From positions 1-60,883 of the forward strand of contig JAPYNU010000064.1 in NCBI GenBank assembly GCA_028283245.1: DNA of 60,883 nt, read 5' to 3'. Of this stretch, positions 1 to 60,883 are shown one piece after another. The first letter of the stretch is position 1; each line of letters begins with the position of its first letter. Below the pieces are notes generated by a model. The model was not told where the DNA came from and did no database searches. It saw nothing but the letters and a program-made list of their open reading frames with translations. The translations under genes and the position numbers were made by a program. The DNA comes from Candidatus Aldehydirespirator catecholifindens (lineage in GTDB: Bacteria; Actinomycetota; Acidimicrobiia; Acidimicrobiales; Aldehydirespiratoraceae).

Positions 1-1
1 T

Positions 2-199
2 CATTTGATGATCGACCGTCAAGGCGTGCGCGACTTTTTGTATGCACTGCGCGGTTATGAAGGCATTATCGGCACCATCAACTGCGACGACTTCGGTGAT
101 TGTGGCGCTGCCAGGATCACCGTTGTGCAAAACATTGGTGGCGAAGAGAACGTCGAAGACAGCCTCAAAAACGTAGTCTTCTCATATGAGCCGTCCTAG
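2..199 (+). CDS. Branched-chain amino acid ABC transporter substrate-binding protein, C-terminal end (partial)
   Basis: Only the last 65 codons are present; the reading frame is open to the left edge. The pattern LRGYEGIIGTINCDDFGDCG, with a cysteine pair around GTI-CD-FGDCG, is typical of the C-terminal lobe of Leu/Ile/Val-binding periplasmic proteins of the type I fold. These proteins capture branched-chain amino acids or other small acids outside the cell for a LivHMGF-type importer. No transporter partner lies to the right, so any permease and ATPase genes must be upstream of the window. The assignment rests on one family motif, so the ligand is unknown. Confidence 0.7.
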   Translation, partial: HLMIDRQGVRDFLYALRGYEGIIGTINCDDFGDCGAARITVVQNIGGEENVEDSLKNVVFSYEPS

Positions 200-227
200 T
201 AAGCCCTAACAACAACTAACTAAACCC

Positions 228-262
228 GCGGGGGTCGGCACCGTCATGGTGTCGGCCCCCGC
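228..262. terminator. Strong hairpin after the binding-protein gene
   Basis: A 15-bp GC-rich stem (228-242 pairing with 248-262, with G-T wobbles) around a five-base loop begins 28 bases after the stop codon at 199. There is no clear T run, so it may be a hairpin-only terminator or an mRNA 3' stabiliser, both common in actinobacteria. Confidence 0.6.
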
Positions 263-319
263 AGCGCGTCTAGCAACGCTTCAACCAATGAGGCCAAACC
301 GGTTTGACCCCTCATTGAG

Positions 320-545
320 ATGTCGTTAGCGTTTGGGATTGTGACAACCTTCGCCGACCCCACGCTTGTGAAGCAAGTGCAGCCAATCGCGCGGGGGGGG
401 GGTCGCCTGCATCACCTTCGATCCAACGGAGCTATGTGATCACTTAACCAGATGTCCAGCCGATGTCATTTCGGCGGCAGATTTGGGTATCTCAGAACAA
501 GGCATCTTTACTGATACCTGCCGGACTCGTCTGGTGTCGCTGTGA
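320..545 (+). pseudogene. Small reading frame interrupted by a G10 tract, overlapping the next gene
   Basis: An ATG at 320 opens a frame (MSLAFGIVTTFADPTLVKQV...) that runs into the G10 run at 393-402. As written it then ends shortly after, near 433. One reading frame over, the sequence downstream of the run is open (VACITFDPTELCDHL...) and stops at 543-545, overlapping the GTG start of the next gene (GTGA, 542-545). Losing one G (G9) or gaining two (G12) would join both halves into a peptide of about 75 residues, translationally coupled to the membrane protein downstream. I do not recognise a family. The stop/start overlap is the best evidence that the frame is real. Chance openness of a short frame is the alternative, and the 342-base gap 200-541 contains nothing else I can identify. 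Confidence 0.35.
393..402 (+). repeat. Poly-G tract, ten G
   Basis: Ten consecutive G, about 140 bases upstream of the membrane protein start and inside the small broken frame. Tracts of this length are prone to slipped-strand mispairing in bacteria. A sequencing or assembly length error is possible. Confidence 0.9.
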
Positions 546-2491
546 CACTACGTTCCCGTATTGCTGGCTCGCCAGTGCTGTGGATGCTTGCCGCTGTCGC
601 TGGCTTTGCTTCTTTGCCGGTGCTTATTTGGGCGGGCACTCGTGAATTGTCGCCGTGGCTGTTCGTTGCGCTCTGGTATGTAGCACGAGCAGCGGTTTGG
701 ACTGGCCTAGCACAGACAGGAGTCCCCAAAACGAAGCAGCGCCTCAAAGACCGTGAGGCTGACATGAAAGCTGGCAGAGTGGCCATGGCTGCCGATTTCA
801 AAGTCATCAAATTTGAGTATCTAGTAGTCCAAGCATTCAGCGGATTTTCATGGCTCTTATTTGCAATTGCAGTCACTCTCAGCGATCCTTCAGTGGTTAC
901 TGTAGCTTTTGAGTTTTGGCCGGTACTCTTTGCTCTGTTCACATTGACCAGTTTTTGGGACAAGCGTGGACTCAAAGAAAGCGAGAATCAGCAAGGCCGC
1001 GAGGCACCTGCAAGCCGAATTCGCATGATGCTGGTGATGTTAGTGGTCGGGGCTGCCGGTGTTGCGCTTGTTGTGGTCAGTGAGAATGAAGGCGGTTTGT
1101 CTGCCTGGACGCAGCGGGCGTGGCTAGGACTTCTGCTAGCTGTTGTGGCAGCGGCGAGTACTGCTGCCGCTTCCATAAATGCGCAGTTGATGGGCTCTGA
1201 TCAGCGTCCAGAGTCATCTAATCGTGACCGGTCTTCAGTATCAGTATCTGGCAATATAGTTGCTACGTTAGTAGTGGCACCCGTCATTTTTATTGCGGGG
1301 TTGCTGGCATCTGCTGGATCGGGCTGGGGCTTCACTGCATCTGGATTGATGTTTGTCGTGTGCGCTGGCCTTGTTTATCCGATTTCTGACTGGTGCTTTC
1401 ATAATGCTTTACATCTAGCTCGAGATAGATATAAACATGAATCGGCTGGGGTCAATAGTATATATTATTTGACTCCTGTTGCTGCATTATTGCTGCTTGC
1501 TGGTTTTGCTGATACTGATATTGCTCGTCCTGATTTGTTGATTGCTGGGGCTGCTGGGGTGGTGGCGGTGAACATGGTTTTGCATCTTGATCCCGAAGGT
1601 GTTGCTACTAGGCAGGGCCAGGGTGGGTATGGCTATCGGGCGTTGGTTTTGGCTTTGTGGGTGTCGGGTGTGTTGATTTTGTTTCGTGATGATTGGGTTC
1701 CTGACAACTGGCAGGTGTGGTCTGTTGTGGAGTATTGGGGCATTCTCGGGCTACTCGCAACAGTGTTTATTTTGGTGTATTCGTTCCGGCAGAGCCGTGT
1801 GGAAGCACTGCGCCGTGATGCTGATGAGTTGATGCTGGGTCTGCATCATGAGTTCAATGTGATGCGTCTTTACAGCGAAGCTCAAGGTGTAGTAGACCCA
1901 ACAAGACATATGAGTGCAACAGAGTGCAGAAAGTGCATGGAACGACTACGTGTAATTGACAGTGATTCGGGGAGGAACTTTAATGAGGACTATTTGGAGT
2001 TGCGCCGGGATTTGGAGAGTCGCACTGTCACAGCAGTCAACGCAGCCGACACCGCCGAAGCACAGCGCTGGTCGAAACTGCTGGTGGATGTGGAACGTCT
2101 GGTTGGTATGCGGCAGCAAGGACGAGGTTTTGCTGAGCCAGCAGTATTAGCGATGTTTGCTGCTGTTACCGCTGCTTTGGCTGTGGTGGCAAGACCCGAG
2201 AACACGTTAGAGCCTTTCGCACGATGGGTGCATGATTCGGTGTCGGTAACGATTGCTGCGGCTTTTCTGTTTCTGGGGTTTGATCTCGTCGACAAACGAC
2301 GAGCAGCAGACACACCCGTTTTCCGTAAGGTAGGCAAAACCGCTCAAACCAAACACGGCCAACTGCCAGGCTGGCGGCTAGAACTGCTGTCTTACGACGA
2401 CCGACGAGTTCCGCAACTCATCACAGCTGCACTCGGCGCTGTATTGCTGATCGGCGCAATAGCAATGCTCGGCTTCAAATGGATGACCTAA
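542..2491 (+). CDS. Polytopic membrane protein, DMT/EamA-like N-terminal part, unknown function
   Basis: This is a 649-residue protein with about ten hydrophobic segments in the first 415 residues, spaced like the paired-helix bundles of drug/metabolite (EamA) transporters. A soluble stretch (about 415-535) rich in charged residues follows, with a CxxC-like TECRKCMERL near 460. Three more hydrophobic segments lie near the C-terminus (about 543-562, 573-592, 625-645). No ABC, kinase or enzyme motif is visible. The GTG start is supported by the GTGA overlap with the small frame upstream; ATG codon 15 is the alternative and no good ribosome site is seen. Base composition is somewhat AT-richer than in neighbouring metabolic genes, especially 1400-1900. 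The transport role is an inference from helix layout only. Confidence 0.6.
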   Translation: MTLRSRIAGSPVLWMLAAVAGFASLPVLIWAGTRELSPWLFVALWYVARAAVWTGLAQTGVPKTKQRLKDREADMKAGRVAMAADFKVIKFEYLVVQAFSGFSWLLFAIAVTLSDPSVVTVAFEFWPVLFALFTLTSFWDKRGLKESENQQGREAPASRIRMMLVMLVVGAAGVALVVVSENEGGLSAWTQRAWLGLLLAVVAAASTAAASINAQLMGSDQRPESSNRDRSSVSVSGNIVATLVVAPVIFIAGLLASAGSGWGFTASGLMFVVCAGLVYPISDWCFHNALHLARDRYKHESAGVNSIYYLTPVAALLLLAGFADTDIARPDLLIAGAAGVVAVNMVLHLDPEGVATRQGQGGYGYRALVLALWVSGVLILFRDDWVPDNWQVWSVVEYWGILGLLATVFILVYSFRQSRVEALRRDADELMLGLHHEFNVMRLYSEAQGVVDPTRHMSATECRKCMERLRVIDSDSGRNFNEDYLELRRDLESRTVTAVNAADTAEAQRWSKLLVDVERLVGMRQQGRGFAEPAVLAMFAAVTAALAVVARPENTLEPFARWVHDSVSVTIAAAFLFLGFDLVDKRRAADTPVFRKVGKTAQTKHGQLPGWRLELLSYDDRRVPQLITAALGAVLLIGAIAMLGFKWMT

Positions 2492-2539
2492 CCCGACCAC
2501 CAACAAAGCAGAACTAACAATGTGAAAATGCTCGCAGGG

Positions 2540-3064
2540 TTATTCTGGGCGATGAACCTCGGCTAGCCAGTGGTCCTCAATGTCGATCGGGCACAACGCC
2601 CAGCACACCTTCAAAAGCCATTGAAGCATCTCTTGATGCGATGCTTCTGAGGCGGGCTGCACCACGATCCCGTTCTTGGCGTGATCTTGAACTTTGCGCC
2701 AGCCGTCAGGCAGAGGTGCCCCCGCATCGCGCAGCCGGTCAAGAGCTTTTGGGCCAGAGCCGTGCTGCACACCCAGAAGCACAGGCGCAGGAGAACGTCC
2801 CGTTGACGGCGGAGTCCAAGTCGCCATCGGCACCACCGGTCCACGACCTGAGAACCAGCCACTGAGAGGTGACGGTTGAGGCAGTTTCTCGATCTGGTCT
2901 TCACGCAACCCAGGGCCGATGTTGACCCATCCCAAACCGTCACCACGCTGTGCCAAAGCCTCCATCGCGCGAGTCACCGCATCAATGTCGCCCGAAGTGA
3001 AGTCAATAGTTTCGCTGCTGAACGAAGCCACAGAAGCAGACAGTAGCCACTCGTAAAGCATCAT
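2540..3064 (-). CDS. Conserved-looking hypothetical protein
   Basis: A protein of about 174 residues starting at one of two adjacent ATG codons (3064 or 3061). It has no signal peptide, membrane segment or recognisable catalytic motif. The centre contains a Gly/Pro-rich stretch with STGRSPAPVLLGVQHGSG, and the C-terminus carries several Trp residues (WLLKVCWALCP, DHWLAE). It converges with the membrane gene on its left and diverges from the ChbG-like gene on its right. Its codon use resembles neighbouring genes, which is why I regard it as coding. Function unknown. Confidence 0.6.
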   Translation of the reverse strand: MMLYEWLLSASVASFSSETIDFTSGDIDAVTRAMEALAQRGDGLGWVNIGPGLREDQIEKLPQPSPLSGWFSGRGPVVPMATWTPPSTGRSPAPVLLGVQHGSGPKALDRLRDAGAPLPDGWRKVQDHAKNGIVVQPASEASHQEMLQWLLKVCWALCPIDIEDHWLAEVHRPE

Positions 3065-3148
3065 CAACAGTCATCCAAATCTCACAAGACCGGCAAAGTC
3101 GTCCGGCAAGGCTTCTCATCTACGTTCAGGGGCACGGCACTACCCTTT

Positions 3149-4060
3149 GTGTCTATGGCAGATCAAAGCGAAGCAGCGTCGTCTGTAGCAGAGACACGAT
3201 TGGTGATACACGCTGACGATGTCGGCATGAACCATGGTGCCAACCAGGGTTTCATTGAGTTGTTTCGCTTCGGCACGGTTACGGCTGGCTCGGTGATGGT
3301 GCCGTGTCCGTGGTTCAGCGAGATCGCCGAAGTAGCTGCAGCCGACCCCGACCTTGACTGTGGCGTGCATCTCACCCTTAACTCCGAGATGGATCATTAT
3401 CGATGGGCACCAATAACCCGCGCCGGAAAAGCTTCGGGTTTGATTGATGACCACGGCTATATGTGGTCTGATGTGGCCACGTTGCGACGCAACGCCCATC
3501 CCGATGCCGTGGAAGCCGAATGGCGCGCCCAAATCGATCGGGCACTGGCAGCGGGCATTGATGTCACCCATCTTGATGCTCATATGGGCTCAGCGTTGGC
3601 ACCAGAGTGGTGCGATCGCTACGTAGCTGTCGGACTCGACTACGGCGTTCCGGTGCTGATCACCGCGGCACTGGCCGACTACGGGCCTTGTAGTCTTTTG
3701 ACTGGCGCTGGTGACGAGCCCTACCTCAAGGCATCCGCTGCGGCTGCTGCGGCTGGTATGCCGGTGTTTGATCGCATGTTGGAGACGGACTTCTCACGCC
3801 CGCGTAACGTGACGGTTGACTACCGGGCGATGCTCAGCGAAGTTGCTGGCCTTGATGGCGCTCTGGTCTATTGCACTTTCCATCCCAATGTGCCCGGCGG
3901 TGCCGAGATAGAAGCCATTGAGCCCCATGAGCACCATGTGCGCACCGACGAATACGCGTTGTTTTCCACCACCGAATGGAAGCACTGGCTACAGTCGCAA
4001 CCGTTCAAGCTGACGGGGATGCGAGAACTTCGAGACACTTGGCGCGCCTCAACCTCGTAG
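3149..4060 (+). CDS. ChbG/HpnK (YdjC-like) carbohydrate deacetylase
   Basis: The 303-residue protein has the expected YdjC-family motifs in order: IHADDVGM near the N-terminus (metal-binding Asp pair), GVHLTLNSE, THLDAHMG and a C-terminal CTFHPNV. Members are TIM-barrel metal-dependent deacetylases that remove acetyl groups from chito-oligosaccharides (ChbG) or glycolipids (HpnK). The exact substrate cannot be read from sequence. The start is GTG 3149 or ATG 3155, six bases later. It ends 66 bases from the convergent paaC gene and is not part of the paa cluster. Confidence 0.85.
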   Translation: MSMADQSEAASSVAETRLVIHADDVGMNHGANQGFIELFRFGTVTAGSVMVPCPWFSEIAEVAAADPDLDCGVHLTLNSEMDHYRWAPITRAGKASGLIDDHGYMWSDVATLRRNAHPDAVEAEWRAQIDRALAAGIDVTHLDAHMGSALAPEWCDRYVAVGLDYGVPVLITAALADYGPCSLLTGAGDEPYLKASAAAAAAGMPVFDRMLETDFSRPRNVTVDYRAMLSEVAGLDGALVYCTFHPNVPGGAEIEAIEPHEHHVRTDEYALFSTTEWKHWLQSQPFKLTGMRELRDTWRASTS

Positions 4061-4126
4061 CCTGCGCCGTCGCTTCTTGGTCGGTGGTGCTACAGGCATC
4101 CGTGGCGAGTTGCAGGTGCTTGAGGA

Positions 4127-4978
4127 TCACCAAACGGCTGTGGGGTCATAATCGAGAACTTCACGCATACGCGTCATCAACGGATCAAAGAACTCCGAAC
4201 GCTGAGTGCGCCCCGAGCTGGCGTGTGAGTAGTCCTGCGGGTTGGTGTCGCTGCTGTTGGCATCGGTTTGGCTTCCACCAATAATCCCACCGCCGATGAA
4301 TCCGGTGGTAACGAGTCCGCAGTCAATGAGTTGAGCGAAGCGTCTGTTGGCAGCTTCAGTCAAGGGTTCGAGCAGATCGGCTATTGATCCCGTGGTCACT
4401 CCCTCAGCTAGGGCTTCGGCTTCTCCAGCTACGGGCTCGCACAATCCAGGCACCATCGGGGCAATCACCTTGAGAGCGGCAGCGATTCGTGCTCGGGCTT
4501 CGGGTGCTTCTAGAAGCTTGTCAAGCAAAGCGTTGGCGTGGCGGCGATGAAATGCCTCCTCACGCAGGGCTTTGCTTGTGACAGATGCCAACGGGGTCAT
4601 CGTCGAGTCGATCAGCAGCCGCCAACGCAACTCTTCGAAGGTGTCATAGATCCAGTGCCGCACCAGCGCCTCAGACCAGTGACGCGTGCTGTATTCCACT
4701 AGATGGCAGCTTCGATAGTCACTGCTTGACCTCCCAAAAGCGAGCTTGTCAATGGCAGGGTCTGAGATGGCAGGGTCTGAGGTTTCGAGACCATTGAGTT
4801 CAAGCACTAGTTCATACAGCATCGCTGCATGACCGAGTTCGTCTTGACCGATGCTCGAAAAGGCGAGATCCTCCTCCAGGAAGGGCGCAACACCGATCCA
4901 TTCGGTGTGCTGCTGGCCCATCAAATGCTCATCGTCGGCGAAAGCCAGCAAAAACTCACGCACAGCAGCCACGCTCAA
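4127..4978 (-). CDS. paaC: 1,2-phenylacetyl-CoA epoxidase, subunit PaaC
   Basis: A ferritin-like, helix-rich protein of 283 residues with the PaaC pattern EDLAFSSIGQDELGHA near residue 36 and EEAFHRRHA near 145. It is the structural partner of the di-iron subunit PaaA. The tail GRTQRSEFFDPLMTRMREV matches the usual PaaC end. A perfect 15-bp tandem duplication (4752-4781) doubles a SDPAI pentapeptide, and a loop at about 228-255 is longer and more polar than usual. It overlaps paaB by four bases, so the two are translationally coupled. paaD, normally next, is absent; the following sequence is the convergent deacetylase gene. Confidence 0.9.
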   Translation of the reverse strand: MSVAAVREFLLAFADDEHLMGQQHTEWIGVAPFLEEDLAFSSIGQDELGHAAMLYELVLELNGLETSDPAISDPAIDKLAFGRSSSDYRSCHLVEYSTRHWSEALVRHWIYDTFEELRWRLLIDSTMTPLASVTSKALREEAFHRRHANALLDKLLEAPEARARIAAALKVIAPMVPGLCEPVAGEAEALAEGVTTGSIADLLEPLTEAANRRFAQLIDCGLVTTGFIGGGIIGGSQTDANSSDTNPQDYSHASSGRTQRSEFFDPLMTRMREVLDYDPTAVW

Positions 4979-5286
4979 TGAGTCACCTCGTCGGCTGATT
5001 CAGCCACCTTGTGCGAGGATGATTCGCGGGCTGCTTTGCGGCGAGATGCCACCGCTGCGCCGTCGTGATGACGGTGCGGCTTGTCGGCGTTGGGCGCCAC
5101 GAAGTCTTCTTCAGCAGAGATCACATGGTTACGTCGCACCACCCAAAGCAGATCCCCTTCGGCGCGGCGTGCGTAAGACTCGCGGGCTAGCACCAGCGCC
5201 AGATCCTCGGTCGCTGCTTCAATCGCCCCCACATGACGGAACTCTTCACGCCCGTCCTTCTTCAAGAACACTTCATAAACGTTCAT
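4975..5286 (-). CDS. paaB: 1,2-phenylacetyl-CoA epoxidase, subunit PaaB
   Basis: A 103-residue protein with the PaaB core MNVYEVFLKKDGREEFRHVG and the ALVLARESYARR stretch. PaaB bridges the PaaAC heterodimers in the multicomponent monooxygenase that epoxidises the ring of phenylacetyl-CoA. The C-terminal 35 residues are polar and His/Lys/Ser-rich, slightly longer than common versions. It sits 48 bases after paaA and overlaps paaC by four bases. Confidence 0.9.
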   Translation of the reverse strand: MNVYEVFLKKDGREEFRHVGAIEAATEDLALVLARESYARRAEGDLLWVVRRNHVISAEEDFVAPNADKPHRHHDGAAVASRRKAARESSSHKVAESADEVTH

Positions 5287-5334
5287 AGCACCAAGTGGTT
5301 GCGTTGCAGGGCGAACCGGCGGGAGTCCAGCGAT

Positions 5335-6303
5335 CTAGACAGGCGCAGCGGCTGCCATATGACTGGCGTGGTCAACCCCGTTGCTGGCAGTGTCGCTGCC
5401 ATCGGAGAGAGCTGCTCGCACCCAAGCGGTGCGCTGCCAGTTATCAGCGGCTTCTGCGATGCGCCGCGTCGAGTCGGGGCCTCCCTGTGCGAGCGTGCGC
5501 TCAAGAGGTGCCCAGTCGATAGGTCCCACATCCCAGCGTCGGGTTTCGTCATCCCAGCGCAGCTCAGATGCCGGGACTGTGAACCCGTAGCCGGTCAGCA
5601 TGGGCACGAACTTCTGCACCCAACGATCACGCAACACCTCATTACGCTCTGATTTGATGTGCCAGCGCAGCAGCACATCGTCAGGCTTGGAGTCGGGACC
5701 GAACAGTTGCAGCGCTGGCCAGAACCAGCGATTCAGCGACTCTTGAAACATTTGTCGTTGACGAGGCGTGCCTTCGGCGATGCGCATCATGCGATCCTCA
5801 CCCAAACGCATATGGAAGCCCTCCTCGGCGATGATGCGCCGCAGTATGCGCTTGTAAGGGCCGTAGGAGCAGTTCTTGAACACGGCCTGCTGGCTCAGCA
5901 AAGCTGCTGCGTCCACCAGAAAAGCAATAGCCACCTGATCGCCCCAAGTGACAGCCCGGTAATGAAACACGTTGTGGAAGCGGCTACGACCCGCGAAAAG
6001 GTCCTCCAACATTTGTGTTCGGGTCTTTATACCCAGGTCAGCGGCCACCATATAAAGCAAATGCCCGTGGCCGATCTCGTCTTGAGTTTTGGCTAGTACC
6101 GCCATCTTGTGTCGCAAACCCGGAGTTTTGGGAATCCAGTCACGTTCGGTTAAGCCGCCCATCAACTCGCTGTTGGCATGCATCTCAATAAAGGTGAAAA
6201 CGGCTTGACGATAAGGGTCGGGCATGTCGTCGTTGGCTTCGACAAGCCCGCCTTCGTTGAGGAAAGCCTCAAACTCTTGCATTGTTTCCCAGGATCTAGC
6301 CAT
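5335..6303 (-). CDS. paaA: 1,2-phenylacetyl-CoA epoxidase, catalytic di-iron subunit PaaA
   Basis: A 322-residue ferritin-like di-iron protein. The carboxylate/histidine ligand motifs are visible: EMHANSELMGG (about 40-50), KTQDEIGHGHLLY (about 72-84) and IIAEEGFHMRLGE (about 157-169). PaaA binds the CoA thioester and inserts one oxygen atom from O2 across the aromatic ring. It lies 42 bases downstream of paaZ in the same leftward operon. The reductase PaaE, needed for electron supply, is not in the window. Confidence 0.93.
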   Translation of the reverse strand: MARSWETMQEFEAFLNEGGLVEANDDMPDPYRQAVFTFIEMHANSELMGGLTERDWIPKTPGLRHKMAVLAKTQDEIGHGHLLYMVAADLGIKTRTQMLEDLFAGRSRFHNVFHYRAVTWGDQVAIAFLVDAAALLSQQAVFKNCSYGPYKRILRRIIAEEGFHMRLGEDRMMRIAEGTPRQRQMFQESLNRWFWPALQLFGPDSKPDDVLLRWHIKSERNEVLRDRWVQKFVPMLTGYGFTVPASELRWDDETRRWDVGPIDWAPLERTLAQGGPDSTRRIAEAADNWQRTAWVRAALSDGSDTASNGVDHASHMAAAAPV

Positions 6304-6345
6304 CGCAGTCTGATTCCCTAGTTTCCTTGATTCTCGGTTCTTGGT

Positions 6346-8400
6346 TCATTGAGGGGCACCGTTTCGGCCTGGAGAGTTAGCCACCATAGTGAGCACGTCA
6401 TAGGCGGCATTGATCTCTCCGTGCTGATTAATGACTTGAGTATCCCAGGCGACCTCTCCGTAGCCGCGCCCATCAAGCTGGGTTTTGCGTTTGCAGGTCA
6501 ACACCACATGGATCACATCACCCGGGTAGGTGGGCTTAGCGAAACGCAACCTGTCGATGCCGTAGTTAGCTAGCACAGGTCCCTCATCAGGCCACACAAA
6601 CAAACCTGCCGCGAACGACAGAACCAGATAGCCGTGAGCGACTATCCCGCCAAAGATCGGGCTTCTGGCGGCGGCGGCCTCATCGGTGTGGGCGTAGAAC
6701 TTGTCGCCGGTGCTTTCAGCGAAAGCCGCGACATCGGCTGTGGTGACAGTGCGTGACTCGGTAGTGATCGAGTCACCCACCTCAAGTTCGTCGAAGGTGA
6801 GCTTGAACGGATGACCTTTGTGCTGACGAGTTTGTGAGCCGGTGATGTGCTCGCCGGTCACCGCGGTCAGCGTGCTGGGCGACCCTTGCACTGCGGTGCG
6901 TTGCATATGGCTGAACACGCCTCGCATTCCGCCCATCTCTTGGCCTCCGCCAGCGCGACCAGGCCCGCCATGCACCAGTGTCGGCAGTGGTGATCCGTGG
7001 CCGGTGTTGGCTGCGGCCATGGTGCTGTCAGCGATCAACACCCGACCGTGATGAGAGGCGATTCCCAGCGCTAGTTCACCTGTCTCGTCGCTGTCGGCAC
7101 CATAGATCGATGCGACCAGGCTTCCGCTGCCAGCTGCTGTCAACTCGATCGCTTCGCTGATGCTGCTATAAGGCATCAGGGTGGCAACCGGTCCGAATGC
7201 TTCGACTGTGTGAATCGTCTCCGCCCACCGGTCGGTGGCTTGCAGCAGTTTGGGTGCCATGAAAGCCCCAACACCTGAAGATTCGCTAGGCGCACTGTTG
7301 TCCAGCAATGGCACAGTCGCCTCTCTGAGCGCCGCAACCGAAGCTTCAACGTCGCTGCGCTGAGCCAAGCTCACCAGCGGGCCCATGTCGCTGCTCGGGT
7401 TTCGAGGATCACCCACCACCACATTCTCAAGCGCTGCGACTAGAGCTTGCGCAGTGGCATCAAGGTGCTGCTGCGGCACGAGAACTCTGCGGATCGCAGT
7501 GCATTTCTGTCCGGCTTTGACTGTCATCTCTTTGACTGTCTCTGCCGCGTAAAGGTCGAACTCGGCGCTATCAGGGTCAGCGGAAGGAGCAAGCACAGCC
7601 GCGTTGAGCGAGTCGGCTTCCACATTGAGCCGCACAGCAGCTTCGGTCACTGCTTGATGACTGCGCAGGGTTGCGCCGATGGCTGCTGAGCCTGTGAAAG
7701 CGATGCTGTCTTGGCCTGTGAGACTGTCGAGCAGCGTGGACAGTTCCGCAGGTGAAGCGCACACGATTTGCAGGGCACCTTCGGGGATCAACCCAGACTC
7801 AACGACCAACCGCACCGTAGCCTCGGCGAGATAAGCGGTAGCCGCCGCTGGTTTAACGATCGAAGGCACACCAGCCAAAAAGGCGGGAGCGAACTTTTTG
7901 AGCATCCCCCAAACCGGGAAGTTGAAGGCGTTGATTTGCACTTCGACGCCTTTTCGCGATGTGAGGACATGCACCGCCGAGAAGCTGTCATCGCGCGACA
8001 GCGCCTCAACGGCACCGTCTATGGCGACTGTTGAGTTGGGTAACTCGCGACGGGCTTTGCTGGCGTAGGACATGAGCACACCTGCGCCTCCGTCTATATC
8101 GATCCAAGAGTCGGATCGGGTGGCACCGGTGCAGTAGGAAAGCTCATAAAGCTGCTCTTTGGTGTCGTCGTCGAGCAGCATCTTGGCAACGTTGCGCAAC
8201 ATCGTGGCGCGTTGATGAAACGTCAATTCTCGCAGTGCTGGCCCACCGACATCACGACCGTGAGCGACTGCCGCGCCAGGGTCAACAGCGATGGGGCACA
8301 GTTCCGCTACTGGTTCGTTGTTCGCAGCGTCAAGCAATGTCCGGCCGTTCGTTGTAGGCCGGTGCCAGCCCCCAGCCACGTAACTCTCCAAGCGGCGCAT
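6346..8400 (-). CDS. paaZ: PaaZ: oxepin-CoA hydrolase / 3-oxo-5,6-dehydrosuberyl-CoA semialdehyde dehydrogenase
   Basis: A 684-residue two-domain enzyme. Residues 1 to about 520 form an aldehyde dehydrogenase with the general-base Glu in NVEADSLN (about 256) and the catalytic Cys in GQKCTAIRR (about 297). The C-terminal 150 residues form a MaoC-type hotdog hydratase with STGDKFYAHTDEAAA and the FGGIVAHGYL stretch. The hydratase opens the oxepin-CoA ring and the dehydrogenase oxidises the resulting semialdehyde, which prevents a toxic aldehyde from escaping. Length and domain order match PaaZ. It is the first gene of the leftward paaZABC unit and diverges from the deacylase gene, 70 bases away. 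Confidence 0.93.
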   Translation of the reverse strand: MRRLESYVAGGWHRPTTNGRTLLDAANNEPVAELCPIAVDPGAAVAHGRDVGGPALRELTFHQRATMLRNVAKMLLDDDTKEQLYELSYCTGATRSDSWIDIDGGAGVLMSYASKARRELPNSTVAIDGAVEALSRDDSFSAVHVLTSRKGVEVQINAFNFPVWGMLKKFAPAFLAGVPSIVKPAAATAYLAEATVRLVVESGLIPEGALQIVCASPAELSTLLDSLTGQDSIAFTGSAAIGATLRSHQAVTEAAVRLNVEADSLNAAVLAPSADPDSAEFDLYAAETVKEMTVKAGQKCTAIRRVLVPQQHLDATAQALVAALENVVVGDPRNPSSDMGPLVSLAQRSDVEASVAALREATVPLLDNSAPSESSGVGAFMAPKLLQATDRWAETIHTVEAFGPVATLMPYSSISEAIELTAAGSGSLVASIYGADSDETGELALGIASHHGRVLIADSTMAAANTGHGSPLPTLVHGGPGRAGGGQEMGGMRGVFSHMQRTAVQGSPSTLTAVTGEHITGSQTRQHKGHPFKLTFDELEVGDSITTESRTVTTADVAAFAESTGDKFYAHTDEAAAARSPIFGGIVAHGYLVLSFAAGLFVWPDEGPVLANYGIDRLRFAKPTYPGDVIHVVLTCKRKTQLDGRGYGEVAWDTQVINQHGEINAAYDVLTMVANSPGRNGAPQ

Positions 8401-8435
8401 ACCTGACGCGACTCTAGCATCTCAGACTCTCAGGC

Positions 8436-8464
8436 TTGAGGGCGATGTAACTCGCCGCTACCGT
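8436..8464 (+). promoter_or_regulatory. Likely promoter of the deacylase gene (leaderless transcript)
   Basis: TTGAGG (8436-8441) and TACCGT (8459-8464, matching the actinobacterial TAnnnT form) are separated by exactly 17 bases. The GTG start at 8471 lies seven bases after the -10, so transcription would begin at or next to the start codon. Confidence 0.5.
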
Positions 8465-8470
8465 GACATT

Positions 8471-10183
8471 GTGCGTCAACTAATCACCGACGCTTTGATC
8501 GTCTCCGGCGATGGCCAGAGTGAGCCTTTTCGCGGCGACGTTCTGATCGAAGGCGACCGAATCACACATCTTGGTTCGGTTCCACCGAGTGCAGCAGCAG
8601 ACGTTGATTGCATTATTGACGCTACTGGCCGAGTGCTGGCCCCCGGCTTCGTTGACACACATAACCACGGTGCTTTAGCTGGCACCCGTATCGGCGATCA
8701 CGGTATTCCTGTGAGCTGCGAGATGGCGGTGCGCGGCGGGGTCACTAAGCGGATCTGCGGAGTGGATGGTTTGTCGCCTGCGCCGGTGACCAATGAGCAG
8801 CGCGCCGAATATGCGGCACAGCTAGCACCTCTTGATGGTGTGGTGAACATCAACTCTGCTGGCGGCGACGGTGTTTCCGACACCGTTGAGGATCCCGACG
8901 ATCCTGCTGGGGGTTTCGGTTGGCCTTGGTCCACCATGGAAGAGTTCCTTGAGTGGCATCGCGGACGCGCTGTCACAGATCTGGGTATGCATCTGGGTCA
9001 CAGCGCAGTTCGCCGCACTGTGATGGGCAACCTTGACCACACCGCAGACGACGACGAGATCAGAGCCATGTCCGAAGTCGTGCGGCGTGAGGCCCCTTGG
9101 TGTCTGGGGCTGTCAACTGGGCTTGTCTACAACCCAGCCGTTTACAGCGACCAACGCGAGATCACAGCGCTGGTGCGGGCGTTCAACGAGGTTAAGCCAG
9201 CAGCGTTGTATCCGCATTTGCGCTCAGAAAGCGACGACATCATCGAAGCGTTCGATGAAGTAATTGTTGCTGCGGTTGAAGGTGGCGGAGGCTACTGCAG
9301 CGAGCACTCCAAGATCGCAGGACGACGCAACTGGGATCGCTACGAGAATGTCGCCGCCAAACTTGATGACGCGGCCGGTGAGATCCCCACAATCGCCAAC
9401 ATGTATCCCTACACCGCTGGCAGCACCACCGCCGATGCGCTGTTCCCGCCGGAGGTTCGCTCAGGCTCACGGGCAGAGTTCATGGCTCGGCTCAACGACG
9501 ACGACGTGCGACGTTTCGCTTTCGAGAAAATCTACGGCGACAGCTCAGGTTGGGACAACTTCATCTCGTTTTGCGGCGGCCTTGAAGGGGTTCAGATAGC
9601 CGGCGTGCTCGAAGGGGTCGGCGACGATTTCCTCGGCAAGCGCTTCTCTGATGTGGTGCTGGCCGCAGGCGTTACCGATATGGCATCCGTTGAAGCTCAC
9701 GACGCGGTTTGTGACTTCTTTTTGCATAACCGCGGTGAAGTGTCGATCATCAGCCACTACGGCAATGAGGCCACCGTCGAGAAGTTCTTCCGTCGTCCCA
9801 CGATGGCGTTGTGTACCGACGGGCTGATGCCAGGGCCCGGCCAGAAGCCGCATCCTCGCTCGCTGGGTTCGTTCCCCAAAGCGCTGCGCATGGCCCGCGA
9901 ACTTGAGATTCCTTTGAGAGAGATCGTTTACCGCTTGGCGGTGATGCCCTGTGAGTTCATGGGCTTGCCAAGCCCGGCGCTGCGCCCGGGTGCAGATGCC
10001 TCAATGGTGCTGTTCGACTGGGATCAGGTGAGCGAACGCAACAGTTTCGACGATCCGCTGGTGCTGCCTGAAGGGATTGACGCCACCTGGGTGCATGGTG
10101 CGCTGGTGCAACATCAGGGCCAGATCCGCCCACCTGAGGTTTTTGGTGGCCGTCATCTGCTGACACCCGTAAGGGATGCCTGA
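8471..10183 (+). CDS. N-acyl-D-amino-acid deacylase family amidohydrolase
   Basis: A 570-residue metal-dependent amidohydrolase. The HxH pair is in DTHNHGAL (about 63-70); other visible elements are MHLGHSAVR, EHSKIAGRR and the C-terminal CTDGLMPGPGQKPHPRSLGS, typical of D-aminoacylases. The barrel is flanked by the usual small beta domain made of N- and C-terminal strands. Such enzymes hydrolyse N-acyl-D-amino acids or related N-acyl/N-carbamoyl compounds in the cytoplasm. Specificity is uncertain. It is a stand-alone gene with a likely leaderless GTG start and no transporter beside it. Confidence 0.85.
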   Translation: MRQLITDALIVSGDGQSEPFRGDVLIEGDRITHLGSVPPSAAADVDCIIDATGRVLAPGFVDTHNHGALAGTRIGDHGIPVSCEMAVRGGVTKRICGVDGLSPAPVTNEQRAEYAAQLAPLDGVVNINSAGGDGVSDTVEDPDDPAGGFGWPWSTMEEFLEWHRGRAVTDLGMHLGHSAVRRTVMGNLDHTADDDEIRAMSEVVRREAPWCLGLSTGLVYNPAVYSDQREITALVRAFNEVKPAALYPHLRSESDDIIEAFDEVIVAAVEGGGGYCSEHSKIAGRRNWDRYENVAAKLDDAAGEIPTIANMYPYTAGSTTADALFPPEVRSGSRAEFMARLNDDDVRRFAFEKIYGDSSGWDNFISFCGGLEGVQIAGVLEGVGDDFLGKRFSDVVLAAGVTDMASVEAHDAVCDFFLHNRGEVSIISHYGNEATVEKFFRRPTMALCTDGLMPGPGQKPHPRSLGSFPKALRMARELEIPLREIVYRLAVMPCEFMGLPSPALRPGADASMVLFDWDQVSERNSFDDPLVLPEGIDATWVHGALVQHQGQIRPPEVFGGRHLLTPVRDA

Positions 10184-10222
10184 ACGCAAGCCGACCCGTT
10201 AAGCGCCAACTTGTAGCATGAT

Positions 10223-10299
10223 AGTTTTAGCTGTCGCACGAAAGTTTCAGCTGTCAGCAGTGCTAAAGCGCCAAGCGCTAAAGTTTCAGCTGTCAGCAG
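10223..10299. repeat. Short tandem repeats at the 3' end of the globin gene
   Basis: A 20-base unit (AAAGTTTCAGCTGTCAGCAG) occurs at 10241-10260 and 10280-10299, 39 bases apart, with a degraded third copy from 10223. The last copy contains the stop codon and final codons of the leftward globin gene. Confidence 0.85.
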
Positions 10300-10795
10300 C
10301 GTTGATCAAGTGGGTCGCAGCGTTATCGAAGTGGTCAAACATTGCGGTGCGAATCTCAGCAGACAAACGGTGTCCGCTGCCGTCTGACATGGTGGCAGCG
10401 TCCAGCGAGGCTGTCATGTGTGTCATCCAGGCATCGCGTTCTGCTGAGCCGATAGTGAACGGCATGTGTCGCATTCGCAGCCGGGGATGACCGCGTTCGT
10501 CGCTGTAGTGTGGCGGACCACCCCAATACTGCGCTAGGAACCCGGCCAGCCGTCGCCTTGACGGCCCTAAATCTCGGGGATACATGGGTCGCAACAGCTC
10601 GTCTTCAGCCACGGCATCGTAGAAGCGGTCTACGAGCTCGTCAAAGAAGCTCTGACCGCCGACGATTTCATACACCGTCAGCGGCGCATCCATTGCTTGA
10701 CGCAGCGACCCTTTCAGATTCACTCCCGACGAGAAGCTCTGCTGAGTTCCAGAGTCGTCCACCTCTGGGTCGGGAACCGATCCCAGAGTGTCCAC
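10286..10795 (-). CDS. Group 2 truncated haemoglobin (GlbO type)
   Basis: The core shows TVYEIVGGQSFFDELVDRFY, LRPMYPRDL, FLAQYWGGPPHYSDERGHPR and LRMRHMPFTIG, the classical group 2 truncated-globin signature. The proximal His lies in the RMRHMPF segment, and Trp in QYWGG is the group 2 marker. Such haemproteins bind O2 tightly and are linked to oxygen or NO/peroxide handling. The frame gives 169 residues, but the first 34 are low-complexity and the more likely start is Met35 (MDAPLTVYEI). Its last codons are included in a short repeat cluster. Confidence 0.9.
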   Translation of the reverse strand: MDTLGSVPDPEVDDSGTQQSFSSGVNLKGSLRQAMDAPLTVYEIVGGQSFFDELVDRFYDAVAEDELLRPMYPRDLGPSRRRLAGFLAQYWGGPPHYSDERGHPRLRMRHMPFTIGSAERDAWMTHMTASLDAATMSDGSGHRLSAEIRTAMFDHFDNAATHLINAADS

Positions 10796-10949
10796 ACCCC
10801 GAAGTCTACCCGCCAGCGGTCAAGACACGAAAGCTTGTGACTTTCTCCGAGGTGCTTGCTTGTTGCGCTTAAACCTTGTTGTTGAAGGGATCAGCAGAGA
10901 TCAAGGCGGAATATGCTTTCAAGTATCATCACGAAGCTAAGGTTGTTTC

Positions 10950-13900
10950 ATGGCTTCTCGAACTTCTGAGGGCGTGTTCAACGCGGTGCTCGCTGGAGTG
11001 CTGCGAGATCGTCACCCACGTTGGGGCGGATCAGCTGTTCTGGCTGAGGCGACCGGCGTGCTTCGAGGTGCCGCGGCACGTCAGCCGGACATTTTGGTGA
11101 CCGGTGAAGGGGGAGCGCCGGTGGTGATCGAGACCGAATATGAGCCTGCAAGCAGCGTGGAATCAGACGCGATCAGCCGCCTTGGCGCGATCATCGACAC
11201 GACCGGTAGCGCTGTTGCTGCCGTGCTGGCAGTGCGTGTGCCCCTAGAACTCCGTGGTTTGCCTGGAGGGCATTTGTCCGCTGCGGTATCTGACACCACT
11301 TACCGTTACTGCTGTCATACGATGGTTTCTGCGGCATCAGACGCAAGTGAATCTCCGCAGATAGATCGATTTCCTGCGACGGGATGGCTGAGCGGCGGTG
11401 TTGACGACATTGCAGCGCTCGTTGAGCGAGTCCGAATTTCAGAGGCGGCTATCAGTGAGGGAGCGATCCTTTTGGAGCGCGGTGTCAAAGACGCAGCCGC
11501 CATTCTTGACAACCTTGCGACGCGTCATCCTTCGGTTCTCGCACGAGTGGCTGAATTACTGCGCCAAGAAGATGGTGAACAGACACGGCGTATGGCCATG
11601 GCGATTTGTGCCAATGCGTTGGTGTTTCAGACAGCTGTTGCTGGCACGCATCCCGAAATAGTTGACCCTTCGGACCCGTCGCTTTGCAGTCTTAGTGGCA
11701 GCCTGTCAAAACGTCAGGTTCTGGCAGCATGGTCGCGGATACTCAACATCAACTACTGGCCGATCTTTGCGGTTGCATCGGACATCGTGGCTGCAATCCC
11801 AACGGCTGCGGCTTCCGAAGTGCTAGAGCGACTTGCTGAAGTAGCCGAGGGTATGACCGGACTGGGCGCCGTCACAACGGGTGATCTCGCCGGGCAGATG
11901 TTTGGCAGATTGATCTCGGACCGCAAGTTTCTTGCAACCTTCTATACGAGGCCCGCCTCAGCGACTTTGCTTGCGGAACTGGCGGTCAGCAGGCTTACCT
12001 GCGATTTCACAACCCGAGCCGAAGTAGTCGGCTTGCGTCTGGCTGATCTGGCTTGCGGTACCGGTGCCTTGCTCTCGGCTGTCTACGGATCAGTCGCTGC
12101 GCGTTATAGGCGCAAAGGTGGAGACGACGAAGCGCTGCACAGTGAGATGATGGAGACCTGCTTGATTGCTGCTGACATCATGCCAGCCGCCACACATCTG
12201 ACTGCGTCGCTGCTCTCGGGTATGCATCCGTCGGTTCCTTTTGGAAACACGAGGGTCTATACCATGCCTTACGGCCGTCAGAGTTCGCATCGTCCTGCGG
12301 CGATTGGTTCGTTGGAACTGCTGGGCAATGAGCAGGTGCTGTCGCTGTTCGGCACGGGTAGAGCCGTGGCTTCCGGCGGTGGTGAGCGACCCTCCGAAGA
12401 TGTGGGCACCGAAGCGGATGTAGCTGATGCCAGTCTTGATGTGGTGATCATGAACCCGCCGTTCACTCGATCTACCAATCATGAGGGCGCTGCCAGTGGT
12501 GTTCCCCGTCCCGCGTTTGCCGGTTTCGACACCAGCGAAACGGAGCAGCGGGAGATGGCCGAGCGCCTTGACAACATCCATCGAGGCATGAAGGTGCGTG
12601 CAGGTCACGGCAATGCGGGTTTAGCGTCAAACTTCATTGACTTGGCCCATGCCAAAGTCAAGCCTGGTGGAGTGGTCGCTTTCGTGCTGCCCGCCGCGGT
12701 TGCTTCCGGCGGTGCTTGGCAGGCCGCACGAGAGGTTCTGCGGGATGCATACAGCGACGCGTTGGTGGTGTCAATCGCTTCGTCTGGTTCCACCGACCGT
12801 GCTTTCTCTGCTGACACCGGTATGGCTGAAGCTCTTGTCGTCGCCACGCGCAAAGCCGACCGCAAGTTCGTTGTAGGCGATGATGTCGTCGTTTGGGTCA
12901 GCCTCAAGGAGAGACCGCGCGATGCTGTGGCCGCTGCTGAGACAGCCAGAGCAATTACCGAAGCAGCCGGGCAGGCTGCTGAAGCCGCGAAAAATGTTGC
13001 TGTGGTGCGACCGCGTAGCGACAGCGACGCTGTAACCGCTAGTGGCGCATCGGGCAAACTGCAACTTGGTGACGAGGTGATCGGCTGTTATGCGCTCGGT
13101 GGCTGGGGAGACGGTGGCTGTGTGGGTGTAGCCAATCCTGACGTGATCGAAGCCGCTGCTTGTCTCGCTTCGGGAGTGCTGCGGTTGCCGGGCCGCGCGG
13201 ACCAGCAGTTACCGCTCGTGTCGTTGGCCGAACTGGGCGAACGGGGTCTCTACCATCTTGATATCGCCGGACCGGCGCTTTCGAAGACGGGTGTACCACG
13301 AGGGCCTTTTGACATTGATCCGCTGCCGTGGAACCAGGCACCTCCCTCATTTCCTGTGCTGTGGCACCACGACGCCAAACGTGAGCGACGCTTGGTGGTG
13401 CATCCCGACAGTCAGGGGAAGGTTCGTCACGGACGGCGAGACCATGCTCTGGAGGTGTGGGCCAAAGCTACTCGACTTCATGTCAATTTGGATTTCCGGC
13501 TTAACTCTCAGTCTCTGGCTGCTTGCCTCACGCCTGGCAAGGCTGTCGGCGGAAGGGCATGGCCGAACTATCGACTCAAAGGGGCTGATCCCGAAGAGTT
13601 GGTCAAGCGCGAGCAGTTCGTGACGCTATGGATGAATACCACACTTGGTTTGATCGCCTTCTGGTGGCTCGGTACCCGCCAACAACAAGGTCGAGCCGTG
13701 CTGACCATAACGAGAATAGGAGACATGATCGTCGCTGATCCTCGCTGCCTGTTGTCCCAGCAGACCGACATGACATCGGAGATTTTTGACGAACTGGCCG
13801 AATGCGATCTTCAGCCAGCGCATGAAGCGGCCAGTGACACTGTGCGCCATCGTTTGGATGAGGCAGTGCTGTGTCAGATTCTTGGCCTGCCCGGTTATGT

Positions 13901-13979
13901 GCTTGAAGCTCTGGCGGTGCTTCGAGCACAGTGGTGCGCTGAGCCCTCAGTCCACGGCGGAAAAGCAAGGCGCGGCTAG
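10950..13979 (+). CDS. N6-adenine DNA methyltransferase with nuclease-like N-terminal domain
   Basis: A 1009-residue protein. SAM-binding motif I is LADLACGTGALL (about 365) and the catalytic motif IV is MNPPFTRS (about 499), as in gamma-class N6-adenine methylases related to HsdM. Near the N-terminus, QPDILV followed by VVIETEYEPA (about 46-62) resembles the D...ExK core of PD-(D/E)XK nucleases, but the usual Lys is Glu. The last 300 residues probably form the target-recognition part. No separate specificity or restriction gene adjoins it, so it may be a single-chain Type IIG-like system or a solitary methylase. It sits alone between globin and MpaB-like genes. The family call is firm; restriction activity is unproven. 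Confidence 0.8.
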   Translation: MASRTSEGVFNAVLAGVLRDRHPRWGGSAVLAEATGVLRGAAARQPDILVTGEGGAPVVIETEYEPASSVESDAISRLGAIIDTTGSAVAAVLAVRVPLELRGLPGGHLSAAVSDTTYRYCCHTMVSAASDASESPQIDRFPATGWLSGGVDDIAALVERVRISEAAISEGAILLERGVKDAAAILDNLATRHPSVLARVAELLRQEDGEQTRRMAMAICANALVFQTAVAGTHPEIVDPSDPSLCSLSGSLSKRQVLAAWSRILNINYWPIFAVASDIVAAIPTAAASEVLERLAEVAEGMTGLGAVTTGDLAGQMFGRLISDRKFLATFYTRPASATLLAELAVSRLTCDFTTRAEVVGLRLADLACGTGALLSAVYGSVAARYRRKGGDDEALHSEMMETCLIAADIMPAATHLTASLLSGMHPSVPFGNTRVYTMPYGRQSSHRPAAIGSLELLGNEQVLSLFGTGRAVASGGGERPSEDVGTEADVADASLDVVIMNPPFTRSTNHEGAASGVPRPAFAGFDTSETEQREMAERLDNIHRGMKVRAGHGNAGLASNFIDLAHAKVKPGGVVAFVLPAAVASGGAWQAAREVLRDAYSDALVVSIASSGSTDRAFSADTGMAEALVVATRKADRKFVVGDDVVVWVSLKERPRDAVAAAETARAITEAAGQAAEAAKNVAVVRPRSDSDAVTASGASGKLQLGDEVIGCYALGGWGDGGCVGVANPDVIEAAACLASGVLRLPGRADQQLPLVSLAELGERGLYHLDIAGPALSKTGVPRGPFDIDPLPWNQAPPSFPVLWHHDAKRERRLVVHPDSQGKVRHGRRDHALEVWAKATRLHVNLDFRLNSQSLAACLTPGKAVGGRAWPNYRLKGADPEELVKREQFVTLWMNTTLGLIAFWWLGTRQQQGRAVLTITRIGDMIVADPRCLLSQQTDMTSEIFDELAECDLQPAHEAASDTVRHRLDEAVLCQILGLPGYVLEALAVLRAQWCAEPSVHGGKARRG

Positions 13980-14057
13980 CTGCTAGCGACACCCGTTGCC
14001 TTGCCCAAAACAACCTGGTTGCGCACAATGCGTTTCGATATGAACTTGCGGGGATGG

Positions 14058-14948
14058 TCACGCTGTCAAGCGGAACTTGGAGCTGTCATAGTCGACACCG
14101 CAGCGTTCAAGCGATGCTTGCCAAGCGGGGCTGTCTAACAGACCGAAACGCAGTGTGCGCAGCAGCGCTGCCGAAGCTTGGCGCGCGCCGCGCCGTGGCT
14201 TCATGTTGAGCACTTTGGTCAACTCCGGCGGCATTGTGGCGATCGCTCCCTGGAATAAAACCGCATACCCGAGCCGCTGCCTGAACGGCAGGGGCGGTTT
14301 GCGCAGGAAATGCACCGCCGCGGTCTGCCCTGGGCTCGGTGCTAGGTCTGGGTGATAGCGAATCCAGTCACGCAGATCAGCCGCAGTCTGTGGCAGCGGA
14401 TCAGCTCCGAGCATCGACCCGATCCGAGACTGCTCCACCACGAACTGGTCAGCCTCAGCGTCGCTGATAGGCAGCCCGAACTGCTGATATGCAACCAGAA
14501 AAGAATCCGTCAAAGTGTTATGCACCCAAGCGGCTAGAGCAGGATCCGAAGCGCTATAACGCAGGCCGCGATGCGACACGCCTTTCACAGGGCGATGTGC
14601 CGCACGCACACGCTTCACTGCCTCCTCAACCTCAGGCATCGCTCCGAAAGTAGCTGAAGTAACATAGAAAGCAGTGCGGTTGAGGCGCCCCATAGGATCA
14701 GCGCGGTAGCGGCTGTGGTCATCAACGCCAGCCACAGTTTCTGGATGGGTTGCCTGGATCAACAGCGCGCGAACTGCACCCAAAAAAACGCTGACATCGC
14801 CGATGACTCTCCAACTGACCGAATCCGGTCCGCACAACCCAGCATCACCAGAGTAGTCGGCAGTGTTCTCCAAAGGCACTTCACCCTGTGAGAACAGGCT
14901 GGAGATCCTGTCACCTAGCCGCACTCTAAAGCGCTGCAATAAGTTCAT
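14058..14948 (-). CDS. MpaB-like oxygenase (DUF2236) family protein
   Basis: The protein contains the DUF2236 hallmarks: FLGAVRALLIQATHPETVAG with a following DDHSRYRADPMGRLNRT, then AWVHNTLTDSFLVAYQQFG. The conserved His residues in these motifs are the proposed haem ligands of the latex-clearing/MpaB superfamily. I choose ATG 14948 (MNLLQRFRVRLG, about 296 residues), because the longer frame to 15014 would overlap the divergent FAD subunit gene. Function in this organism is unknown; mycobacterial relatives act in fungal toxin or rubber oxidation. Confidence 0.82.
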   Translation of the reverse strand: MNLLQRFRVRLGDRISSLFSQGEVPLENTADYSGDAGLCGPDSVSWRVIGDVSVFLGAVRALLIQATHPETVAGVDDHSRYRADPMGRLNRTAFYVTSATFGAMPEVEEAVKRVRAAHRPVKGVSHRGLRYSASDPALAAWVHNTLTDSFLVAYQQFGLPISDAEADQFVVEQSRIGSMLGADPLPQTAADLRDWIRYHPDLAPSPGQTAAVHFLRKPPLPFRQRLGYAVLFQGAIATMPPELTKVLNMKPRRGARQASAALLRTLRFGLLDSPAWQASLERCGVDYDSSKFRLTA

Positions 14949-14991
14949 GTGGCTACACGCTAATGCTGGCAAAGCGCGTAGGCTCTCAGCC

Positions 14992-15873
14992 ATGAGATAC
15001 GCATCCCCGACCACGGTAGCCGAGGCTGTTGATCTGTTGGGTTCAGAACCCCAAGCGCGCGTCTATGCAGGTGCAACCGATCTGATCCCTCAGATTCGCT
15101 CGGGACGCCCCGAACCGACAGTCATGGTTGACCTCAAGCACATCGCTCGGCTTTGTGCCATCGCCGACAGCGAGACCAGCTTCACGGTAGGCGCAGCTGC
15201 CCCTACAGCCGATGTCTGCGCCCATGCAGGGCTGGTTGTGGCGTTTCCTGGCCTTGTTGAGGCGAGCAGTTTGATCGGGTCAGACCAGATCCAAAACCGC
15301 TCAAGTTGGGGAGGCAACCTGGCTAACGCCTCACCCGCAGCCGACACCCCGCCGAGTTTGGTAGCCAACCATGCTCGTGTAGTGATCGCCGGTCCAGGAG
15401 GTGAGCGCACTGTCGGAGTCGAAGAGGTCGCCATTGGTCCAGGTCAGACATCAATGAGCCCGGGGGAGTTCATCGTTGAGTTCGAACTTGATCGACCACC
15501 AGCGCGCACAGCCGATGCTTATCTGCGTATGACACCCCGAACCGAAATGGACATCGCTGTGGTGGGCGCAGCCGCTCGGGTCACTCTTGATGCCGAAGGC
15601 AGGGTCACCGAAGCAACGATCACACTGGGCGCGGTGGCACCAACAGTTGTGCGAGCCGCTGATGCCGAAACTGCCCTAGTCGGCAATGAGCCCGCTGACG
15701 ATGTGTTGGACAGGGTTGAGGCCGCTGCTTCGGCAGTTGCTGATCCGATTGACGACAAGCGCGGCACTGTCGCCTACCGCCGGAAAGTGGCCGGAGTGCT
15801 GGCCCGAAGAGCTGTTGTGATCGCAGCGCAGCGAGCGGCTGAGCCACAGCGCGGGCGAGGAGGCCAGCAATGA
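14992..15873 (+). CDS. Molybdenum hydroxylase, FAD-binding medium subunit
   Basis: From the ATG at 14992 this is 293 residues (MRYASPTTVAEAVDLL). It carries the two FAD pyrophosphate motifs of the CoxM/XdhB family, VYAGATDLIPQIR (about 26-38) and IQNRSSWGGNLANASPAAD (about 100-118). It passes electrons from the iron-sulfur subunit to FAD and on to an acceptor. It is the first gene of a medium-small-large operon and overlaps the small subunit gene by four bases. Confidence 0.9.
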   Translation: MRYASPTTVAEAVDLLGSEPQARVYAGATDLIPQIRSGRPEPTVMVDLKHIARLCAIADSETSFTVGAAAPTADVCAHAGLVVAFPGLVEASSLIGSDQIQNRSSWGGNLANASPAADTPPSLVANHARVVIAGPGGERTVGVEEVAIGPGQTSMSPGEFIVEFELDRPPARTADAYLRMTPRTEMDIAVVGAAARVTLDAEGRVTEATITLGAVAPTVVRAADAETALVGNEPADDVLDRVEAAASAVADPIDDKRGTVAYRRKVAGVLARRAVVIAAQRAAEPQRGRGGQQ

Positions 15874-16361
15874 GCCGTGTTCATGTGACTTGCACTATCA
15901 ACGGCGACCCGGTTGAGTTCCTTTGTGACGGTGGTCAGACACTGCTAGACGCGCTGCGTGACGAAGTCGGTCTCACTGGCGCAAAAGAAGGCTGCGGCAC
16001 CGGCGACTGTGGCACTTGTTCGGTGGTGATGGACGGACGTCTCCTTTGTTCGTGTCTGGTGCTTGCCGCTGAAGCAGAAGGCTCAATCGTTTCCACCGTG
16101 GAAGGCATGGCTGACGGCGATGATCTGCATCCGTTGCAGCAGTGCTTCTTAGAGGGCGCAGCCTTGCAGTGCGGGATTTGCACGCCCGGTTTCTTGATAG
16201 CAGCCAAGGCCTTGCTTGATCGCAATCCCGACCCCACCGAGACAGAAGTGCGATACGGGTTGGCAGGCAACCTCTGCCGTTGCACCGGTTACGACAAGAT
16301 TGTGCGTTCGGTGATGGATGCGGCCAAAAAGATCAACGCTGGCACCGGCGATCATCACTGA
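15870..16361 (+). CDS. Molybdenum hydroxylase, [2Fe-2S] small subunit
   Basis: A 163-residue protein with the ferredoxin-type cluster motif GCGTGDCGTCSV plus a downstream Cys (about 42-62), and the second all-helical cluster motif LQCGICTPGFL...NLCRCTGYDKI (about 100-148). This matches CoxS/XdhC-type subunits that wire the molybdenum site to FAD. It overlaps the medium subunit by four bases. Its stop codon lies at the start of a short direct repeat, and a 107-base gap separates it from the large subunit. Confidence 0.93.
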   Translation: MSRVHVTCTINGDPVEFLCDGGQTLLDALRDEVGLTGAKEGCGTGDCGTCSVVMDGRLLCSCLVLAAEAEGSIVSTVEGMADGDDLHPLQQCFLEGAALQCGICTPGFLIAAKALLDRNPDPTETEVRYGLAGNLCRCTGYDKIVRSVMDAAKKINAGTGDHH

Positions 16362-16411
16362 CAGCAACAAACGAGCACTCACATACTTATAGACAGCAAC
16401 CCCACGAGCAC
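16360..16411. repeat. Direct repeat starting at the small-subunit stop codon
   Basis: A unit GACAGCAAC-N3-ACGAGCA occurs at 16360-16378 and again at 16392-16411, with period 32. The first copy includes the last two bases of the stop codon. Confidence 0.7.
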
Positions 16412-16468
16412 CGAGCATCACGCATCAAGTCAAGTCAAGAAGCGAAGCGATCTATCTAGGAGACTTTA

Positions 16469-18763
16469 GTGACCATCACTGAGCCCAAGCCCAGCTACAA
16501 ATATGTCGGCACCCGGCTAGTTCGCCCAGACGGCCTAGAGAAGGTCACGGGCCGGGCGCGTTTCGCGGCCGATCTCAATATCGCCGGACAACTGCACGCA
16601 GTGGTGGTGCGCTCACCGCACGCCCATGCCCGCATCGTGTCCATTGACACGTCAGCCGCCGAAGCTATGCCCGGGGTCAAATCAGTAATCACCGGCGACG
16701 ATTTTCCGGCTGTTGACTCCAGCCACCGCCAATACGACATGTGCGTCAACGTCATCGCCCGAGACAAGGTTTTCTATGAGGGTCATGCCGTTGCTGCAGT
16801 AGCTGCCGCCACCCTCAAGCAGGCTCAAGCAGCGGCCGCGGCAGTCAAAGTCGACTACGAGGTGCTGCCTGCGGTGCTCACCATTGATGAGGCTTTAGCA
16901 GATAATGCGCCTGTGCTGCACTCTCACATGCTCACCCGTGGTGCCGAGCCACCCGCAGAGGCAGCCTCCAACGTGGCTGCCGTCACACGATTCTCAGGCG
17001 GCAATATCGAAGCAGGTTTCGCTGAAGCCGACATTGTGATCGAACGTGAGTTCAGCACCAAGCCGGTGCATCAGGGTTACATAGAGCCTCACGCTTGCGT
17101 GGCTGACACCGGTCAGGACGGCTACGCCACGATCTGGTGCTCATCGCAGGGGCATTTCAATGTGCGATCATCCACAGCCACACTGCTCGGCTGGGAAACC
17201 ACTCGCATCAAAGTGATGCCCGCTGAGATAGGTGGCGGCTTCGGTGGCAAAACCACCATCTACCTTGAGCCTTTAGCGGTTGCTCTGTCGTCGCAGGCTG
17301 GGCGTCCAGTCAAGATGGTGATGACTCGCAGCGAAGTGTTCCGTGCTACGGGCCCTTCGCCTAGCACCAAGATCCGCGTCAAGCTCGGTGCCAAAAAAGA
17401 CGGCACGCTTATCGCCGGTGACGCGTATTTGGTTTATAGCAACGGCGCATATGCAGGCGCTGGCGGGATGCTCGGGGCGATGACGGTGTTCGAGTCGTAC
17501 AACATCGCCAATTTCGGAGTCGAAGCTCTTGATGTGGTGATGAATACGGCACGGTCTGCGGCTTATCGCGCTCCGGCAGCGCCGCTGACTGCTTTCGCCA
17601 CCGAGACCGTGCTTGACGAAATCGCCGAAAAGCTCGGCATCGAAGCGATGGAGCTTCGCCTCAAGAACGCAGTCACCGAAGGCGACCTGTCGACGATGGG
17701 CTTCCCGTTGGCGCGTATCGGGTTTGTGGAATGCCTCGAAGCGATCCGCAGTCATCCGCATTTCAATGCGCCACTGGCACCGAATCAGGGCCGTGGACTG
17801 GCTGCTGGCTACTGGTTCAACATCGGTGAGTCGTCTAGCGCCACCGTTAACCTCAACGAGGACGGCACCGCCACGGTGGTCACCGGCAGCCCCGACATTG
17901 GCGGCAGTCGAGCCTCGATGGCGCTGATGGCCGCTGAAGAACTCGGCATTGATCCGCATGACATTCGCCCGGTGGTGGGCGACACTGAAGCTGTCGGTTT
18001 CACCGACGTGACCGAAGGCAGCAGAGCCACATTCGCCACAGGCATGGCCGTAGTGCAGGCGTGCCGAAATATGGTTGTTGAGCTTCGAGGTCGGGCAGCC
18101 AAGATGATGGAAGTCGAAGTTGATGACATCAACTGGGTGGATGGTCACGCTGTCTACGTAGGTAACGGTGACTCTGCTAGTGGTTCTTCTGGAGATTCTG
18201 CTGCCAAGGAGTCGTTGTCGCTGGCAGCGATCGCCCGCAAAGCCAAGCGCACCGGCGGCCCGCTTACAGCAACCGGCTCACTAGAAGCTCACGGTGCTGG
18301 CCCCGCTTTTGCGGTTCATCTCTGCGATGTTGAGGTTGATCCCGGCACCGGTGTGGTTCGGATCGTGCGTTACACCGCCGCGCAGGACGCTGGCACGGCG
18401 ATCCATCCCAGCTACGTGGAAGGCCAGATCCAAGGTGGTGTCGCCCAGGGAGTGGGCTGGGCCCTCAACGAGGAATACATCTACGCCCCAGACGGGGTGA
18501 TGGAAAATCCTGGATTCCTTGATTATCGGGTGCCGGTGGCTTCGGATCTGCCGATGATTGATGCCGTGATCGTGGAAGTGCCCAACCCGGCGCATCCCTA
18601 CGGGGTGCGTGGCGTGGGTGAGGCTGGGATCGTGCCTCCAATACCAGCGGTAGCTAATGCTATTCATAGTGCAACTGGCTGTCGTATTCGTGATTTGCCG
18701 ATGTCGCCTGTGCGGGTTCTGGAGGCAATCACCGCTGGTGGAGCTTCCGCTAACGGCAGTTGA
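16469..18763 (+). CDS. Molybdenum hydroxylase, large molybdopterin-binding subunit (xanthine dehydrogenase family)
   Basis: A 764-residue subunit with the molybdopterin-cytosine-dinucleotide site motifs QGHFNVRSSTATLL (about 228), GGGFGGKTTIYLEP (about 256) and the catalytic Glu in GVGEAGIVPP (about 716). The active-site loop is AAYRAPAAP (about 367), not the AYxCSFR of true form I CO dehydrogenase nor AYRGAGR of form II. I therefore do not call it coxL: it oxidises an unknown N-heterocycle, aldehyde or acyl compound. The GTG start is set by AGGAG ten bases upstream. A MoaD-like gene follows. Confidence 0.85.
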   Translation: MTITEPKPSYKYVGTRLVRPDGLEKVTGRARFAADLNIAGQLHAVVVRSPHAHARIVSIDTSAAEAMPGVKSVITGDDFPAVDSSHRQYDMCVNVIARDKVFYEGHAVAAVAAATLKQAQAAAAAVKVDYEVLPAVLTIDEALADNAPVLHSHMLTRGAEPPAEAASNVAAVTRFSGGNIEAGFAEADIVIEREFSTKPVHQGYIEPHACVADTGQDGYATIWCSSQGHFNVRSSTATLLGWETTRIKVMPAEIGGGFGGKTTIYLEPLAVALSSQAGRPVKMVMTRSEVFRATGPSPSTKIRVKLGAKKDGTLIAGDAYLVYSNGAYAGAGGMLGAMTVFESYNIANFGVEALDVVMNTARSAAYRAPAAPLTAFATETVLDEIAEKLGIEAMELRLKNAVTEGDLSTMGFPLARIGFVECLEAIRSHPHFNAPLAPNQGRGLAAGYWFNIGESSSATVNLNEDGTATVVTGSPDIGGSRASMALMAAEELGIDPHDIRPVVGDTEAVGFTDVTEGSRATFATGMAVVQACRNMVVELRGRAAKMMEVEVDDINWVDGHAVYVGNGDSASGSSGDSAAKESLSLAAIARKAKRTGGPLTATGSLEAHGAGPAFAVHLCDVEVDPGTGVVRIVRYTAAQDAGTAIHPSYVEGQIQGGVAQGVGWALNEEYIYAPDGVMENPGFLDYRVPVASDLPMIDAVIVEVPNPAHPYGVRGVGEAGIVPPIPAVANAIHSATGCRIRDLPMSPVRVLEAITAGGASANGS

Positions 18764-18860
18764 CGCTCTCGAAGTCGTCTGAGAAACCGCTGCCGCTGCC
18801 GGTGCGGTCAGCGGCTCGGTGGCTGCTGGCGCAACACGGAGAACACGGAGGGCATTGGTG

Positions 18861-19109
18861 ATGACCGTTCGAGTGCATCTGAGTTCCAATCTGCGAGGCC
18901 CAACCGACGGTATTGCTGATATCAAAGGCAGCGGCACCACTGTGGGGGCATTGATTGATGATCTCGATCATCAATATCCAGGGCTTGGCGACACTCTGCG
19001 TTCAGGGGTGTCGGTGGTGATCGACGGCTTGCTGATAGCGCATCCGCAATACCATCAGCTGAACGACGGGGTGCAAGTATTCTTTGTGCCTCAAAGCGCT
19101 GGTGGCTAA
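18861..19109 (+). CDS. MoaD/ThiS-family sulfur carrier protein
   Basis: An 82-residue ubiquitin-like protein starting at MTVRVHLSSNLRG and ending in the diagnostic Gly-Gly (QSAGG). The C-terminal Gly is adenylated and thiocarboxylated, and the carrier donates sulfur, for MoaD to the dithiolene of molybdopterin. Its position directly behind a molybdenum hydroxylase suggests it serves that cofactor. The ATG at 18861 is chosen for its AGGG site and fit to the family; an upstream in-frame extension is low-complexity. Its last codons overlap the end of convergent hisC. Confidence 0.8.
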   Translation: MTVRVHLSSNLRGPTDGIADIKGSGTTVGALIDDLDHQYPGLGDTLRSGVSVVIDGLLIAHPQYHQLNDGVQVFFVPQSAGG

Positions 19110-20230
19110 GGCTGAATTGCAGCGGTATCGGTCAATGCTTTCAGGAAGCGGTCGTTTTGGGCTGGGGTGCCCACAGTAACCCGAATTCCGACCCCTGGAA
19201 ATGGGCGGATCACCACACCGCGTTGCTCCAGTCCTCGGCACACTTCGCTGCTGCGGTCACCCAACGCCAGCCACAAGAAATTGCCTTGCGGTTCGGGTAT
19301 GTCCCAGCCGTTGGCAGCCAAAGCTGAGACCATCCGAGACCGCTCGGCTGTGATGGCTGCCACCTGCTGGTGAACCTCAGCGGCGGCATCGTTGCTGAGG
19401 GCGGCTAGGGCTGCAGCCTGGGCAGCGCTGCTCACACTGAAAGGAACGGCGCACTTGTTGACTGCGGCTATCACCTGTTGATGAGCCATCATGTAACCCA
19501 CTCGGAGACCGGCCAAGCCATACGCCTTGGAGAATGTCCTGACGATGCCCACATTGTCGAAACGGGGCAGCAGATCAGTTATAGGGTCGCCTAGCGCAGA
19601 GTCGGCGAACTCTCGATAGGCCTCATCAACCAGCACCAAAACGTCAGCGGGGATGCTTTCAACAAACCGTGCCAGCGCCGAGGTTGTCACGGCTGTGCCA
19701 GTGGGATTGTTGGGGTTAGCTAGCAGCACCAGTTTGGTGCGCGGTGTCACCGCCTCGGCGACTGCATTCAAGTCGAAAGCATGATTGGTGTTCAGCGGCA
19801 CTCGTACCAGGTTGCCAGCCATGAGTTGCACCGCAATTGGGTAAGCCTCAAATGAGATCCAAGGGCTGATCACCTCATCACCGGGGTCAACGAAAGCTTT
19901 GACGAGTTGATACAGCAGAGCCGCCGACCCACTACCGACCGTTACCTGAGATATCGCCAGCCCGAGGCGCTGCGCCAGAGCCTCACGCAGTTCTGTGGCG
20001 CTGTGATCACAGTAGAGGTTGCTGCCTCGACACGCTTGGGCTGCTGCTTCAACCACAACAGCAGGCGGCGGGTAGGGGTTCTCGTTGGAGGTCAGCTTGA
20101 CGACATCGCTGATGCTCTGTTGGCGTGCGGCTTGCTCAGCGGTCTTGCCTGGCTTATAGGCAGGTAAAGCATCAACGGCTGGGCGCACCCGCCCAATCGG
20201 AGTCGAAATGTCGGTGCGCTTAGAAGCCAT
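19106..20230 (-). CDS. hisC: Histidinol-phosphate aminotransferase (or aromatic aminotransferase of the same family)
   Basis: A 374-residue fold-type I PLP aminotransferase. It shows LTSNENPYPPP near the N-terminus, NPNNPTG (about 173), DEAY (about 202) and the Schiff-base Lys in FSKAYGLAGLR (about 233), all standard for HisC. It converts imidazole-acetol phosphate and glutamate to histidinol phosphate. Actinobacterial HisC paralogues can act on phenylalanine or tyrosine, and the gene stands apart from other his genes here, so that alternative remains. It diverges from the ROK regulator gene. Confidence 0.85.
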   Translation of the reverse strand: MASKRTDISTPIGRVRPAVDALPAYKPGKTAEQAARQQSISDVVKLTSNENPYPPPAVVVEAAAQACRGSNLYCDHSATELREALAQRLGLAISQVTVGSGSAALLYQLVKAFVDPGDEVISPWISFEAYPIAVQLMAGNLVRVPLNTNHAFDLNAVAEAVTPRTKLVLLANPNNPTGTAVTTSALARFVESIPADVLVLVDEAYREFADSALGDPITDLLPRFDNVGIVRTFSKAYGLAGLRVGYMMAHQQVIAAVNKCAVPFSVSSAAQAAALAALSNDAAAEVHQQVAAITAERSRMVSALAANGWDIPEPQGNFLWLALGDRSSEVCRGLEQRGVVIRPFPGVGIRVTVGTPAQNDRFLKALTDTAAIQP

Positions 20231-20419
20231 TGCACAAGTCTGCCCGCGAAGTCATTCAAAGAGCGACGCTAAGTGCAGATACCGGCAGCCTAGTTCCACT
20301 ACGAATACCTGCCCGACCTGCTTGCAAGCGATCAGTTCTAGGAGTTGGCAAGCGCTTGTGGCCTTGTCTGCACTACGCAACTTCAGTTAGCAATTTCACT
20401 GAATGGTCTCAAGAGCCAC

Positions 20420-20451
20420 TTGACAGGAGATTAGTAAGATAGTATTACTAA
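20420..20451 (+). promoter_or_regulatory. Promoter and palindromic operator of the ROK operon
   Basis: TTGACA (20420-20425) and TATTAC (20443-20448) have a 17-base spacer. A palindrome with arms TTAGTAA (20431-20437) and TTACTAA (20445-20451) covers the spacer and -10. The ATG at 20456 lies eight bases past the -10, so the message is probably leaderless. The operator position fits repression by the first gene product. Confidence 0.75.
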
Positions 20452-20455
20452 CAAT

Positions 20456-21646
20456 ATGGCGGAGAGTTCTGGCTCGGGCTTGCTGCGGTTGCTCAACGGT
20501 CAGCGCATAGTGGATGCCCTGTTCGCTGCCCACCCGTCTCGCATGTCAAGGGCTGGGATAGCACGTGCCACTGGATTGTCTAAGCCGACCGTGTCTGCTC
20601 TGGTCGCCGATTTCGAGTCAGCAGGGCTGTTGCGGGTGTCTGAGGAAAGCCCGAGTTCTGGGACGATCGGACGTCCCGCTGCTCTCTATGAGCTGGTGAC
20701 ATCCGCACGGCATTCGGTGGTGGCCGACATCGGGGCCACCAAAGTGCTCGTCGGCGTATCGGATCTGTTCGGCGAGCTGGTCGCCGAACATGAATTCACT
20801 ACAGGTCCTGATGCTCGAACCACGCTTGATCACCTCGCCGAAACATCAACCGAGTTGCTGCGAGGTATAGCAGGTGGATGTCAGGCAGTGTGTGTGGGAG
20901 TGCCTGGCATCTACAGGCCTGAACGGGACCGTGTTGAGCAGGCTCTCAACCTGCCCGGCTTCGACGACTTAGCGTTGAGTGCTTGGCTTTCCGAGCGGTT
21001 CAAGGCCACCATATACGTTGAGAACGATGTCAACCTGGCCGCTTTAGGTGAGTTGGCCTCGATACGAGACGAACAGACAGACAGTGACTTCGCCGCCATT
21101 TCGGTAGGCACAGGCATCGGCATGGGAATGGTCGTTGGAGGCGATCTATATCGCGGTGGCACGGGATCAGCAGGCGAGCTGGGCTCACTGCTGCTTTCAG
21201 CACCTCAATCGGGCACGACTGCGTTAACGCTTGAAGATGTGGCCTCTGCGCCGTCAATCTGCAAACGGTTCGGACGGGCTATTGAAAAAGGTCTGCATTC
21301 CAAGTTGGACGCAAACGCTGATGTTCCCGAAATTTTCGCTGCCGCTGCAGCTGGTGATGAAGCTGTCTCCTGGGTTCTTGACGAGGCTGCGGCCGCTATG
21401 GCGTTGGCAGTCTCGCACCTTTGCCTGATCGCGGATCCAATCCAGATCATGTTTGGTGGTGGAGTCGGTGCAAACCCAGTGTTTGTGAAGGCCGTTGAGC
21501 GTCGTCTAAGCAAGCTCGTGGCAGCGCCTCCAAAGCTGACTGCTTCAACACTTGGCCGCAAGGCCGCGCTGATCGGTGCTGTGTCAATATCGCTGAGGCT
21601 CATCCACGAATCTCTGGTTGTTGAGATGCTGGGGGATCAGCCATGA
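20456..21646 (+). CDS. ROK-family transcriptional regulator
   Basis: A 396-residue repressor with an N-terminal winged helix (AGIARATGLSKPTVSALV, about 33-50) and a ROK domain (DIGATKVLVG about 91, VENDVNLAALGE about 188, VGTGIGMG about 219). The zinc motif CxCGxxGCxE that normally shapes the sugar site is missing; the region reads SAGELGSLLLSAP. The protein may therefore bind a ligand differently from NagC/Mlc/XylR. It heads a seven-gene operon and probably represses it through the palindrome covering the promoter. It overlaps the next gene by four bases. Confidence 0.88.
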   Translation: MAESSGSGLLRLLNGQRIVDALFAAHPSRMSRAGIARATGLSKPTVSALVADFESAGLLRVSEESPSSGTIGRPAALYELVTSARHSVVADIGATKVLVGVSDLFGELVAEHEFTTGPDARTTLDHLAETSTELLRGIAGGCQAVCVGVPGIYRPERDRVEQALNLPGFDDLALSAWLSERFKATIYVENDVNLAALGELASIRDEQTDSDFAAISVGTGIGMGMVVGGDLYRGGTGSAGELGSLLLSAPQSGTTALTLEDVASAPSICKRFGRAIEKGLHSKLDANADVPEIFAAAAAGDEAVSWVLDEAAAAMALAVSHLCLIADPIQIMFGGGVGANPVFVKAVERRLSKLVAAPPKLTASTLGRKAALIGAVSISLRLIHESLVVEMLGDQP

Positions 21647-22893
21647 TGAGCCTGCCTGAGCAGGTAGCAGCCGCAGTCGACGACGCAGCAATCACCGAAC
21701 TTGTATGTGAAGCTGTGCGCATCCCAAGCGTGACACCCCACGAGAACGCCTTTGCGGATTGGGCAAGCCGACAGATGACCGAGTCGAACTCTTTTGACTC
21801 GGTTGAACTTCACGATTGCGAACCAGGGCGACCCAACGTGTGGGGCACAGTCGGAGGTGGCTCGGGTCAGTCGTTGCTTCTTACTGGCCATATGGACACC
21901 GTGGCCGTTGACGACTGGGCTCAGCATTGGAAAGGAACCGACCGCGAGGATCCTTTCGGAGCGCATGTTATTGATGGCGAGATCTGGGGCCGAGGAGTCG
22001 CCGATCAGAAAGCCGGAATCTGCGCCATAATCGAAGCGCTGAGAGCATTCCACCGAGTCGGGCTGCGCCCGGCTGGGCGTGTGTCGACATTGTTCGTCTG
22101 CGACGAGGAGTCAGGCCAGCCTGGCAGCGGTGTCTCAGCCGGGATGCGAGCCGCTGTTGAGGGCCTTGCTGGACCACGACCCGCAGCAGACTTCGCTGTT
22201 TATACCGAACCGACCACCTCCGCGATCTACACCGCCCAGATGGGTTTCCTCATCGCTGACATCGTCTACACGGGAGTCTCGGCCTACTTCGGTCGCCCTG
22301 AACTGGGTGTTGATGCCCTGAAGGCTGGACATCAACTGCTGGAACACCTGTGGGATCATTCCGACACGCTGAGGGCTTCAGTGCCGACGCATGATCTGCT
22401 GGGACAGGCCTTTCTGTTGGTCACCTCGGTCACCTCGGGGGGCAATATCGCTGTGCCGGGACGCTTTGAGTTGTCGCTGATCCGCAAGATTCTCCCCGTC
22501 GAAAGCCTTGATGAAGCTGCTGAGAGCATCCGCTCGATTGCCACCGATGTCGCTAACAAGCACGGCGTGGAATGTGAAGTGACCTTCAGCGCACCGCGTG
22601 ATCATCGCTTCGGTGGCACCCCCGACGAGATCGCCGCTGAGCATCCAGGTGTGGCTGCGCTGGCTAGTTCAATCGAATCCGTTACCGGTGAGCCAGCGCG
22701 CATTGAAGGTGCCCCCTACTGGTCAGAAAAGCCGTTCCTGCGTGAACTAGGGATCGGCGGCGTGTATTTTGCACCCGGCGACATCTCTAGCTGTCATACT
22801 CCGTTTGAGCACCTCGCCATCGACGAACTGGTGACCGCCACCCGCACTTTGGCGCACTTCATCGCGCAATGGTGCGGGGCCGAAGATCTATAA
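21643..22893 (+). CDS. M20-family metallopeptidase / deacylase (ArgE/DapE type)
   Basis: A 416-residue co-catalytic zinc hydrolase. Visible ligands and motifs are LTGHMDTVA (HxD, about 84), GRGVADQKAG (bridging Asp, about 115), FVCDEESGQ (Glu pair, about 154) and the late His in SCHTPFEH (about 385). M20 enzymes remove acyl or peptide groups from small amino-acid conjugates. Translational coupling to the ROK regulator and the transporter genes downstream suggest it processes the imported compound. The precise substrate cannot be assigned. Confidence 0.85.
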   Translation: MMSLPEQVAAAVDDAAITELVCEAVRIPSVTPHENAFADWASRQMTESNSFDSVELHDCEPGRPNVWGTVGGGSGQSLLLTGHMDTVAVDDWAQHWKGTDREDPFGAHVIDGEIWGRGVADQKAGICAIIEALRAFHRVGLRPAGRVSTLFVCDEESGQPGSGVSAGMRAAVEGLAGPRPAADFAVYTEPTTSAIYTAQMGFLIADIVYTGVSAYFGRPELGVDALKAGHQLLEHLWDHSDTLRASVPTHDLLGQAFLLVTSVTSGGNIAVPGRFELSLIRKILPVESLDEAAESIRSIATDVANKHGVECEVTFSAPRDHRFGGTPDEIAAEHPGVAALASSIESVTGEPARIEGAPYWSEKPFLRELGIGGVYFAPGDISSCHTPFEHLAIDELVTATRTLAHFIAQWCGAEDL

Positions 22894-22914
22894 ACCGGAC
22901 CCATTGGAGGGGCC

Positions 22915-24171
22915 ATGAAAACCAAAGCAAAGATGCCCAAGTGGCTGTTGATTGTTTCGCTGCTAGCAGTGTTCGCCATCGTGGCGGCTGCCTGCGGCGA
23001 CGATGACGACGACGACGCATCTCAAAGTGACACAGACACATCGGAGCCTGCAACAGGTTCTGATACTGAAACGCCGGATCCTGATTCTGCGACCGAAACA
23101 GAAGACGAACCTGCGGGCGGCTCAGGAGGCGCATCTGCGACCGATGAGGGGAGCGAGATGATGCCGGGTGCGCCTGTGACTCAGGGGCCTGGTGGTGAGG
23201 AGGCTGTGCCTGCTAGTGAGATCAGTCTTAGCGTTGAACAGATCGCTGAGGTGCGTGCGGGTGAACATACTGCTGCGCTTTTGTGGCATACCTCAGGAGC
23301 TTTCGTGGAAGCAGTCAGCCGAGGTGCTCGTGATGCTTTCGCTGAGATTGGTGTGGAAGTAATCGCTGAAACCAACGCCGAATTTGATGCTGCGCAGCAA
23401 GCTAATGACGTAGAAACAGTGATGGCACAAAACCCTGACGCGATTATTAGTTTGGCTATTGGTCCTGATTCTGGCGCTGAAGCTTTCCGCCCGGCTGTGG
23501 ATGCTGGTGTGCAGCTAGTGTTTTTGTCGAACGTGCCTCAAGGCTATGTTCATGGTCAAGATTATGTAAGTATCGTTACTGATGATCTTGCTGCTATGGG
23601 TATCACTGCTGCTGATCTGCTCGCAGACGCGATCGGTGGCGAAGGCGAAATCGGATATATCTTCCATGACGCTGCCTATTACGTCACTAACCAGCGTGAT
23701 CAAGCATTCAAATCGTGGATAGAAATCAACTATCCTGATATTGAAATCGTTGCTGAGCAAGGACTCGCTGATCCAGCAGCCGCTGAAGAAATCGCGGCAG
23801 CGATGCTGACACGTAATCCTGGTCTTGATGGTATTTACGCTCCGTGGGCGGCTGGTCCCGCTGACGGAGTACTAGCCGCACTACGTGCTGCTGGTGCTTC
23901 AGATGTGGCGCTAGTGACAATGGACCTTGATACCAACGTGTCACTTGACATGGTCGAAGGCGGCAACGTCAAAGGCATCGCCGCGGACGAGGCCTACAAC
24001 CTTGGACGCACCATGGCCATCGCCAGCGCACACGGGCTACTCGGCCTGCCAGCACCAGCATTCGCAGTAGTACCCGCCGTTGGGGTCACAGCCGACAACA
24101 TCATCGACGGCTACCAACAATCACTAGCCACCCAACCACCACAAGAAATCCTCGACGCCCTCGGAGGCTGA
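22915..24171 (+). CDS. Sugar-type ABC transporter substrate-binding lipoprotein
   Basis: A 418-residue protein. A lipoprotein signal (KMPKWLLIVSLLAVFAIVAA then Cys27) is followed by an acidic, Ser/Thr/Asp-rich tether of about 85 residues. The ligand-binding domain of the ribose/LacI periplasmic type I fold follows (for example FAEIGVEVIAETNAEFDAAQ and the ITADNIIDGY end). It would sit on the outer face of the membrane and deliver ligand to the downstream permease. A GGAGG site precedes the ATG by six bases. A strong hairpin after its stop may raise its transcript level over the permease. Confidence 0.88.
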   Translation: MKTKAKMPKWLLIVSLLAVFAIVAAACGDDDDDDASQSDTDTSEPATGSDTETPDPDSATETEDEPAGGSGGASATDEGSEMMPGAPVTQGPGGEEAVPASEISLSVEQIAEVRAGEHTAALLWHTSGAFVEAVSRGARDAFAEIGVEVIAETNAEFDAAQQANDVETVMAQNPDAIISLAIGPDSGAEAFRPAVDAGVQLVFLSNVPQGYVHGQDYVSIVTDDLAAMGITAADLLADAIGGEGEIGYIFHDAAYYVTNQRDQAFKSWIEINYPDIEIVAEQGLADPAAAEEIAAAMLTRNPGLDGIYAPWAAGPADGVLAALRAAGASDVALVTMDLDTNVSLDMVEGGNVKGIAADEAYNLGRTMAIASAHGLLGLPAPAFAVVPAVGVTADNIIDGYQQSLATQPPQEILDALGG

Positions 24172-24187
24172 TACAAACTTGCCTGAC

Positions 24188-24225
24188 GCACCGGACGCAG
24201 CCCAGAGGTTGGCTGCGTCCGGTGC
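24188..24225 (+). terminator. Perfect intercistronic hairpin between binding protein and permease
   Basis: A perfect 15-bp stem (24188-24202 with 24211-24225) around an eight-base loop, 16 bases after the binding-protein stop. No T run follows. Such hairpins commonly stabilise the upstream message, giving excess binding protein over permease, or act as partial terminators. Confidence 0.75.
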
Positions 24226-24252
24226 CGATAGCAACAACACTGCGAGGAACTC

Positions 24253-25254
24253 ATGACAGACAGCTCTGTTGCACCAACGAGCAAACTGGCGGCTGCAACT
24301 CAGTGGCTTGACCGCAGACGCAGCGACGCTGGTTTGCGCCCTTATGTGGTGTATCTGGCGGCTCTGCTGATCTTCGCGCTGTTTGCGATCATCCTGCGAG
24401 ATGACGGGTTTCTCACCGCCAACAATCTGCTCAACATCGGTCGCCAGGCCACCCCTATCGCTGTGATGGCCGTAGGCATGGCTTTCGCGCTGGCCGCTTC
24501 GGAGATTGATCTGTCGATCGGGTCTGTGTGTGCTTTTTCGTCGCTGGTGGCGGCAGCCGGAGTTGCGAACTACGGCTTCGTTGCTGGTGCAGTGATCGCA
24601 GTGGTTGTGGGTGCCGGGATCGGGCTCCTCAACGGGGTGATCGCCGTCAAGGTGCGCATTCCGTCGTTTCTGGTGACCCTGGGAATGCTCGGGATCGTTA
24701 GCGGCGTAGCCCGCAACATGAACAACCTTCAGTCGCGGCCCATCCGCAACGACAATTTCTTTGCCGTTTTCGGTGGCGGGTCGTTGGGGCCTGTTTCGTC
24801 TCTGCTGATCTGGACCGTGATAGTGGGCCTGATCGGGCATCTTGTGCTGCACCAGTTGCGCTGGGGACGTCATGTGCTGTCGGTTGGTGCTGACCGCTCC
24901 GCAGCTGCGGCGCTCGGCATCAACACCGACCGTATTCGCATCACCGCACTAATGGCCAGCGCTGCGGCGGCTTCGTTCGCGGGTGTGCTGCTCGCTGGCC
25001 GGCTCGCTATCGGACGTCACGACCTGGGCGAGAACCTGCTGCTCACGGTGATCGCAGCGGTAGTCATCGGCGGCACCAACCTGTTCGGCGGTCGTGCCTC
25101 GGTAGCCGGGGCCATTGTCGGGTCGGTGGTGATGGCCATGCTCAACAACGGTCTCATCCTCATGGGCCTGCGGGTCTCGGACCAGCTGATAGCCCGTGGT
25201 GCGATCATCATTTTGGCGGTAGCGCTAAGCATGAGAGAGCAAAAGGAGACCTGA
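24253..25254 (+). CDS. Sugar-type ABC transporter permease (RbsC family)
   Basis: A 333-residue protein with about nine hydrophobic segments and the BPD_transp_2 family pattern: AVGMAFALAASEIDLSIGS (about 75-93), a GANxxAAxxLGI-like VGADRSAAAALGINTDRIR (about 214) and VVIGGTNLFGGRAS (about 272). It probably works as a homodimer with the single-domain ATPase encoded two genes downstream. A GAGGAAC site lies just before the ATG. Confidence 0.9.
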   Translation: MTDSSVAPTSKLAAATQWLDRRRSDAGLRPYVVYLAALLIFALFAIILRDDGFLTANNLLNIGRQATPIAVMAVGMAFALAASEIDLSIGSVCAFSSLVAAAGVANYGFVAGAVIAVVVGAGIGLLNGVIAVKVRIPSFLVTLGMLGIVSGVARNMNNLQSRPIRNDNFFAVFGGGSLGPVSSLLIWTVIVGLIGHLVLHQLRWGRHVLSVGADRSAAAALGINTDRIRITALMASAAAASFAGVLLAGRLAIGRHDLGENLLLTVIAAVVIGGTNLFGGRASVAGAIVGSVVMAMLNNGLILMGLRVSDQLIARGAIIILAVALSMREQKET

Positions 25255-25255
25255 C

Positions 25256-26464
25256 GTGTTCCTGCAGACCTTGCTGAGGCGCAACCCCCGGTTCGTGGAA
25301 GCCGCAGTCGAACTGCATCAAGCGGGCCGTATCCCGGCCAACAGTTGCGTTCTGGACCTAGACGCCATTCAAGTGAACACTGTCGGGTTGTGTGGTGAGG
25401 CCCATCGTCTGGGACTCAGCGTTTATGCCATGACCAAGCAGATCGGACGGGCACCTTCGGCGCTGGCGGCCATGACCTTTGGCGGCGTTGACGGATTCGT
25501 GGCTGTGGACATGCCTTGCGCACGGCCTGTTGTGAGCAACGGCCACAACCTCGGCCATCTCGGCCATTTGGTGCAAGTGCCGCGTGCCGAAGCCGCCGAA
25601 GCCGCCGAAATGGCACCCGACTATTGGACGATCTTCTCTGAGAACAAGGCCGCGGAGGCTGCAGCTGCCGCACACCGAGCCGGGCGCGTTCAGCGGTTGT
25701 TGGTGCGCGTATTCGCTGAGGGAGACACCTTCTACCCCGGCCATGAAGGTGGCATAGCGCTGACTGATCTGCCTGCCATGATCAACCACATCCATCAGCT
25801 CGAAGGTGTCGAATTCGCTGGTCTAACCACCTTCCCGGCATTGCTGTTTGACTCCGACTCTGGCGGTGCCCGCCTCACTCCCAACGTGGCGACGCTGACC
25901 CGAGCCGCGGAGATAGCCCGCCAACACTCTGCCTGCCCTGCGACGCTGGCGATCAACACTCCAGGCACCACATCGACCGAGGTTCTCTCCATGCTGGCCG
26001 AAGCAGGTGCCACTCAGGTTGAGCCTGGACACGGACTCACCGGCACGACACCCCTTCACGCAGTACGGGAGCTACCCGAACAGCCAGCGGTGCTCTACCT
26101 GAGCGAAGTGGCTCACATCCATCAAGGCGTGCCGCTCTGCTTCGGAGGGGGGCTCTACATTGACCCAGTGTTCGGCGACTACCAGGTTCACGCCGTCGTA
26201 GCGCACGACCCATCAGAAATCGCAACGACACCTGTTCCAGTGGATATGCCCAATCCTGCAGCCATCGACTACTACGCCCAACTCCACCCAGACTCGCAGC
26301 GCACCGTGGCAGAAGGTGCCACCGTGATCTTCGGATTCCGAGTCCAGGCGTTCGTCACTAGGACATTCGTGGTGGGTCTCAGTGGCGTATCAAAAGGCAG
26401 AGCACAAGTTGCAGGCATATGCAACGGTTTCGGCGACGAGGTGGATTTCGGAGGGTCACAGTGA
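25256..26464 (+). CDS. YhfX-like PLP-dependent enzyme (alanine racemase / D-threonine aldolase fold)
   Basis: A 402-residue fold-type III PLP protein. SCVLDLDAIQVNTVGL is followed by YAMTKQIGRAP, whose Lys (about 61) is the likely Schiff-base residue, and GHGLTGTTPLHA lies near 260. The pattern matches YhfX-type proteins, which resemble the N-terminal barrel of alanine racemase without the usual C-terminal domain. The chemistry is unestablished: racemisation or a retro-aldol cleavage of an amino acid are possibilities. The GTG start, with AAGGAG upstream, is one base after the permease stop. Its position between permease and ATPase genes makes it an integral part of the pathway. Confidence 0.75.
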   Translation: MFLQTLLRRNPRFVEAAVELHQAGRIPANSCVLDLDAIQVNTVGLCGEAHRLGLSVYAMTKQIGRAPSALAAMTFGGVDGFVAVDMPCARPVVSNGHNLGHLGHLVQVPRAEAAEAAEMAPDYWTIFSENKAAEAAAAAHRAGRVQRLLVRVFAEGDTFYPGHEGGIALTDLPAMINHIHQLEGVEFAGLTTFPALLFDSDSGGARLTPNVATLTRAAEIARQHSACPATLAINTPGTTSTEVLSMLAEAGATQVEPGHGLTGTTPLHAVRELPEQPAVLYLSEVAHIHQGVPLCFGGGLYIDPVFGDYQVHAVVAHDPSEIATTPVPVDMPNPAAIDYYAQLHPDSQRTVAEGATVIFGFRVQAFVTRTFVVGLSGVSKGRAQVAGICNGFGDEVDFGGSQ

Positions 26465-27240
26465 CGAGCGTCGCTAGCACGGTTGCGCTTGAAGTTGAAG
26501 GCTTGTGCAAGTCGTTCAAGGCGGTGCGGGCACTTGATCAGGTGGCGTTGCGCCTTGAATATGGTCGGGTTACAGCCCTGCTAGGCGACAACGGCGCAGG
26601 CAAGTCCACGCTGGTCAAATGCATCTCTGGTGTCTACACCCCCGACTCCGGCGTGATCAAAGTTGATGGGGCTGCACAAACTATCGCTTCGCCCGAGGCT
26701 GCCCGGTCGCTGGGCATTGAGACCGTGCATCAGACTCTTGCCGTTATTGATCCTCTGGATGTGGTTGAGAACTTATTCCTCAACCGTGAACTCACAAGAG
26801 GCGGACGGTTGGGCACCTGGCTTGGCGTTCTCGACAAGAAGCGGATGCGCACGGAGTCCAAGGAGATCTTGGGGCGTCTTGAGATTCGCATCCCTTCGTT
26901 GCGCCGCTCGATGAGCGCACTGTCGGGCGGGCAGCGTCAAGCAGTGGCGATCGGTCGTGCGGCCGCTTGGGGCCAGCAGATCGTTCTGCTTGATGAGCCC
27001 GCAGCAGCGCTCGGAGTGGAGCAGGCGGCACGCGTGCTTGACCTGATCCGCAACCTGCGTGATGCGGGCGTGGCTGTGCTGCTGATAACTCACAACATGG
27101 AGAGAGTCACCGATGTCTGCGACAGAGCCGTGGTTCTGCATCAGGGACGCAAAGCTGCGGAAGTAGATGTAAGTGAGGTCACCAAAGACGATCTCGTGGC
27201 TTATATCACCGGCGCCCGAACCGGCAACAACGACCCATGA
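26461..27240 (+). CDS. Sugar-type ABC transporter ATP-binding protein, single domain
   Basis: From GTG 26461 (overlapping the previous stop as GTGA, with GGAGGG upstream) this is 259 residues. Walker A GDNGAGKST (about 43), signature LSGGQRQAV (about 144), Walker B IVLLDEP (about 170) and switch His LITHN (about 204) are all intact. The sequence is of the RbsA/XylG type but has only one nucleotide-binding domain, so a homodimer is expected. It overlaps the kinase gene by four bases. Confidence 0.92.
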   Translation: MTSVASTVALEVEGLCKSFKAVRALDQVALRLEYGRVTALLGDNGAGKSTLVKCISGVYTPDSGVIKVDGAAQTIASPEAARSLGIETVHQTLAVIDPLDVVENLFLNRELTRGGRLGTWLGVLDKKRMRTESKEILGRLEIRIPSLRRSMSALSGGQRQAVAIGRAAAWGQQIVLLDEPAAALGVEQAARVLDLIRNLRDAGVAVLLITHNMERVTDVCDRAVVLHQGRKAAEVDVSEVTKDDLVAYITGARTGNNDP

Positions 27241-28016
27241 GCGGCGTGTGCCGCAGCCAACTCGGCATAGACGTGGGCGGCACCAGCATCAAAGGCGCAG
27301 TCGTTGATCTAAGCACGGGAGAGCCGGTCGGTGGCATCTATTCGGAGCTGACACCAGCGGCTGCCACACCCGATGATGTCGCAGCCGCTATTAGCCGCAT
27401 CGCTTCGGCTGCTAGGTGGTCAAGTCGTGTCGGAGTGGCTTTGCCGGGTGTCATTGACGGACCTTCGCTGCGCCATGCCCCCAATCTTTCGGCAGAATGG
27501 GCCACAGAGAATGCTTTAGAAGGTTTGAGCGTGTTAGCTGGCACTGAAACGGTATTCATCAACGACGCAGATGCAGCCGGATTAGCGGAGTTGACCTACG
27601 GCGATACTGGAATCGACAGCAACGGCCTCACCATCGTGCTTACTTTCGGAACTGGAATCGGGAGTGCTTTGCTGCACAACGGCGAACTCATAGCCAACTC
27701 CGAACTAGGAGGCCTTATCGGAAGCGAGGGTCGCTTCGAAGAGATCGCATCGGGCAGGAACATCTCTGTGGAGAAACTCACTCCCAACGATTGGGCACGC
27801 CGGGCGCAGCCTTTCTTTGATGAGATCGAAGCGATACTCAACCCTTCACGCTGGGTGGTTGGTGGCGGGCTCAGCGAGGACTTCGACCGTTTCGCTTCCC
27901 AGCTCAAACTGTCAAATCCCATCTCAGTGGCTCACCTCGGCATCCATGCGGGCATCGTTGGTGCCGCCGTTGCCGCTCGTGAGCGTCACCTGACAGCGCT
28001 TGAGTCAGTCTCCTAA
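27237..28016 (+). CDS. ROK-family sugar kinase (polyphosphate glucokinase-like)
   Basis: A 259-residue kinase with the phosphate-binding GIDVGGTSIKG at the N-terminus, the catalytic Asp in INDADAAGLAE (about 104) and LTFGTGIGSALL (about 131). The zinc motif is absent, as in PPGK-type and some short ROK kinases. As last gene of the operon it would phosphorylate the sugar part of the imported compound. Glucose as substrate with ATP or polyphosphate is possible but, from context, an amino sugar or its acyl derivative is equally plausible. Confidence 0.82.
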   Translation: MSGVCRSQLGIDVGGTSIKGAVVDLSTGEPVGGIYSELTPAAATPDDVAAAISRIASAARWSSRVGVALPGVIDGPSLRHAPNLSAEWATENALEGLSVLAGTETVFINDADAAGLAELTYGDTGIDSNGLTIVLTFGTGIGSALLHNGELIANSELGGLIGSEGRFEEIASGRNISVEKLTPNDWARRAQPFFDEIEAILNPSRWVVGGGLSEDFDRFASQLKLSNPISVAHLGIHAGIVGAAVAARERHLTALESVS

Positions 28017-28099
28017 AGCAACCGCCCGCCCAATTTGCTGATATCCCTATCTTCAAGCTGGCACATCCGTTAGCCAAATATCTATACAAGAACACTTTC

Positions 28100-29149
28100 A
28101 TGTTGATCAAATCGGTACCACGCTCACGCTCACGCCAGATTGCGATTGCTGCCATAACTCTTGTCATCATGCTATTCACAACGCATGCTGCACCAGTTCG
28201 CGCTACTCAGACAGATACAGAGCCGACATTAGCTCAAACCGCCAACAAATCGTATGAGGATTTTATTGATGCTGTATGGGAGTTCGAATCAGATATTTCT
28301 CCATCCAAGCAAGAATACTACAATTCCAACTGGAACACACCCGTAGCTAGCTATCCAAAAGTCGATTATCCAGGACGTGTAGTAAGAGATGAAAACGGTG
28401 ACCCCATAATAGAGCAACACCTTACAATCAAAGAACTATTCAAAACTCTGGGGATCAGTGAATATTACTCTCCCGATGATGCTCATCCCAACTGGCAACT
28501 AATCCAATCTAATGTTGTCAACTATCTTGGCTTCGTCGGTTTCCAGTTTCAAGAGTCTGACTTAGTGGACACCGGCTATTACATTTTTCCAGGGATTACT
28601 ATAGGCGACAAGTCATATCCGACACATTATGTGGATCTTCCAAATTACACGTGGGCTAATGGCAGGCGGTCCATTTTGGTCTATCCGCCGGTAGTTGAAC
28701 ATCCCACACTTGCTACCGATACGGTGCAGTATTTTGACTATTATTTTACTGGCAAAGATGGCATTAGCAGCTACCATGATTTTACACAGCCCGATAAACA
28801 CATTCTTGTGATTAAAGCTCATTTTGCTAATAAATACGCAGGGATTGTGTCGGGATTGAACGAGCTAGGCAAGAACCTCTCAGATTATCGCGGCACATCC
28901 GTTTACTGGAGCCAGTTGGATCCTTCCGTTGATCCACCACCAGGCAACCGCCCCGACAAAGTGGAGATCACCTTATCAGGTCTACTAGCTGGCGCACACC
29001 TGCGTGGCGCGGCAGGGGTGATTGAACTTTTGGTCGATCACAAGAACCCTGCCGATGAGAACGGCACTTACATTTTGCAGTATGTGCAGGACTATGCAGA
29101 CTACGAAACACCTTTCCCGAGCGTCAGCATCAATGTTGAGGTGTCGTAG
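28100..29149 (+). CDS. Secreted protein of unknown function, AT-rich
   Basis: A 349-residue protein with a classical signal peptide (basic MLIKSVPRSRSRQ, hydrophobic IAIAAITLVIMLF, cleavage near AAPVRA). The mature part begins SYEDFIDAVWEFESD and includes many aromatic residues (NYLGFVGFQF, DYYFTGKDGISSYHDF). I do not recognise a family. The E-F-E-S motif resembles the start of some lysozyme-like folds, but no catalytic set can be shown. Base composition is clearly AT-richer than its neighbours, with codons such as ATA, AAT and TTA, which suggests recent acquisition. It stands alone, 83 bases after the kinase gene and before a strong hairpin. Confidence 0.7.
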   Translation: MLIKSVPRSRSRQIAIAAITLVIMLFTTHAAPVRATQTDTEPTLAQTANKSYEDFIDAVWEFESDISPSKQEYYNSNWNTPVASYPKVDYPGRVVRDENGDPIIEQHLTIKELFKTLGISEYYSPDDAHPNWQLIQSNVVNYLGFVGFQFQESDLVDTGYYIFPGITIGDKSYPTHYVDLPNYTWANGRRSILVYPPVVEHPTLATDTVQYFDYYFTGKDGISSYHDFTQPDKHILVIKAHFANKYAGIVSGLNELGKNLSDYRGTSVYWSQLDPSVDPPPGNRPDKVEITLSGLLAGAHLRGAAGVIELLVDHKNPADENGTYILQYVQDYADYETPFPSVSINVEVS

Positions 29150-29189
29150 AACAATCAATATGTGTTTGTCAGTATATGTTTGGCGGGGT

Positions 29190-29220
29190 GACTAGAGCCC
29201 CAGAAATTGGGGCCCTAGTC
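29190..29220. terminator. Bidirectional terminator between convergent genes
   Basis: A 12-bp stem with one mismatch (29190-29201 with 29209-29220) around AGAAATT, midway between the secreted-protein stop and the leftward nucleotidase stop. Confidence 0.75.
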
Positions 29221-29272
29221 AACACCTGAATTAGCGTCGCCTACTCGTGATCGTTGCCTTCTGAGCGGGTTG

Positions 29273-31237
29273 TCAGCTAGCGGGGAGTTCCAGCACCCAG
29301 CCGATCAGTATCAGATCGGGATTGATGAGGCTGCGACCGTCAGCCTGCTTCTTGCCGCGGTTGAGATCATATATCTCGGGCCAGCGAATGCCTGCTCCGA
29401 GGTGCCGGGCTGCGAGCCTCCAGAGGCTGTCGCCGCGCTTCACTTTAACCGTTACCGGCTCGGGTTCAGAGACCTTAGAGACGATCCGATTAGCACCGCC
29501 CTCTGGGTAGTCGGCTACGGTGATCATGCCATCCAAGTCCGTCGAGATGTAGTTGGCCAGCGACTGCTGATAGCTCACACCCAGCTTGGTGAACTCAATA
29601 TCGGCCAGTGGGTAGCAGTCGCCGCCGTTGGCCAAGAAGTCAATCGTGGCCAGCACCACTGGATCGCCAGGCACCACGGCACCCTCGCTCACGATCACGG
29701 TGCCGTCGTTAAGGGAGACTTCGCGGATTCTTGAGCCAGCCTCACCTGCGAGCGAGCAATCACCATCTCGGTCGGTTTCACGCGCAGGTGCCGACGGGTC
29801 ATAGGTGAATGTGAACCCAGATATCTGCGGGAACTGACCGCCAGCAACCGGGACGCGGTCCACGGCCTGCTCAAGCAGCACATGGAACGTCTCGCGGGGC
29901 ACCGAGCCGACCACCACGAAATTGCGGAACGGTGCGATGTCCCAGGTGTCGCCCGTGGTTATCGGACCCGCTTCAATCACTGCGTCGTTGCGGATGCCGC
30001 CGCCGTTTTGGATAGCGACATCAGGCACCGGCGTTTCAAAGCCCTCGGCTAGGTTGACTGCGGTCGCTTTCAAAGCGTCGGCATGGAGGTTGCCCTGATT
30101 GGACGATCCGGTGCGCACGCTGGTCCGACGTCCGTCAAGGTCGACTTCGCTGGTGCCGATCACATCGGCATCAATCTCAGCTACGGCTGCTGTCAAAGGC
30201 TCAATCACGCTCGACTGGATCGTTGCATCTGGTGTCGTGTCAAGGCTCACACCAACGGAACGACCCGAGTGGCTGACGATGCTGCCTTGACCGTTGAAAG
30301 TAACGGTCAGTTCGCCGATGCAGCGGTAGCCGCCGGGTGCCGTGATGACTGGCACATCCGCGCCGGTCGAGTCGGTTACCAGCATCGGGTAGGCACCAGC
30401 AGGCTCTTCGTCGGGCATGCAGGTGTCGCTTTCGTTGCGCAGCAGATCGTCACCGCCACCTGCAATTACCACATCAACATTCGCAAGGTCGGCTACCAGC
30501 GCTACCTCCTCGGACACTCCCTGTAGGTGGCTGACCAGGATGATCTTGTTCACGCCTTTTTCGGTCAGGGAAGCGACCTCAGCTTGCACCGCAGCCAAAA
30601 CATCGGAGATAACGACATTGCGTGGAGTTGAGATATTTGGCAACTGCGGGGTGACCGCACCGATCACACCCACCTGCTCGTCTCCAGTCTCAATGATGGT
30701 GCTGGCTGCCAGCTTGCCAGATTCCACCAGCGCCTGCAGTACAGGCTCACCAGAGAAGTCGGCGTTGGCTGACAGGAACGGCACCGCTGGCTCGAATCCA
30801 GAAATGAAGCGGGCGGCCACCTCGGGCCCCAGATCAAAATCGTGGTTGCCCAGAGCCATAGCGTCGTAGAGGCCGCTCAGCGCAATCGAGTCGTATAAGG
30901 CACCCTCGCGTGCCAGTGAGATGTTGAGTTCCTGCGAGGCCAAGAAGTTGTCGCCTGAGGTGAGGGTCACTACCCCGTCTCCGGCATCTGCGGCGTCGGC
31001 CTGTAGCTGTTTCACCAGCGTGACGAATCGGGCCACGCCCGGAAAGCCAGCTTCGTCGTCGGGCAGCAGTTTCGACTCGCCGTCGTTGTTGTGCAAGATA
31101 GTGAGAGTGAAGTCGTCGTCGCTATCTGCTTCAGGTGTCTGAAATGCAGCAGCCGTAGACGATGTCAACAGCGATGCCACCAGCGCAACAGCGGCAAGTA
31201 GCGAAGCAGGCCTAACGATTGAAGACGAAAACGCCAT
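29273..31237 (-). CDS. Secreted 5'-nucleotidase / cyclic phosphodiesterase with C-terminal LysM domain
   Basis: A 654-residue exported protein: signal peptide ending in STAAAF, then a calcineurin-like phosphatase domain with LTILHNNDGE, LTSGDNFLAS, ALGNHDFD and VSHLQG, and the 5'-nucleotidase C-domain with IQNGGGIRNDAV and WDIAPFRN. A LysM module (KVKRGDSLWRLAARHLGAG to the end) follows and should anchor the enzyme to peptidoglycan. In the first motif a canonical Asp-x-His is replaced by HNND, a known variant in UshA relatives. It would release phosphate and nucleosides from extracellular nucleotides. A GGAGGCACCC site precedes the ATG. Confidence 0.9.
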   Translation of the reverse strand: MAFSSSIVRPASLLAAVALVASLLTSSTAAAFQTPEADSDDDFTLTILHNNDGESKLLPDDEAGFPGVARFVTLVKQLQADAADAGDGVVTLTSGDNFLASQELNISLAREGALYDSIALSGLYDAMALGNHDFDLGPEVAARFISGFEPAVPFLSANADFSGEPVLQALVESGKLAASTIIETGDEQVGVIGAVTPQLPNISTPRNVVISDVLAAVQAEVASLTEKGVNKIILVSHLQGVSEEVALVADLANVDVVIAGGGDDLLRNESDTCMPDEEPAGAYPMLVTDSTGADVPVITAPGGYRCIGELTVTFNGQGSIVSHSGRSVGVSLDTTPDATIQSSVIEPLTAAVAEIDADVIGTSEVDLDGRRTSVRTGSSNQGNLHADALKATAVNLAEGFETPVPDVAIQNGGGIRNDAVIEAGPITTGDTWDIAPFRNFVVVGSVPRETFHVLLEQAVDRVPVAGGQFPQISGFTFTYDPSAPARETDRDGDCSLAGEAGSRIREVSLNDGTVIVSEGAVVPGDPVVLATIDFLANGGDCYPLADIEFTKLGVSYQQSLANYISTDLDGMITVADYPEGGANRIVSKVSEPEPVTVKVKRGDSLWRLAARHLGAGIRWPEIYDLNRGKKQADGRSLINPDLILIGWVLELPAS

Positions 31238-31304
31238 GAGGGTGCCTCCTTATGGGCAACGTTGGAACTTTCTCGAAGAGATCTTGAGATTGTGCAGCTT
31301 TTGC

Positions 31305-31340
31305 AAACCCAAAAGGGTTTTTGAAGTTTGCGGCGCAAAC
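31305..31340. promoter_or_regulatory. Hairpin and palindrome upstream of the nucleotidase gene
   Basis: AAACCC-AAAA-GGGTTT followed by TT (31305-31322), and a 15-base palindrome GTTTGC-GGC-GCAAAC (31326-31340), lie between the divergent nucleotidase and small membrane genes. The palindrome could be an operator; no matching regulator is nearby. Confidence 0.4.
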
Positions 31341-31452
31341 GTTATCAGGGGGTTGTGACATCTGCTGTAGGACGGTAGTTGATCTAGCCTCTACCATGGC
31401 GATGTGACCTTCAAAGTCGTGGCATCCAGCTCTAGCTGTGGAATGGCTAGCT

Positions 31453-31800
31453 ATGTCGCCTGAGACGCTTCCCAGAACTCAAGCAGAGCCGTCTGAGTTC
31501 TCTAACCGCGACACGGCAGAGCGGGTTTTCAGCACCTCGGTGGCGGTGTCGGGGACTCGGTGCTTCTTGTTCTATGTGCTGTTCCCGTGGTTGCTGCCAG
31601 CGTTAGGGGTGGCTTCTGGGGTTGGTTCAGGTGTCGGAGCAGTTATCGGAGCGATAGCCATTGTCTTCAACGTTTTGAGCATTCGCCGCTTTCAGCGCAG
31701 CAGGCACCGCTATCGCTGGCTGATCATTTCACTGAACTCTGCGATAATCGTGCTTCTAGTGGTGTTGATGGTTATCGACATCAGCCACCTTCTCAGCTAA
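31453..31800 (+). CDS. Small two-helix membrane protein, conserved-looking
   Basis: About 115 residues from ATG 31453. Two hydrophobic segments (FLFYVLFPWLLPALGVASGV with GAVIGAIAIVFNVL, and WLIISLNSAIIVLLVVLMVI) flank a basic loop RRFQRSRHRYR, giving a hairpin topology. No family is recognised. It precedes the methylmalonyl-CoA mutase gene by 110 bases filled with short tandem repeats that begin at its stop codon. Confidence 0.6.
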   Translation: MSPETLPRTQAEPSEFSNRDTAERVFSTSVAVSGTRCFLFYVLFPWLLPALGVASGVGSGVGAVIGAIAIVFNVLSIRRFQRSRHRYRWLIISLNSAIIVLLVVLMVIDISHLLS

Positions 31801-31870
31801 TCCGCAACGCAGCGAATAATCCGCGACCTGCAGCCAATCCGCATCCTGCAGCCAATCCGCAACGCAGCGA
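31799..31870. repeat. Nested short repeats starting at the stop codon
   Basis: AATCCGCAACGCAGCGA occurs at 31799-31815 and 31854-31870. Between them an 18-base unit CCTGCAGCCAATCCGCAT is tandemly doubled (31827-31844, 31845-31862). The first copy includes the last bases of the membrane-protein stop codon. Confidence 0.85.
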
Positions 31871-31910
31871 GAGAAGTTGGCCCAGATAGGTCGGTAGACT
31901 CAGCCGGGCC

Positions 31911-34220
31911 GTGACCACGATCCCAGACTTCTCGCGGGTCGAGCTGCGCTACGGCGACGCTGTAGACCACTCGGCTGACGCTGCCAGCACCGCTGCAGCC
32001 ATCGACGGCCGCCAGATGCTGAGAGCGCAGCCGCCCGACACAGCATCCTTTGACACACCCGAAGGCATCACGTTGCCGCCAGTGGTCGGCCCCGAAGATC
32101 TTGCGGGTGCTGATTTCGTGTCGAGCTCCCCGGGGCTGTCGCCGTTCGTGCGCGGCCCTTATCCCACCATGTACGTCACACGGCCTTGGACGATCCGACA
32201 ATACGCAGGGTTTTCAAACGCCGAGGAGTCCAACGCCTTCTACCGCAGCAACCTGGCCGCGGGTCAGCGCGGTCTGTCAGTGGCTTTTGATCTTCCCACC
32301 CACCGCGGTTACGACTCCGATAACCCCAGGGTTGCTGGCGATGTGGGCATGGCCGGGGTGGCTATTGATTCCATCTTCGACATGCGCGTGCTGTTCGACG
32401 GGATTCCTCTTGATCAGATGTCGGTTTCGATGACCATGAACGGTGCAGTCCTGCCTGTGCTGGCCCTGTATGTGGTGGCCGCCGAAGAGCAGGGGGTCAA
32501 GCCCGAGCAGCTCACCGGGACTATCCAAAACGACATCCTCAAAGAGTTCATGGTGCGTAACACGTTTATCTATCCGCCAGAGCCGTCGATGCGAATCGTG
32601 TCCGACATCATCGCTCACACCGCCAAACGGATGAATAAGTTCAACTCGATTTCGGTGTCGGGCTATCACATGCAGGAAGCGGGTGCCACACTCGACATTG
32701 AGCTGGCCTACACCCTCGCCGATGGCTTGGAGTATGTGCGCGCTGGTCTGAATGCAGGTTTGAACATTGACGAGTTCGCTCCCAGGCTCAGCTTCTTTTG
32801 GTGTGTGGGCATGAACTTCTTTATGGAGGTGGCCAAACTCCGGGCGGCACGTCTGCTGTGGACCAGGTTGATGAGCCGGTTTGACCCGCAGGACCCTCGC
32901 TCGTCGTGTTTGCGTGCCCATTGCCAGACCAGCGGCTGGAGCCTTACCGCTCAGGATCCCTACAACAACGTGATGCGCACCTGCATTGAGGCCATGGCGG
33001 CCACCGGTGGCCATACCCAGTCGCTGCACACCAACGCGTTCGATGAGGCGCTGGCGTTGCCGTCTGATTTCTCGGCGCGCATCGCTCGCAACACGCAACT
33101 TTTTTTGCAGTACGAGTCGGGCATCACACGCACTGTGGATCCTTGGGGTGGCAGCTATCACGTAGAGCGGCTCACCAAGCTGCTGGCCGAGCGGGCTTGG
33201 ACTCACATCTGCGAGATTGAGGAACTCGGCGGTATGGCCGAAGCTCTTTCGACGGGTCTTCCCAAGCTGCGGATTGAGCAGGCCGCGGCCCGCACTCAGG
33301 CCCGCATCGACTCGGGACGCCAGAGCGTGGTCGGGGTCAACCGTTACCGTGTCGATCATCTTGCCAGCAACGGTGCTGATCATGAGGCGGGTTTGTCGGT
33401 GGAGGTTCGTCGCATCGATAATGCTGAGGTCCGGCGACGCCAGATCGCTCGCTTGCAGCAGTTGCGTGCCGAACGTGACCCTGAGCCTCTTCGACATGCG
33501 CTAGACGCTGTCAGCGAAGCGGCGCGCAGCGGACGAGGCAATTTAGTGGAACTTTCTATCAACGCTGCCCGGGCTTATGCCACGGTGGGTGAGATCAGCG
33601 ATGCTCTCGAAACTGTCTACGGTCGTCATGTTGCTCAGATAAGAGCCGTCGAAGGCGTCTACCGTGATGAGATGCGATCAGCAGCCTCAGGTGCGTCAGA
33701 TGCAGGTGCTTCAGCAGCTTCAGGTGCAGGTGCGTCAGATGTAGGTGCTTCACATGCAGGTAGTGACGGGGATGCGGGCCTGGGAAGCATTGACGAGGTG
33801 AGGGCTTTGGTGCAGGATTTTGTGCGCAATCGTGGCCGGCGGCCTCGCATTTTGGTGGCGAAGGTCGGTCAGGACGGCCACGACCGTGGTCAGAAAGTGA
33901 TCGCCACAGCGTTCGCTGACCTGGGATTTGATGTGGACATCGGGCCGCTGTTCGCCACTCCGGCAGAGGTGGCGCGCCAAGCTACCGAAGCCGATGTGCA
34001 TGTGATTGGTGTGTCAACATTGGCTGCGGGTCATCTCACGCTTGTGCCGCAGTTACGCCAAGAACTCGCCGAGCTGGGACGTGACGATATTGCCGTTGTG
34101 GTCGGCGGGGTGGTTCCCGAAGGCGATGTGGAGGAATTGTTGGCTGCTGGCGCGTTAGCGGTCTACCCGCCTGGCACGGTGATCACCGAAGCTGCGGTTG
34201 AGTTGTTAGAGCATCTCTGA
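31911..34220 (+). CDS. Methylmalonyl-CoA mutase, single-chain catalytic plus B12 domain
   Basis: A 769-residue adenosylcobalamin enzyme interconverting (R)-methylmalonyl-CoA and succinyl-CoA. The barrel shows [33 protein letters not shown] and the [15 protein letters not shown] region. The B12 domain has the DGHDRGQKV loop with the axial His, then GVSTLAAGH and VVGGVVP. Between the domains (about 583-625) is a low-complexity Ser/Ala/Gly linker created by a 39-base tandem duplication in the DNA. The GTG start lacks a strong ribosome site. It is followed 94 bases later by its chaperone MeaB, as expected for propionate or odd-chain carbon assimilation. Confidence 0.93.
33688..33760 (+). repeat. 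39-base in-frame tandem duplication in the mutase linker
   Basis: CAGGTGCGTCAGATG-type units begin at 33688 and 33727 and differ at a few bases. The period of 39 bases (13 codons) keeps the frame. Confidence 0.8.
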
Positions 34221-34314
34221 GGAGCTGATGGGTGGCGAACAAGCTCACAAGCGCCAAGCAGTTGAGCGGCTGTAAGCACCGCAGGTATCCACATCAAGAT
34301 TCGCGGGAGATGGT

Positions 34315-35277
34315 GTGGAAGACCTGATGGAGGATCTTTTTGCTGGTATTCGGTCGGGTGATCGCACTGCTGTGGGTCAGGCCATCACGCTGGTGGAGTC
34401 AACCCGCCCCGATGACCGTCGCCAGGCTCAGGAACTGCTAGCGAAGCTGCTGCCGTATGCGGGTGGTGCCTACCGTGTGGGTATCAGCGGTGTGCCTGGA
34501 GCTGGCAAGTCCACACTGATTGATGCTTTAGGAACCCGGTTGACTGCTGCGGGTCATCGGGTTGGTGTGCTTGCTGTGGATCCTTCAAGCATGGTTACAG
34601 GCGGATCAATCCTGGGTGACAAGACGCGCATGGCCGGGCTGTCCAACGATGAGAGGGCTTTCATCCGGCCTTCGCCGTCGGCTGGGGTGCTCGGCGGTGT
34701 TACTAGCACTACGCCGCATGTGATCACCGTGCTGGAGGGTGCCGGATATGACATTGTGTTGGTTGAAACGATGGGGGTCGGCCAGTCAGAGGCCGCTGTC
34801 TACGCCTCGGTTGACTGCCTTTGCGTGCTGGCTCTGGCTGGTGCTGGTGATGAGTTGCAGGCTGTGAAGCGGGGTTTGCTAGAGCTAGCGGATCTGCTGG
34901 TGGTCAACAAATCCGACGGCGACAATGTGCGAGCGGCTCAGCTTGCCGCAACAGAGTTTCAGCGGGCGTTGCAGATGATGACCCCTGAGCGTGAAGGCGA
35001 ACGGGCTGGCGTGATGGCAGTTTCGGCTGCCACGGGAGCAGGGCTTGATGAAATGTGGGAGCACATCGTTGAGCATCGACGCTGGCTGGAGGCTTCCGGT
35101 AAGTTGGATGAGCGCAGGGCTCAAGGCCGTCTAGCGCAGATGAGGGTGCTGTTAGAGCGTGAGTTGCTTGAGCAGTTCAAGTCGCAGCCCGGCCAGTCCC
35201 AGCGCCTAGCCGAAGTAGAGCAAGCAGTAAAGCAAGGCAAGATCACCCCCGAATCCGCCATCGAAACCCTCTTGTAG
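34315..35277 (+). CDS. meaB: MeaB-like G protein chaperone of methylmalonyl-CoA mutase
   Basis: A 320-residue SIMIBI-class GTPase: P-loop GVPGAGKST (about 60), VDPSSMVTGGSILGDKTRM (about 89), switch ETMGVGQSEAA (about 150) and base-recognition NKSDGDN (about 193). MeaB proteins gate cofactor loading and protect the mutase from inactivation. The adjacent mutase makes the partner clear. GTG 34315 or ATG 34327 may be the start. A 19-base-period repeat follows its stop. Confidence 0.92.
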   Translation: MEDLMEDLFAGIRSGDRTAVGQAITLVESTRPDDRRQAQELLAKLLPYAGGAYRVGISGVPGAGKSTLIDALGTRLTAAGHRVGVLAVDPSSMVTGGSILGDKTRMAGLSNDERAFIRPSPSAGVLGGVTSTTPHVITVLEGAGYDIVLVETMGVGQSEAAVYASVDCLCVLALAGAGDELQAVKRGLLELADLLVVNKSDGDNVRAAQLAATEFQRALQMMTPEREGERAGVMAVSAATGAGLDEMWEHIVEHRRWLEASGKLDERRAQGRLAQMRVLLERELLEQFKSQPGQSQRLAEVEQAVKQGKITPESAIETLL

Positions 35278-35299
35278 GTTTGTAACGGAACCTCAAACT

Positions 35300-35333
35300 C
35301 CGGCAATCTTTCAAAACGCCGGCAATCTTTCAA
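35300..35333. repeat. Direct repeat downstream of meaB
   Basis: CCGGCAATCTTTCAA occurs at 35300-35314 and 35319-35333 (period 19), in the 91-base gap before the convergent lipoprotein gene. Confidence 0.8.
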
Positions 35334-35368
35334 CCTGTAATCCCACTCATCCTCAAGTTTGAGTTTCG

Positions 35369-36904
35369 CTATGAGCCTTCTCTGTGAGCCGCTCGTTCCA
35401 GTCGGCAGGCGTGCAGTTCGCAGAGGAAGATATCTCTGACTGCTATGTCGCTGTCTCGCTCGCAGAGGTCATGGTAACCTAGATCAACGTTCAAAATTCC
35501 AACGACATTGACTCGGTCTCCACTAGCGATAAGACCCTCGCCAGAGCCGTGGTTTTCAACAGTGTAAGAATTAGTTTCAGGAACAAAATCATACTCCCTG
35601 AAAGAGAGAGTATTCGTCTTGGGGTCATAGTCGGTCCAGTCCCTCACGAGACTAAGAAGAAATCGCTCGCCCTGTAGCATATCTGGTGAGAGAACTTCCT
35701 GGCTCACTCGATCCTCAGATGCATAAAGAAGTTCGGTGTGTTTTCGCGGATAAAAATACACGCATGGGTATTCAATCAATAGGGTTCCTTCATCTTGCTG
35801 TGAGTAGTATCGTTCTCTGCCAGTGGCTACCCTCATAGCAAACAGTTCTCCAAAGAGTTCTTTGGGGTCTCCTAGTCCACCAGGTTTTCTATTACTCAAG
35901 ACGTAGGCCCAAGTGTCTGGATCCCACCACTCTGAATCATCAACTGTCATCCACACGGCATGCTGTTCACCGTGAGCAATGCAGTCACCTTCGTAGATCT
36001 GATCAGAACCGTGGTAGTCGCCGCCGCCATCATGAAAACTCACTATGTCACCGCTAGTCATTGGGCCATTACTTCCAACCCAGATTGAGTTGCTGACAGA
36101 ATCGAAACGAACCAGTGGCCGTGGCAGCTTCAAAAGTCTGCGTCCCTCATTTGCCTTTTGCACATAGATACAGGGAGATTCAACTGTTAGTATTCCGAAG
36201 TCACCTATGTCATTAACTCCTTGCTGTGCATCCCATGGGAAAAGCCCGGCAATCACATGAGTGCTGTCTAGGGTAATAGATGATTGAGCATCTTCTGAAT
36301 TTTCAGACTGTAAGCGCATTGATGCCGCATAAAACGAGACATTAGCTGAACATGAAATTTCTTCTCCAAAAATATTAGCTGGATCGTGTAGTTTTGCAAG
36401 GGTACTAGTGTCTTCGCCAGGTTGATTCCAGTCTTGTTGCCAGCCTTCACTGCCAATAAGTATCACTTTGTCGCCGCTGGACATCGGCCCGTATTCACCA
36501 ATCCAGACTTCGCCGGTGCTTGGATCAAGACGGGTCAAGGGTTCAGAAAGTCTTATCAAACTACGCAGCGGTCGTGACTCAGGCACCGGAACACCATCTT
36601 GGTGAAACACATCCAAGTATGCACAAGGACCATCAATCGCTAGTTTGCCAGACCACGTAGAGTTAGGGAAGCTTCCCTGTGGATCCCACTCGTACATCCC
36701 TAGCAACTCTGTGTACGCAACAGGCACCGGCTCAACCCGAGAATCAGAATCCGCAGAGCAAGCAAGAGACAAAACAACCAGAGTCAATTTCAGCGCTATT
36801 ACTGGGAAAACAGGCTTTTGAGTGTTTTGGCTGATATGCAATGTTAGTGACTCTTCAACATGAGATACTGCTTTTGAGGGTGACAGTGGCTTTAGAGGCC
36901 TCAC
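35369..36904 (-). CDS. Lipoprotein with three copies of an unrecognised domain
   Basis: A 511-residue protein with a late lipoprotein signal (VIALKLTLVVLSLAC, lipid Cys near 49), so the true start may lie downstream of the first ATG. Three repeats are visible (about 86-151, 237-296, 373-470). Each has G-x-L-x-I/V-x-x-PCxY, a hydrophobic L-x-R-x-L strand, a Y/F-D turn, W-x-G or equivalent, and GPM-SSGD-x-V closing the unit. Each is followed by a lone Cys about 30 residues on; two of the spacers contain DPxx-I/L-FGE. Function is unknown; a small beta-rich surface domain is my guess. Base composition is AT-richer than in neighbouring genes. It overlaps the next upstream gene by four bases. Confidence 0.7.
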   Translation of the reverse strand: MRPLKPLSPSKAVSHVEESLTLHISQNTQKPVFPVIALKLTLVVLSLACSADSDSRVEPVPVAYTELLGMYEWDPQGSFPNSTWSGKLAIDGPCAYLDVFHQDGVPVPESRPLRSLIRLSEPLTRLDPSTGEVWIGEYGPMSSGDKVILIGSEGWQQDWNQPGEDTSTLAKLHDPANIFGEEISCSANVSFYAASMRLQSENSEDAQSSITLDSTHVIAGLFPWDAQQGVNDIGDFGILTVESPCIYVQKANEGRRLLKLPRPLVRFDSVSNSIWVGSNGPMTSGDIVSFHDGGGDYHGSDQIYEGDCIAHGEQHAVWMTVDDSEWWDPDTWAYVLSNRKPGGLGDPKELFGELFAMRVATGRERYYSQQDEGTLLIEYPCVYFYPRKHTELLYASEDRVSQEVLSPDMLQGERFLLSLVRDWTDYDPKTNTLSFREYDFVPETNSYTVENHGSGEGLIASGDRVNVVGILNVDLGYHDLCERDSDIAVRDIFLCELHACRLERAAHREGS

Positions 36905-37404
36905 TGATTTAATTCGCGATCTAGTATTGGTCCGAACTCAACCTGTTGTGGCACGGATTGAATGTCAGCGATCTCCACGTTGACACCGTATTTTGATAGC
37001 CGCTCACTGACCCACTGAAGCCACGACTCATCGTCATCGGGTTCTAGATATCCCAGGACTGTCTTCGTCAAATCTTGTCGCGTAGTGAATGACCATGTAT
37101 TAGTCAGATCAAATAACCGCTTGATAGTAGGGTCAAGTATTGGGCGAATCTTTTCTTGAAAAGACTGTTCGCTTACCCCTTTGATCTTGGGGTAAGCGAT
37201 GCGACAGTCTCCATCACTGAAGCCACAATCAGCGCGTAATGCTACTCTTCGGCCGTCACTGAGTTCTGCAAGCTCAATGAGATGAAAGCATCGAGTTCCC
37301 GGTGGTGGCGTTTCTTCTTTATCGTCAAGCGGGAGCCCGATTCCTGTTGTCGTATCTAATGTGAGTTCACAGATCGTAACGAACGCCTCTACCCTCACCG
37401 GCAC
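36901..37404 (-). CDS. Hypothetical protein co-transcribed with the three-repeat lipoprotein
   Basis: A 167-residue protein without signal peptide or membrane segment. It contains a Cys-rich middle (TRCFHLIELAELSDGRRVAL then DCGFSDGDCRIAYP) and an acidic C-terminal half with SWLQWVSERLSKYGVN. It shares the AT-leaning composition of the lipoprotein gene and overlaps it by four bases, so the two are translated together. No family recognised. Confidence 0.6.
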   Translation of the reverse strand: MPVRVEAFVTICELTLDTTTGIGLPLDDKEETPPPGTRCFHLIELAELSDGRRVALRADCGFSDGDCRIAYPKIKGVSEQSFQEKIRPILDPTIKRLFDLTNTWSFTTRQDLTKTVLGYLEPDDDESWLQWVSERLSKYGVNVEIADIQSVPQQVEFGPILDRELNQ

Positions 37405-37435
37405 GAGCGATACCCCTAATAGACGCGACAGTTGA

Positions 37436-37477
37436 CCCAGTATGCGGATCCGTATTTCCGTCTCCTGGGGCTTTTTT
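37436..37477 (+). terminator. Terminator-like hairpin with T6 run
   Basis: CCCAG (37436-37440) can pair with CTGGG (37465-37469), with an inner ATGCGGATCCGTAT palindrome, followed by GC and six T. It is oriented rightward, where no gene precedes it, so it may end an antisense or small RNA, or mark a remnant. Confidence 0.35.
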
Positions 37478-37659
37478 GTATCTTCGGCATGAGTTGATCT
37501 CCGTAGGTATTACAGCGCTGAGGCCAGTTGACATGTGGTTGCCATAATGGCACTCTTTCAAAGGTCTGTCAACCGGTTATTCGATGATGCGATGCGGCCA
37601 CCTAGTCAAGCCGGTCACAGAAGGATTGCGCGGCTTGTCGAGGGGATGGGGATGTTCCG

Positions 37660-38454
37660 ATGGCTGGATCTGGGGCTGTGAAGGTGTCGGCGGACACGGC
37701 AGCGGCCACACTGATAGCGGTGAGCAAGACTGATCTTGAGTCGCACGGCCGATCTGGTGCTGGCGAGACAGTTTGGGCTGTTGTGGTGGCGGCGGGGTCG
37801 GGCAACCGTTTCGGTGGTGCCAAGCAGTTCAGCCCTCTCGGCGACCGCAGCGTGCTCGACTGGGTAGTGCAAGCCACAGCCCGCTGGTGCAGTGGGGTGG
37901 TAGTGGTGGTGCCCGCCGCACATACTGAAGGAACTGAAGCTTGGCATCCGCTGCGCTGCTCAGACACCTCAAGCGAAGTGGTGATCGTGGCCGGGGGAGC
38001 GTCGCGGTCGGACTCGGTGCGGTGTGGCCTCAGTCAGGTGCCCGACGACGCTGAGATCATCTTGGTGCATGACGGTGCCCGGCCCTTGGCCAGCGATGGT
38101 GTATTCGAACGAGCTATTGACGCTGTGAGCAACGGCGCTGATGCCGCCGTTCCGGTGATTGATGTGACCGACTCTCTTCGCTGGCGTGAAGGCACAGCCA
38201 TCGACCGTAATCAACTGGTAGCTGTGCAGACTCCGCAGGCGTTCAGTGCGGATGTTCTGCGGGCAGCCCATGCTGGCGGCAGTGACGCTACCGACGACGC
38301 GACTCTGGCCGAGGCGGCTGGTGCCACCGTTGTGAGCGTCGCCGGTGACCCTCGCAACCTGAAGATCACCGAAGCCCATGACCTAGTGACAGCCGAAGCC
38401 CTGCTGGCCGAAGCCCAACTAGAAGCCGCAACTAAAGGAGTCGGCAATGACTGA
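37660..38454 (+). CDS. ispD: 2-C-methyl-D-erythritol 4-phosphate cytidylyltransferase
   Basis: A 264-residue enzyme of the MEP isoprenoid pathway that makes CDP-methylerythritol from MEP and CTP. Visible motifs are VVVAAGSGNRFGGAKQF (nucleotide loop, about 41-57), LVHDGARPL (about 130) and AVQTPQAF (about 187). About 38 extra residues precede the core; the ATG at 37660 has a purine-rich GAGGGGATGGGG upstream, but a later start is possible. It overlaps ispF by eight bases. Confidence 0.92.
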   Translation: MAGSGAVKVSADTAAATLIAVSKTDLESHGRSGAGETVWAVVVAAGSGNRFGGAKQFSPLGDRSVLDWVVQATARWCSGVVVVVPAAHTEGTEAWHPLRCSDTSSEVVIVAGGASRSDSVRCGLSQVPDDAEIILVHDGARPLASDGVFERAIDAVSNGADAAVPVIDVTDSLRWREGTAIDRNQLVAVQTPQAFSADVLRAAHAGGSDATDDATLAEAAGATVVSVAGDPRNLKITEAHDLVTAEALLAEAQLEAATKGVGND

Positions 38455-39064
38455 GTCAGCGATACCGGCGTCGAGCGAGCCAGAGCCCCAAAAGGCCGAG
38501 TCGAAGATGGCTGAGCCAGCGACACCGGAGATGCGAGTTGGGCAGAGTTTTGACATTCACCGATACAGCGACGACGCAGAGCGCACGCTGATGCTGGGAG
38601 GAGTGCGCTTCGACGGCCATCGCGGGCTTGCGGGACATTCCGATGCTGATGTGATCACTCACGCCTGCATTGACGCGCTGCTGTCTGCGGCTGGCTTAGA
38701 CGACATCGGCCAGATGTTCAGCGACACCGACCCTGCCTGGGCTGGCGCTGACAGCATCCAACTGTTGCGCCGAGCTGTCGACGCGCTTCGTGCAGCTGGT
38801 TGGGATCCTGTCAACGTTTCGTGTGTTGCTGTGCTTGACTCACCCAAGCTGGCACCGCAGCGTGAGTTGATGCGGCAACGTCTAAGCGATGCTGTTGGCG
38901 CTCCTGTCACAGTTTCTGGTCGCACTACCGAAAGCGTGGGTGCGCTAGGCCGCGGCGAGGGGGTTGCGGCTATGGCAGCGGCGCTGGTGGTGCGGAACCC
39001 GCACAGCACAGCATCCAGCGACGACGCAGCGCTAGCTGGACAGCAGGATCAAAGGCACACATGA
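38447..39064 (+). CDS. ispF: 2-C-methyl-D-erythritol 2,4-cyclodiphosphate synthase
   Basis: The core begins MRVGQSFDIHRYSDD with the metal-binding DIH, then GHSDADVITHACIDALL, FSDTDPAW and the GRGEGVAAMA tail, all diagnostic for IspF. It cyclises CDP-ME 2-phosphate to MEcPP. The frame overlaps ispD, adding 28 polar N-terminal residues with degenerate repeats; ATG 38531 is the alternative start. It overlaps the methyltransferase gene by four bases. Confidence 0.93.
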   Translation: MTESAIPASSEPEPQKAESKMAEPATPEMRVGQSFDIHRYSDDAERTLMLGGVRFDGHRGLAGHSDADVITHACIDALLSAAGLDDIGQMFSDTDPAWAGADSIQLLRRAVDALRAAGWDPVNVSCVAVLDSPKLAPQRELMRQRLSDAVGAPVTVSGRTTESVGALGRGEGVAAMAAALVVRNPHSTASSDDAALAGQQDQRHT

Positions 39065-40035
39065 CCCGCTCCAACAGCTCACGACGCTCCAACAGTTCCA
39101 ATCGCTCAGGACGCTCCAACCGCTCCAACAGTTCCAATCGCTCAGGACGCTCCAACCGCGTCAATCGCTCAGGACGTGCAGTACAGCAACAACGCTCGTC
39201 CGCTAGCCGGTCAGGCAACGGGCGTAGCTCACGCACCGCTGCCGCGCCACGCCGAGGAGGTTCAGAACGCGGCAGCCATCGCAGCGATCTGGGCGGTGAA
39301 CAAGTCGAAGGCCGTCATGCAGTGCGCGAACTGCTGATAGCAGGCAAACGTCGAACCCGCACTGTGATGCTTGCCGCTGGCCTTGACCAAGCACCGATCC
39401 TTGATCACATCATCGAGTTAGCTCGCGAGCAGCGTGCATCCATTCGTGAGGTGTCCCGCAAAGAACTTGATGCCACCGCCAGAAGCGACGCTCCTCAAGG
39501 GGTGATTGCGATGGCTGATCCGCTGCCGTTAACGGAGCTAAGCGACCTAGCCCGGCTGCCTTCTGAGGGCGCAGCCAGCCAGGCACCGTTTTTGCTGGTG
39601 CTTGACAGCATCACCGACCCCGGCAACTTCGGTGCTGTGCTGCGCACCGCTGAATGTGCAGGTGTTTCTGGGGTGGTGCTGCCCCGTCACCGCTCGGCTC
39701 GAGTCACCGCAGCGGTCACCAAAGCAGCAGCCGGCGCGGTGGAGCATCTGAGTTTCGCGGTGGTGCCCGGCATTCCTGTGGCTCTGCGAAACCTAAGCAG
39801 CCACAACGTTTGGACTATCGGGCTTGACCCGGCCGCACCCCGACCGCTGCACGAACTCGATTTGGCTAAAGAAGCAGTAGCGCTAGTGCTGGGCTCAGAA
39901 GGCAAGGGCCTGTCAAGGCTCGCCTCTGAACGCTGCGATGTGCGGGTTTCGATCCCGTTGCGTGGCACTCTGGGATCACTCAACGTGGCCGCCGCAGCCG
40001 CAGTTGCCTGCTTCGACATCTCCCGTCGCCGCTGA
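39061..40035 (+). CDS. rlmB: TrmH-family rRNA 2'-O-methyltransferase (RlmB-like)
   Basis: A SpoU/TrmH enzyme of 324 residues with motif 1 DSITDPGNFGAVLRTAEC (about 181-198), motif 2 LVLGSEGKGLSRL (about 277) and motif 3 IPLRGTLGSLNVAAAAAV (about 298). These form the trefoil-knot SAM site. The substrate-binding part starts at VEGRHAVRELLIAGK. RlmB methylates G2251 of 23S rRNA. The first 80 residues are an unusual Arg/Ser/Asn-rich extension encoded by 36-base tandem repeats, probably disordered and RNA-binding. The ispD-ispF-rlmB overlap arrangement suggests one operon. Confidence 0.88.
   Translation: MTRSNSSRRSNSSNRSGRSNRSNSSNRSGRSNRVNRSGRAVQQQRSSASRSGNGRSSRTAAAPRRGGSERGSHRSDLGGEQVEGRHAVRELLIAGKRRTRTVMLAAGLDQAPILDHIIELAREQRASIREVSRKELDATARSDAPQGVIAMADPLPLTELSDLARLPSEGAASQAPFLLVLDSITDPGNFGAVLRTAECAGVSGVVLPRHRSARVTAAVTKAAAGAVEHLSFAVVPGIPVALRNLSSHNVWTIGLDPAAPRPLHELDLAKEAVALVLGSEGKGLSRLASERCDVRVSIPLRGTLGSLNVAAAAAVACFDISRRR
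39085..39176 (+). repeat. 36-base in-frame tandem repeat in rlmB
   Basis: Two identical 36-base units (39085-39120, 39121-39156) and a partial third (to 39176) encode a 12-residue Arg/Ser/Asn-rich repeat. Identity of the two full copies suggests recent duplication. Confidence 0.95.
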
Positions 40036-40120
40036 ACAGCGGCTCTGACCGCTAAGCGGCACCACCGCCGGTCTATCCGCCTGAACCCGTCTGTCTATCC
40101 GGCAGAGTCTCCTGATTCTC

Positions 40121-41389
40121 CTAATTCTGGGAGGCAGTCAGCGCAGCTACGGCTTCCGCTGGACGGCCTGCTACTAGGCCGTCAACTCCTAGAGCTATCA
40201 ACTCGGAGTAGAAGTCTTGGTTTTCGACCACCTCAGTGCCGCTGAACCAAACCCAAACCTCTCGACCTTCTTGATGCACCCGAGCCACAGTGTCGGCGTT
40301 CACCACTTGGAGCCCAAAGTAGATGAATGGCACTTGCAACACCGAAATCGAAGAGTCAAGCTCGGCAGTGTTTCCATACCAGCTGAGCAGAGCCGTCTGG
40401 CCGGGAGTGACCGCTACGTCAGGTGCGAACTCGCTGAAAGCGGCCAGCACATCATCGTTGAAGCTGGCCACGATCACCGACTTTTCACGGCCTAGTTCGG
40501 CGATTTCGGCTGCCAGCACTTCAGCCGCAGCGATACCGGTGGCCGGATCCGCTTCGCCGTCGGGGCCGTTCTGGATCTTGATCTCAATGTTGAGCACATG
40601 ATTCGCAAAGCGCTCAGCTATCTCTCGGAATGTTGCCACCCGGAAGTCGTCAGGCTCGAAACCCTCAGGCGGGTCAACCGCTCCAGTGCGCACGCCTCGG
40701 TAGATGTATTCCGTGTCGGGGCGGGTCTGGTCGCCCCAATGTCCGGGAGCAAACCAGTAGGCACTGTCGAGAGCTTGGATCTCTTCCAGAGTCAAGGCGC
40801 TGACCGGTCCAGTAGTCCCGGTGGTGCGGTCAACGGTGTCGTCGTGCTGGACGATCAGCACTCCATCAGCGGTTAGCTGCACATCAAGTTCGAGGATGTC
40901 GGCACCAGCGAGCGCTGATTGTGTGTAGGCGTAGGCGGTGGAGTGGGGATAGTCCTGATCGCCGCCAGCGTGTGCGATCACCAACGGACGATCCAGTTCC
41001 AGCAGTCCGCTCACCGTGGAAGCCTCAGGTTGAGGCAACGAGGTGGTGGGCGGCGGGGGTGCTGTCGTAGTAGTCGTCGAAGTTGTCGTAGTGGTGGTTG
41101 TGGTTGTGGTCGCCGGTTCTGTGGTTGTCGGAGCAGCGGTGGTTGTTGGAGCAAGCGTTGAACTTGAAGAAGGTGCCACCGTTGACGTGGTCGGGGTTGT
41201 GGTCTGGCTGGCCGTGTCGAGGGAAGAGTCGTCTTGTGAGTCTTGTGAACTGCTGCTACAAGCCGTAGCCGTCAGCGCCAAGACGGTTGCTATAGCAGCA
41301 AGAAATGCCGACGGTCGTGTTGAGCGCAGTGCCGCTAGCGGGATTCGCCGCCGCCATGCAGCGCAACGGTTCAAGACATCGCAACTCAC
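40121..41389 (-). CDS. Glycerophosphodiester phosphodiesterase-like lipoprotein
   Basis: A 422-residue protein: lipoprotein signal with lipobox TATAC (Cys about 44), a Thr/Ser/Pro-rich tether of about 80 residues with long Thr runs, then a GDPD barrel. Motifs are VIAHAGGDQDYPHSTAY, ILELDVQLTADGVLIVQHDD and NIEIKIQN. The usual HRG...PENT is changed to HAG...PHST, so the Arg and the metal-binding Glu of that segment are missing while the ELD and HDD motifs remain. It may hydrolyse glycerophosphodiesters at the cell surface with altered specificity. It converges with rlmB. Confidence 0.85.
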   Translation of the reverse strand: MSCDVLNRCAAWRRRIPLAALRSTRPSAFLAAIATVLALTATACSSSSQDSQDDSSLDTASQTTTPTTSTVAPSSSSTLAPTTTAAPTTTEPATTTTTTTTTTSTTTTTAPPPPTTSLPQPEASTVSGLLELDRPLVIAHAGGDQDYPHSTAYAYTQSALAGADILELDVQLTADGVLIVQHDDTVDRTTGTTGPVSALTLEEIQALDSAYWFAPGHWGDQTRPDTEYIYRGVRTGAVDPPEGFEPDDFRVATFREIAERFANHVLNIEIKIQNGPDGEADPATGIAAAEVLAAEIAELGREKSVIVASFNDDVLAAFSEFAPDVAVTPGQTALLSWYGNTAELDSSISVLQVPFIYFGLQVVNADTVARVHQEGREVWVWFSGTEVVENQDFYSELIALGVDGLVAGRPAEAVAALTASQN

Positions 41390-41516
41390 TGCTGCTGAAC
41401 TCTAGAGGATCGCATCTGCCGATGGCTCACCGACTGCTGTCGGTCACGACACTTATATTGCCCGAACCGCATCACGCTGATGTGCAAGAATCCCTCCAAC
41501 GAAAGGCACAGCAACC

Positions 41517-42314
41517 ATGTCGATAAATCCGCAGCGTCTCATTGATCTCTTTGGCTTAGACGGCAAATCCGCAGTTGTCACCGGCGGCAGCCGCGGCTTG
41601 GGTTACATGATCGCTGGCGGGCTGCTTGATGCTGGCTGTCGGGTGATTATCTCCGCACGTAAGGTTGATCAGGTCACAGCAGCAGCCGATGAACTCAGCG
41701 CAAGAGGCCCATGCGAAGCGATCCCTGCGGATTTGTCCACGCCGGAAGGTTGCGAAGCTCTGGCCAGCGCAATAGCCGAACGTTGGGACTCGCTGGACAT
41801 TCTCGTCAACAACGCCGGGGCCAGCTGGGGAGAGCGACTTGATGAGTTCCCGGCGCACGGGTGGAGCAAAGTCATCGACACAAACCTTGGCGGGCCGTTC
41901 TTTTTGACCCAGCAACTATTGGGGCTGCTGCGGCCTGCGGCCCGCCCCGCCGACCCCGCTCGGGTTATTAACGTGGCTTCTATCGACGGGCTGCGGGTGC
42001 CCGATTTAGAGACCTACTCATATTCGGCTTCCAAAGCGGGGGTCATTCACCTGACCCGGCATCTCGCCAAGCGGCTGGCGGCTGAGCACATCACCGTCAA
42101 CGCCATCGCTCCCGGCCCGTTCGACTCCAAAATGATGGCGTTCATCCTTGATGATCCCGAAGCTCGGGCTGATCTGGCTTCGACGGTGCCGCTGGGTCGC
42201 ATCGGCGAACCCGACGACCTTGCGGGAACTGCGGTCTACCTAGCTTCCAAAGCGGGGTCGTATCTCACCGGTGCCACTGTGGTTGTGGGCGGCGGTCTCG
42301 CCTGCGCCGACTGA
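41517..42314 (+). CDS. Short-chain dehydrogenase/reductase
   Basis: A 265-residue classical SDR. It shows the NAD(P) motif TGGSRGLGYM (about 23), LVNNAGASWG (about 95), the catalytic Tyr/Lys in SYSASKAGVIHL (about 165) and NAIAPGPFDSKM. The Arg in SARKVD after the second strand suggests NADP(H) preference. The substrate is unknown. It stands alone, with a ribosome site GAAAGGC ten bases before the ATG. Confidence 0.92.
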   Translation: MSINPQRLIDLFGLDGKSAVVTGGSRGLGYMIAGGLLDAGCRVIISARKVDQVTAAADELSARGPCEAIPADLSTPEGCEALASAIAERWDSLDILVNNAGASWGERLDEFPAHGWSKVIDTNLGGPFFLTQQLLGLLRPAARPADPARVINVASIDGLRVPDLETYSYSASKAGVIHLTRHLAKRLAAEHITVNAIAPGPFDSKMMAFILDDPEARADLASTVPLGRIGEPDDLAGTAVYLASKAGSYLTGATVVVGGGLACAD

Positions 42315-42325
42315 GCCAATCCACG

Positions 42326-42366
42326 AGCCGCAATCAACAAACCGCAAATTAAGAACCGCAAGCCGG
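42326..42366. repeat. 14-base tandem repeat downstream of the SDR gene
   Basis: Three degenerate copies of AACCGCAA-N6 begin at 42326, 42340 and 42354, directly after the SDR stop codon. Confidence 0.7.
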
Positions 42367-42388
42367 AGCATGGAATTGGGCTTTGACG

Positions 42389-42420
42389 GCTCTAACCTGC
42401 TTCTGAGGACAGGCTAGAGC
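42389..42420 (+). terminator. Hairpin downstream of the SDR gene
   Basis: An 11-bp stem with one mismatch (42389-42399 with 42410-42420) around CTTCTGAGGA, 75 bases after the stop, with no T run. Confidence 0.45.
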
Positions 42421-42556
42421 GATAACTTTCAGAGCAACAGCATCGGGCGAAAGCCCTCAAGCACCAGCGGTACAGCAGCTGGAGAGTCTCTGGAGCCATC
42501 GCCGCAAGTCATTGCCGAGAGCCATCGCAACTCATTTCCACGGAGGTTGATCCAAA

Positions 42557-42850
42557 GTGGCAACAGGACGATCCAGCTTCGCGAAGCGTCAACGAGACAT
42601 GCACAAGAAGGCCCGCGCCGAGGCCAAACGCCAGAAGCGTCTGGGAAGGGGCGATCTTTATGAGTTGGAGCACGCTCACCGCAACGGAGACCAAGAACTT
42701 GAGGACGAGCCTGCTGGTCCGAAGCCAAGCAACGAAGAGATCATGGCTCAGGTTGAAGAACTTCATCGTCAATACAAAGGTGACGAAATCGACCTTGAGG
42801 AATTTGATGAGCGACGGGCAACGCTGATGGCCCAGATCTCAGTCGATTGA
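42557..42850 (+). CDS. Small basic-acidic hypothetical protein
   Basis: A 97-residue protein starting at GTG 42557, 8 bases after ACGGAGG. The N-terminal third is strongly basic (SSFAKRQRDMHKKARAEAKR), like nucleic-acid-binding tails of small actinobacterial proteins. The C-terminal half is acidic and probably helical (NEEIMAQVEELHRQYKGDE). It lies 37 bases before the IMPDH-like gene in the same direction. No function assigned. Confidence 0.65.
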   Translation: MATGRSSFAKRQRDMHKKARAEAKRQKRLGRGDLYELEHAHRNGDQELEDEPAGPKPSNEEIMAQVEELHRQYKGDEIDLEEFDERRATLMAQISVD

Positions 42851-42887
42851 TCCGAACCTCCTGTTCAGAGAGCCGCAGAGGACAGCT

Positions 42888-43949
42888 GTGAGCTTGGAGG
42901 GCCTGCGCACTGGGCTCACCTTTGACGATGTGTTGATCGTCCCGCAGCGGTCTTCTATCCGCTCTCGCCAGGATGTGTCGGTCAAGACTCGACTGTCACG
43001 CAATATCGAACTTGAGCTACCGGTGGTGGCCGCCAACATGGACACGGTCTGTGAGCACGCCATGGCGGTCGCTATGGCACAGCTTGGTGGCATCGGCATC
43101 GTTCACCGCTTCCTACCGATTGACAAGCAGGTCCGTGAAATCGAGAAAGTCAAGCAGGCTGGAGCTTCGCTTTTGGTCGGTGCTGCGGTCGGAACCGATC
43201 GTGACATGCTTGACCGAGCGAAAGCGCTTGTGGTTGCCGGTGCTGATGTGCTGGTGCTTGACATTGCGCACGGTCATTCGGATCATTCCATAGACGGTGT
43301 GAGGTCGCTCAAAGAGCATTTTGTGGACACTGATGTGATTGCGGGCAATGTAGCCACCCGCAATGGTGCGCTTGACCTAGTGACCGCAGGCGCGGACGCA
43401 ATCAAGGTGGGTGTCGGGCCGGGCGGGGTTTGCACCACCCGCACTGTGGCTGGCGTCGGTGTGCCGCAACTGACAGCTATTGATGATGCTGCTGATGTGG
43501 GTGTGCCGGTGATCGCAGATGGCGGTATTCGCAGCTCTGGAGACATCGCCAAAGCTTTGGCTGCGGGGGCTTGCACCGTGATGGTGGGCAGCATGTTGGC
43601 TGGCACCAAAGAGAGCCCTGGCGAGTTGGAGCAGGGGCCTAAGGGCCTGCAGAAGCGCATTCGGGGGATGGCCAGCTTTGAGGCGGTCATCGCTCGTGCT
43701 GATCGTTCCGGCGAAGATCTTGACGAGGAATATCTGTCTTACCGCGCACCAGAAGGGGTGGAGGGCACCGTGCCTTACAAGGGCGAAGTGTCGAAGCTGG
43801 TTTTGCAGTTGATGGCCGGTCTGCGCAGCGCTATGAGCTACACCAACGCACACAATCTGGTCGAGTTCCGCAGTCGAGCCGAGTTCGTGGCGGTCACCCC
43901 GCAGGGCATGATCGAAAACCTACCTCACGCCACTGTCGGCTCCCGCTAA
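42888..43949 (+). CDS. IMP dehydrogenase / GMP reductase family protein lacking CBS domains
   Basis: A 353-residue TIM barrel with [14 protein letters not shown] at the start, [10 protein letters not shown], the catalytic Cys loop [17 protein letters not shown] (about 175-191), [17 protein letters not shown] and [14 protein letters not shown] proteins usually contain a CBS-pair insertion of about 120 residues, which is absent, as in GMP reductases and some actinobacterial GuaB paralogues. The tail [12 protein letters not shown] is IMPDH-like. Reaction direction (IMP to XMP or GMP to IMP) cannot be settled from sequence alone. GTG start with AGAGGAC upstream. Confidence 0.88.
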
Positions 43950-43983
43950 GAACTCAGAGCGCTCAAGCGGTCCAGGCGATTAG

Positions 43984-44034
43984 CTGGCTACTTCGGCTAA
44001 CTGGCTATTTCGGCTAACCGGCTAGTTCGGCGAA
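43984..44034. repeat. 17-base tandem repeat spanning the LLM gene stop codon
   Basis: Three copies of CTGGCTATTTCGGCTAA (43984-44000, 44001-44017, 44018-44034). The last, slightly diverged copy encodes the final codons of the leftward oxidoreductase. Confidence 0.9.
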
Positions 44035-45045
44035 GCGCTCCAACGTGGCGGGGTCACCATTGATCAACAGCGTGGTAATTGCCGACGAACGCCATGCATC
44101 TAACTCTTCAGCGATCTTGCCCCACGGTCCGATCAGGGCGATCTCTTCGCACATAGCGGTGGTCACCGCAGCGGTGGCAGCGGTTTTGTCGCCCGACAGG
44201 TAGAGGTCCTGAATGATGTCGCATTGCGCTTCGTAGCCCATGCGGTCAAACACCGCCCTATGGAAGTTGACCCCTTTAGCGCCCATGCCTCCTACATAAA
44301 GCGCGATTACTGGTCGCACGAAGTCGGCGCAAGCATCAACATCGTCGCCGGGCACCAGGATCGTTGATCCAATAACCTCAAACTCTTCGGGTGTGCAGCG
44401 GGCGCTGGGGCGGTTGAAGCCTTCGGCAAGGAAGCTGCGATACATCTCGTCGTGTCGTGGCGAGAACAGCCAGGCCAGCCAACCGTCGCAGATCTCGGCT
44501 GCTAAAGCCACGTTCTTGGGGCCTTCCGCACCGAGGAATATGGGGATGTCGTTGCGCAGAGGATGGACCGTGCTTTTGAGAGCTTTGCCCAGTCCAGTGC
44601 TGCCTTCACCGTGATAGGGGAGTTGGAAGAACTCGCCTTCGTAGACGACCGGTTCTTGGCGAGCCACAACTTTGCGCACAATGTCTACGTATTCGCGGGT
44701 GCGGGCTAGAGGCCGCGAGTAGGGCCGTCCATACCAACCCTCCACCACTTGAGGCCCAGATGCGCCGACGCCCAGCACGAAACGCCCACCCGAAAGATGG
44801 TCAAGACTCAGAGCCGCCATTGCTGTGGCGACCGGTGTGCGTGCCGCCATTTGTGTGATGGATGTGCCTAGACGCACCCGTTCGGTGGCTGCACCCCACC
44901 AAGCCAACGGAGTGAAGCAGTCGGATCCGTAAGCCTCAGCGGTCCAGATCGAGTCGAAGCCGAGCCGGTCGGCTACGGCGATCTGCTCAGCGGCACCTGC
45001 GGGCGGCCCCGCCGACCAGTATCCAGTGTTAAGCCCCAGTTTCAT
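44014..45045 (-). CDS. LLM-class F420-dependent oxidoreductase
   Basis: From ATG 45045 (MKLGLNTGYWSAGPP), preceded by AAGGAGG in the message, the protein has 343 residues. It has the luciferase-like barrel of F420-dependent enzymes: FDSIWTAEAYGSD, ERVRLGTSITQMAARTP, LDHLSGGRFVLGVGASGPQV and IFLGAEGPKNVALAAEI. Such enzymes use reduced or oxidised F420 for hydride transfer to varied substrates. A longer frame to 45108 adds a Gln/His/Thr-rich stretch I regard as untranslated. It is divergent from the acyl-CoA dehydrogenase gene, 240 bases away. Confidence 0.9.
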   Translation of the reverse strand: MKLGLNTGYWSAGPPAGAAEQIAVADRLGFDSIWTAEAYGSDCFTPLAWWGAATERVRLGTSITQMAARTPVATAMAALSLDHLSGGRFVLGVGASGPQVVEGWYGRPYSRPLARTREYVDIVRKVVARQEPVVYEGEFFQLPYHGEGSTGLGKALKSTVHPLRNDIPIFLGAEGPKNVALAAEICDGWLAWLFSPRHDEMYRSFLAEGFNRPSARCTPEEFEVIGSTILVPGDDVDACADFVRPVIALYVGGMGAKGVNFHRAVFDRMGYEAQCDIIQDLYLSGDKTAATAAVTTAMCEEIALIGPWGKIAEELDAWRSSAITTLLINGDPATLERFAELAG

Positions 45046-45285
45046 GGCAGGCCCTCCTTGCTTGCGGTGAGTGTGATGCGTTTGTTGTATTTGCTGCGTG
45101 TGCGTCAATATCAGTGCATCACAAATGTCAGAGCATCACAATAGGCGTGCTGTGCAGTGTTGCTGTCATTGCTATCAACCATCGCAGATTCTGCTGGTGA
45201 TGCCTCCCCGTTCACGTTGGTCAGCGTGCTGGTGATGCACTGGCAAGAAAGGGTGATGGGCTAGCAGGAAAGTTTGGCAACATAG

Positions 45286-46524
45286 GTGCCAGTGGATTTT
45301 GATCTTCCTCCCGATGACGATCCCCGTCGCCTCGAAGTGCGCCGCTGGCTTGTCGCTAATCCTCAGCCCACCGGTCGGCAACTGGCTGAGGCCGGATATG
45401 TGGTGCCGCATTTTCCCAGGCCTTGGGGGTTGGAGGCCGACGGATTGCATCAGCTGATCATCGACGAAGAACTTTCCGCTGCCAAAGTGACACTTCCTGA
45501 GAATCTGATCGGCATCGGCTGGGCCGCCCCTACGATCCTCGCCGCTGGCACCCCCGAGCAGCGGGATCGCTACCTGTGGCCGATCTTGAGCGACGAAGAG
45601 TTCTGGTGCCAACTGTTTAGCGAGCCCGACTCGGGGTCTGATCTGGCTTCGCTCGCCACTCGTGCCGTTCGTGACGGAGATAGCTATGTGGTCAACGGCA
45701 CCAAGATTTGGTCCAGCGGAGCGCATCGCAGCCAGTTCGGGATACTCATCGCTCGCACCAACCCAGATGCCCCCAAGCATCGAGGCATCTCCTATTTCAT
45801 TTGCCCAATGGACACGCCTGGTTTGTCGATGAGCCCGATCGTCGACATGACTACCGCGCATTCTTTCAATCAGGTGTTCTTCGATGATGTGCGGCTACCG
45901 GTGGCTTGTCGGGTGGGCGCTGAGGGTGACGGTTGGCGCTTGGCCAAGATGACGCTCGCTAATGAAAGGGTCGGGTTGTCAACGGGCGGCGTGTTGTGGA
46001 GCCTAGGTCCGACCGCTCAGAAGCTGATTGACCTAGTGAAAGCCAATGGCGGAACGGCCGACCCGGTGCTGCGCGACCGGCTAGCCGCGATCCACAGCGA
46101 AGCTGAAGTGCTGCGGCTGACTCAGTTGCGCACTCTCAGTGCTCGTTTGTCGGGTCGCATTCCTGGGCCTGAAGCGTCTATCCAGAAGATCATGTCCGAT
46201 GAGCACGGACAAAAAGTGATGGAACTAGCTGCTGCCACTGTTGGATCTGCTGCGATGCTTACCGGTGCTGGTCCCGCAGGTGAACTACCCGAGTCGATGC
46301 GTTCGGGTGCTACCGAAATCAACTTGAGTGGCGGCGCACAGTTCCCTGATGTTGATCCGATCTGGCATTACGGTCTGTTGTTCTCACCGGCGTTGACGTT
46401 AGGCGGCGGCACTTTCGCAGTGCAACGCAACATCATCGCCGAGCAAGTGCTGGGCCTACCGCGTGAACCTGATGTGCAAGCCGGACTCACTTGGAGTCAA
46501 ACACAAAAAGTCCGACACAAATGA
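45286..46524 (+). CDS. Acyl-CoA dehydrogenase family protein
   Basis: A 412-residue flavoprotein with the FAD/substrate motif WCQLFSEPDSGSDLASL (about 107-123), VNGTKIWSSGAH, FFDDVRLP and the C-terminal LTLGGGTFAVQRNIIAEQVL. It oxidises an acyl-CoA to the enoyl-CoA and passes electrons to ETF. The GTG start lacks a clear ribosome site, so a leaderless start is possible. It is the first of three co-directional genes with a nitronate monooxygenase and class V aminotransferase. Its stop lies in a 14-base tandem repeat. Confidence 0.9.
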   Translation: MPVDFDLPPDDDPRRLEVRRWLVANPQPTGRQLAEAGYVVPHFPRPWGLEADGLHQLIIDEELSAAKVTLPENLIGIGWAAPTILAAGTPEQRDRYLWPILSDEEFWCQLFSEPDSGSDLASLATRAVRDGDSYVVNGTKIWSSGAHRSQFGILIARTNPDAPKHRGISYFICPMDTPGLSMSPIVDMTTAHSFNQVFFDDVRLPVACRVGAEGDGWRLAKMTLANERVGLSTGGVLWSLGPTAQKLIDLVKANGGTADPVLRDRLAAIHSEAEVLRLTQLRTLSARLSGRIPGPEASIQKIMSDEHGQKVMELAAATVGSAAMLTGAGPAGELPESMRSGATEINLSGGAQFPDVDPIWHYGLLFSPALTLGGGTFAVQRNIIAEQVLGLPREPDVQAGLTWSQTQKVRHK

Positions 46525-46571
46525 GCCAACAAAAATGAACCAACACAAACGAGCCAGCAAATGAGTCAGAT
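46516..46571. repeat. 14-base tandem repeat spanning the acyl-CoA dehydrogenase stop codon
   Basis: Four degenerate units of CACAAATGAGCCAA begin at 46516, 46530, 46544 and 46558. The first contains the last codons and the TGA stop. Confidence 0.85.
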
Positions 46572-46601
46572 ATCGAATTTTCAGGCAGTGAAGGAGCGGC
46601 T

Positions 46602-47816
46602 ATGAAGTCTCGGATTTGTGAAATGCTGGGTATCGAGTTCCCGATCCTGGCTTTTAGTCATTGCCGAGACGTGGTTGCTGCCGTCTCGAAAGCTGGCGGG
46701 ATGGGTGTGCTCGGCGCGGTAGCGCATTCGCCTGAGAGCCTCGAGGTTGACCTTGCCTGGATCGAAGCCGAGATTGGTGCCCGGCCTTATGGCGTGGACG
46801 TGATCATCCCAGCCGCTCTCAACGGTGCCGGTGGCGGGTCTGGGCTTTCTGGTGCCGCAACTGGCGCAGCTGCTGACGGCGGTTTCACGCTTGAAGATGT
46901 GCGCAGGTTGATTCCTGCTGCTCATATTGACTTCGTTGATGAGATCCTGGCTCGCTACAACGTGCCGCCGCTGCCCTCAGACGACGACACTGAAGCATTA
47001 GCTTCGCTTGGCACGTTGGGCGATACCACACCGTTCTCCGCTGATGCCGCCGGAGCTCAACTTGAGATCGCTTTGGCTTATCGCAGCGCTTTCGTGGCCA
47101 ATGCGCTGGGCCCACCACCGCCGCAAATGATCAACGCAGCCAAGAATGCTGGCAAGCTGGTGGGAGCGCTGGCTGGCAGGGCTGTTCATGCCGAACGCCA
47201 CGCCGCAGCCGGTGCCGACATTGTTATTGCTCAAGGTTACGAAGCCGGTGGTCACACCGGCGAGATCGGTTCGATGGTGTTGATCCCCGAGATCGTCGAC
47301 GCGGTAGATGTGCCAGTGCTAGCAGCAGGCGGCATTGGTCGTGGACGCCAAATGGCGGCAGCTATGGCTCTGGGCGCTGAAGGTGTGTGGTGCGGGTCGG
47401 TGTGGCTTACCACAGCCGAAGCCGAAACCCATCCAGTAGTTAAAGCCAAGATGCTGGCCGCTCAATCCAGTGACACCACACGTTCACGTTCGCTCACCGG
47501 CAAACCGGCTCGGATGCTCAAATCAGCCTGGACCGAGGAATGGCAGCGCGCCGACACCCCCGATCCGCTGGGTATGCCTTTGCAGCCGGTGCTTACCCAA
47601 AACGCTCAACGTCGTATCGAACGGGCGGCACACAATGCGGGTTCAGGTGCCGAGAAACTCGCCAACTATTTCGTCGGTCAGATAGTCGGCACCATGAACA
47701 ACTCCAAAACCAGCGCTCAGGTGGTGTATGAGATCATTGAGGAGTTCATCAACTCGGTGGAGTCGCTGGCTGCTCGGCTAACAACTGAGCCTTTGAGCCC
47801 AGAACAATCACGATGA
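46602..47816 (+). CDS. Nitronate monooxygenase family protein
   Basis: A 404-residue FMN-binding TIM barrel with MLGIEFPILAFSH near the start, ADIVIAQGYEAGGHTGEIG (about 206, with the catalytic-region His) and VLAAGGIGRGRQMAAAMALG (about 239). Family members oxidise nitronates such as propionate-3-nitronate, although many homologues have other roles. An inserted segment (about 75-160) is longer than in compact relatives. GAAGGAG precedes the ATG. It overlaps the aminotransferase gene by four bases. Confidence 0.85.
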   Translation: MKSRICEMLGIEFPILAFSHCRDVVAAVSKAGGMGVLGAVAHSPESLEVDLAWIEAEIGARPYGVDVIIPAALNGAGGGSGLSGAATGAAADGGFTLEDVRRLIPAAHIDFVDEILARYNVPPLPSDDDTEALASLGTLGDTTPFSADAAGAQLEIALAYRSAFVANALGPPPPQMINAAKNAGKLVGALAGRAVHAERHAAAGADIVIAQGYEAGGHTGEIGSMVLIPEIVDAVDVPVLAAGGIGRGRQMAAAMALGAEGVWCGSVWLTTAEAETHPVVKAKMLAAQSSDTTRSRSLTGKPARMLKSAWTEEWQRADTPDPLGMPLQPVLTQNAQRRIERAAHNAGSGAEKLANYFVGQIVGTMNNSKTSAQVVYEIIEEFINSVESLAARLTTEPLSPEQSR

Positions 47817-49057
47817 AATCTGCAACTGGCGCTGGAGGTTTGCGTAGCGCAGCCGGTTTGCGTAGCGCAAGCGGGCGTTACTTCGTGCATAATCCTGGGC
47901 CCACCAACATCCCCGACCGGGTGCTGGAAGCGTTCCGCCGTCCGGCTATTGACTTCTCAGACCCAGAGTTCGTGTCGCTGGTTGAGAGCATCTGGGCGGA
48001 ACTGCCGGAACTTTTTGGCGGTGCCGACAAGGTGGTGGTGCTCACCATGGTGGGACACGGTGCCTGGGAATCGTCGTTGGTCAACACTCTTGACCCTGGA
48101 GATGCGGTGCTGATCCCCGACTGCGGGCTTTTCGGGCGGCGTTGGGCATCAATGGCGCGTGACCTCGGATATGAGGTGATCACCACCGAAACCCATTTCC
48201 GTCGGCCCACCGACCCCAACGAGATCGCCGACATTTTGGCTGCCGACACCACAAGACGAATCCGAAACGTCTGCATTGTTCACACCGAAACCTCCACTGG
48301 TGCTGTCACAGATCTGGCTGCGATGCGCTCGGCCATTGACGCAGTCGGGCATCCGGCTCTGCTGGTGGTTGATGCAGTGTGCTCGCTTGGCGTGGAGCCG
48401 CTGCGGATGCGTGACTGGGGGATTGATGTGCTGGTGGCTACATCGCAAAAGGGCCTGATGCTGCCTCCGGGCCTGTCGTTTTGCGCGCTGCGCGAACCCG
48501 CTTTACAGCGCAGCCGCTCAGCGTCCACGCCTCGCCATCATCTAGCTTGGCAGCCGCGTTTCGAAGACGATCACGTCTATAAGCGTTTCGGTGGCACCCC
48601 GCCGATCCAGCACATGTTCGCCCTTAGGGCAGTGCTTGATGTTATTGCTGAGTTGGGTGGGGTGGATGCTATGGCAGCACGTCACAGGCGCTGGGCTGCG
48701 GCGGTTCACGCAGCGGTTGACGGCTGGGGCACAGACGGGCCGTGGCAGATCAACATCGCCAATCCCGAGCATCGCACTTCGGCGATCACTTGCGTCCGCA
48801 GTGGCGAGCTTCAAGCCGGACCGTTGGTTACTGCTGCGCGTGATCGCTTCAACGTGAGTGTGGGATCATGGATGCTGGGCGCGCATGAAGGCGATGGTTT
48901 TCGTATAGGGCATCTGGGTGATCTCAATGAGCCCATGCTGCTAGGCGCTTTGGGGGGTTTGGAGACGGCTATGACCGTGCTGGGAATGCCTCACGGTGAT
49001 GGCCTGCCCGCAGCCGTAGCATCTCTAGCCGCCACCGCGCCCGATCCCGCTACATAA
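47813..49057 (+). CDS. Class V aminotransferase (alanine/serine-glyoxylate aminotransferase type)
   Basis: A 414-residue PLP enzyme: FVHNPGPTNIPDRVLEA at the start, VGHGAWESSLVNTLDPGD, HTETSTGAV, VVDAVCSLG (cofactor Asp) and the Schiff-base Lys in VATSQKGLMLPPG (about 218). It probably transfers amino groups between alanine, serine or a related donor and glyoxylate. An 18-base tandem duplication (47837-47872) doubles GLRSAA near the N-terminus. The last 97 bases of its coding region are copied at 56.2 kb. Translationally coupled to the nitronate monooxygenase gene. Confidence 0.88.
   Translation: MKSATGAGGLRSAAGLRSASGRYFVHNPGPTNIPDRVLEAFRRPAIDFSDPEFVSLVESIWAELPELFGGADKVVVLTMVGHGAWESSLVNTLDPGDAVLIPDCGLFGRRWASMARDLGYEVITTETHFRRPTDPNEIADILAADTTRRIRNVCIVHTETSTGAVTDLAAMRSAIDAVGHPALLVVDAVCSLGVEPLRMRDWGIDVLVATSQKGLMLPPGLSFCALREPALQRSRSASTPRHHLAWQPRFEDDHVYKRFGGTPPIQHMFALRAVLDVIAELGGVDAMAARHRRWAAAVHAAVDGWGTDGPWQINIANPEHRTSAITCVRSGELQAGPLVTAARDRFNVSVGSWMLGAHEGDGFRIGHLGDLNEPMLLGALGGLETAMTVLGMPHGDGLPAAVASLAATAPDPAT
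48935..49031 (+). repeat. Copy 1 of a 97-base direct repeat (aminotransferase 3' end)
   Basis: Matches 56195-56291 with four differences by my alignment, both in the same orientation. Here it is the functional 3' end of the class V aminotransferase gene. Confidence 0.9.
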
Positions 49058-49107
49058 TCCCCTCCCCAAAAACACCCCCACCGCGCCCGATCTCGCGCCC
49101 TAATCCT
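49031..49107. repeat. Tandem duplication spanning the aminotransferase stop codon
   Basis: The 28-base segment from CACCGCGCCCGAT to TAATCC occurs around 49033-49060 and 49080-49107. The first copy contains the final codons and the stop. Confidence 0.75.
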
Positions 49108-49138
49108 CTTCAGGGATGCGGCAGCGTTGCGCGTGATG

Positions 49139-49747
49139 TTAGTTGGCGAGATGGCAGCGATTGATTGCAACTCCCCCGTTGCTCATGTGTCTGTCTTCGC
49201 CTGAGAGTCTCTTGAGCCAGTCTTCTTCGTGCATGCACACCCAGACCCGCTCGTTGGCTGCTTGTTGTCGGTCTAGCTCTTGCCAGAATCGGAGCATCCT
49301 CGCATCCCAGAGTTCGGCGGCACGATTGTAAGCGTTGCCCGCAGCCACAATCAGGGCATCCACGCAACCGGTATCGAAACCGCAGCTCTCAATCTGTTGC
49401 TGGGTCGGCGCCCCAAAATCAGGGGCATCGCTTTCACGGGGCATGGTCAAGCTAGGCAAAGGACGATCCGCGTCTTCGCTATCCGCAGTGGCGTATTCAT
49501 GGGCACCGCTGTTGACGTAGCAGGTTTTGCCTCTTAGCTCCGCGCCGGACTGGCAGAGATAAATCGGAGTCTTCTCACGCGGCAAAACGTCGATAACCGG
49601 CTTGTCATTACCTTCCGGTCAAATGGTGGCAGCAGGGACTTCAACGTTTACAACAGCGTCGTCGTTGGTGCCGCAGCCTACGGCGGTTATCGCGAGGGTG
49701 ACGGCTGCTGCTATCAGGCTCCGAAATAAGCCTATTAGTGCGGACAA
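49139..49747 (-). pseudogene. Lipoprotein gene with an in-frame TGA
   Basis: The leftward frame begins with a lipoprotein signal (IGLFRSLIAAAVTLAITAVG then Cys) from a TTG at 49747. It meets a TGA at 49621-49619 after VEVPAATI and continues in the same frame for about 155 codons to 49139 (PEGNDKPVIDVLPREKTPIY...). The part after the stop contains four Cys and AYNRAAELWDARMLRFWQEL, and looks like a small secreted protein. No family recognised. A nonsense mutation is the simplest reading; re-initiation at TTG 49585 would give a protein without a signal. The start lies beside a 20-base tandem repeat. Confidence 0.55.
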
Positions 49748-49817
49748 GTTGTGCGTAGTGCGGACAAGTTATGCGTAGTGCGGACAAGTTATGCAAAATG
49801 CGGGCACATTGCGAGTA
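49738..49817. repeat. 20-base tandem repeat (three copies plus one degraded)
   Basis: GTGCGGACAAGTTATGCGTA units start at 49738, 49758 and 49778, with a degraded fourth at 49798. The array overlaps the putative start and upstream region of the lipoprotein gene. Confidence 0.9.
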
Positions 49818-49828
49818 GGCTGCTTGTG

Positions 49829-49879
49829 ATGCCTAACCCGTTCACCCCCGATTTCGGGCTAGGTGTTGCTGTAACCTGA
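49829..49879 (+). pseudogene. N-terminal shard of an ATP-binding protein gene
   Basis: A 16-codon frame reads MPNPFTPDFGLGVAVT then stops. The NPFTPDFG start is characteristic of a family of actinobacterial AAA-type ATP-binding proteins of about 400 residues. A related ATPase shard lies on the other strand at 50.1-50.5 kb. The rest of this gene is gone; it abuts the Dam remnant. Confidence 0.4.
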
Positions 49880-50150
49880 GACGGCTACGGCACCTTGTTG
49901 GGCGGTTAATAGCTCTAGGAAGCGTTGATAGTCGTTGATTTGGGCGAGGTAGGAGTCGGTGACGCTGCCTCGGTAGGGAGGATCGCAGTAGATGGTGATA
50001 TAGGAACGTTCCTGGGTTTCTTCCAGCAATGCTTCAGCGGCGATGCATTCGAGCTGCACATATTTGAGGCGTTGAGCCAACATGTTCAGGTATGCGCTGG
50101 ATTGTTTCCGCTCGAAAACGTTTTTGAAGCCGCCGGTTAGGTTGCCTGAC
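49859..50150 (-). pseudogene. Fragment of a D12-class (Dam-type) DNA adenine methylase
   Basis: The leftward frame reads SGNLTGGFKNVFERKQSSAY, then continues to the catalytic motif YCDPPYRGS and ends at VSGYSNT with an early stop. DPPY plus the flanking pattern is diagnostic of D12-class N6-adenine methylases. Both the N-terminal SAM-binding half and the C-terminus are missing. The right end runs into the ATPase fragment in a different frame at about 50150. Not expected to be functional. Confidence 0.7.
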
Positions 50151-50526
50151 AGACTGCGTTTCCCGCGAGGAGGCTGCCTTGTTTTGTTTGTGTTATCCCT
50201 GCCGAGATGCGGTCTAGCAGCCCAGGAGTAGCGGCATCTACCTTCACCACGAAACAGCCGTTGAGTGCTGCGTTCTCTGCGATCTCGGCCAGCAAGACCG
50301 TCTTACCGGAGCCTCTTGGGCCTAGCAACAGTCGCGTGAAGGCGGGAGTTCTGGGTCCGCTATCCACCGCATCCACGGCTTTACTCAAGTTGGCTGAAAT
50401 GACGCTCCCCGAGGGAAGCAAACGCTTTTTGGCTGATGAGATGATGACACTGCTAGCAGGCGTCATCGCGAATCCCTTAGAGGGGACTGGAGTGGGCTGA
50501 GGCTGCTTGTAGCCTGCGTCTGGCAT
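50137..50526 (-). pseudogene. Truncated AAA-type ATP-binding protein
   Basis: 129 codons with a clear Walker A, RLLLGPRGSGKTVLLAEIA (about 66-84), and VVKVDAATPGLLDRI, after which the frame ends at the Dam fragment. Full-length relatives are about three times longer and contain Walker B and a C-terminal domain, so this is a 5' remnant. Its start codon region overlaps the divergent glmS-like start (50525). Part of its sequence (50364-50456) recurs at 56112-56203. Confidence 0.7.
50364..50456. repeat. Copy 1 of a diverged repeat (ATPase 5' region)
   Basis: Aligns with 56112-56203 in the same orientation: CCACCGCATCCACGGCT is identical and CGCTCCCCGAGGGA plus the flanks are largely conserved. 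Both copies lie in the remnant of an ATP-binding protein gene read leftward. Confidence 0.75.
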
Positions 50527-53500
50527 GTGCGGTATTGTTGTGGTGGTTAGCCGCGTCTCGCAGCGATCTTCGCCTACAGCGGCTGACGTTTCTGAGCTGC
50601 TGGTGCCCGCTACAACAATGCTTCGGGATTTGGTGGCGGATTCTGATCAGCCAAACAAGAATTTGTCTGCTGATGACATGGGCTCCGCCATCGCTGCGGC
50701 GGCTGAGCAACTGAACCGAGCCGATCGACTTCTTGCTGGCACTGCTGGACTGCGGGGGATGCTGGCTGATAAGGCCGTGCTGGACATGATTGCAGCATCG
50801 CTGAGCGAAATCCAACAGCTAATACAGGGCTTGGAACTCAACGTTGACCGTTGGCACCATGAACGCAATGAAGCAATAAACGCAGTTCTTGTGCGACTAA
50901 AAGACATTGTGTGGGCCATCGGTCACGACCGCCTAAAAACTGCTGAAGCAGTGGCAGAAATTGCAGGATCAAACGCAACAGATTCAGCGCTGGACGCATT
51001 CTGGTGCATACAAGTGGCGCTGGCTGCTATTGACCGCCTTGAGGTTCGGGGACGTGATTCTGCTGGACTGCATGTTCTCGTGCATGGACATGACCTAAAT
51101 CTTGTTGATCCGGCTTTGGCGGTTTCGCTGCAGCAGCGATCCGACGATCCACTTTTTGGGTCAGACTCAATCCGCCAGATCAACGACTGCTTGAGTTTCG
51201 TTTATAAGGCAGCCGCTGAAGTGGGTGAGTTAGGTGATAACACTGCTGCACTGCGCGCTGCTGTCACTGCTGATGATCTGCTGGCAGCGGCACTTAGAAG
51301 CGACGATGCTTCGGTAACGGTGCTTGGTCATACCCGCTGGGCCAGCGTGGGCATGATCAACGAAGCCAACGCTCATCCTCTCAACTCCGAACTCCTAAAC
51401 GGTGCAGATCAAGTTGCCCAAGCCGAAACTGTTTCAAGGCCATATGTGGTAGCTGCTCTTAATGGCGATATTGACAATCACGCTGATCTGGTGACTCAGC
51501 ATGGCTTGTCTATCCATCCCCAAATAACAACCGACGCCAAAGTGATCCCGACATTGTGGTCTTCATGGGCATCACAGCAGACTCAATATGCCCTTGAGTT
51601 AGCTAACCGTGAGCCGATCGTTGAGGCTTTTCGGTGCTGTGTGGATGCTTTGCATGGCTCTGTTGCGATTGCGGGCCATGCCGCAACACACCCTGACAAG
51701 ATGCTGCTAGCGCTGCGGGGAAGCGGCCAAGCCCTGTATGTGGGCACCACTGAAGATGCATACGTGGCAGCCAGTGAGCCCTACGGTCTGGTAGAGCAGT
51801 CCAGTGAATATCTGCGGATGGACGGCACAACCCAGATGGACGGCACAACCCAGACAAATCCGCATAACCCGCTGAGAGTCGGAGATGCATCTGGGCGCAA
51901 CGATTGTGAGGATGCCGCTGGAGGTCAGATTGTGGTGCTTGACCGTAGTCGTGCCGGTGATTTGCTTGCAGTATCAAGGTTCGCTTACGACGGAACATCG
52001 CTGCCCGTGTCATCTGATGAGATAGTCACTGCTGATATCACCACCCGTGACATTGACCGCCGAGGCTTTCGCCATTTTCTGCTCAAAGAGATCAGCAAAG
52101 CCCCCGAATCGGTTCGCAAAACCCTGCAAGGCCGCATCGTTGCTGCACAAGCCACGAGTCACACAGCAGGGCAAAGCACAAACCAATCTATGACACAAGA
52201 CGACCAAGCTCCGCAGTTTGCTGTGCGATTGAGCAGCGAAGCCCTTCCCAACCAACTAGTCGAAAAGTTGAGCAGCGGACAGATCGACAGGATCATCGCT
52301 ATAGGTCAAGGCACAGCAGCGGTGGCTGCCCGCAGCCTGATTTGTTTCTTGGAACGCGAGCTAGACCAAAAGCACAGACTGCAACTGCCTCAGTTGAGCG
52401 CTATGGCTGCCACTGAACTATCGGGGTTCGGGTTGCGAAGTGACATGAGCGACACGCTGATCGTCGCTGTCAGCCAGTCGGGAACCACCAACGACACCAA
52501 CCGAACCGTTGATTTGGCACGGCGACGAGGTGCCTCAGTAATCGCCATCGTCAACCGCCGCAACAGTGACCTTTGCACCAAAGCAGACGGTGTGCTCTAC
52601 ACCTCCGACGGTCGAGATGTGGAGATGAGCGTGGCCTCCACTAAAGCTTTCTATTCGCAGGTGGCTGCCGGGGTGCTGCTAGCCGTCGCGCTGGGCGACG
52701 CAGTGGACGCGCACTGTGACCTGAACCTTCGATGGCAGTTGTTGGAGTCACTGCGTCAACTGCCTACGCAGATGACTGAGGTGCTGGCGTTACACAACCG
52801 TATAGCTGAGATTGTCCGTCGTCACGGGCTGGGGCGCACCTATTGGGCGGTGGTGGGCAACGGAATCAATCAGGTAGCGGCCGAAGAAGTGCGGATCAAG
52901 CTGTCGGAACTCTGTTACAAGTCGATTTCTGTTGATTCCACCGAAAACAAAAAACATATTGACCTGTCGTCTGAGCCGCTGATACTGGTGTGTGCTGCCG
53001 GTTTGTCGGACTCAATCGCAGAGGATGTATCCAAAGAGGTAGCGATTTTTCGAGCCCACAAAGCCGTGCCCATCGTGTTCTCTACCGCCGAAACGGCCAA
53101 CGACAACAGCAACAACAACAATAACACGGCCAACGACAACGACACGGCTAACAACGACAAGGCCGACAACAGGACCACTCGCTTCGCTGCCGCCGCAGAA
53201 GTCATCGTTGTCCCTGCCGCTGCGTCACCAGAGCTGGGATTTGTGCTGGTCGCCATGGCGGGTCATCTTTTCGGCTACGAGTCGGCGCTAGCTATTGACG
53301 AATTGGCAAAACCGTTGCGTGAGACTCGAGCTGCTGTCCAGGCGGCGCTCCAACAAGGCACCCTTGGCTTTGACAGTGCCGACTGCTCCGACGGTCAAAG
53401 ATTGTTGCAAAACCTGCGCGATCTCATCGCTGGTGCAGCGCAGAGCTTCTTTGTTGGGCTGCGTCAGGGTCATTACGACGGCTGTCTTAATGCCAAGATC

Positions 53501-53710
53501 GCCACAGAGTTGGCTTCGGTCTACCGATACGTTCTGGGCTTCGCACCGCTTGATGCCTATGAACTAGAGCGAGGCACTGAAGGTGTCCCGGCGGTGGTGC
53601 TGCAAGACCTTGTGGTTGCGCTTACCACAGCGATTGATGAGCTGACTCGCCCCATTGATGCCATCCGTCATCAAGCCAAAACGGTGACAGTGGGCATAAC
53701 CCGCGCCTAA
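50525..53710 (+). CDS. glmS: Over-long glucosamine-6-phosphate synthase (GlmS-like, isomerising)
   Basis: A 1061-residue protein against about 610 for ordinary GlmS. The nucleophile Cys2 (MCGIVVV) fixes the start. The glutaminase motifs are present but spread out: GRDSAG at about 176, HTRWAS about 268, NGDIDN about 312. The two SIS domains show AIGQGTAAVAARS, SQSGTTNDT (about 649), ASTKAFYSQV (about 704), the catalytic-Glu region EEVRIKLSELCYKSI and the end PIDAIRHQAKTVTV. A helical insertion of about 150 residues follows Cys2, an Asn/Asp-rich insertion lies at about 858-878, and an 18-base duplication doubles MDGTTQ. It should make glucosamine-6-phosphate from fructose-6-phosphate and glutamine, supplying peptidoglycan. 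Confidence 0.85.
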   Translation: MCGIVVVVSRVSQRSSPTAADVSELLVPATTMLRDLVADSDQPNKNLSADDMGSAIAAAAEQLNRADRLLAGTAGLRGMLADKAVLDMIAASLSEIQQLIQGLELNVDRWHHERNEAINAVLVRLKDIVWAIGHDRLKTAEAVAEIAGSNATDSALDAFWCIQVALAAIDRLEVRGRDSAGLHVLVHGHDLNLVDPALAVSLQQRSDDPLFGSDSIRQINDCLSFVYKAAAEVGELGDNTAALRAAVTADDLLAAALRSDDASVTVLGHTRWASVGMINEANAHPLNSELLNGADQVAQAETVSRPYVVAALNGDIDNHADLVTQHGLSIHPQITTDAKVIPTLWSSWASQQTQYALELANREPIVEAFRCCVDALHGSVAIAGHAATHPDKMLLALRGSGQALYVGTTEDAYVAASEPYGLVEQSSEYLRMDGTTQMDGTTQTNPHNPLRVGDASGRNDCEDAAGGQIVVLDRSRAGDLLAVSRFAYDGTSLPVSSDEIVTADITTRDIDRRGFRHFLLKEISKAPESVRKTLQGRIVAAQATSHTAGQSTNQSMTQDDQAPQFAVRLSSEALPNQLVEKLSSGQIDRIIAIGQGTAAVAARSLICFLERELDQKHRLQLPQLSAMAATELSGFGLRSDMSDTLIVAVSQSGTTNDTNRTVDLARRRGASVIAIVNRRNSDLCTKADGVLYTSDGRDVEMSVASTKAFYSQVAAGVLLAVALGDAVDAHCDLNLRWQLLESLRQLPTQMTEVLALHNRIAEIVRRHGLGRTYWAVVGNGINQVAAEEVRIKLSELCYKSISVDSTENKKHIDLSSEPLILVCAAGLSDSIAEDVSKEVAIFRAHKAVPIVFSTAETANDNSNNNNNTANDNDTANNDKADNRTTRFAAAAEVIVVPAAASPELGFVLVAMAGHLFGYESALAIDELAKPLRETRAAVQAALQQGTLGFDSADCSDGQRLLQNLRDLIAGAAQSFFVGLRQGHYDGCLNAKIATELASVYRYVLGFAPLDAYELERGTEGVPAVVLQDLVVALTTAIDELTRPIDAIRHQAKTVTVGITRA
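51818..51853 (+). repeat. 18-base in-frame tandem duplication in the glmS-like gene
   Basis: ATGGACGGCACAACCCAG is perfectly doubled (51818-51835, 51836-51853), encoding MDGTTQ twice between the glutaminase and SIS parts. Confidence 0.95.
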
Positions 53711-53723
53711 GGCTGCTTGGAGG

Positions 53724-54878
53724 TCAGATCAGGTTGCTGCTGTCGTGAATAATAGCTATAGCGTCATCGAAGTCGATCCAATACTCATCTGAGTAAACCA
53801 AGTGACGCAAACGTGGATACGCGTTTCGTATGGCTGCGTTAGCGGGATGACCCGGCTGAAAGACCGGCGAGGCAGCAAACCCGTCAGCGGGACGGTCAAT
53901 GGCACGATTGGCGAGCCCTGGCGGGTTGGATGCCACAACGAATTCATGCATTGCGGCGGTGAGTTCACTGTTGAGACGGGGACGCACTGAATCGTGACGC
54001 AACAAGCAAGCCAGATCATAAATGTCACGCGCGCGGAAGCGGACCTGTTCAGGATCATCTGAACTGCTACGCCAATGCAAAGCATCAAGCTTGTCGATGA
54101 CAGCGATCAATGGGTCAGCAGTAAGCACCTCGAACGGTTTCAGGATCGGGTATTCATTCGCTAAACCCGGATCAAGGCGTGACACTATCTCACCTGCTAG
54201 CGAGGTGACAGGCCGGAGCATCCATGTGTCTGGTGGCTGGGAACGAATATTCATTTCAACCAGAACTTCGCCCTCGGTCATCTCGCTAGGCGCGACCGCC
54301 GAAACAAGCTGGAATGCGATGATTGTTTTCGCGAAGTTCCCTCCGTGTCGTATGTGCCGCATAGGAAGCGGCAATCCGGCCTCTAGACGGGCTTGCAGTT
54401 CTTTGCGTATCTTTTTGCGTCGACTGTCACCAAAAGGTTGACCTGGGGAAGGGATTATGTTTACATCAATGTCTTCAGAGAACCGATTTATGATCCCCTG
54501 CGCTTTAGCGAGCGAAGTGCCGCCTTTGAACACCACGCGAGCCTCTGGGTAAAGCTCAGAAGGCACAACCGCATGACGAATCGCTTCTGTCACATAGAGA
54601 TCCTTGTCTGCCATCGCCTCAATGTAACTGTGATGATGTTGACCGAATAGAGAAGCAAGTTCTCTGATGATGCCTTTCCAACTCTGGCTTTCAAGGAGTT
54701 CAGATATTCCCATCAAGCTTGCAGCCTTCTCCACCTTTGAGCTTGATGCAGATGCTGGGAACGTGCTGGACTGCACTACCGGCAGCGCAGGAGCGGTCTG
54801 TCTGGTTTTATCCTGATGCATGTGACAGTAGTTAGATCCCGGCCTGGGGAGAGAGCTTGCAGGAGCGCGTTCTCCCAT
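53724..54878 (-). CDS. AbiEii/AbiGii-family nucleotidyltransferase toxin
   Basis: Up to 384 residues with the signature ARVVFKGGTSLAKAQGIINR followed by FSEDIDVNI (about 113-141): GG-T/S-L and the D-x-D of the polymerase-beta-type nucleotidyltransferase fold. AbiEii toxins are reported to nucleotidylate tRNA and stop growth. KLDALHWRSSS and ARDIYDLACLL are further family blocks. ATG 54821 (MHQDKTRQ) is a more convincing start than the GTG at 54878. It lies directly downstream of the AbiEi-like gene, the normal antitoxin-toxin order, and converges with glmS. Confidence 0.88.
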   Translation of the reverse strand: MGERAPASSLPRPGSNYCHMHQDKTRQTAPALPVVQSSTFPASASSSKVEKAASLMGISELLESQSWKGIIRELASLFGQHHHSYIEAMADKDLYVTEAIRHAVVPSELYPEARVVFKGGTSLAKAQGIINRFSEDIDVNIIPSPGQPFGDSRRKKIRKELQARLEAGLPLPMRHIRHGGNFAKTIIAFQLVSAVAPSEMTEGEVLVEMNIRSQPPDTWMLRPVTSLAGEIVSRLDPGLANEYPILKPFEVLTADPLIAVIDKLDALHWRSSSDDPEQVRFRARDIYDLACLLRHDSVRPRLNSELTAAMHEFVVASNPPGLANRAIDRPADGFAASPVFQPGHPANAAIRNAYPRLRHLVYSDEYWIDFDDAIAIIHDSSNLI

Positions 54879-54914
54879 CGCTGCTCGGTGCTCTGCCAGC
54901 GCAACGCGTGCGTG

Positions 54915-55586
54915 TCATGTGCTCAAGCCAGCCGTTGCTGCTGTGGCAAGAGCGGCGCATCTCGTCTGGAACTCGCTGCCGAGTCCTTTCTCTGCTTTTG
55001 CTGTTTGCAGGAACAGATCTTGCCGGATTTTGTTGTTGCCGTAAGACCCTCGTTGAGATTTCCAACGGAATCTGTCAAGCGCGTCGTCCCATGACATCTC
55101 TGACCAGTCATCGAAACACCGAACCGCTTCTAATAGCGATACTTCCCATATGGTGAGGTTTCGGCGCAGCTGGTTAGAGCGACCCACAAATAAAACTTCA
55201 ACCTCGGGATGTTGTGGAGGTCGCCCGACGACCGCTATCCAATAACGCACTGGCACTTGCGTGCTCCAACCCACCTTGTTAACGATATTGATGCCCGTCA
55301 ATCCTGACCCTAGGCCAGCCAAGCGCCACGGCAGAGCAGCCCATGCCTCTAGAGGTGTGCTGTCATTGAGGGGTACGCCGGTGAGTGAACGCTCCCCGAG
55401 CATTCGACGGCAGTAGATCCCTCGGGTCATGCGGGCTAGCAAAGGATCGTCAGCTTCGCAGATTCGTCCGAGAGCCATTTTGAGAGCATCTCGCGTCTTG
55501 TCGGGAAAGGCACGCTGAACGTCATCAAGGTCAATCAGAGTCCCGACCTCTAGCTGAGTCACCCATTTTGCGTATCGACCGGACAT
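54915..55586 (-). CDS. AbiEi-like antitoxin (type IV toxin-antitoxin)
   Basis: A 223-residue protein whose first 65 residues look like a winged-helix domain (VGTLIDLDDVQRAFPDKTRD, MALGRICEADDPLLARMTRG IY). A larger domain with LTGINIVNKVGWSTQVPVRY and LTIWEVSLLEAVR follows, as in AbiEi/DUF6088 proteins. These repress their own promoter and neutralise AbiEii. AGGGGGG precedes the ATG. An inverted repeat with AAAACGT arms lies just upstream. The AbiE pair may protect against phage or stabilise this accessory segment. Confidence 0.8.
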   Translation of the reverse strand: MSGRYAKWVTQLEVGTLIDLDDVQRAFPDKTRDALKMALGRICEADDPLLARMTRGIYCRRMLGERSLTGVPLNDSTPLEAWAALPWRLAGLGSGLTGINIVNKVGWSTQVPVRYWIAVVGRPPQHPEVEVLFVGRSNQLRRNLTIWEVSLLEAVRCFDDWSEMSWDDALDRFRWKSQRGSYGNNKIRQDLFLQTAKAEKGLGSEFQTRCAALATAATAGLST

Positions 55587-55601
55587 GCGCCCCCCTTTCT
55601 G

Positions 55602-55646
55602 AAAACGTTACTTCATTGTAGCAGACGGAAGGGCGCTTACGTTTTT
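55602..55646 (-). promoter_or_regulatory. Probable promoter and autoregulatory inverted repeat of the AbiE operon
   Basis: Arms AAAACGT (55602-55608) and ACGTTTT (55639-55645) flank a -10-like TACAAT on the minus strand (55615-55620). Spaced inverted repeats bound by AbiEi are the known mode of AbiE autoregulation. Confidence 0.5.
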
Positions 55647-55710
55647 GAGCGGTGTCTTCCAGTGGTATCGTGTGTTGACTCAACTGTTTCCTCGTTTGAG
55701 AGGTGTCGCC

Positions 55711-56145
55711 ATGTTTGTTCCTACCATCACAGCAGCCGATATTCCTGAGTTGATGTGTGATAACGATATGCGTGGCCGTGTGGTTGACCTGTGTGAGTTG
55801 TGCAAGCAGTGGGCTCACACGGATTCCGTTCATCGTGCAGTGATGGTGACCGAGCCGCCGCAGCGGTATCGGTGGTGGCACCGTTTCTCGCCTCGTCGTC
55901 ACGACCTGGTAAGGATCGCGGCGGTAGTTCATGCATTATGTGACCGGGACGATGTTGCGGTGCCGGACTGGGTGTGGCAGCATCGCAGCCGACGCGATCT
56001 AGGAATGAACTCATCAAACCGGCGCGTTTCTAGGTTGTGGACACACCACTCCAACGCTCCTGCCGCGTGTGCTTATCATAAAATCTGGTTCGATCCTGCC
56101 AGTATTGAGGACCACCGCATCCACGGCTTCACCCAGGTCGGCTGA
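55711..56145 (+). CDS. Hypothetical protein divergent from the AbiE operon
   Basis: A 144-residue protein from ATG 55711 (AGAGGTG upstream). It is rich in His, Trp and Arg: VVDLCELCKQWAHTDSVHRA, YRWWHRFSPRRHDL and the C-terminal WFDPASIEDHRIHG. No signal or membrane segment, and no family I can name. Its end coincides with the start of the ATPase-derived repeat at 56112, so the C-terminus may be altered (GFTQVG). Conserved Trp/His blocks suggest a real folded protein. Confidence 0.55.
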   Translation: MFVPTITAADIPELMCDNDMRGRVVDLCELCKQWAHTDSVHRAVMVTEPPQRYRWWHRFSPRRHDLVRIAAVVHALCDRDDVAVPDWVWQHRSRRDLGMNSSNRRVSRLWTHHSNAPAACAYHKIWFDPASIEDHRIHGFTQVG

Positions 56146-56305
56146 TATGTCGCTCCCCGAGGGAGGTAAACACTTTTCGGCTGACGAGATGATGATGCTG
56201 CTAGGCGCTTTGGGGGGTTTGGAGACGGCTATGACCGTGCTGGGAATGTCTCACGGCGATGGCTTGCCCGCAGCCGTAGCATCCCTAGCCGATCCCGCGC
56301 CCTAA
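56112..56305. pseudogene. Mosaic scar: ATPase 5' fragment fused to an aminotransferase 3' end
   Basis: Bases 56112-56203 correspond to 50364-50456 (ATPase fragment, leftward sense). Bases 56195-56291 correspond to 48935-49031 (class V aminotransferase 3' end, rightward sense). The two meet within a shared TGCTAG. Rightward, the frame preserves LLGALGGLETAMTVLGMSHG up to a stop at 56305. Neither fragment can be functional; the join shows that two sites 1.5 kb apart upstream are directly linked here. Confidence 0.8.
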
Positions 56306-56333
56306 TCCCCAAAAACACCTCCGCCGCTGACGG

Positions 56334-56349
56334 ATATGCTTAGGCATAT
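56334..56349 (+). promoter_or_regulatory. Palindromic operator at the vapB start
   Basis: ATATGC-TTAG-GCATAT is a perfect 16-base palindrome overlapping a -10-like TATGCT (56335-56340) and the first bases of the ATG at 56348. It fits autorepression by a ribbon-helix-helix antitoxin on a leaderless transcript. Confidence 0.6.
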
Positions 56350-56590
56350 GCGCACTACCATAAATCTGCCTGACGGTCTGGGAGAGGAAGCAAAGCGGCG
56401 CGCCGCAGAGCGAGGCTGCACGTTTACTTCGCTGATTGTCGAAGGTCTTCATCTCGTGCTGCACAAAAGTTCAGGGTCGGAGGCGATGCTGGATTTCCCT
56501 CGTCACGGCGGCACAGGCGGCCAGCTGCTTGTAAGCCTTGCCGACAAGGCGGCGGTGGCCGAGGCTCTTGATGCCGACGGCCTGCGATGA
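56348..56590 (+). CDS. VapB-like ribbon-helix-helix antitoxin, orphaned
   Basis: An 80-residue protein. The N-terminal MRTTINLPDGLGEEAKRRAA is a ribbon-helix-helix DNA-binding motif, followed by CTFTSLIVEGLHLVL, as in VapB antitoxins. The C-terminal half, normally the toxin-binding tail, is present. It overlaps by ATGA the stub of a vapC toxin gene that ends after nine further codons, so it has lost its partner and may only act as a repressor of its own promoter and of the genes behind. Confidence 0.8.
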   Translation: MRTTINLPDGLGEEAKRRAAERGCTFTSLIVEGLHLVLHKSSGSEAMLDFPRHGGTGGQLLVSLADKAAVAEALDADGLR

Positions 56591-56599
56591 TCCTGCCTG

Positions 56600-60883
<4,284 letters not shown>

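Follow-up and report, generated by a model that had tools for sequence, protein, structure and literature searches.

No reaction is assigned in the literature we searched to YhfX, an enzyme of solved structure that is conserved and found even in E. coli, and no functional report was found on YhfX, the yhf operon, or the gene combination described here. An operon of Candidatus Aldehydirespirator catecholifindens, contained in the 60,883-nucleotide stretch of DNA that we analysed (the window), encodes a YhfX-like protein together with a sugar-type importer, a hydrolase, and a sugar kinase, raising the question of what substrate these proteins could share, and where along its path YhfX might act. 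Seven genes on the forward strand form one co-directional run (20456-28016): a ROK-family transcriptional regulator (20456-21646; PF00480 plus a winged HTH), an ArgE/DapE-like M20 metallohydrolase that we propose to be an N-deacylase (21643-22893; PF01546), a lipoprotein substrate-binding protein of the CUT2 or Peripla_BP_4 type (22915-24171; PF13407), an AraH/RbsC-like CUT2-type ABC permease (24253-25254; PF02653), the YhfX-like fold-type III PLP enzyme (25256-26464; GTG start; PF01168 and PF21279), a single-domain ABC ATPase (26461-27240; GTG start; PF00005), and a ROK sugar kinase of the polyphosphate/ATP glucokinase type, a proposed hexosamine kinase (27237-28016; PF00480). Overlaps of 4 bases join the regulator to the M20 gene, YhfX to the ATPase gene (as also in relatives), and the ATPase to the kinase gene; a single base separates permease and YhfX, and the binding-protein gene is flanked by gaps of 21 and 81 bases. 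The gene calls with their three overlaps, and the domain matches, bear out a preliminary description of this locus as seven packed genes for a sugar-type importer, a hydrolase, a PLP enzyme, and a sugar kinase. A hisC-like aminotransferase gene (19106-20230) is divergent from the operon, and directly behind the operon lies a gene (28100-29149) for a secreted-looking protein of 349 aa with no Pfam or NCBIfam match.

Upstream of the regulator gene (20420-20455, forward strand), a TTGACA-like -35 element at about 20420 is followed by the palindrome TTAGTAA-N7-TTACTAA (20431-20451), which ends 4 bases 5' of the ATG. We found no Shine-Dalgarno sequence near the ATG in this region, so the operon message is probably leaderless, and the putative operator probably sits on its promoter. 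The window palindrome is short by itself; a related element (TTTGTAAG..TTACTAAC / TTTGTAAGGTAATGTTACTAACAATATG) is found at the same site before the regulator start in Acidimicrobiia relatives, and palindromes also precede the regulator gene in a second Acidimicrobiia clade (GTTTGTTAG-N5-CTTACAAAC) and in Alphaproteobacteria (CTTTAGTTCG-N9-CGAACTAAAG). The earlier report of a palindrome over the operon start holds up. The regulator, with its HTH and ROK domain, has the domains that define a ROK repressor, and would repress its own operon through this palindrome. It lacks the ROK zinc motif, as had been noted before; however, the motif is also absent from the relatives' regulators and ROK kinases that we compared and, by sequence, from the operon's own kinase. 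Since these proteins share the loss, it is not a special feature of the window regulator, and we dropped the earlier suggestion that it hints at a non-standard ligand.

The importer resembles CUT2 sugar importers such as RbsABC and AraFGH in its Peripla_BP_4 binding protein and BPD_transp_2 permease, but its ATPase is a single, unduplicated domain of 259 aa, whereas the usual form is a fused pair of about 500 aa. CUT2 importers usually take up monosaccharides. The best NCBIfam match of the ROK kinase is polyphosphate glucose phosphotransferase (NF045942), at 226.6 bits and under the curated cut-off of 250, and it matches PDB 1woq with an E value of 1.1e-40; the kinase thus appears related to polyphosphate/ATP glucokinases, at a level of similarity from which its sugar specificity cannot be named.

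A single scan of species genomes identified 79 loci with a YhfX relative, onto which we mapped the seven window proteins and called genes; the counts of gene swaps below refer to the 59 loci having both flanks and are lower bounds, as gene calling missed some genes. Conservation of the gene order was the point on which the preliminary description could be checked, and the order is indeed found in distantly related bacteria: ROK regulator, M20, CUT2-type importer, YhfX, and a single ATPase occur in many Acidimicrobiia and Alphaproteobacteria, with a variant in Actinomycetes. The Acidimicrobiia architecture is ROK regulator, M20, binding protein, permease, YhfX, ATPase, sometimes the kinase, and NagB. 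Alphaproteobacteria, including annotated plasmid examples in Ruegeria sp. TM1040, Aminobacter, and Nitratireductor, have this order without the kinase, with one or two binding proteins and an occasional SIS protein; kinase and deaminase are both absent from many of these operons. In Actinomycetes, a divergent ROK regulator is followed by binding protein, phosphotriesterase-family protein, ROK kinase, permease, YhfX, ATPase, and sometimes a SIS gene. The permease-YhfX-ATPase order is kept in nearly all loci. The operon is real and common to distant bacteria, and we found no description of it in the literature searched. Clusters 15, 17, 18, and 25 of the neighbourhood scan are large clusters of antisense ORFs that look like a GC-bias artefact, and were set aside.

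The M20 protein has the five metal ligands and catalytic Glu of its family, in the motifs GHMDT, ADQK, DEES, EPT, and CHTP, with the ligand residues conserved in seven diverse orthologs; family membership and these ligands are what lead us to predict an amide hydrolase. Its lid motif is SAYFGRPELG, with SAY where A-H is usual, and the Tyr is kept in 7/7 orthologs compared. M20 and Amidohydro_3 enzymes mostly act on N-acyl amino acids. M20 and YhfX travel together: of 296 evenly sampled Acidimicrobiia genomes, 18 have full-length YhfX and 17 have an M20 ortholog (≥59% identity), all 17 being among these 18 (Fisher p about 1e-26, uncorrected for kinship; the gene adjacency covers three families), and in the eighteenth the contig begins 397 bases before YhfX. 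In a plasmid collection, 12/12 records with an M20 ortholog also carry YhfX. M20 is encoded in 38/59 loci and a YhfV-like phosphotriesterase-family protein in 18/59, with both together in none; the best model for the latter is NF007373 (E. coli YhfV-type proteins), and because its scores are below the curated cut-off the YhfV-like name is meant at family level only. Enzymes of this family can be N-deacylases, since its member PTER hydrolyses N-acetyltaurine (PMC11374699). A third hydrolase type, Amidohydro_3, is encoded at a Planosporangium locus beside two YhfX genes and genes for SIS and ROK proteins.

A similar swap is seen among candidate glucosamine-6-phosphate deaminases. NagB is encoded in 23/59 loci and a SIS-type NagB-II in 17/59, never together, and in 16/18 of the YhfX-bearing Acidimicrobiia genomes a same-strand NagB gene follows YhfX at a distance of about 1-2 kb. 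The linked NagB proteins score 264-268 bits with NF001684 and the SIS NagB-II proteins 174-255 bits with NF046059, all below the curated cut-offs, so these names too are family-level; the best characterised PDB relative of NagB-II is 8eol. Mutually exclusive, unrelated families in one slot look like non-orthologous replacement of one function. On the YhfX tree the deaminase state needs 14 changes and the hydrolase type 4, counts that we do not use as proof because this tree was built quickly and its branches are long.

The window YhfX-like protein belongs to the YhfX family, matching PF21279 with 75.5 bits (gathering 27) and PF01168 (Ala_racemase_N) with 49.7 bits (24.1), and has 38% identity over its full length to E. 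coli YhfX (PDB 4kbx; E 1.8e-74, structural Z 49.6; AlphaFold model pLDDT 91.5). The nearest folds after 4kbx are D-threonine aldolase, beta-hydroxyaspartate aldolase, and D-hydroxyaspartate dehydratase (Z 26-29), followed by decarboxylases, alanine racemases, and D-serine dehydratase (Z 24-26), the differences in Z being small overall. A profile alignment with alanine racemase (94.9% probability) pairs K61 with the PLP lysine, E256 with Arg219, and F296 with Tyr265. Across 39 diverse members E256 never varies, and at position 296 F is found 29 times, Y 7 times, and L 3 times. E284, H287, D338, Q364, and R369 are invariant as well. The EPG motif is reminiscent of the Glu that binds the pyridine in group IV decarboxylases. 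YhfX thus shares fold type III and the PLP lysine with alanine racemase, D-threonine aldolase, and D-serine dehydratase, but the second base (Tyr265) and the pyridine ligand (Arg219) of alanine racemase are replaced by Phe and Glu, and PF00842 (Ala_racemase_C) has no match at E 10; we rejected alanine racemase on these grounds. D-threonine aldolase and D-serine dehydratase were likewise rejected, as PF14031 is not matched even at E 10 and the 39 members have no H-x-C/D metal motif in common, the single HPD triplet not being conserved; the C-terminal profile match to D-serine dehydratase is too weak for residue placement. With these residues, domains, and the metal motif missing, YhfX cannot be classed as a standard racemase or as a metal-dependent aldolase or dehydratase of the standard kind, and its reaction cannot be read off the sequence.

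The operon partners are the first strong pathway context for the YhfX family; linkage to deaminases of two unrelated families and two interchangeable hydrolases yields a short, testable list of substrates. From gene content, order, conservation, swaps, and co-occurrence, all directly observed, we infer the substrate, the repression, and each reaction, and lean with moderate confidence toward a catabolic operon, induced by its substrate, for a hexosamine of the glucosamine type that is blocked, probably by N-acylation. The CUT2-type importer would bring the N-substituted hexosamine into the cell, and the M20 enzyme, or the YhfV-like enzyme in Actinomycetes, would take off the blocking group to leave a free amine on which YhfX, with its PLP, would act. 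The ROK kinase would form the 6-phosphate, and NagB or NagB-II would convert glucosamine-6-phosphate to fructose-6-phosphate and ammonia. Our preferred guess, weakly held, is that YhfX turns the amino sugar, free or phosphorylated, into the glucosamine form accepted by the deaminase, for example by C2 epimerisation, which would account for the position of an amine-specific PLP enzyme after a deacylase and before a stereospecific deaminase. That YhfX represents a new fold-type III PLP class whose direct substrate is a free or phosphorylated amino sugar (such as a metal-independent C2 epimerase), within an undescribed deblock-first route for N-acyl hexosamines, we regard as doubtful; if true, such catabolism would be common to Acidimicrobiia, Alphaproteobacteria, and Actinomycetes. 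Nag-type operons (NagK with NagB or NagB-II) resemble most of the relatives in the set of ROK regulator, ROK kinase, and deaminase; they differ in that here there is no NagA deacetylase, deblocking by the M20 or YhfV-like enzyme would come before phosphorylation, there is an extra PLP enzyme, and the deaminase is missing from the window's own operon. Against this explanation we count the habit of the M20 family for N-acyl amino acids, the sub-cut-off deaminase scores, the many alphaproteobacterial operons without kinase and deaminase, the lack of a deaminase gene in the window operon and behind the kinase of its nearest relative, and the E. coli-type yhf operons, where YhfX has other partners.

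The preliminary description had proposed that an amide of an amino sugar and an amino acid is imported and split by the M20 enzyme, that YhfX racemises or degrades the (D-)amino acid, and that the kinase and deaminase take the sugar. The linked glucosamine-6-phosphate deaminases strengthen its amino-sugar theme and would account for the sugar half, and the M20 and Amidohydro_3 preference for N-acyl amino acids agrees with the other half, as do the amino-acid enzymes among the fold neighbours of YhfX (D-threonine aldolase, beta-hydroxyaspartate aldolase, D-hydroxyaspartate dehydratase, and alanine racemase). However, the conjugate itself gained no support, as no conserved amino-acid catabolic gene, nor anything else conserved nearby, handles an amino acid, and CUT2 importers usually serve monosaccharides; nor did racemisation or cleavage of an amino acid by YhfX, in which the equivalent of Tyr265 is Phe in 29/39 members and that of Arg219 is Glu in 39/39. 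We consider the amide unlikely. An N-acyl 2-amino sugar acid, such as N-acetylglucosaminate, would give the M20 enzyme the N-acyl alpha-amino acid that its family prefers, and YhfX could then dehydrate or cleave the product in the manner of its D-threonine aldolase relatives, the nearest characterised folds working on beta-hydroxy-alpha-amino acids; NagB and SIS proteins would serve only part of a mixed diet, in keeping with the frequent absence of kinase and deaminase in Alphaproteobacteria. The lack of PF14031 (at E 10) and of the conserved metal motif in YhfX makes this quite improbable, as does the lack of linked genes for a keto-deoxy-sugar acid, and the recurrent deaminase linkage would be left unexplained.

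A reading in which the operon takes up fructosamine or a similar Amadori-type sugar-amine, the kinase forms a 6-phosphate, and the SIS protein acts as an FrlB-type deglycase draws on the existence of deglycases in the SIS family and on the common pairing of a ROK kinase with a SIS protein. Yet the SIS proteins match NagB-II (174-255 bits) and no fructoselysine deglycase model at E 0.001, the swap with NagB-I has no deglycase counterpart, and Amadori pathways need neither an amidohydrolase nor a PLP enzyme; we think this highly improbable.

Returning to the blocked hexosamine, the end of the pathway is not in the window operon, as a PF01182 (NagB) profile search of the window genome's assembly (93% complete) gave no match, with a model that detects 9/14 controls, and the nearest relative (L021) has no NagB behind its kinase. 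The window operon ends at the kinase, whereas the deaminase is in the operon in most relatives. A stand-alone NagB-II/GlmS-isomerase-like SIS gene is present on another contig of the window genome (G000:C46:5212-6270; L157), and may stand in for the missing deaminase; the 6-phosphate would be deaminated by this NagB-II-like protein, or be used for cell-wall synthesis. This SIS gene is divergent from a glycerol-dehydrogenase-like gene, which in turn is followed by an importer-like set and a large glycoside hydrolase-like ORF, and its surroundings are possibly a second amino-sugar or glycoside locus.

The E. coli yhf operon shares the YhfX family with the window operon, and YhfV recurs as a YhfX partner in Actinomycete operons, but it includes YhfS, YhfT, YhfU, YhfW, and a PRD protein, and is without an ABC importer, ROK kinase, or M20; in operons of the E. 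coli type, the partners of YhfX are YhfS, T, U, V, and W, with no sugar kinase or deaminase seen. The linkage of YhfX to deaminases and interchangeable hydrolases suggests that E. coli YhfV and YhfX could also act sequentially on a blocked amine. The Planosporangium locus (L125:3377-10619) has CUT1-type permeases and an ATPase, Amidohydro_3, a ribulose-phosphate 3-epimerase-like gene, SIS, a ROK protein, and two tandem YhfX, and its epimerase-like gene could point to an amino sugar whose C3 is inverted. An Actinomycete cluster (L141:7565-11884) of SIS, YhfX, YhfW-like, and ribulose-phosphate 3-epimerase-like genes unites E. coli-type yhf genes with a SIS gene.
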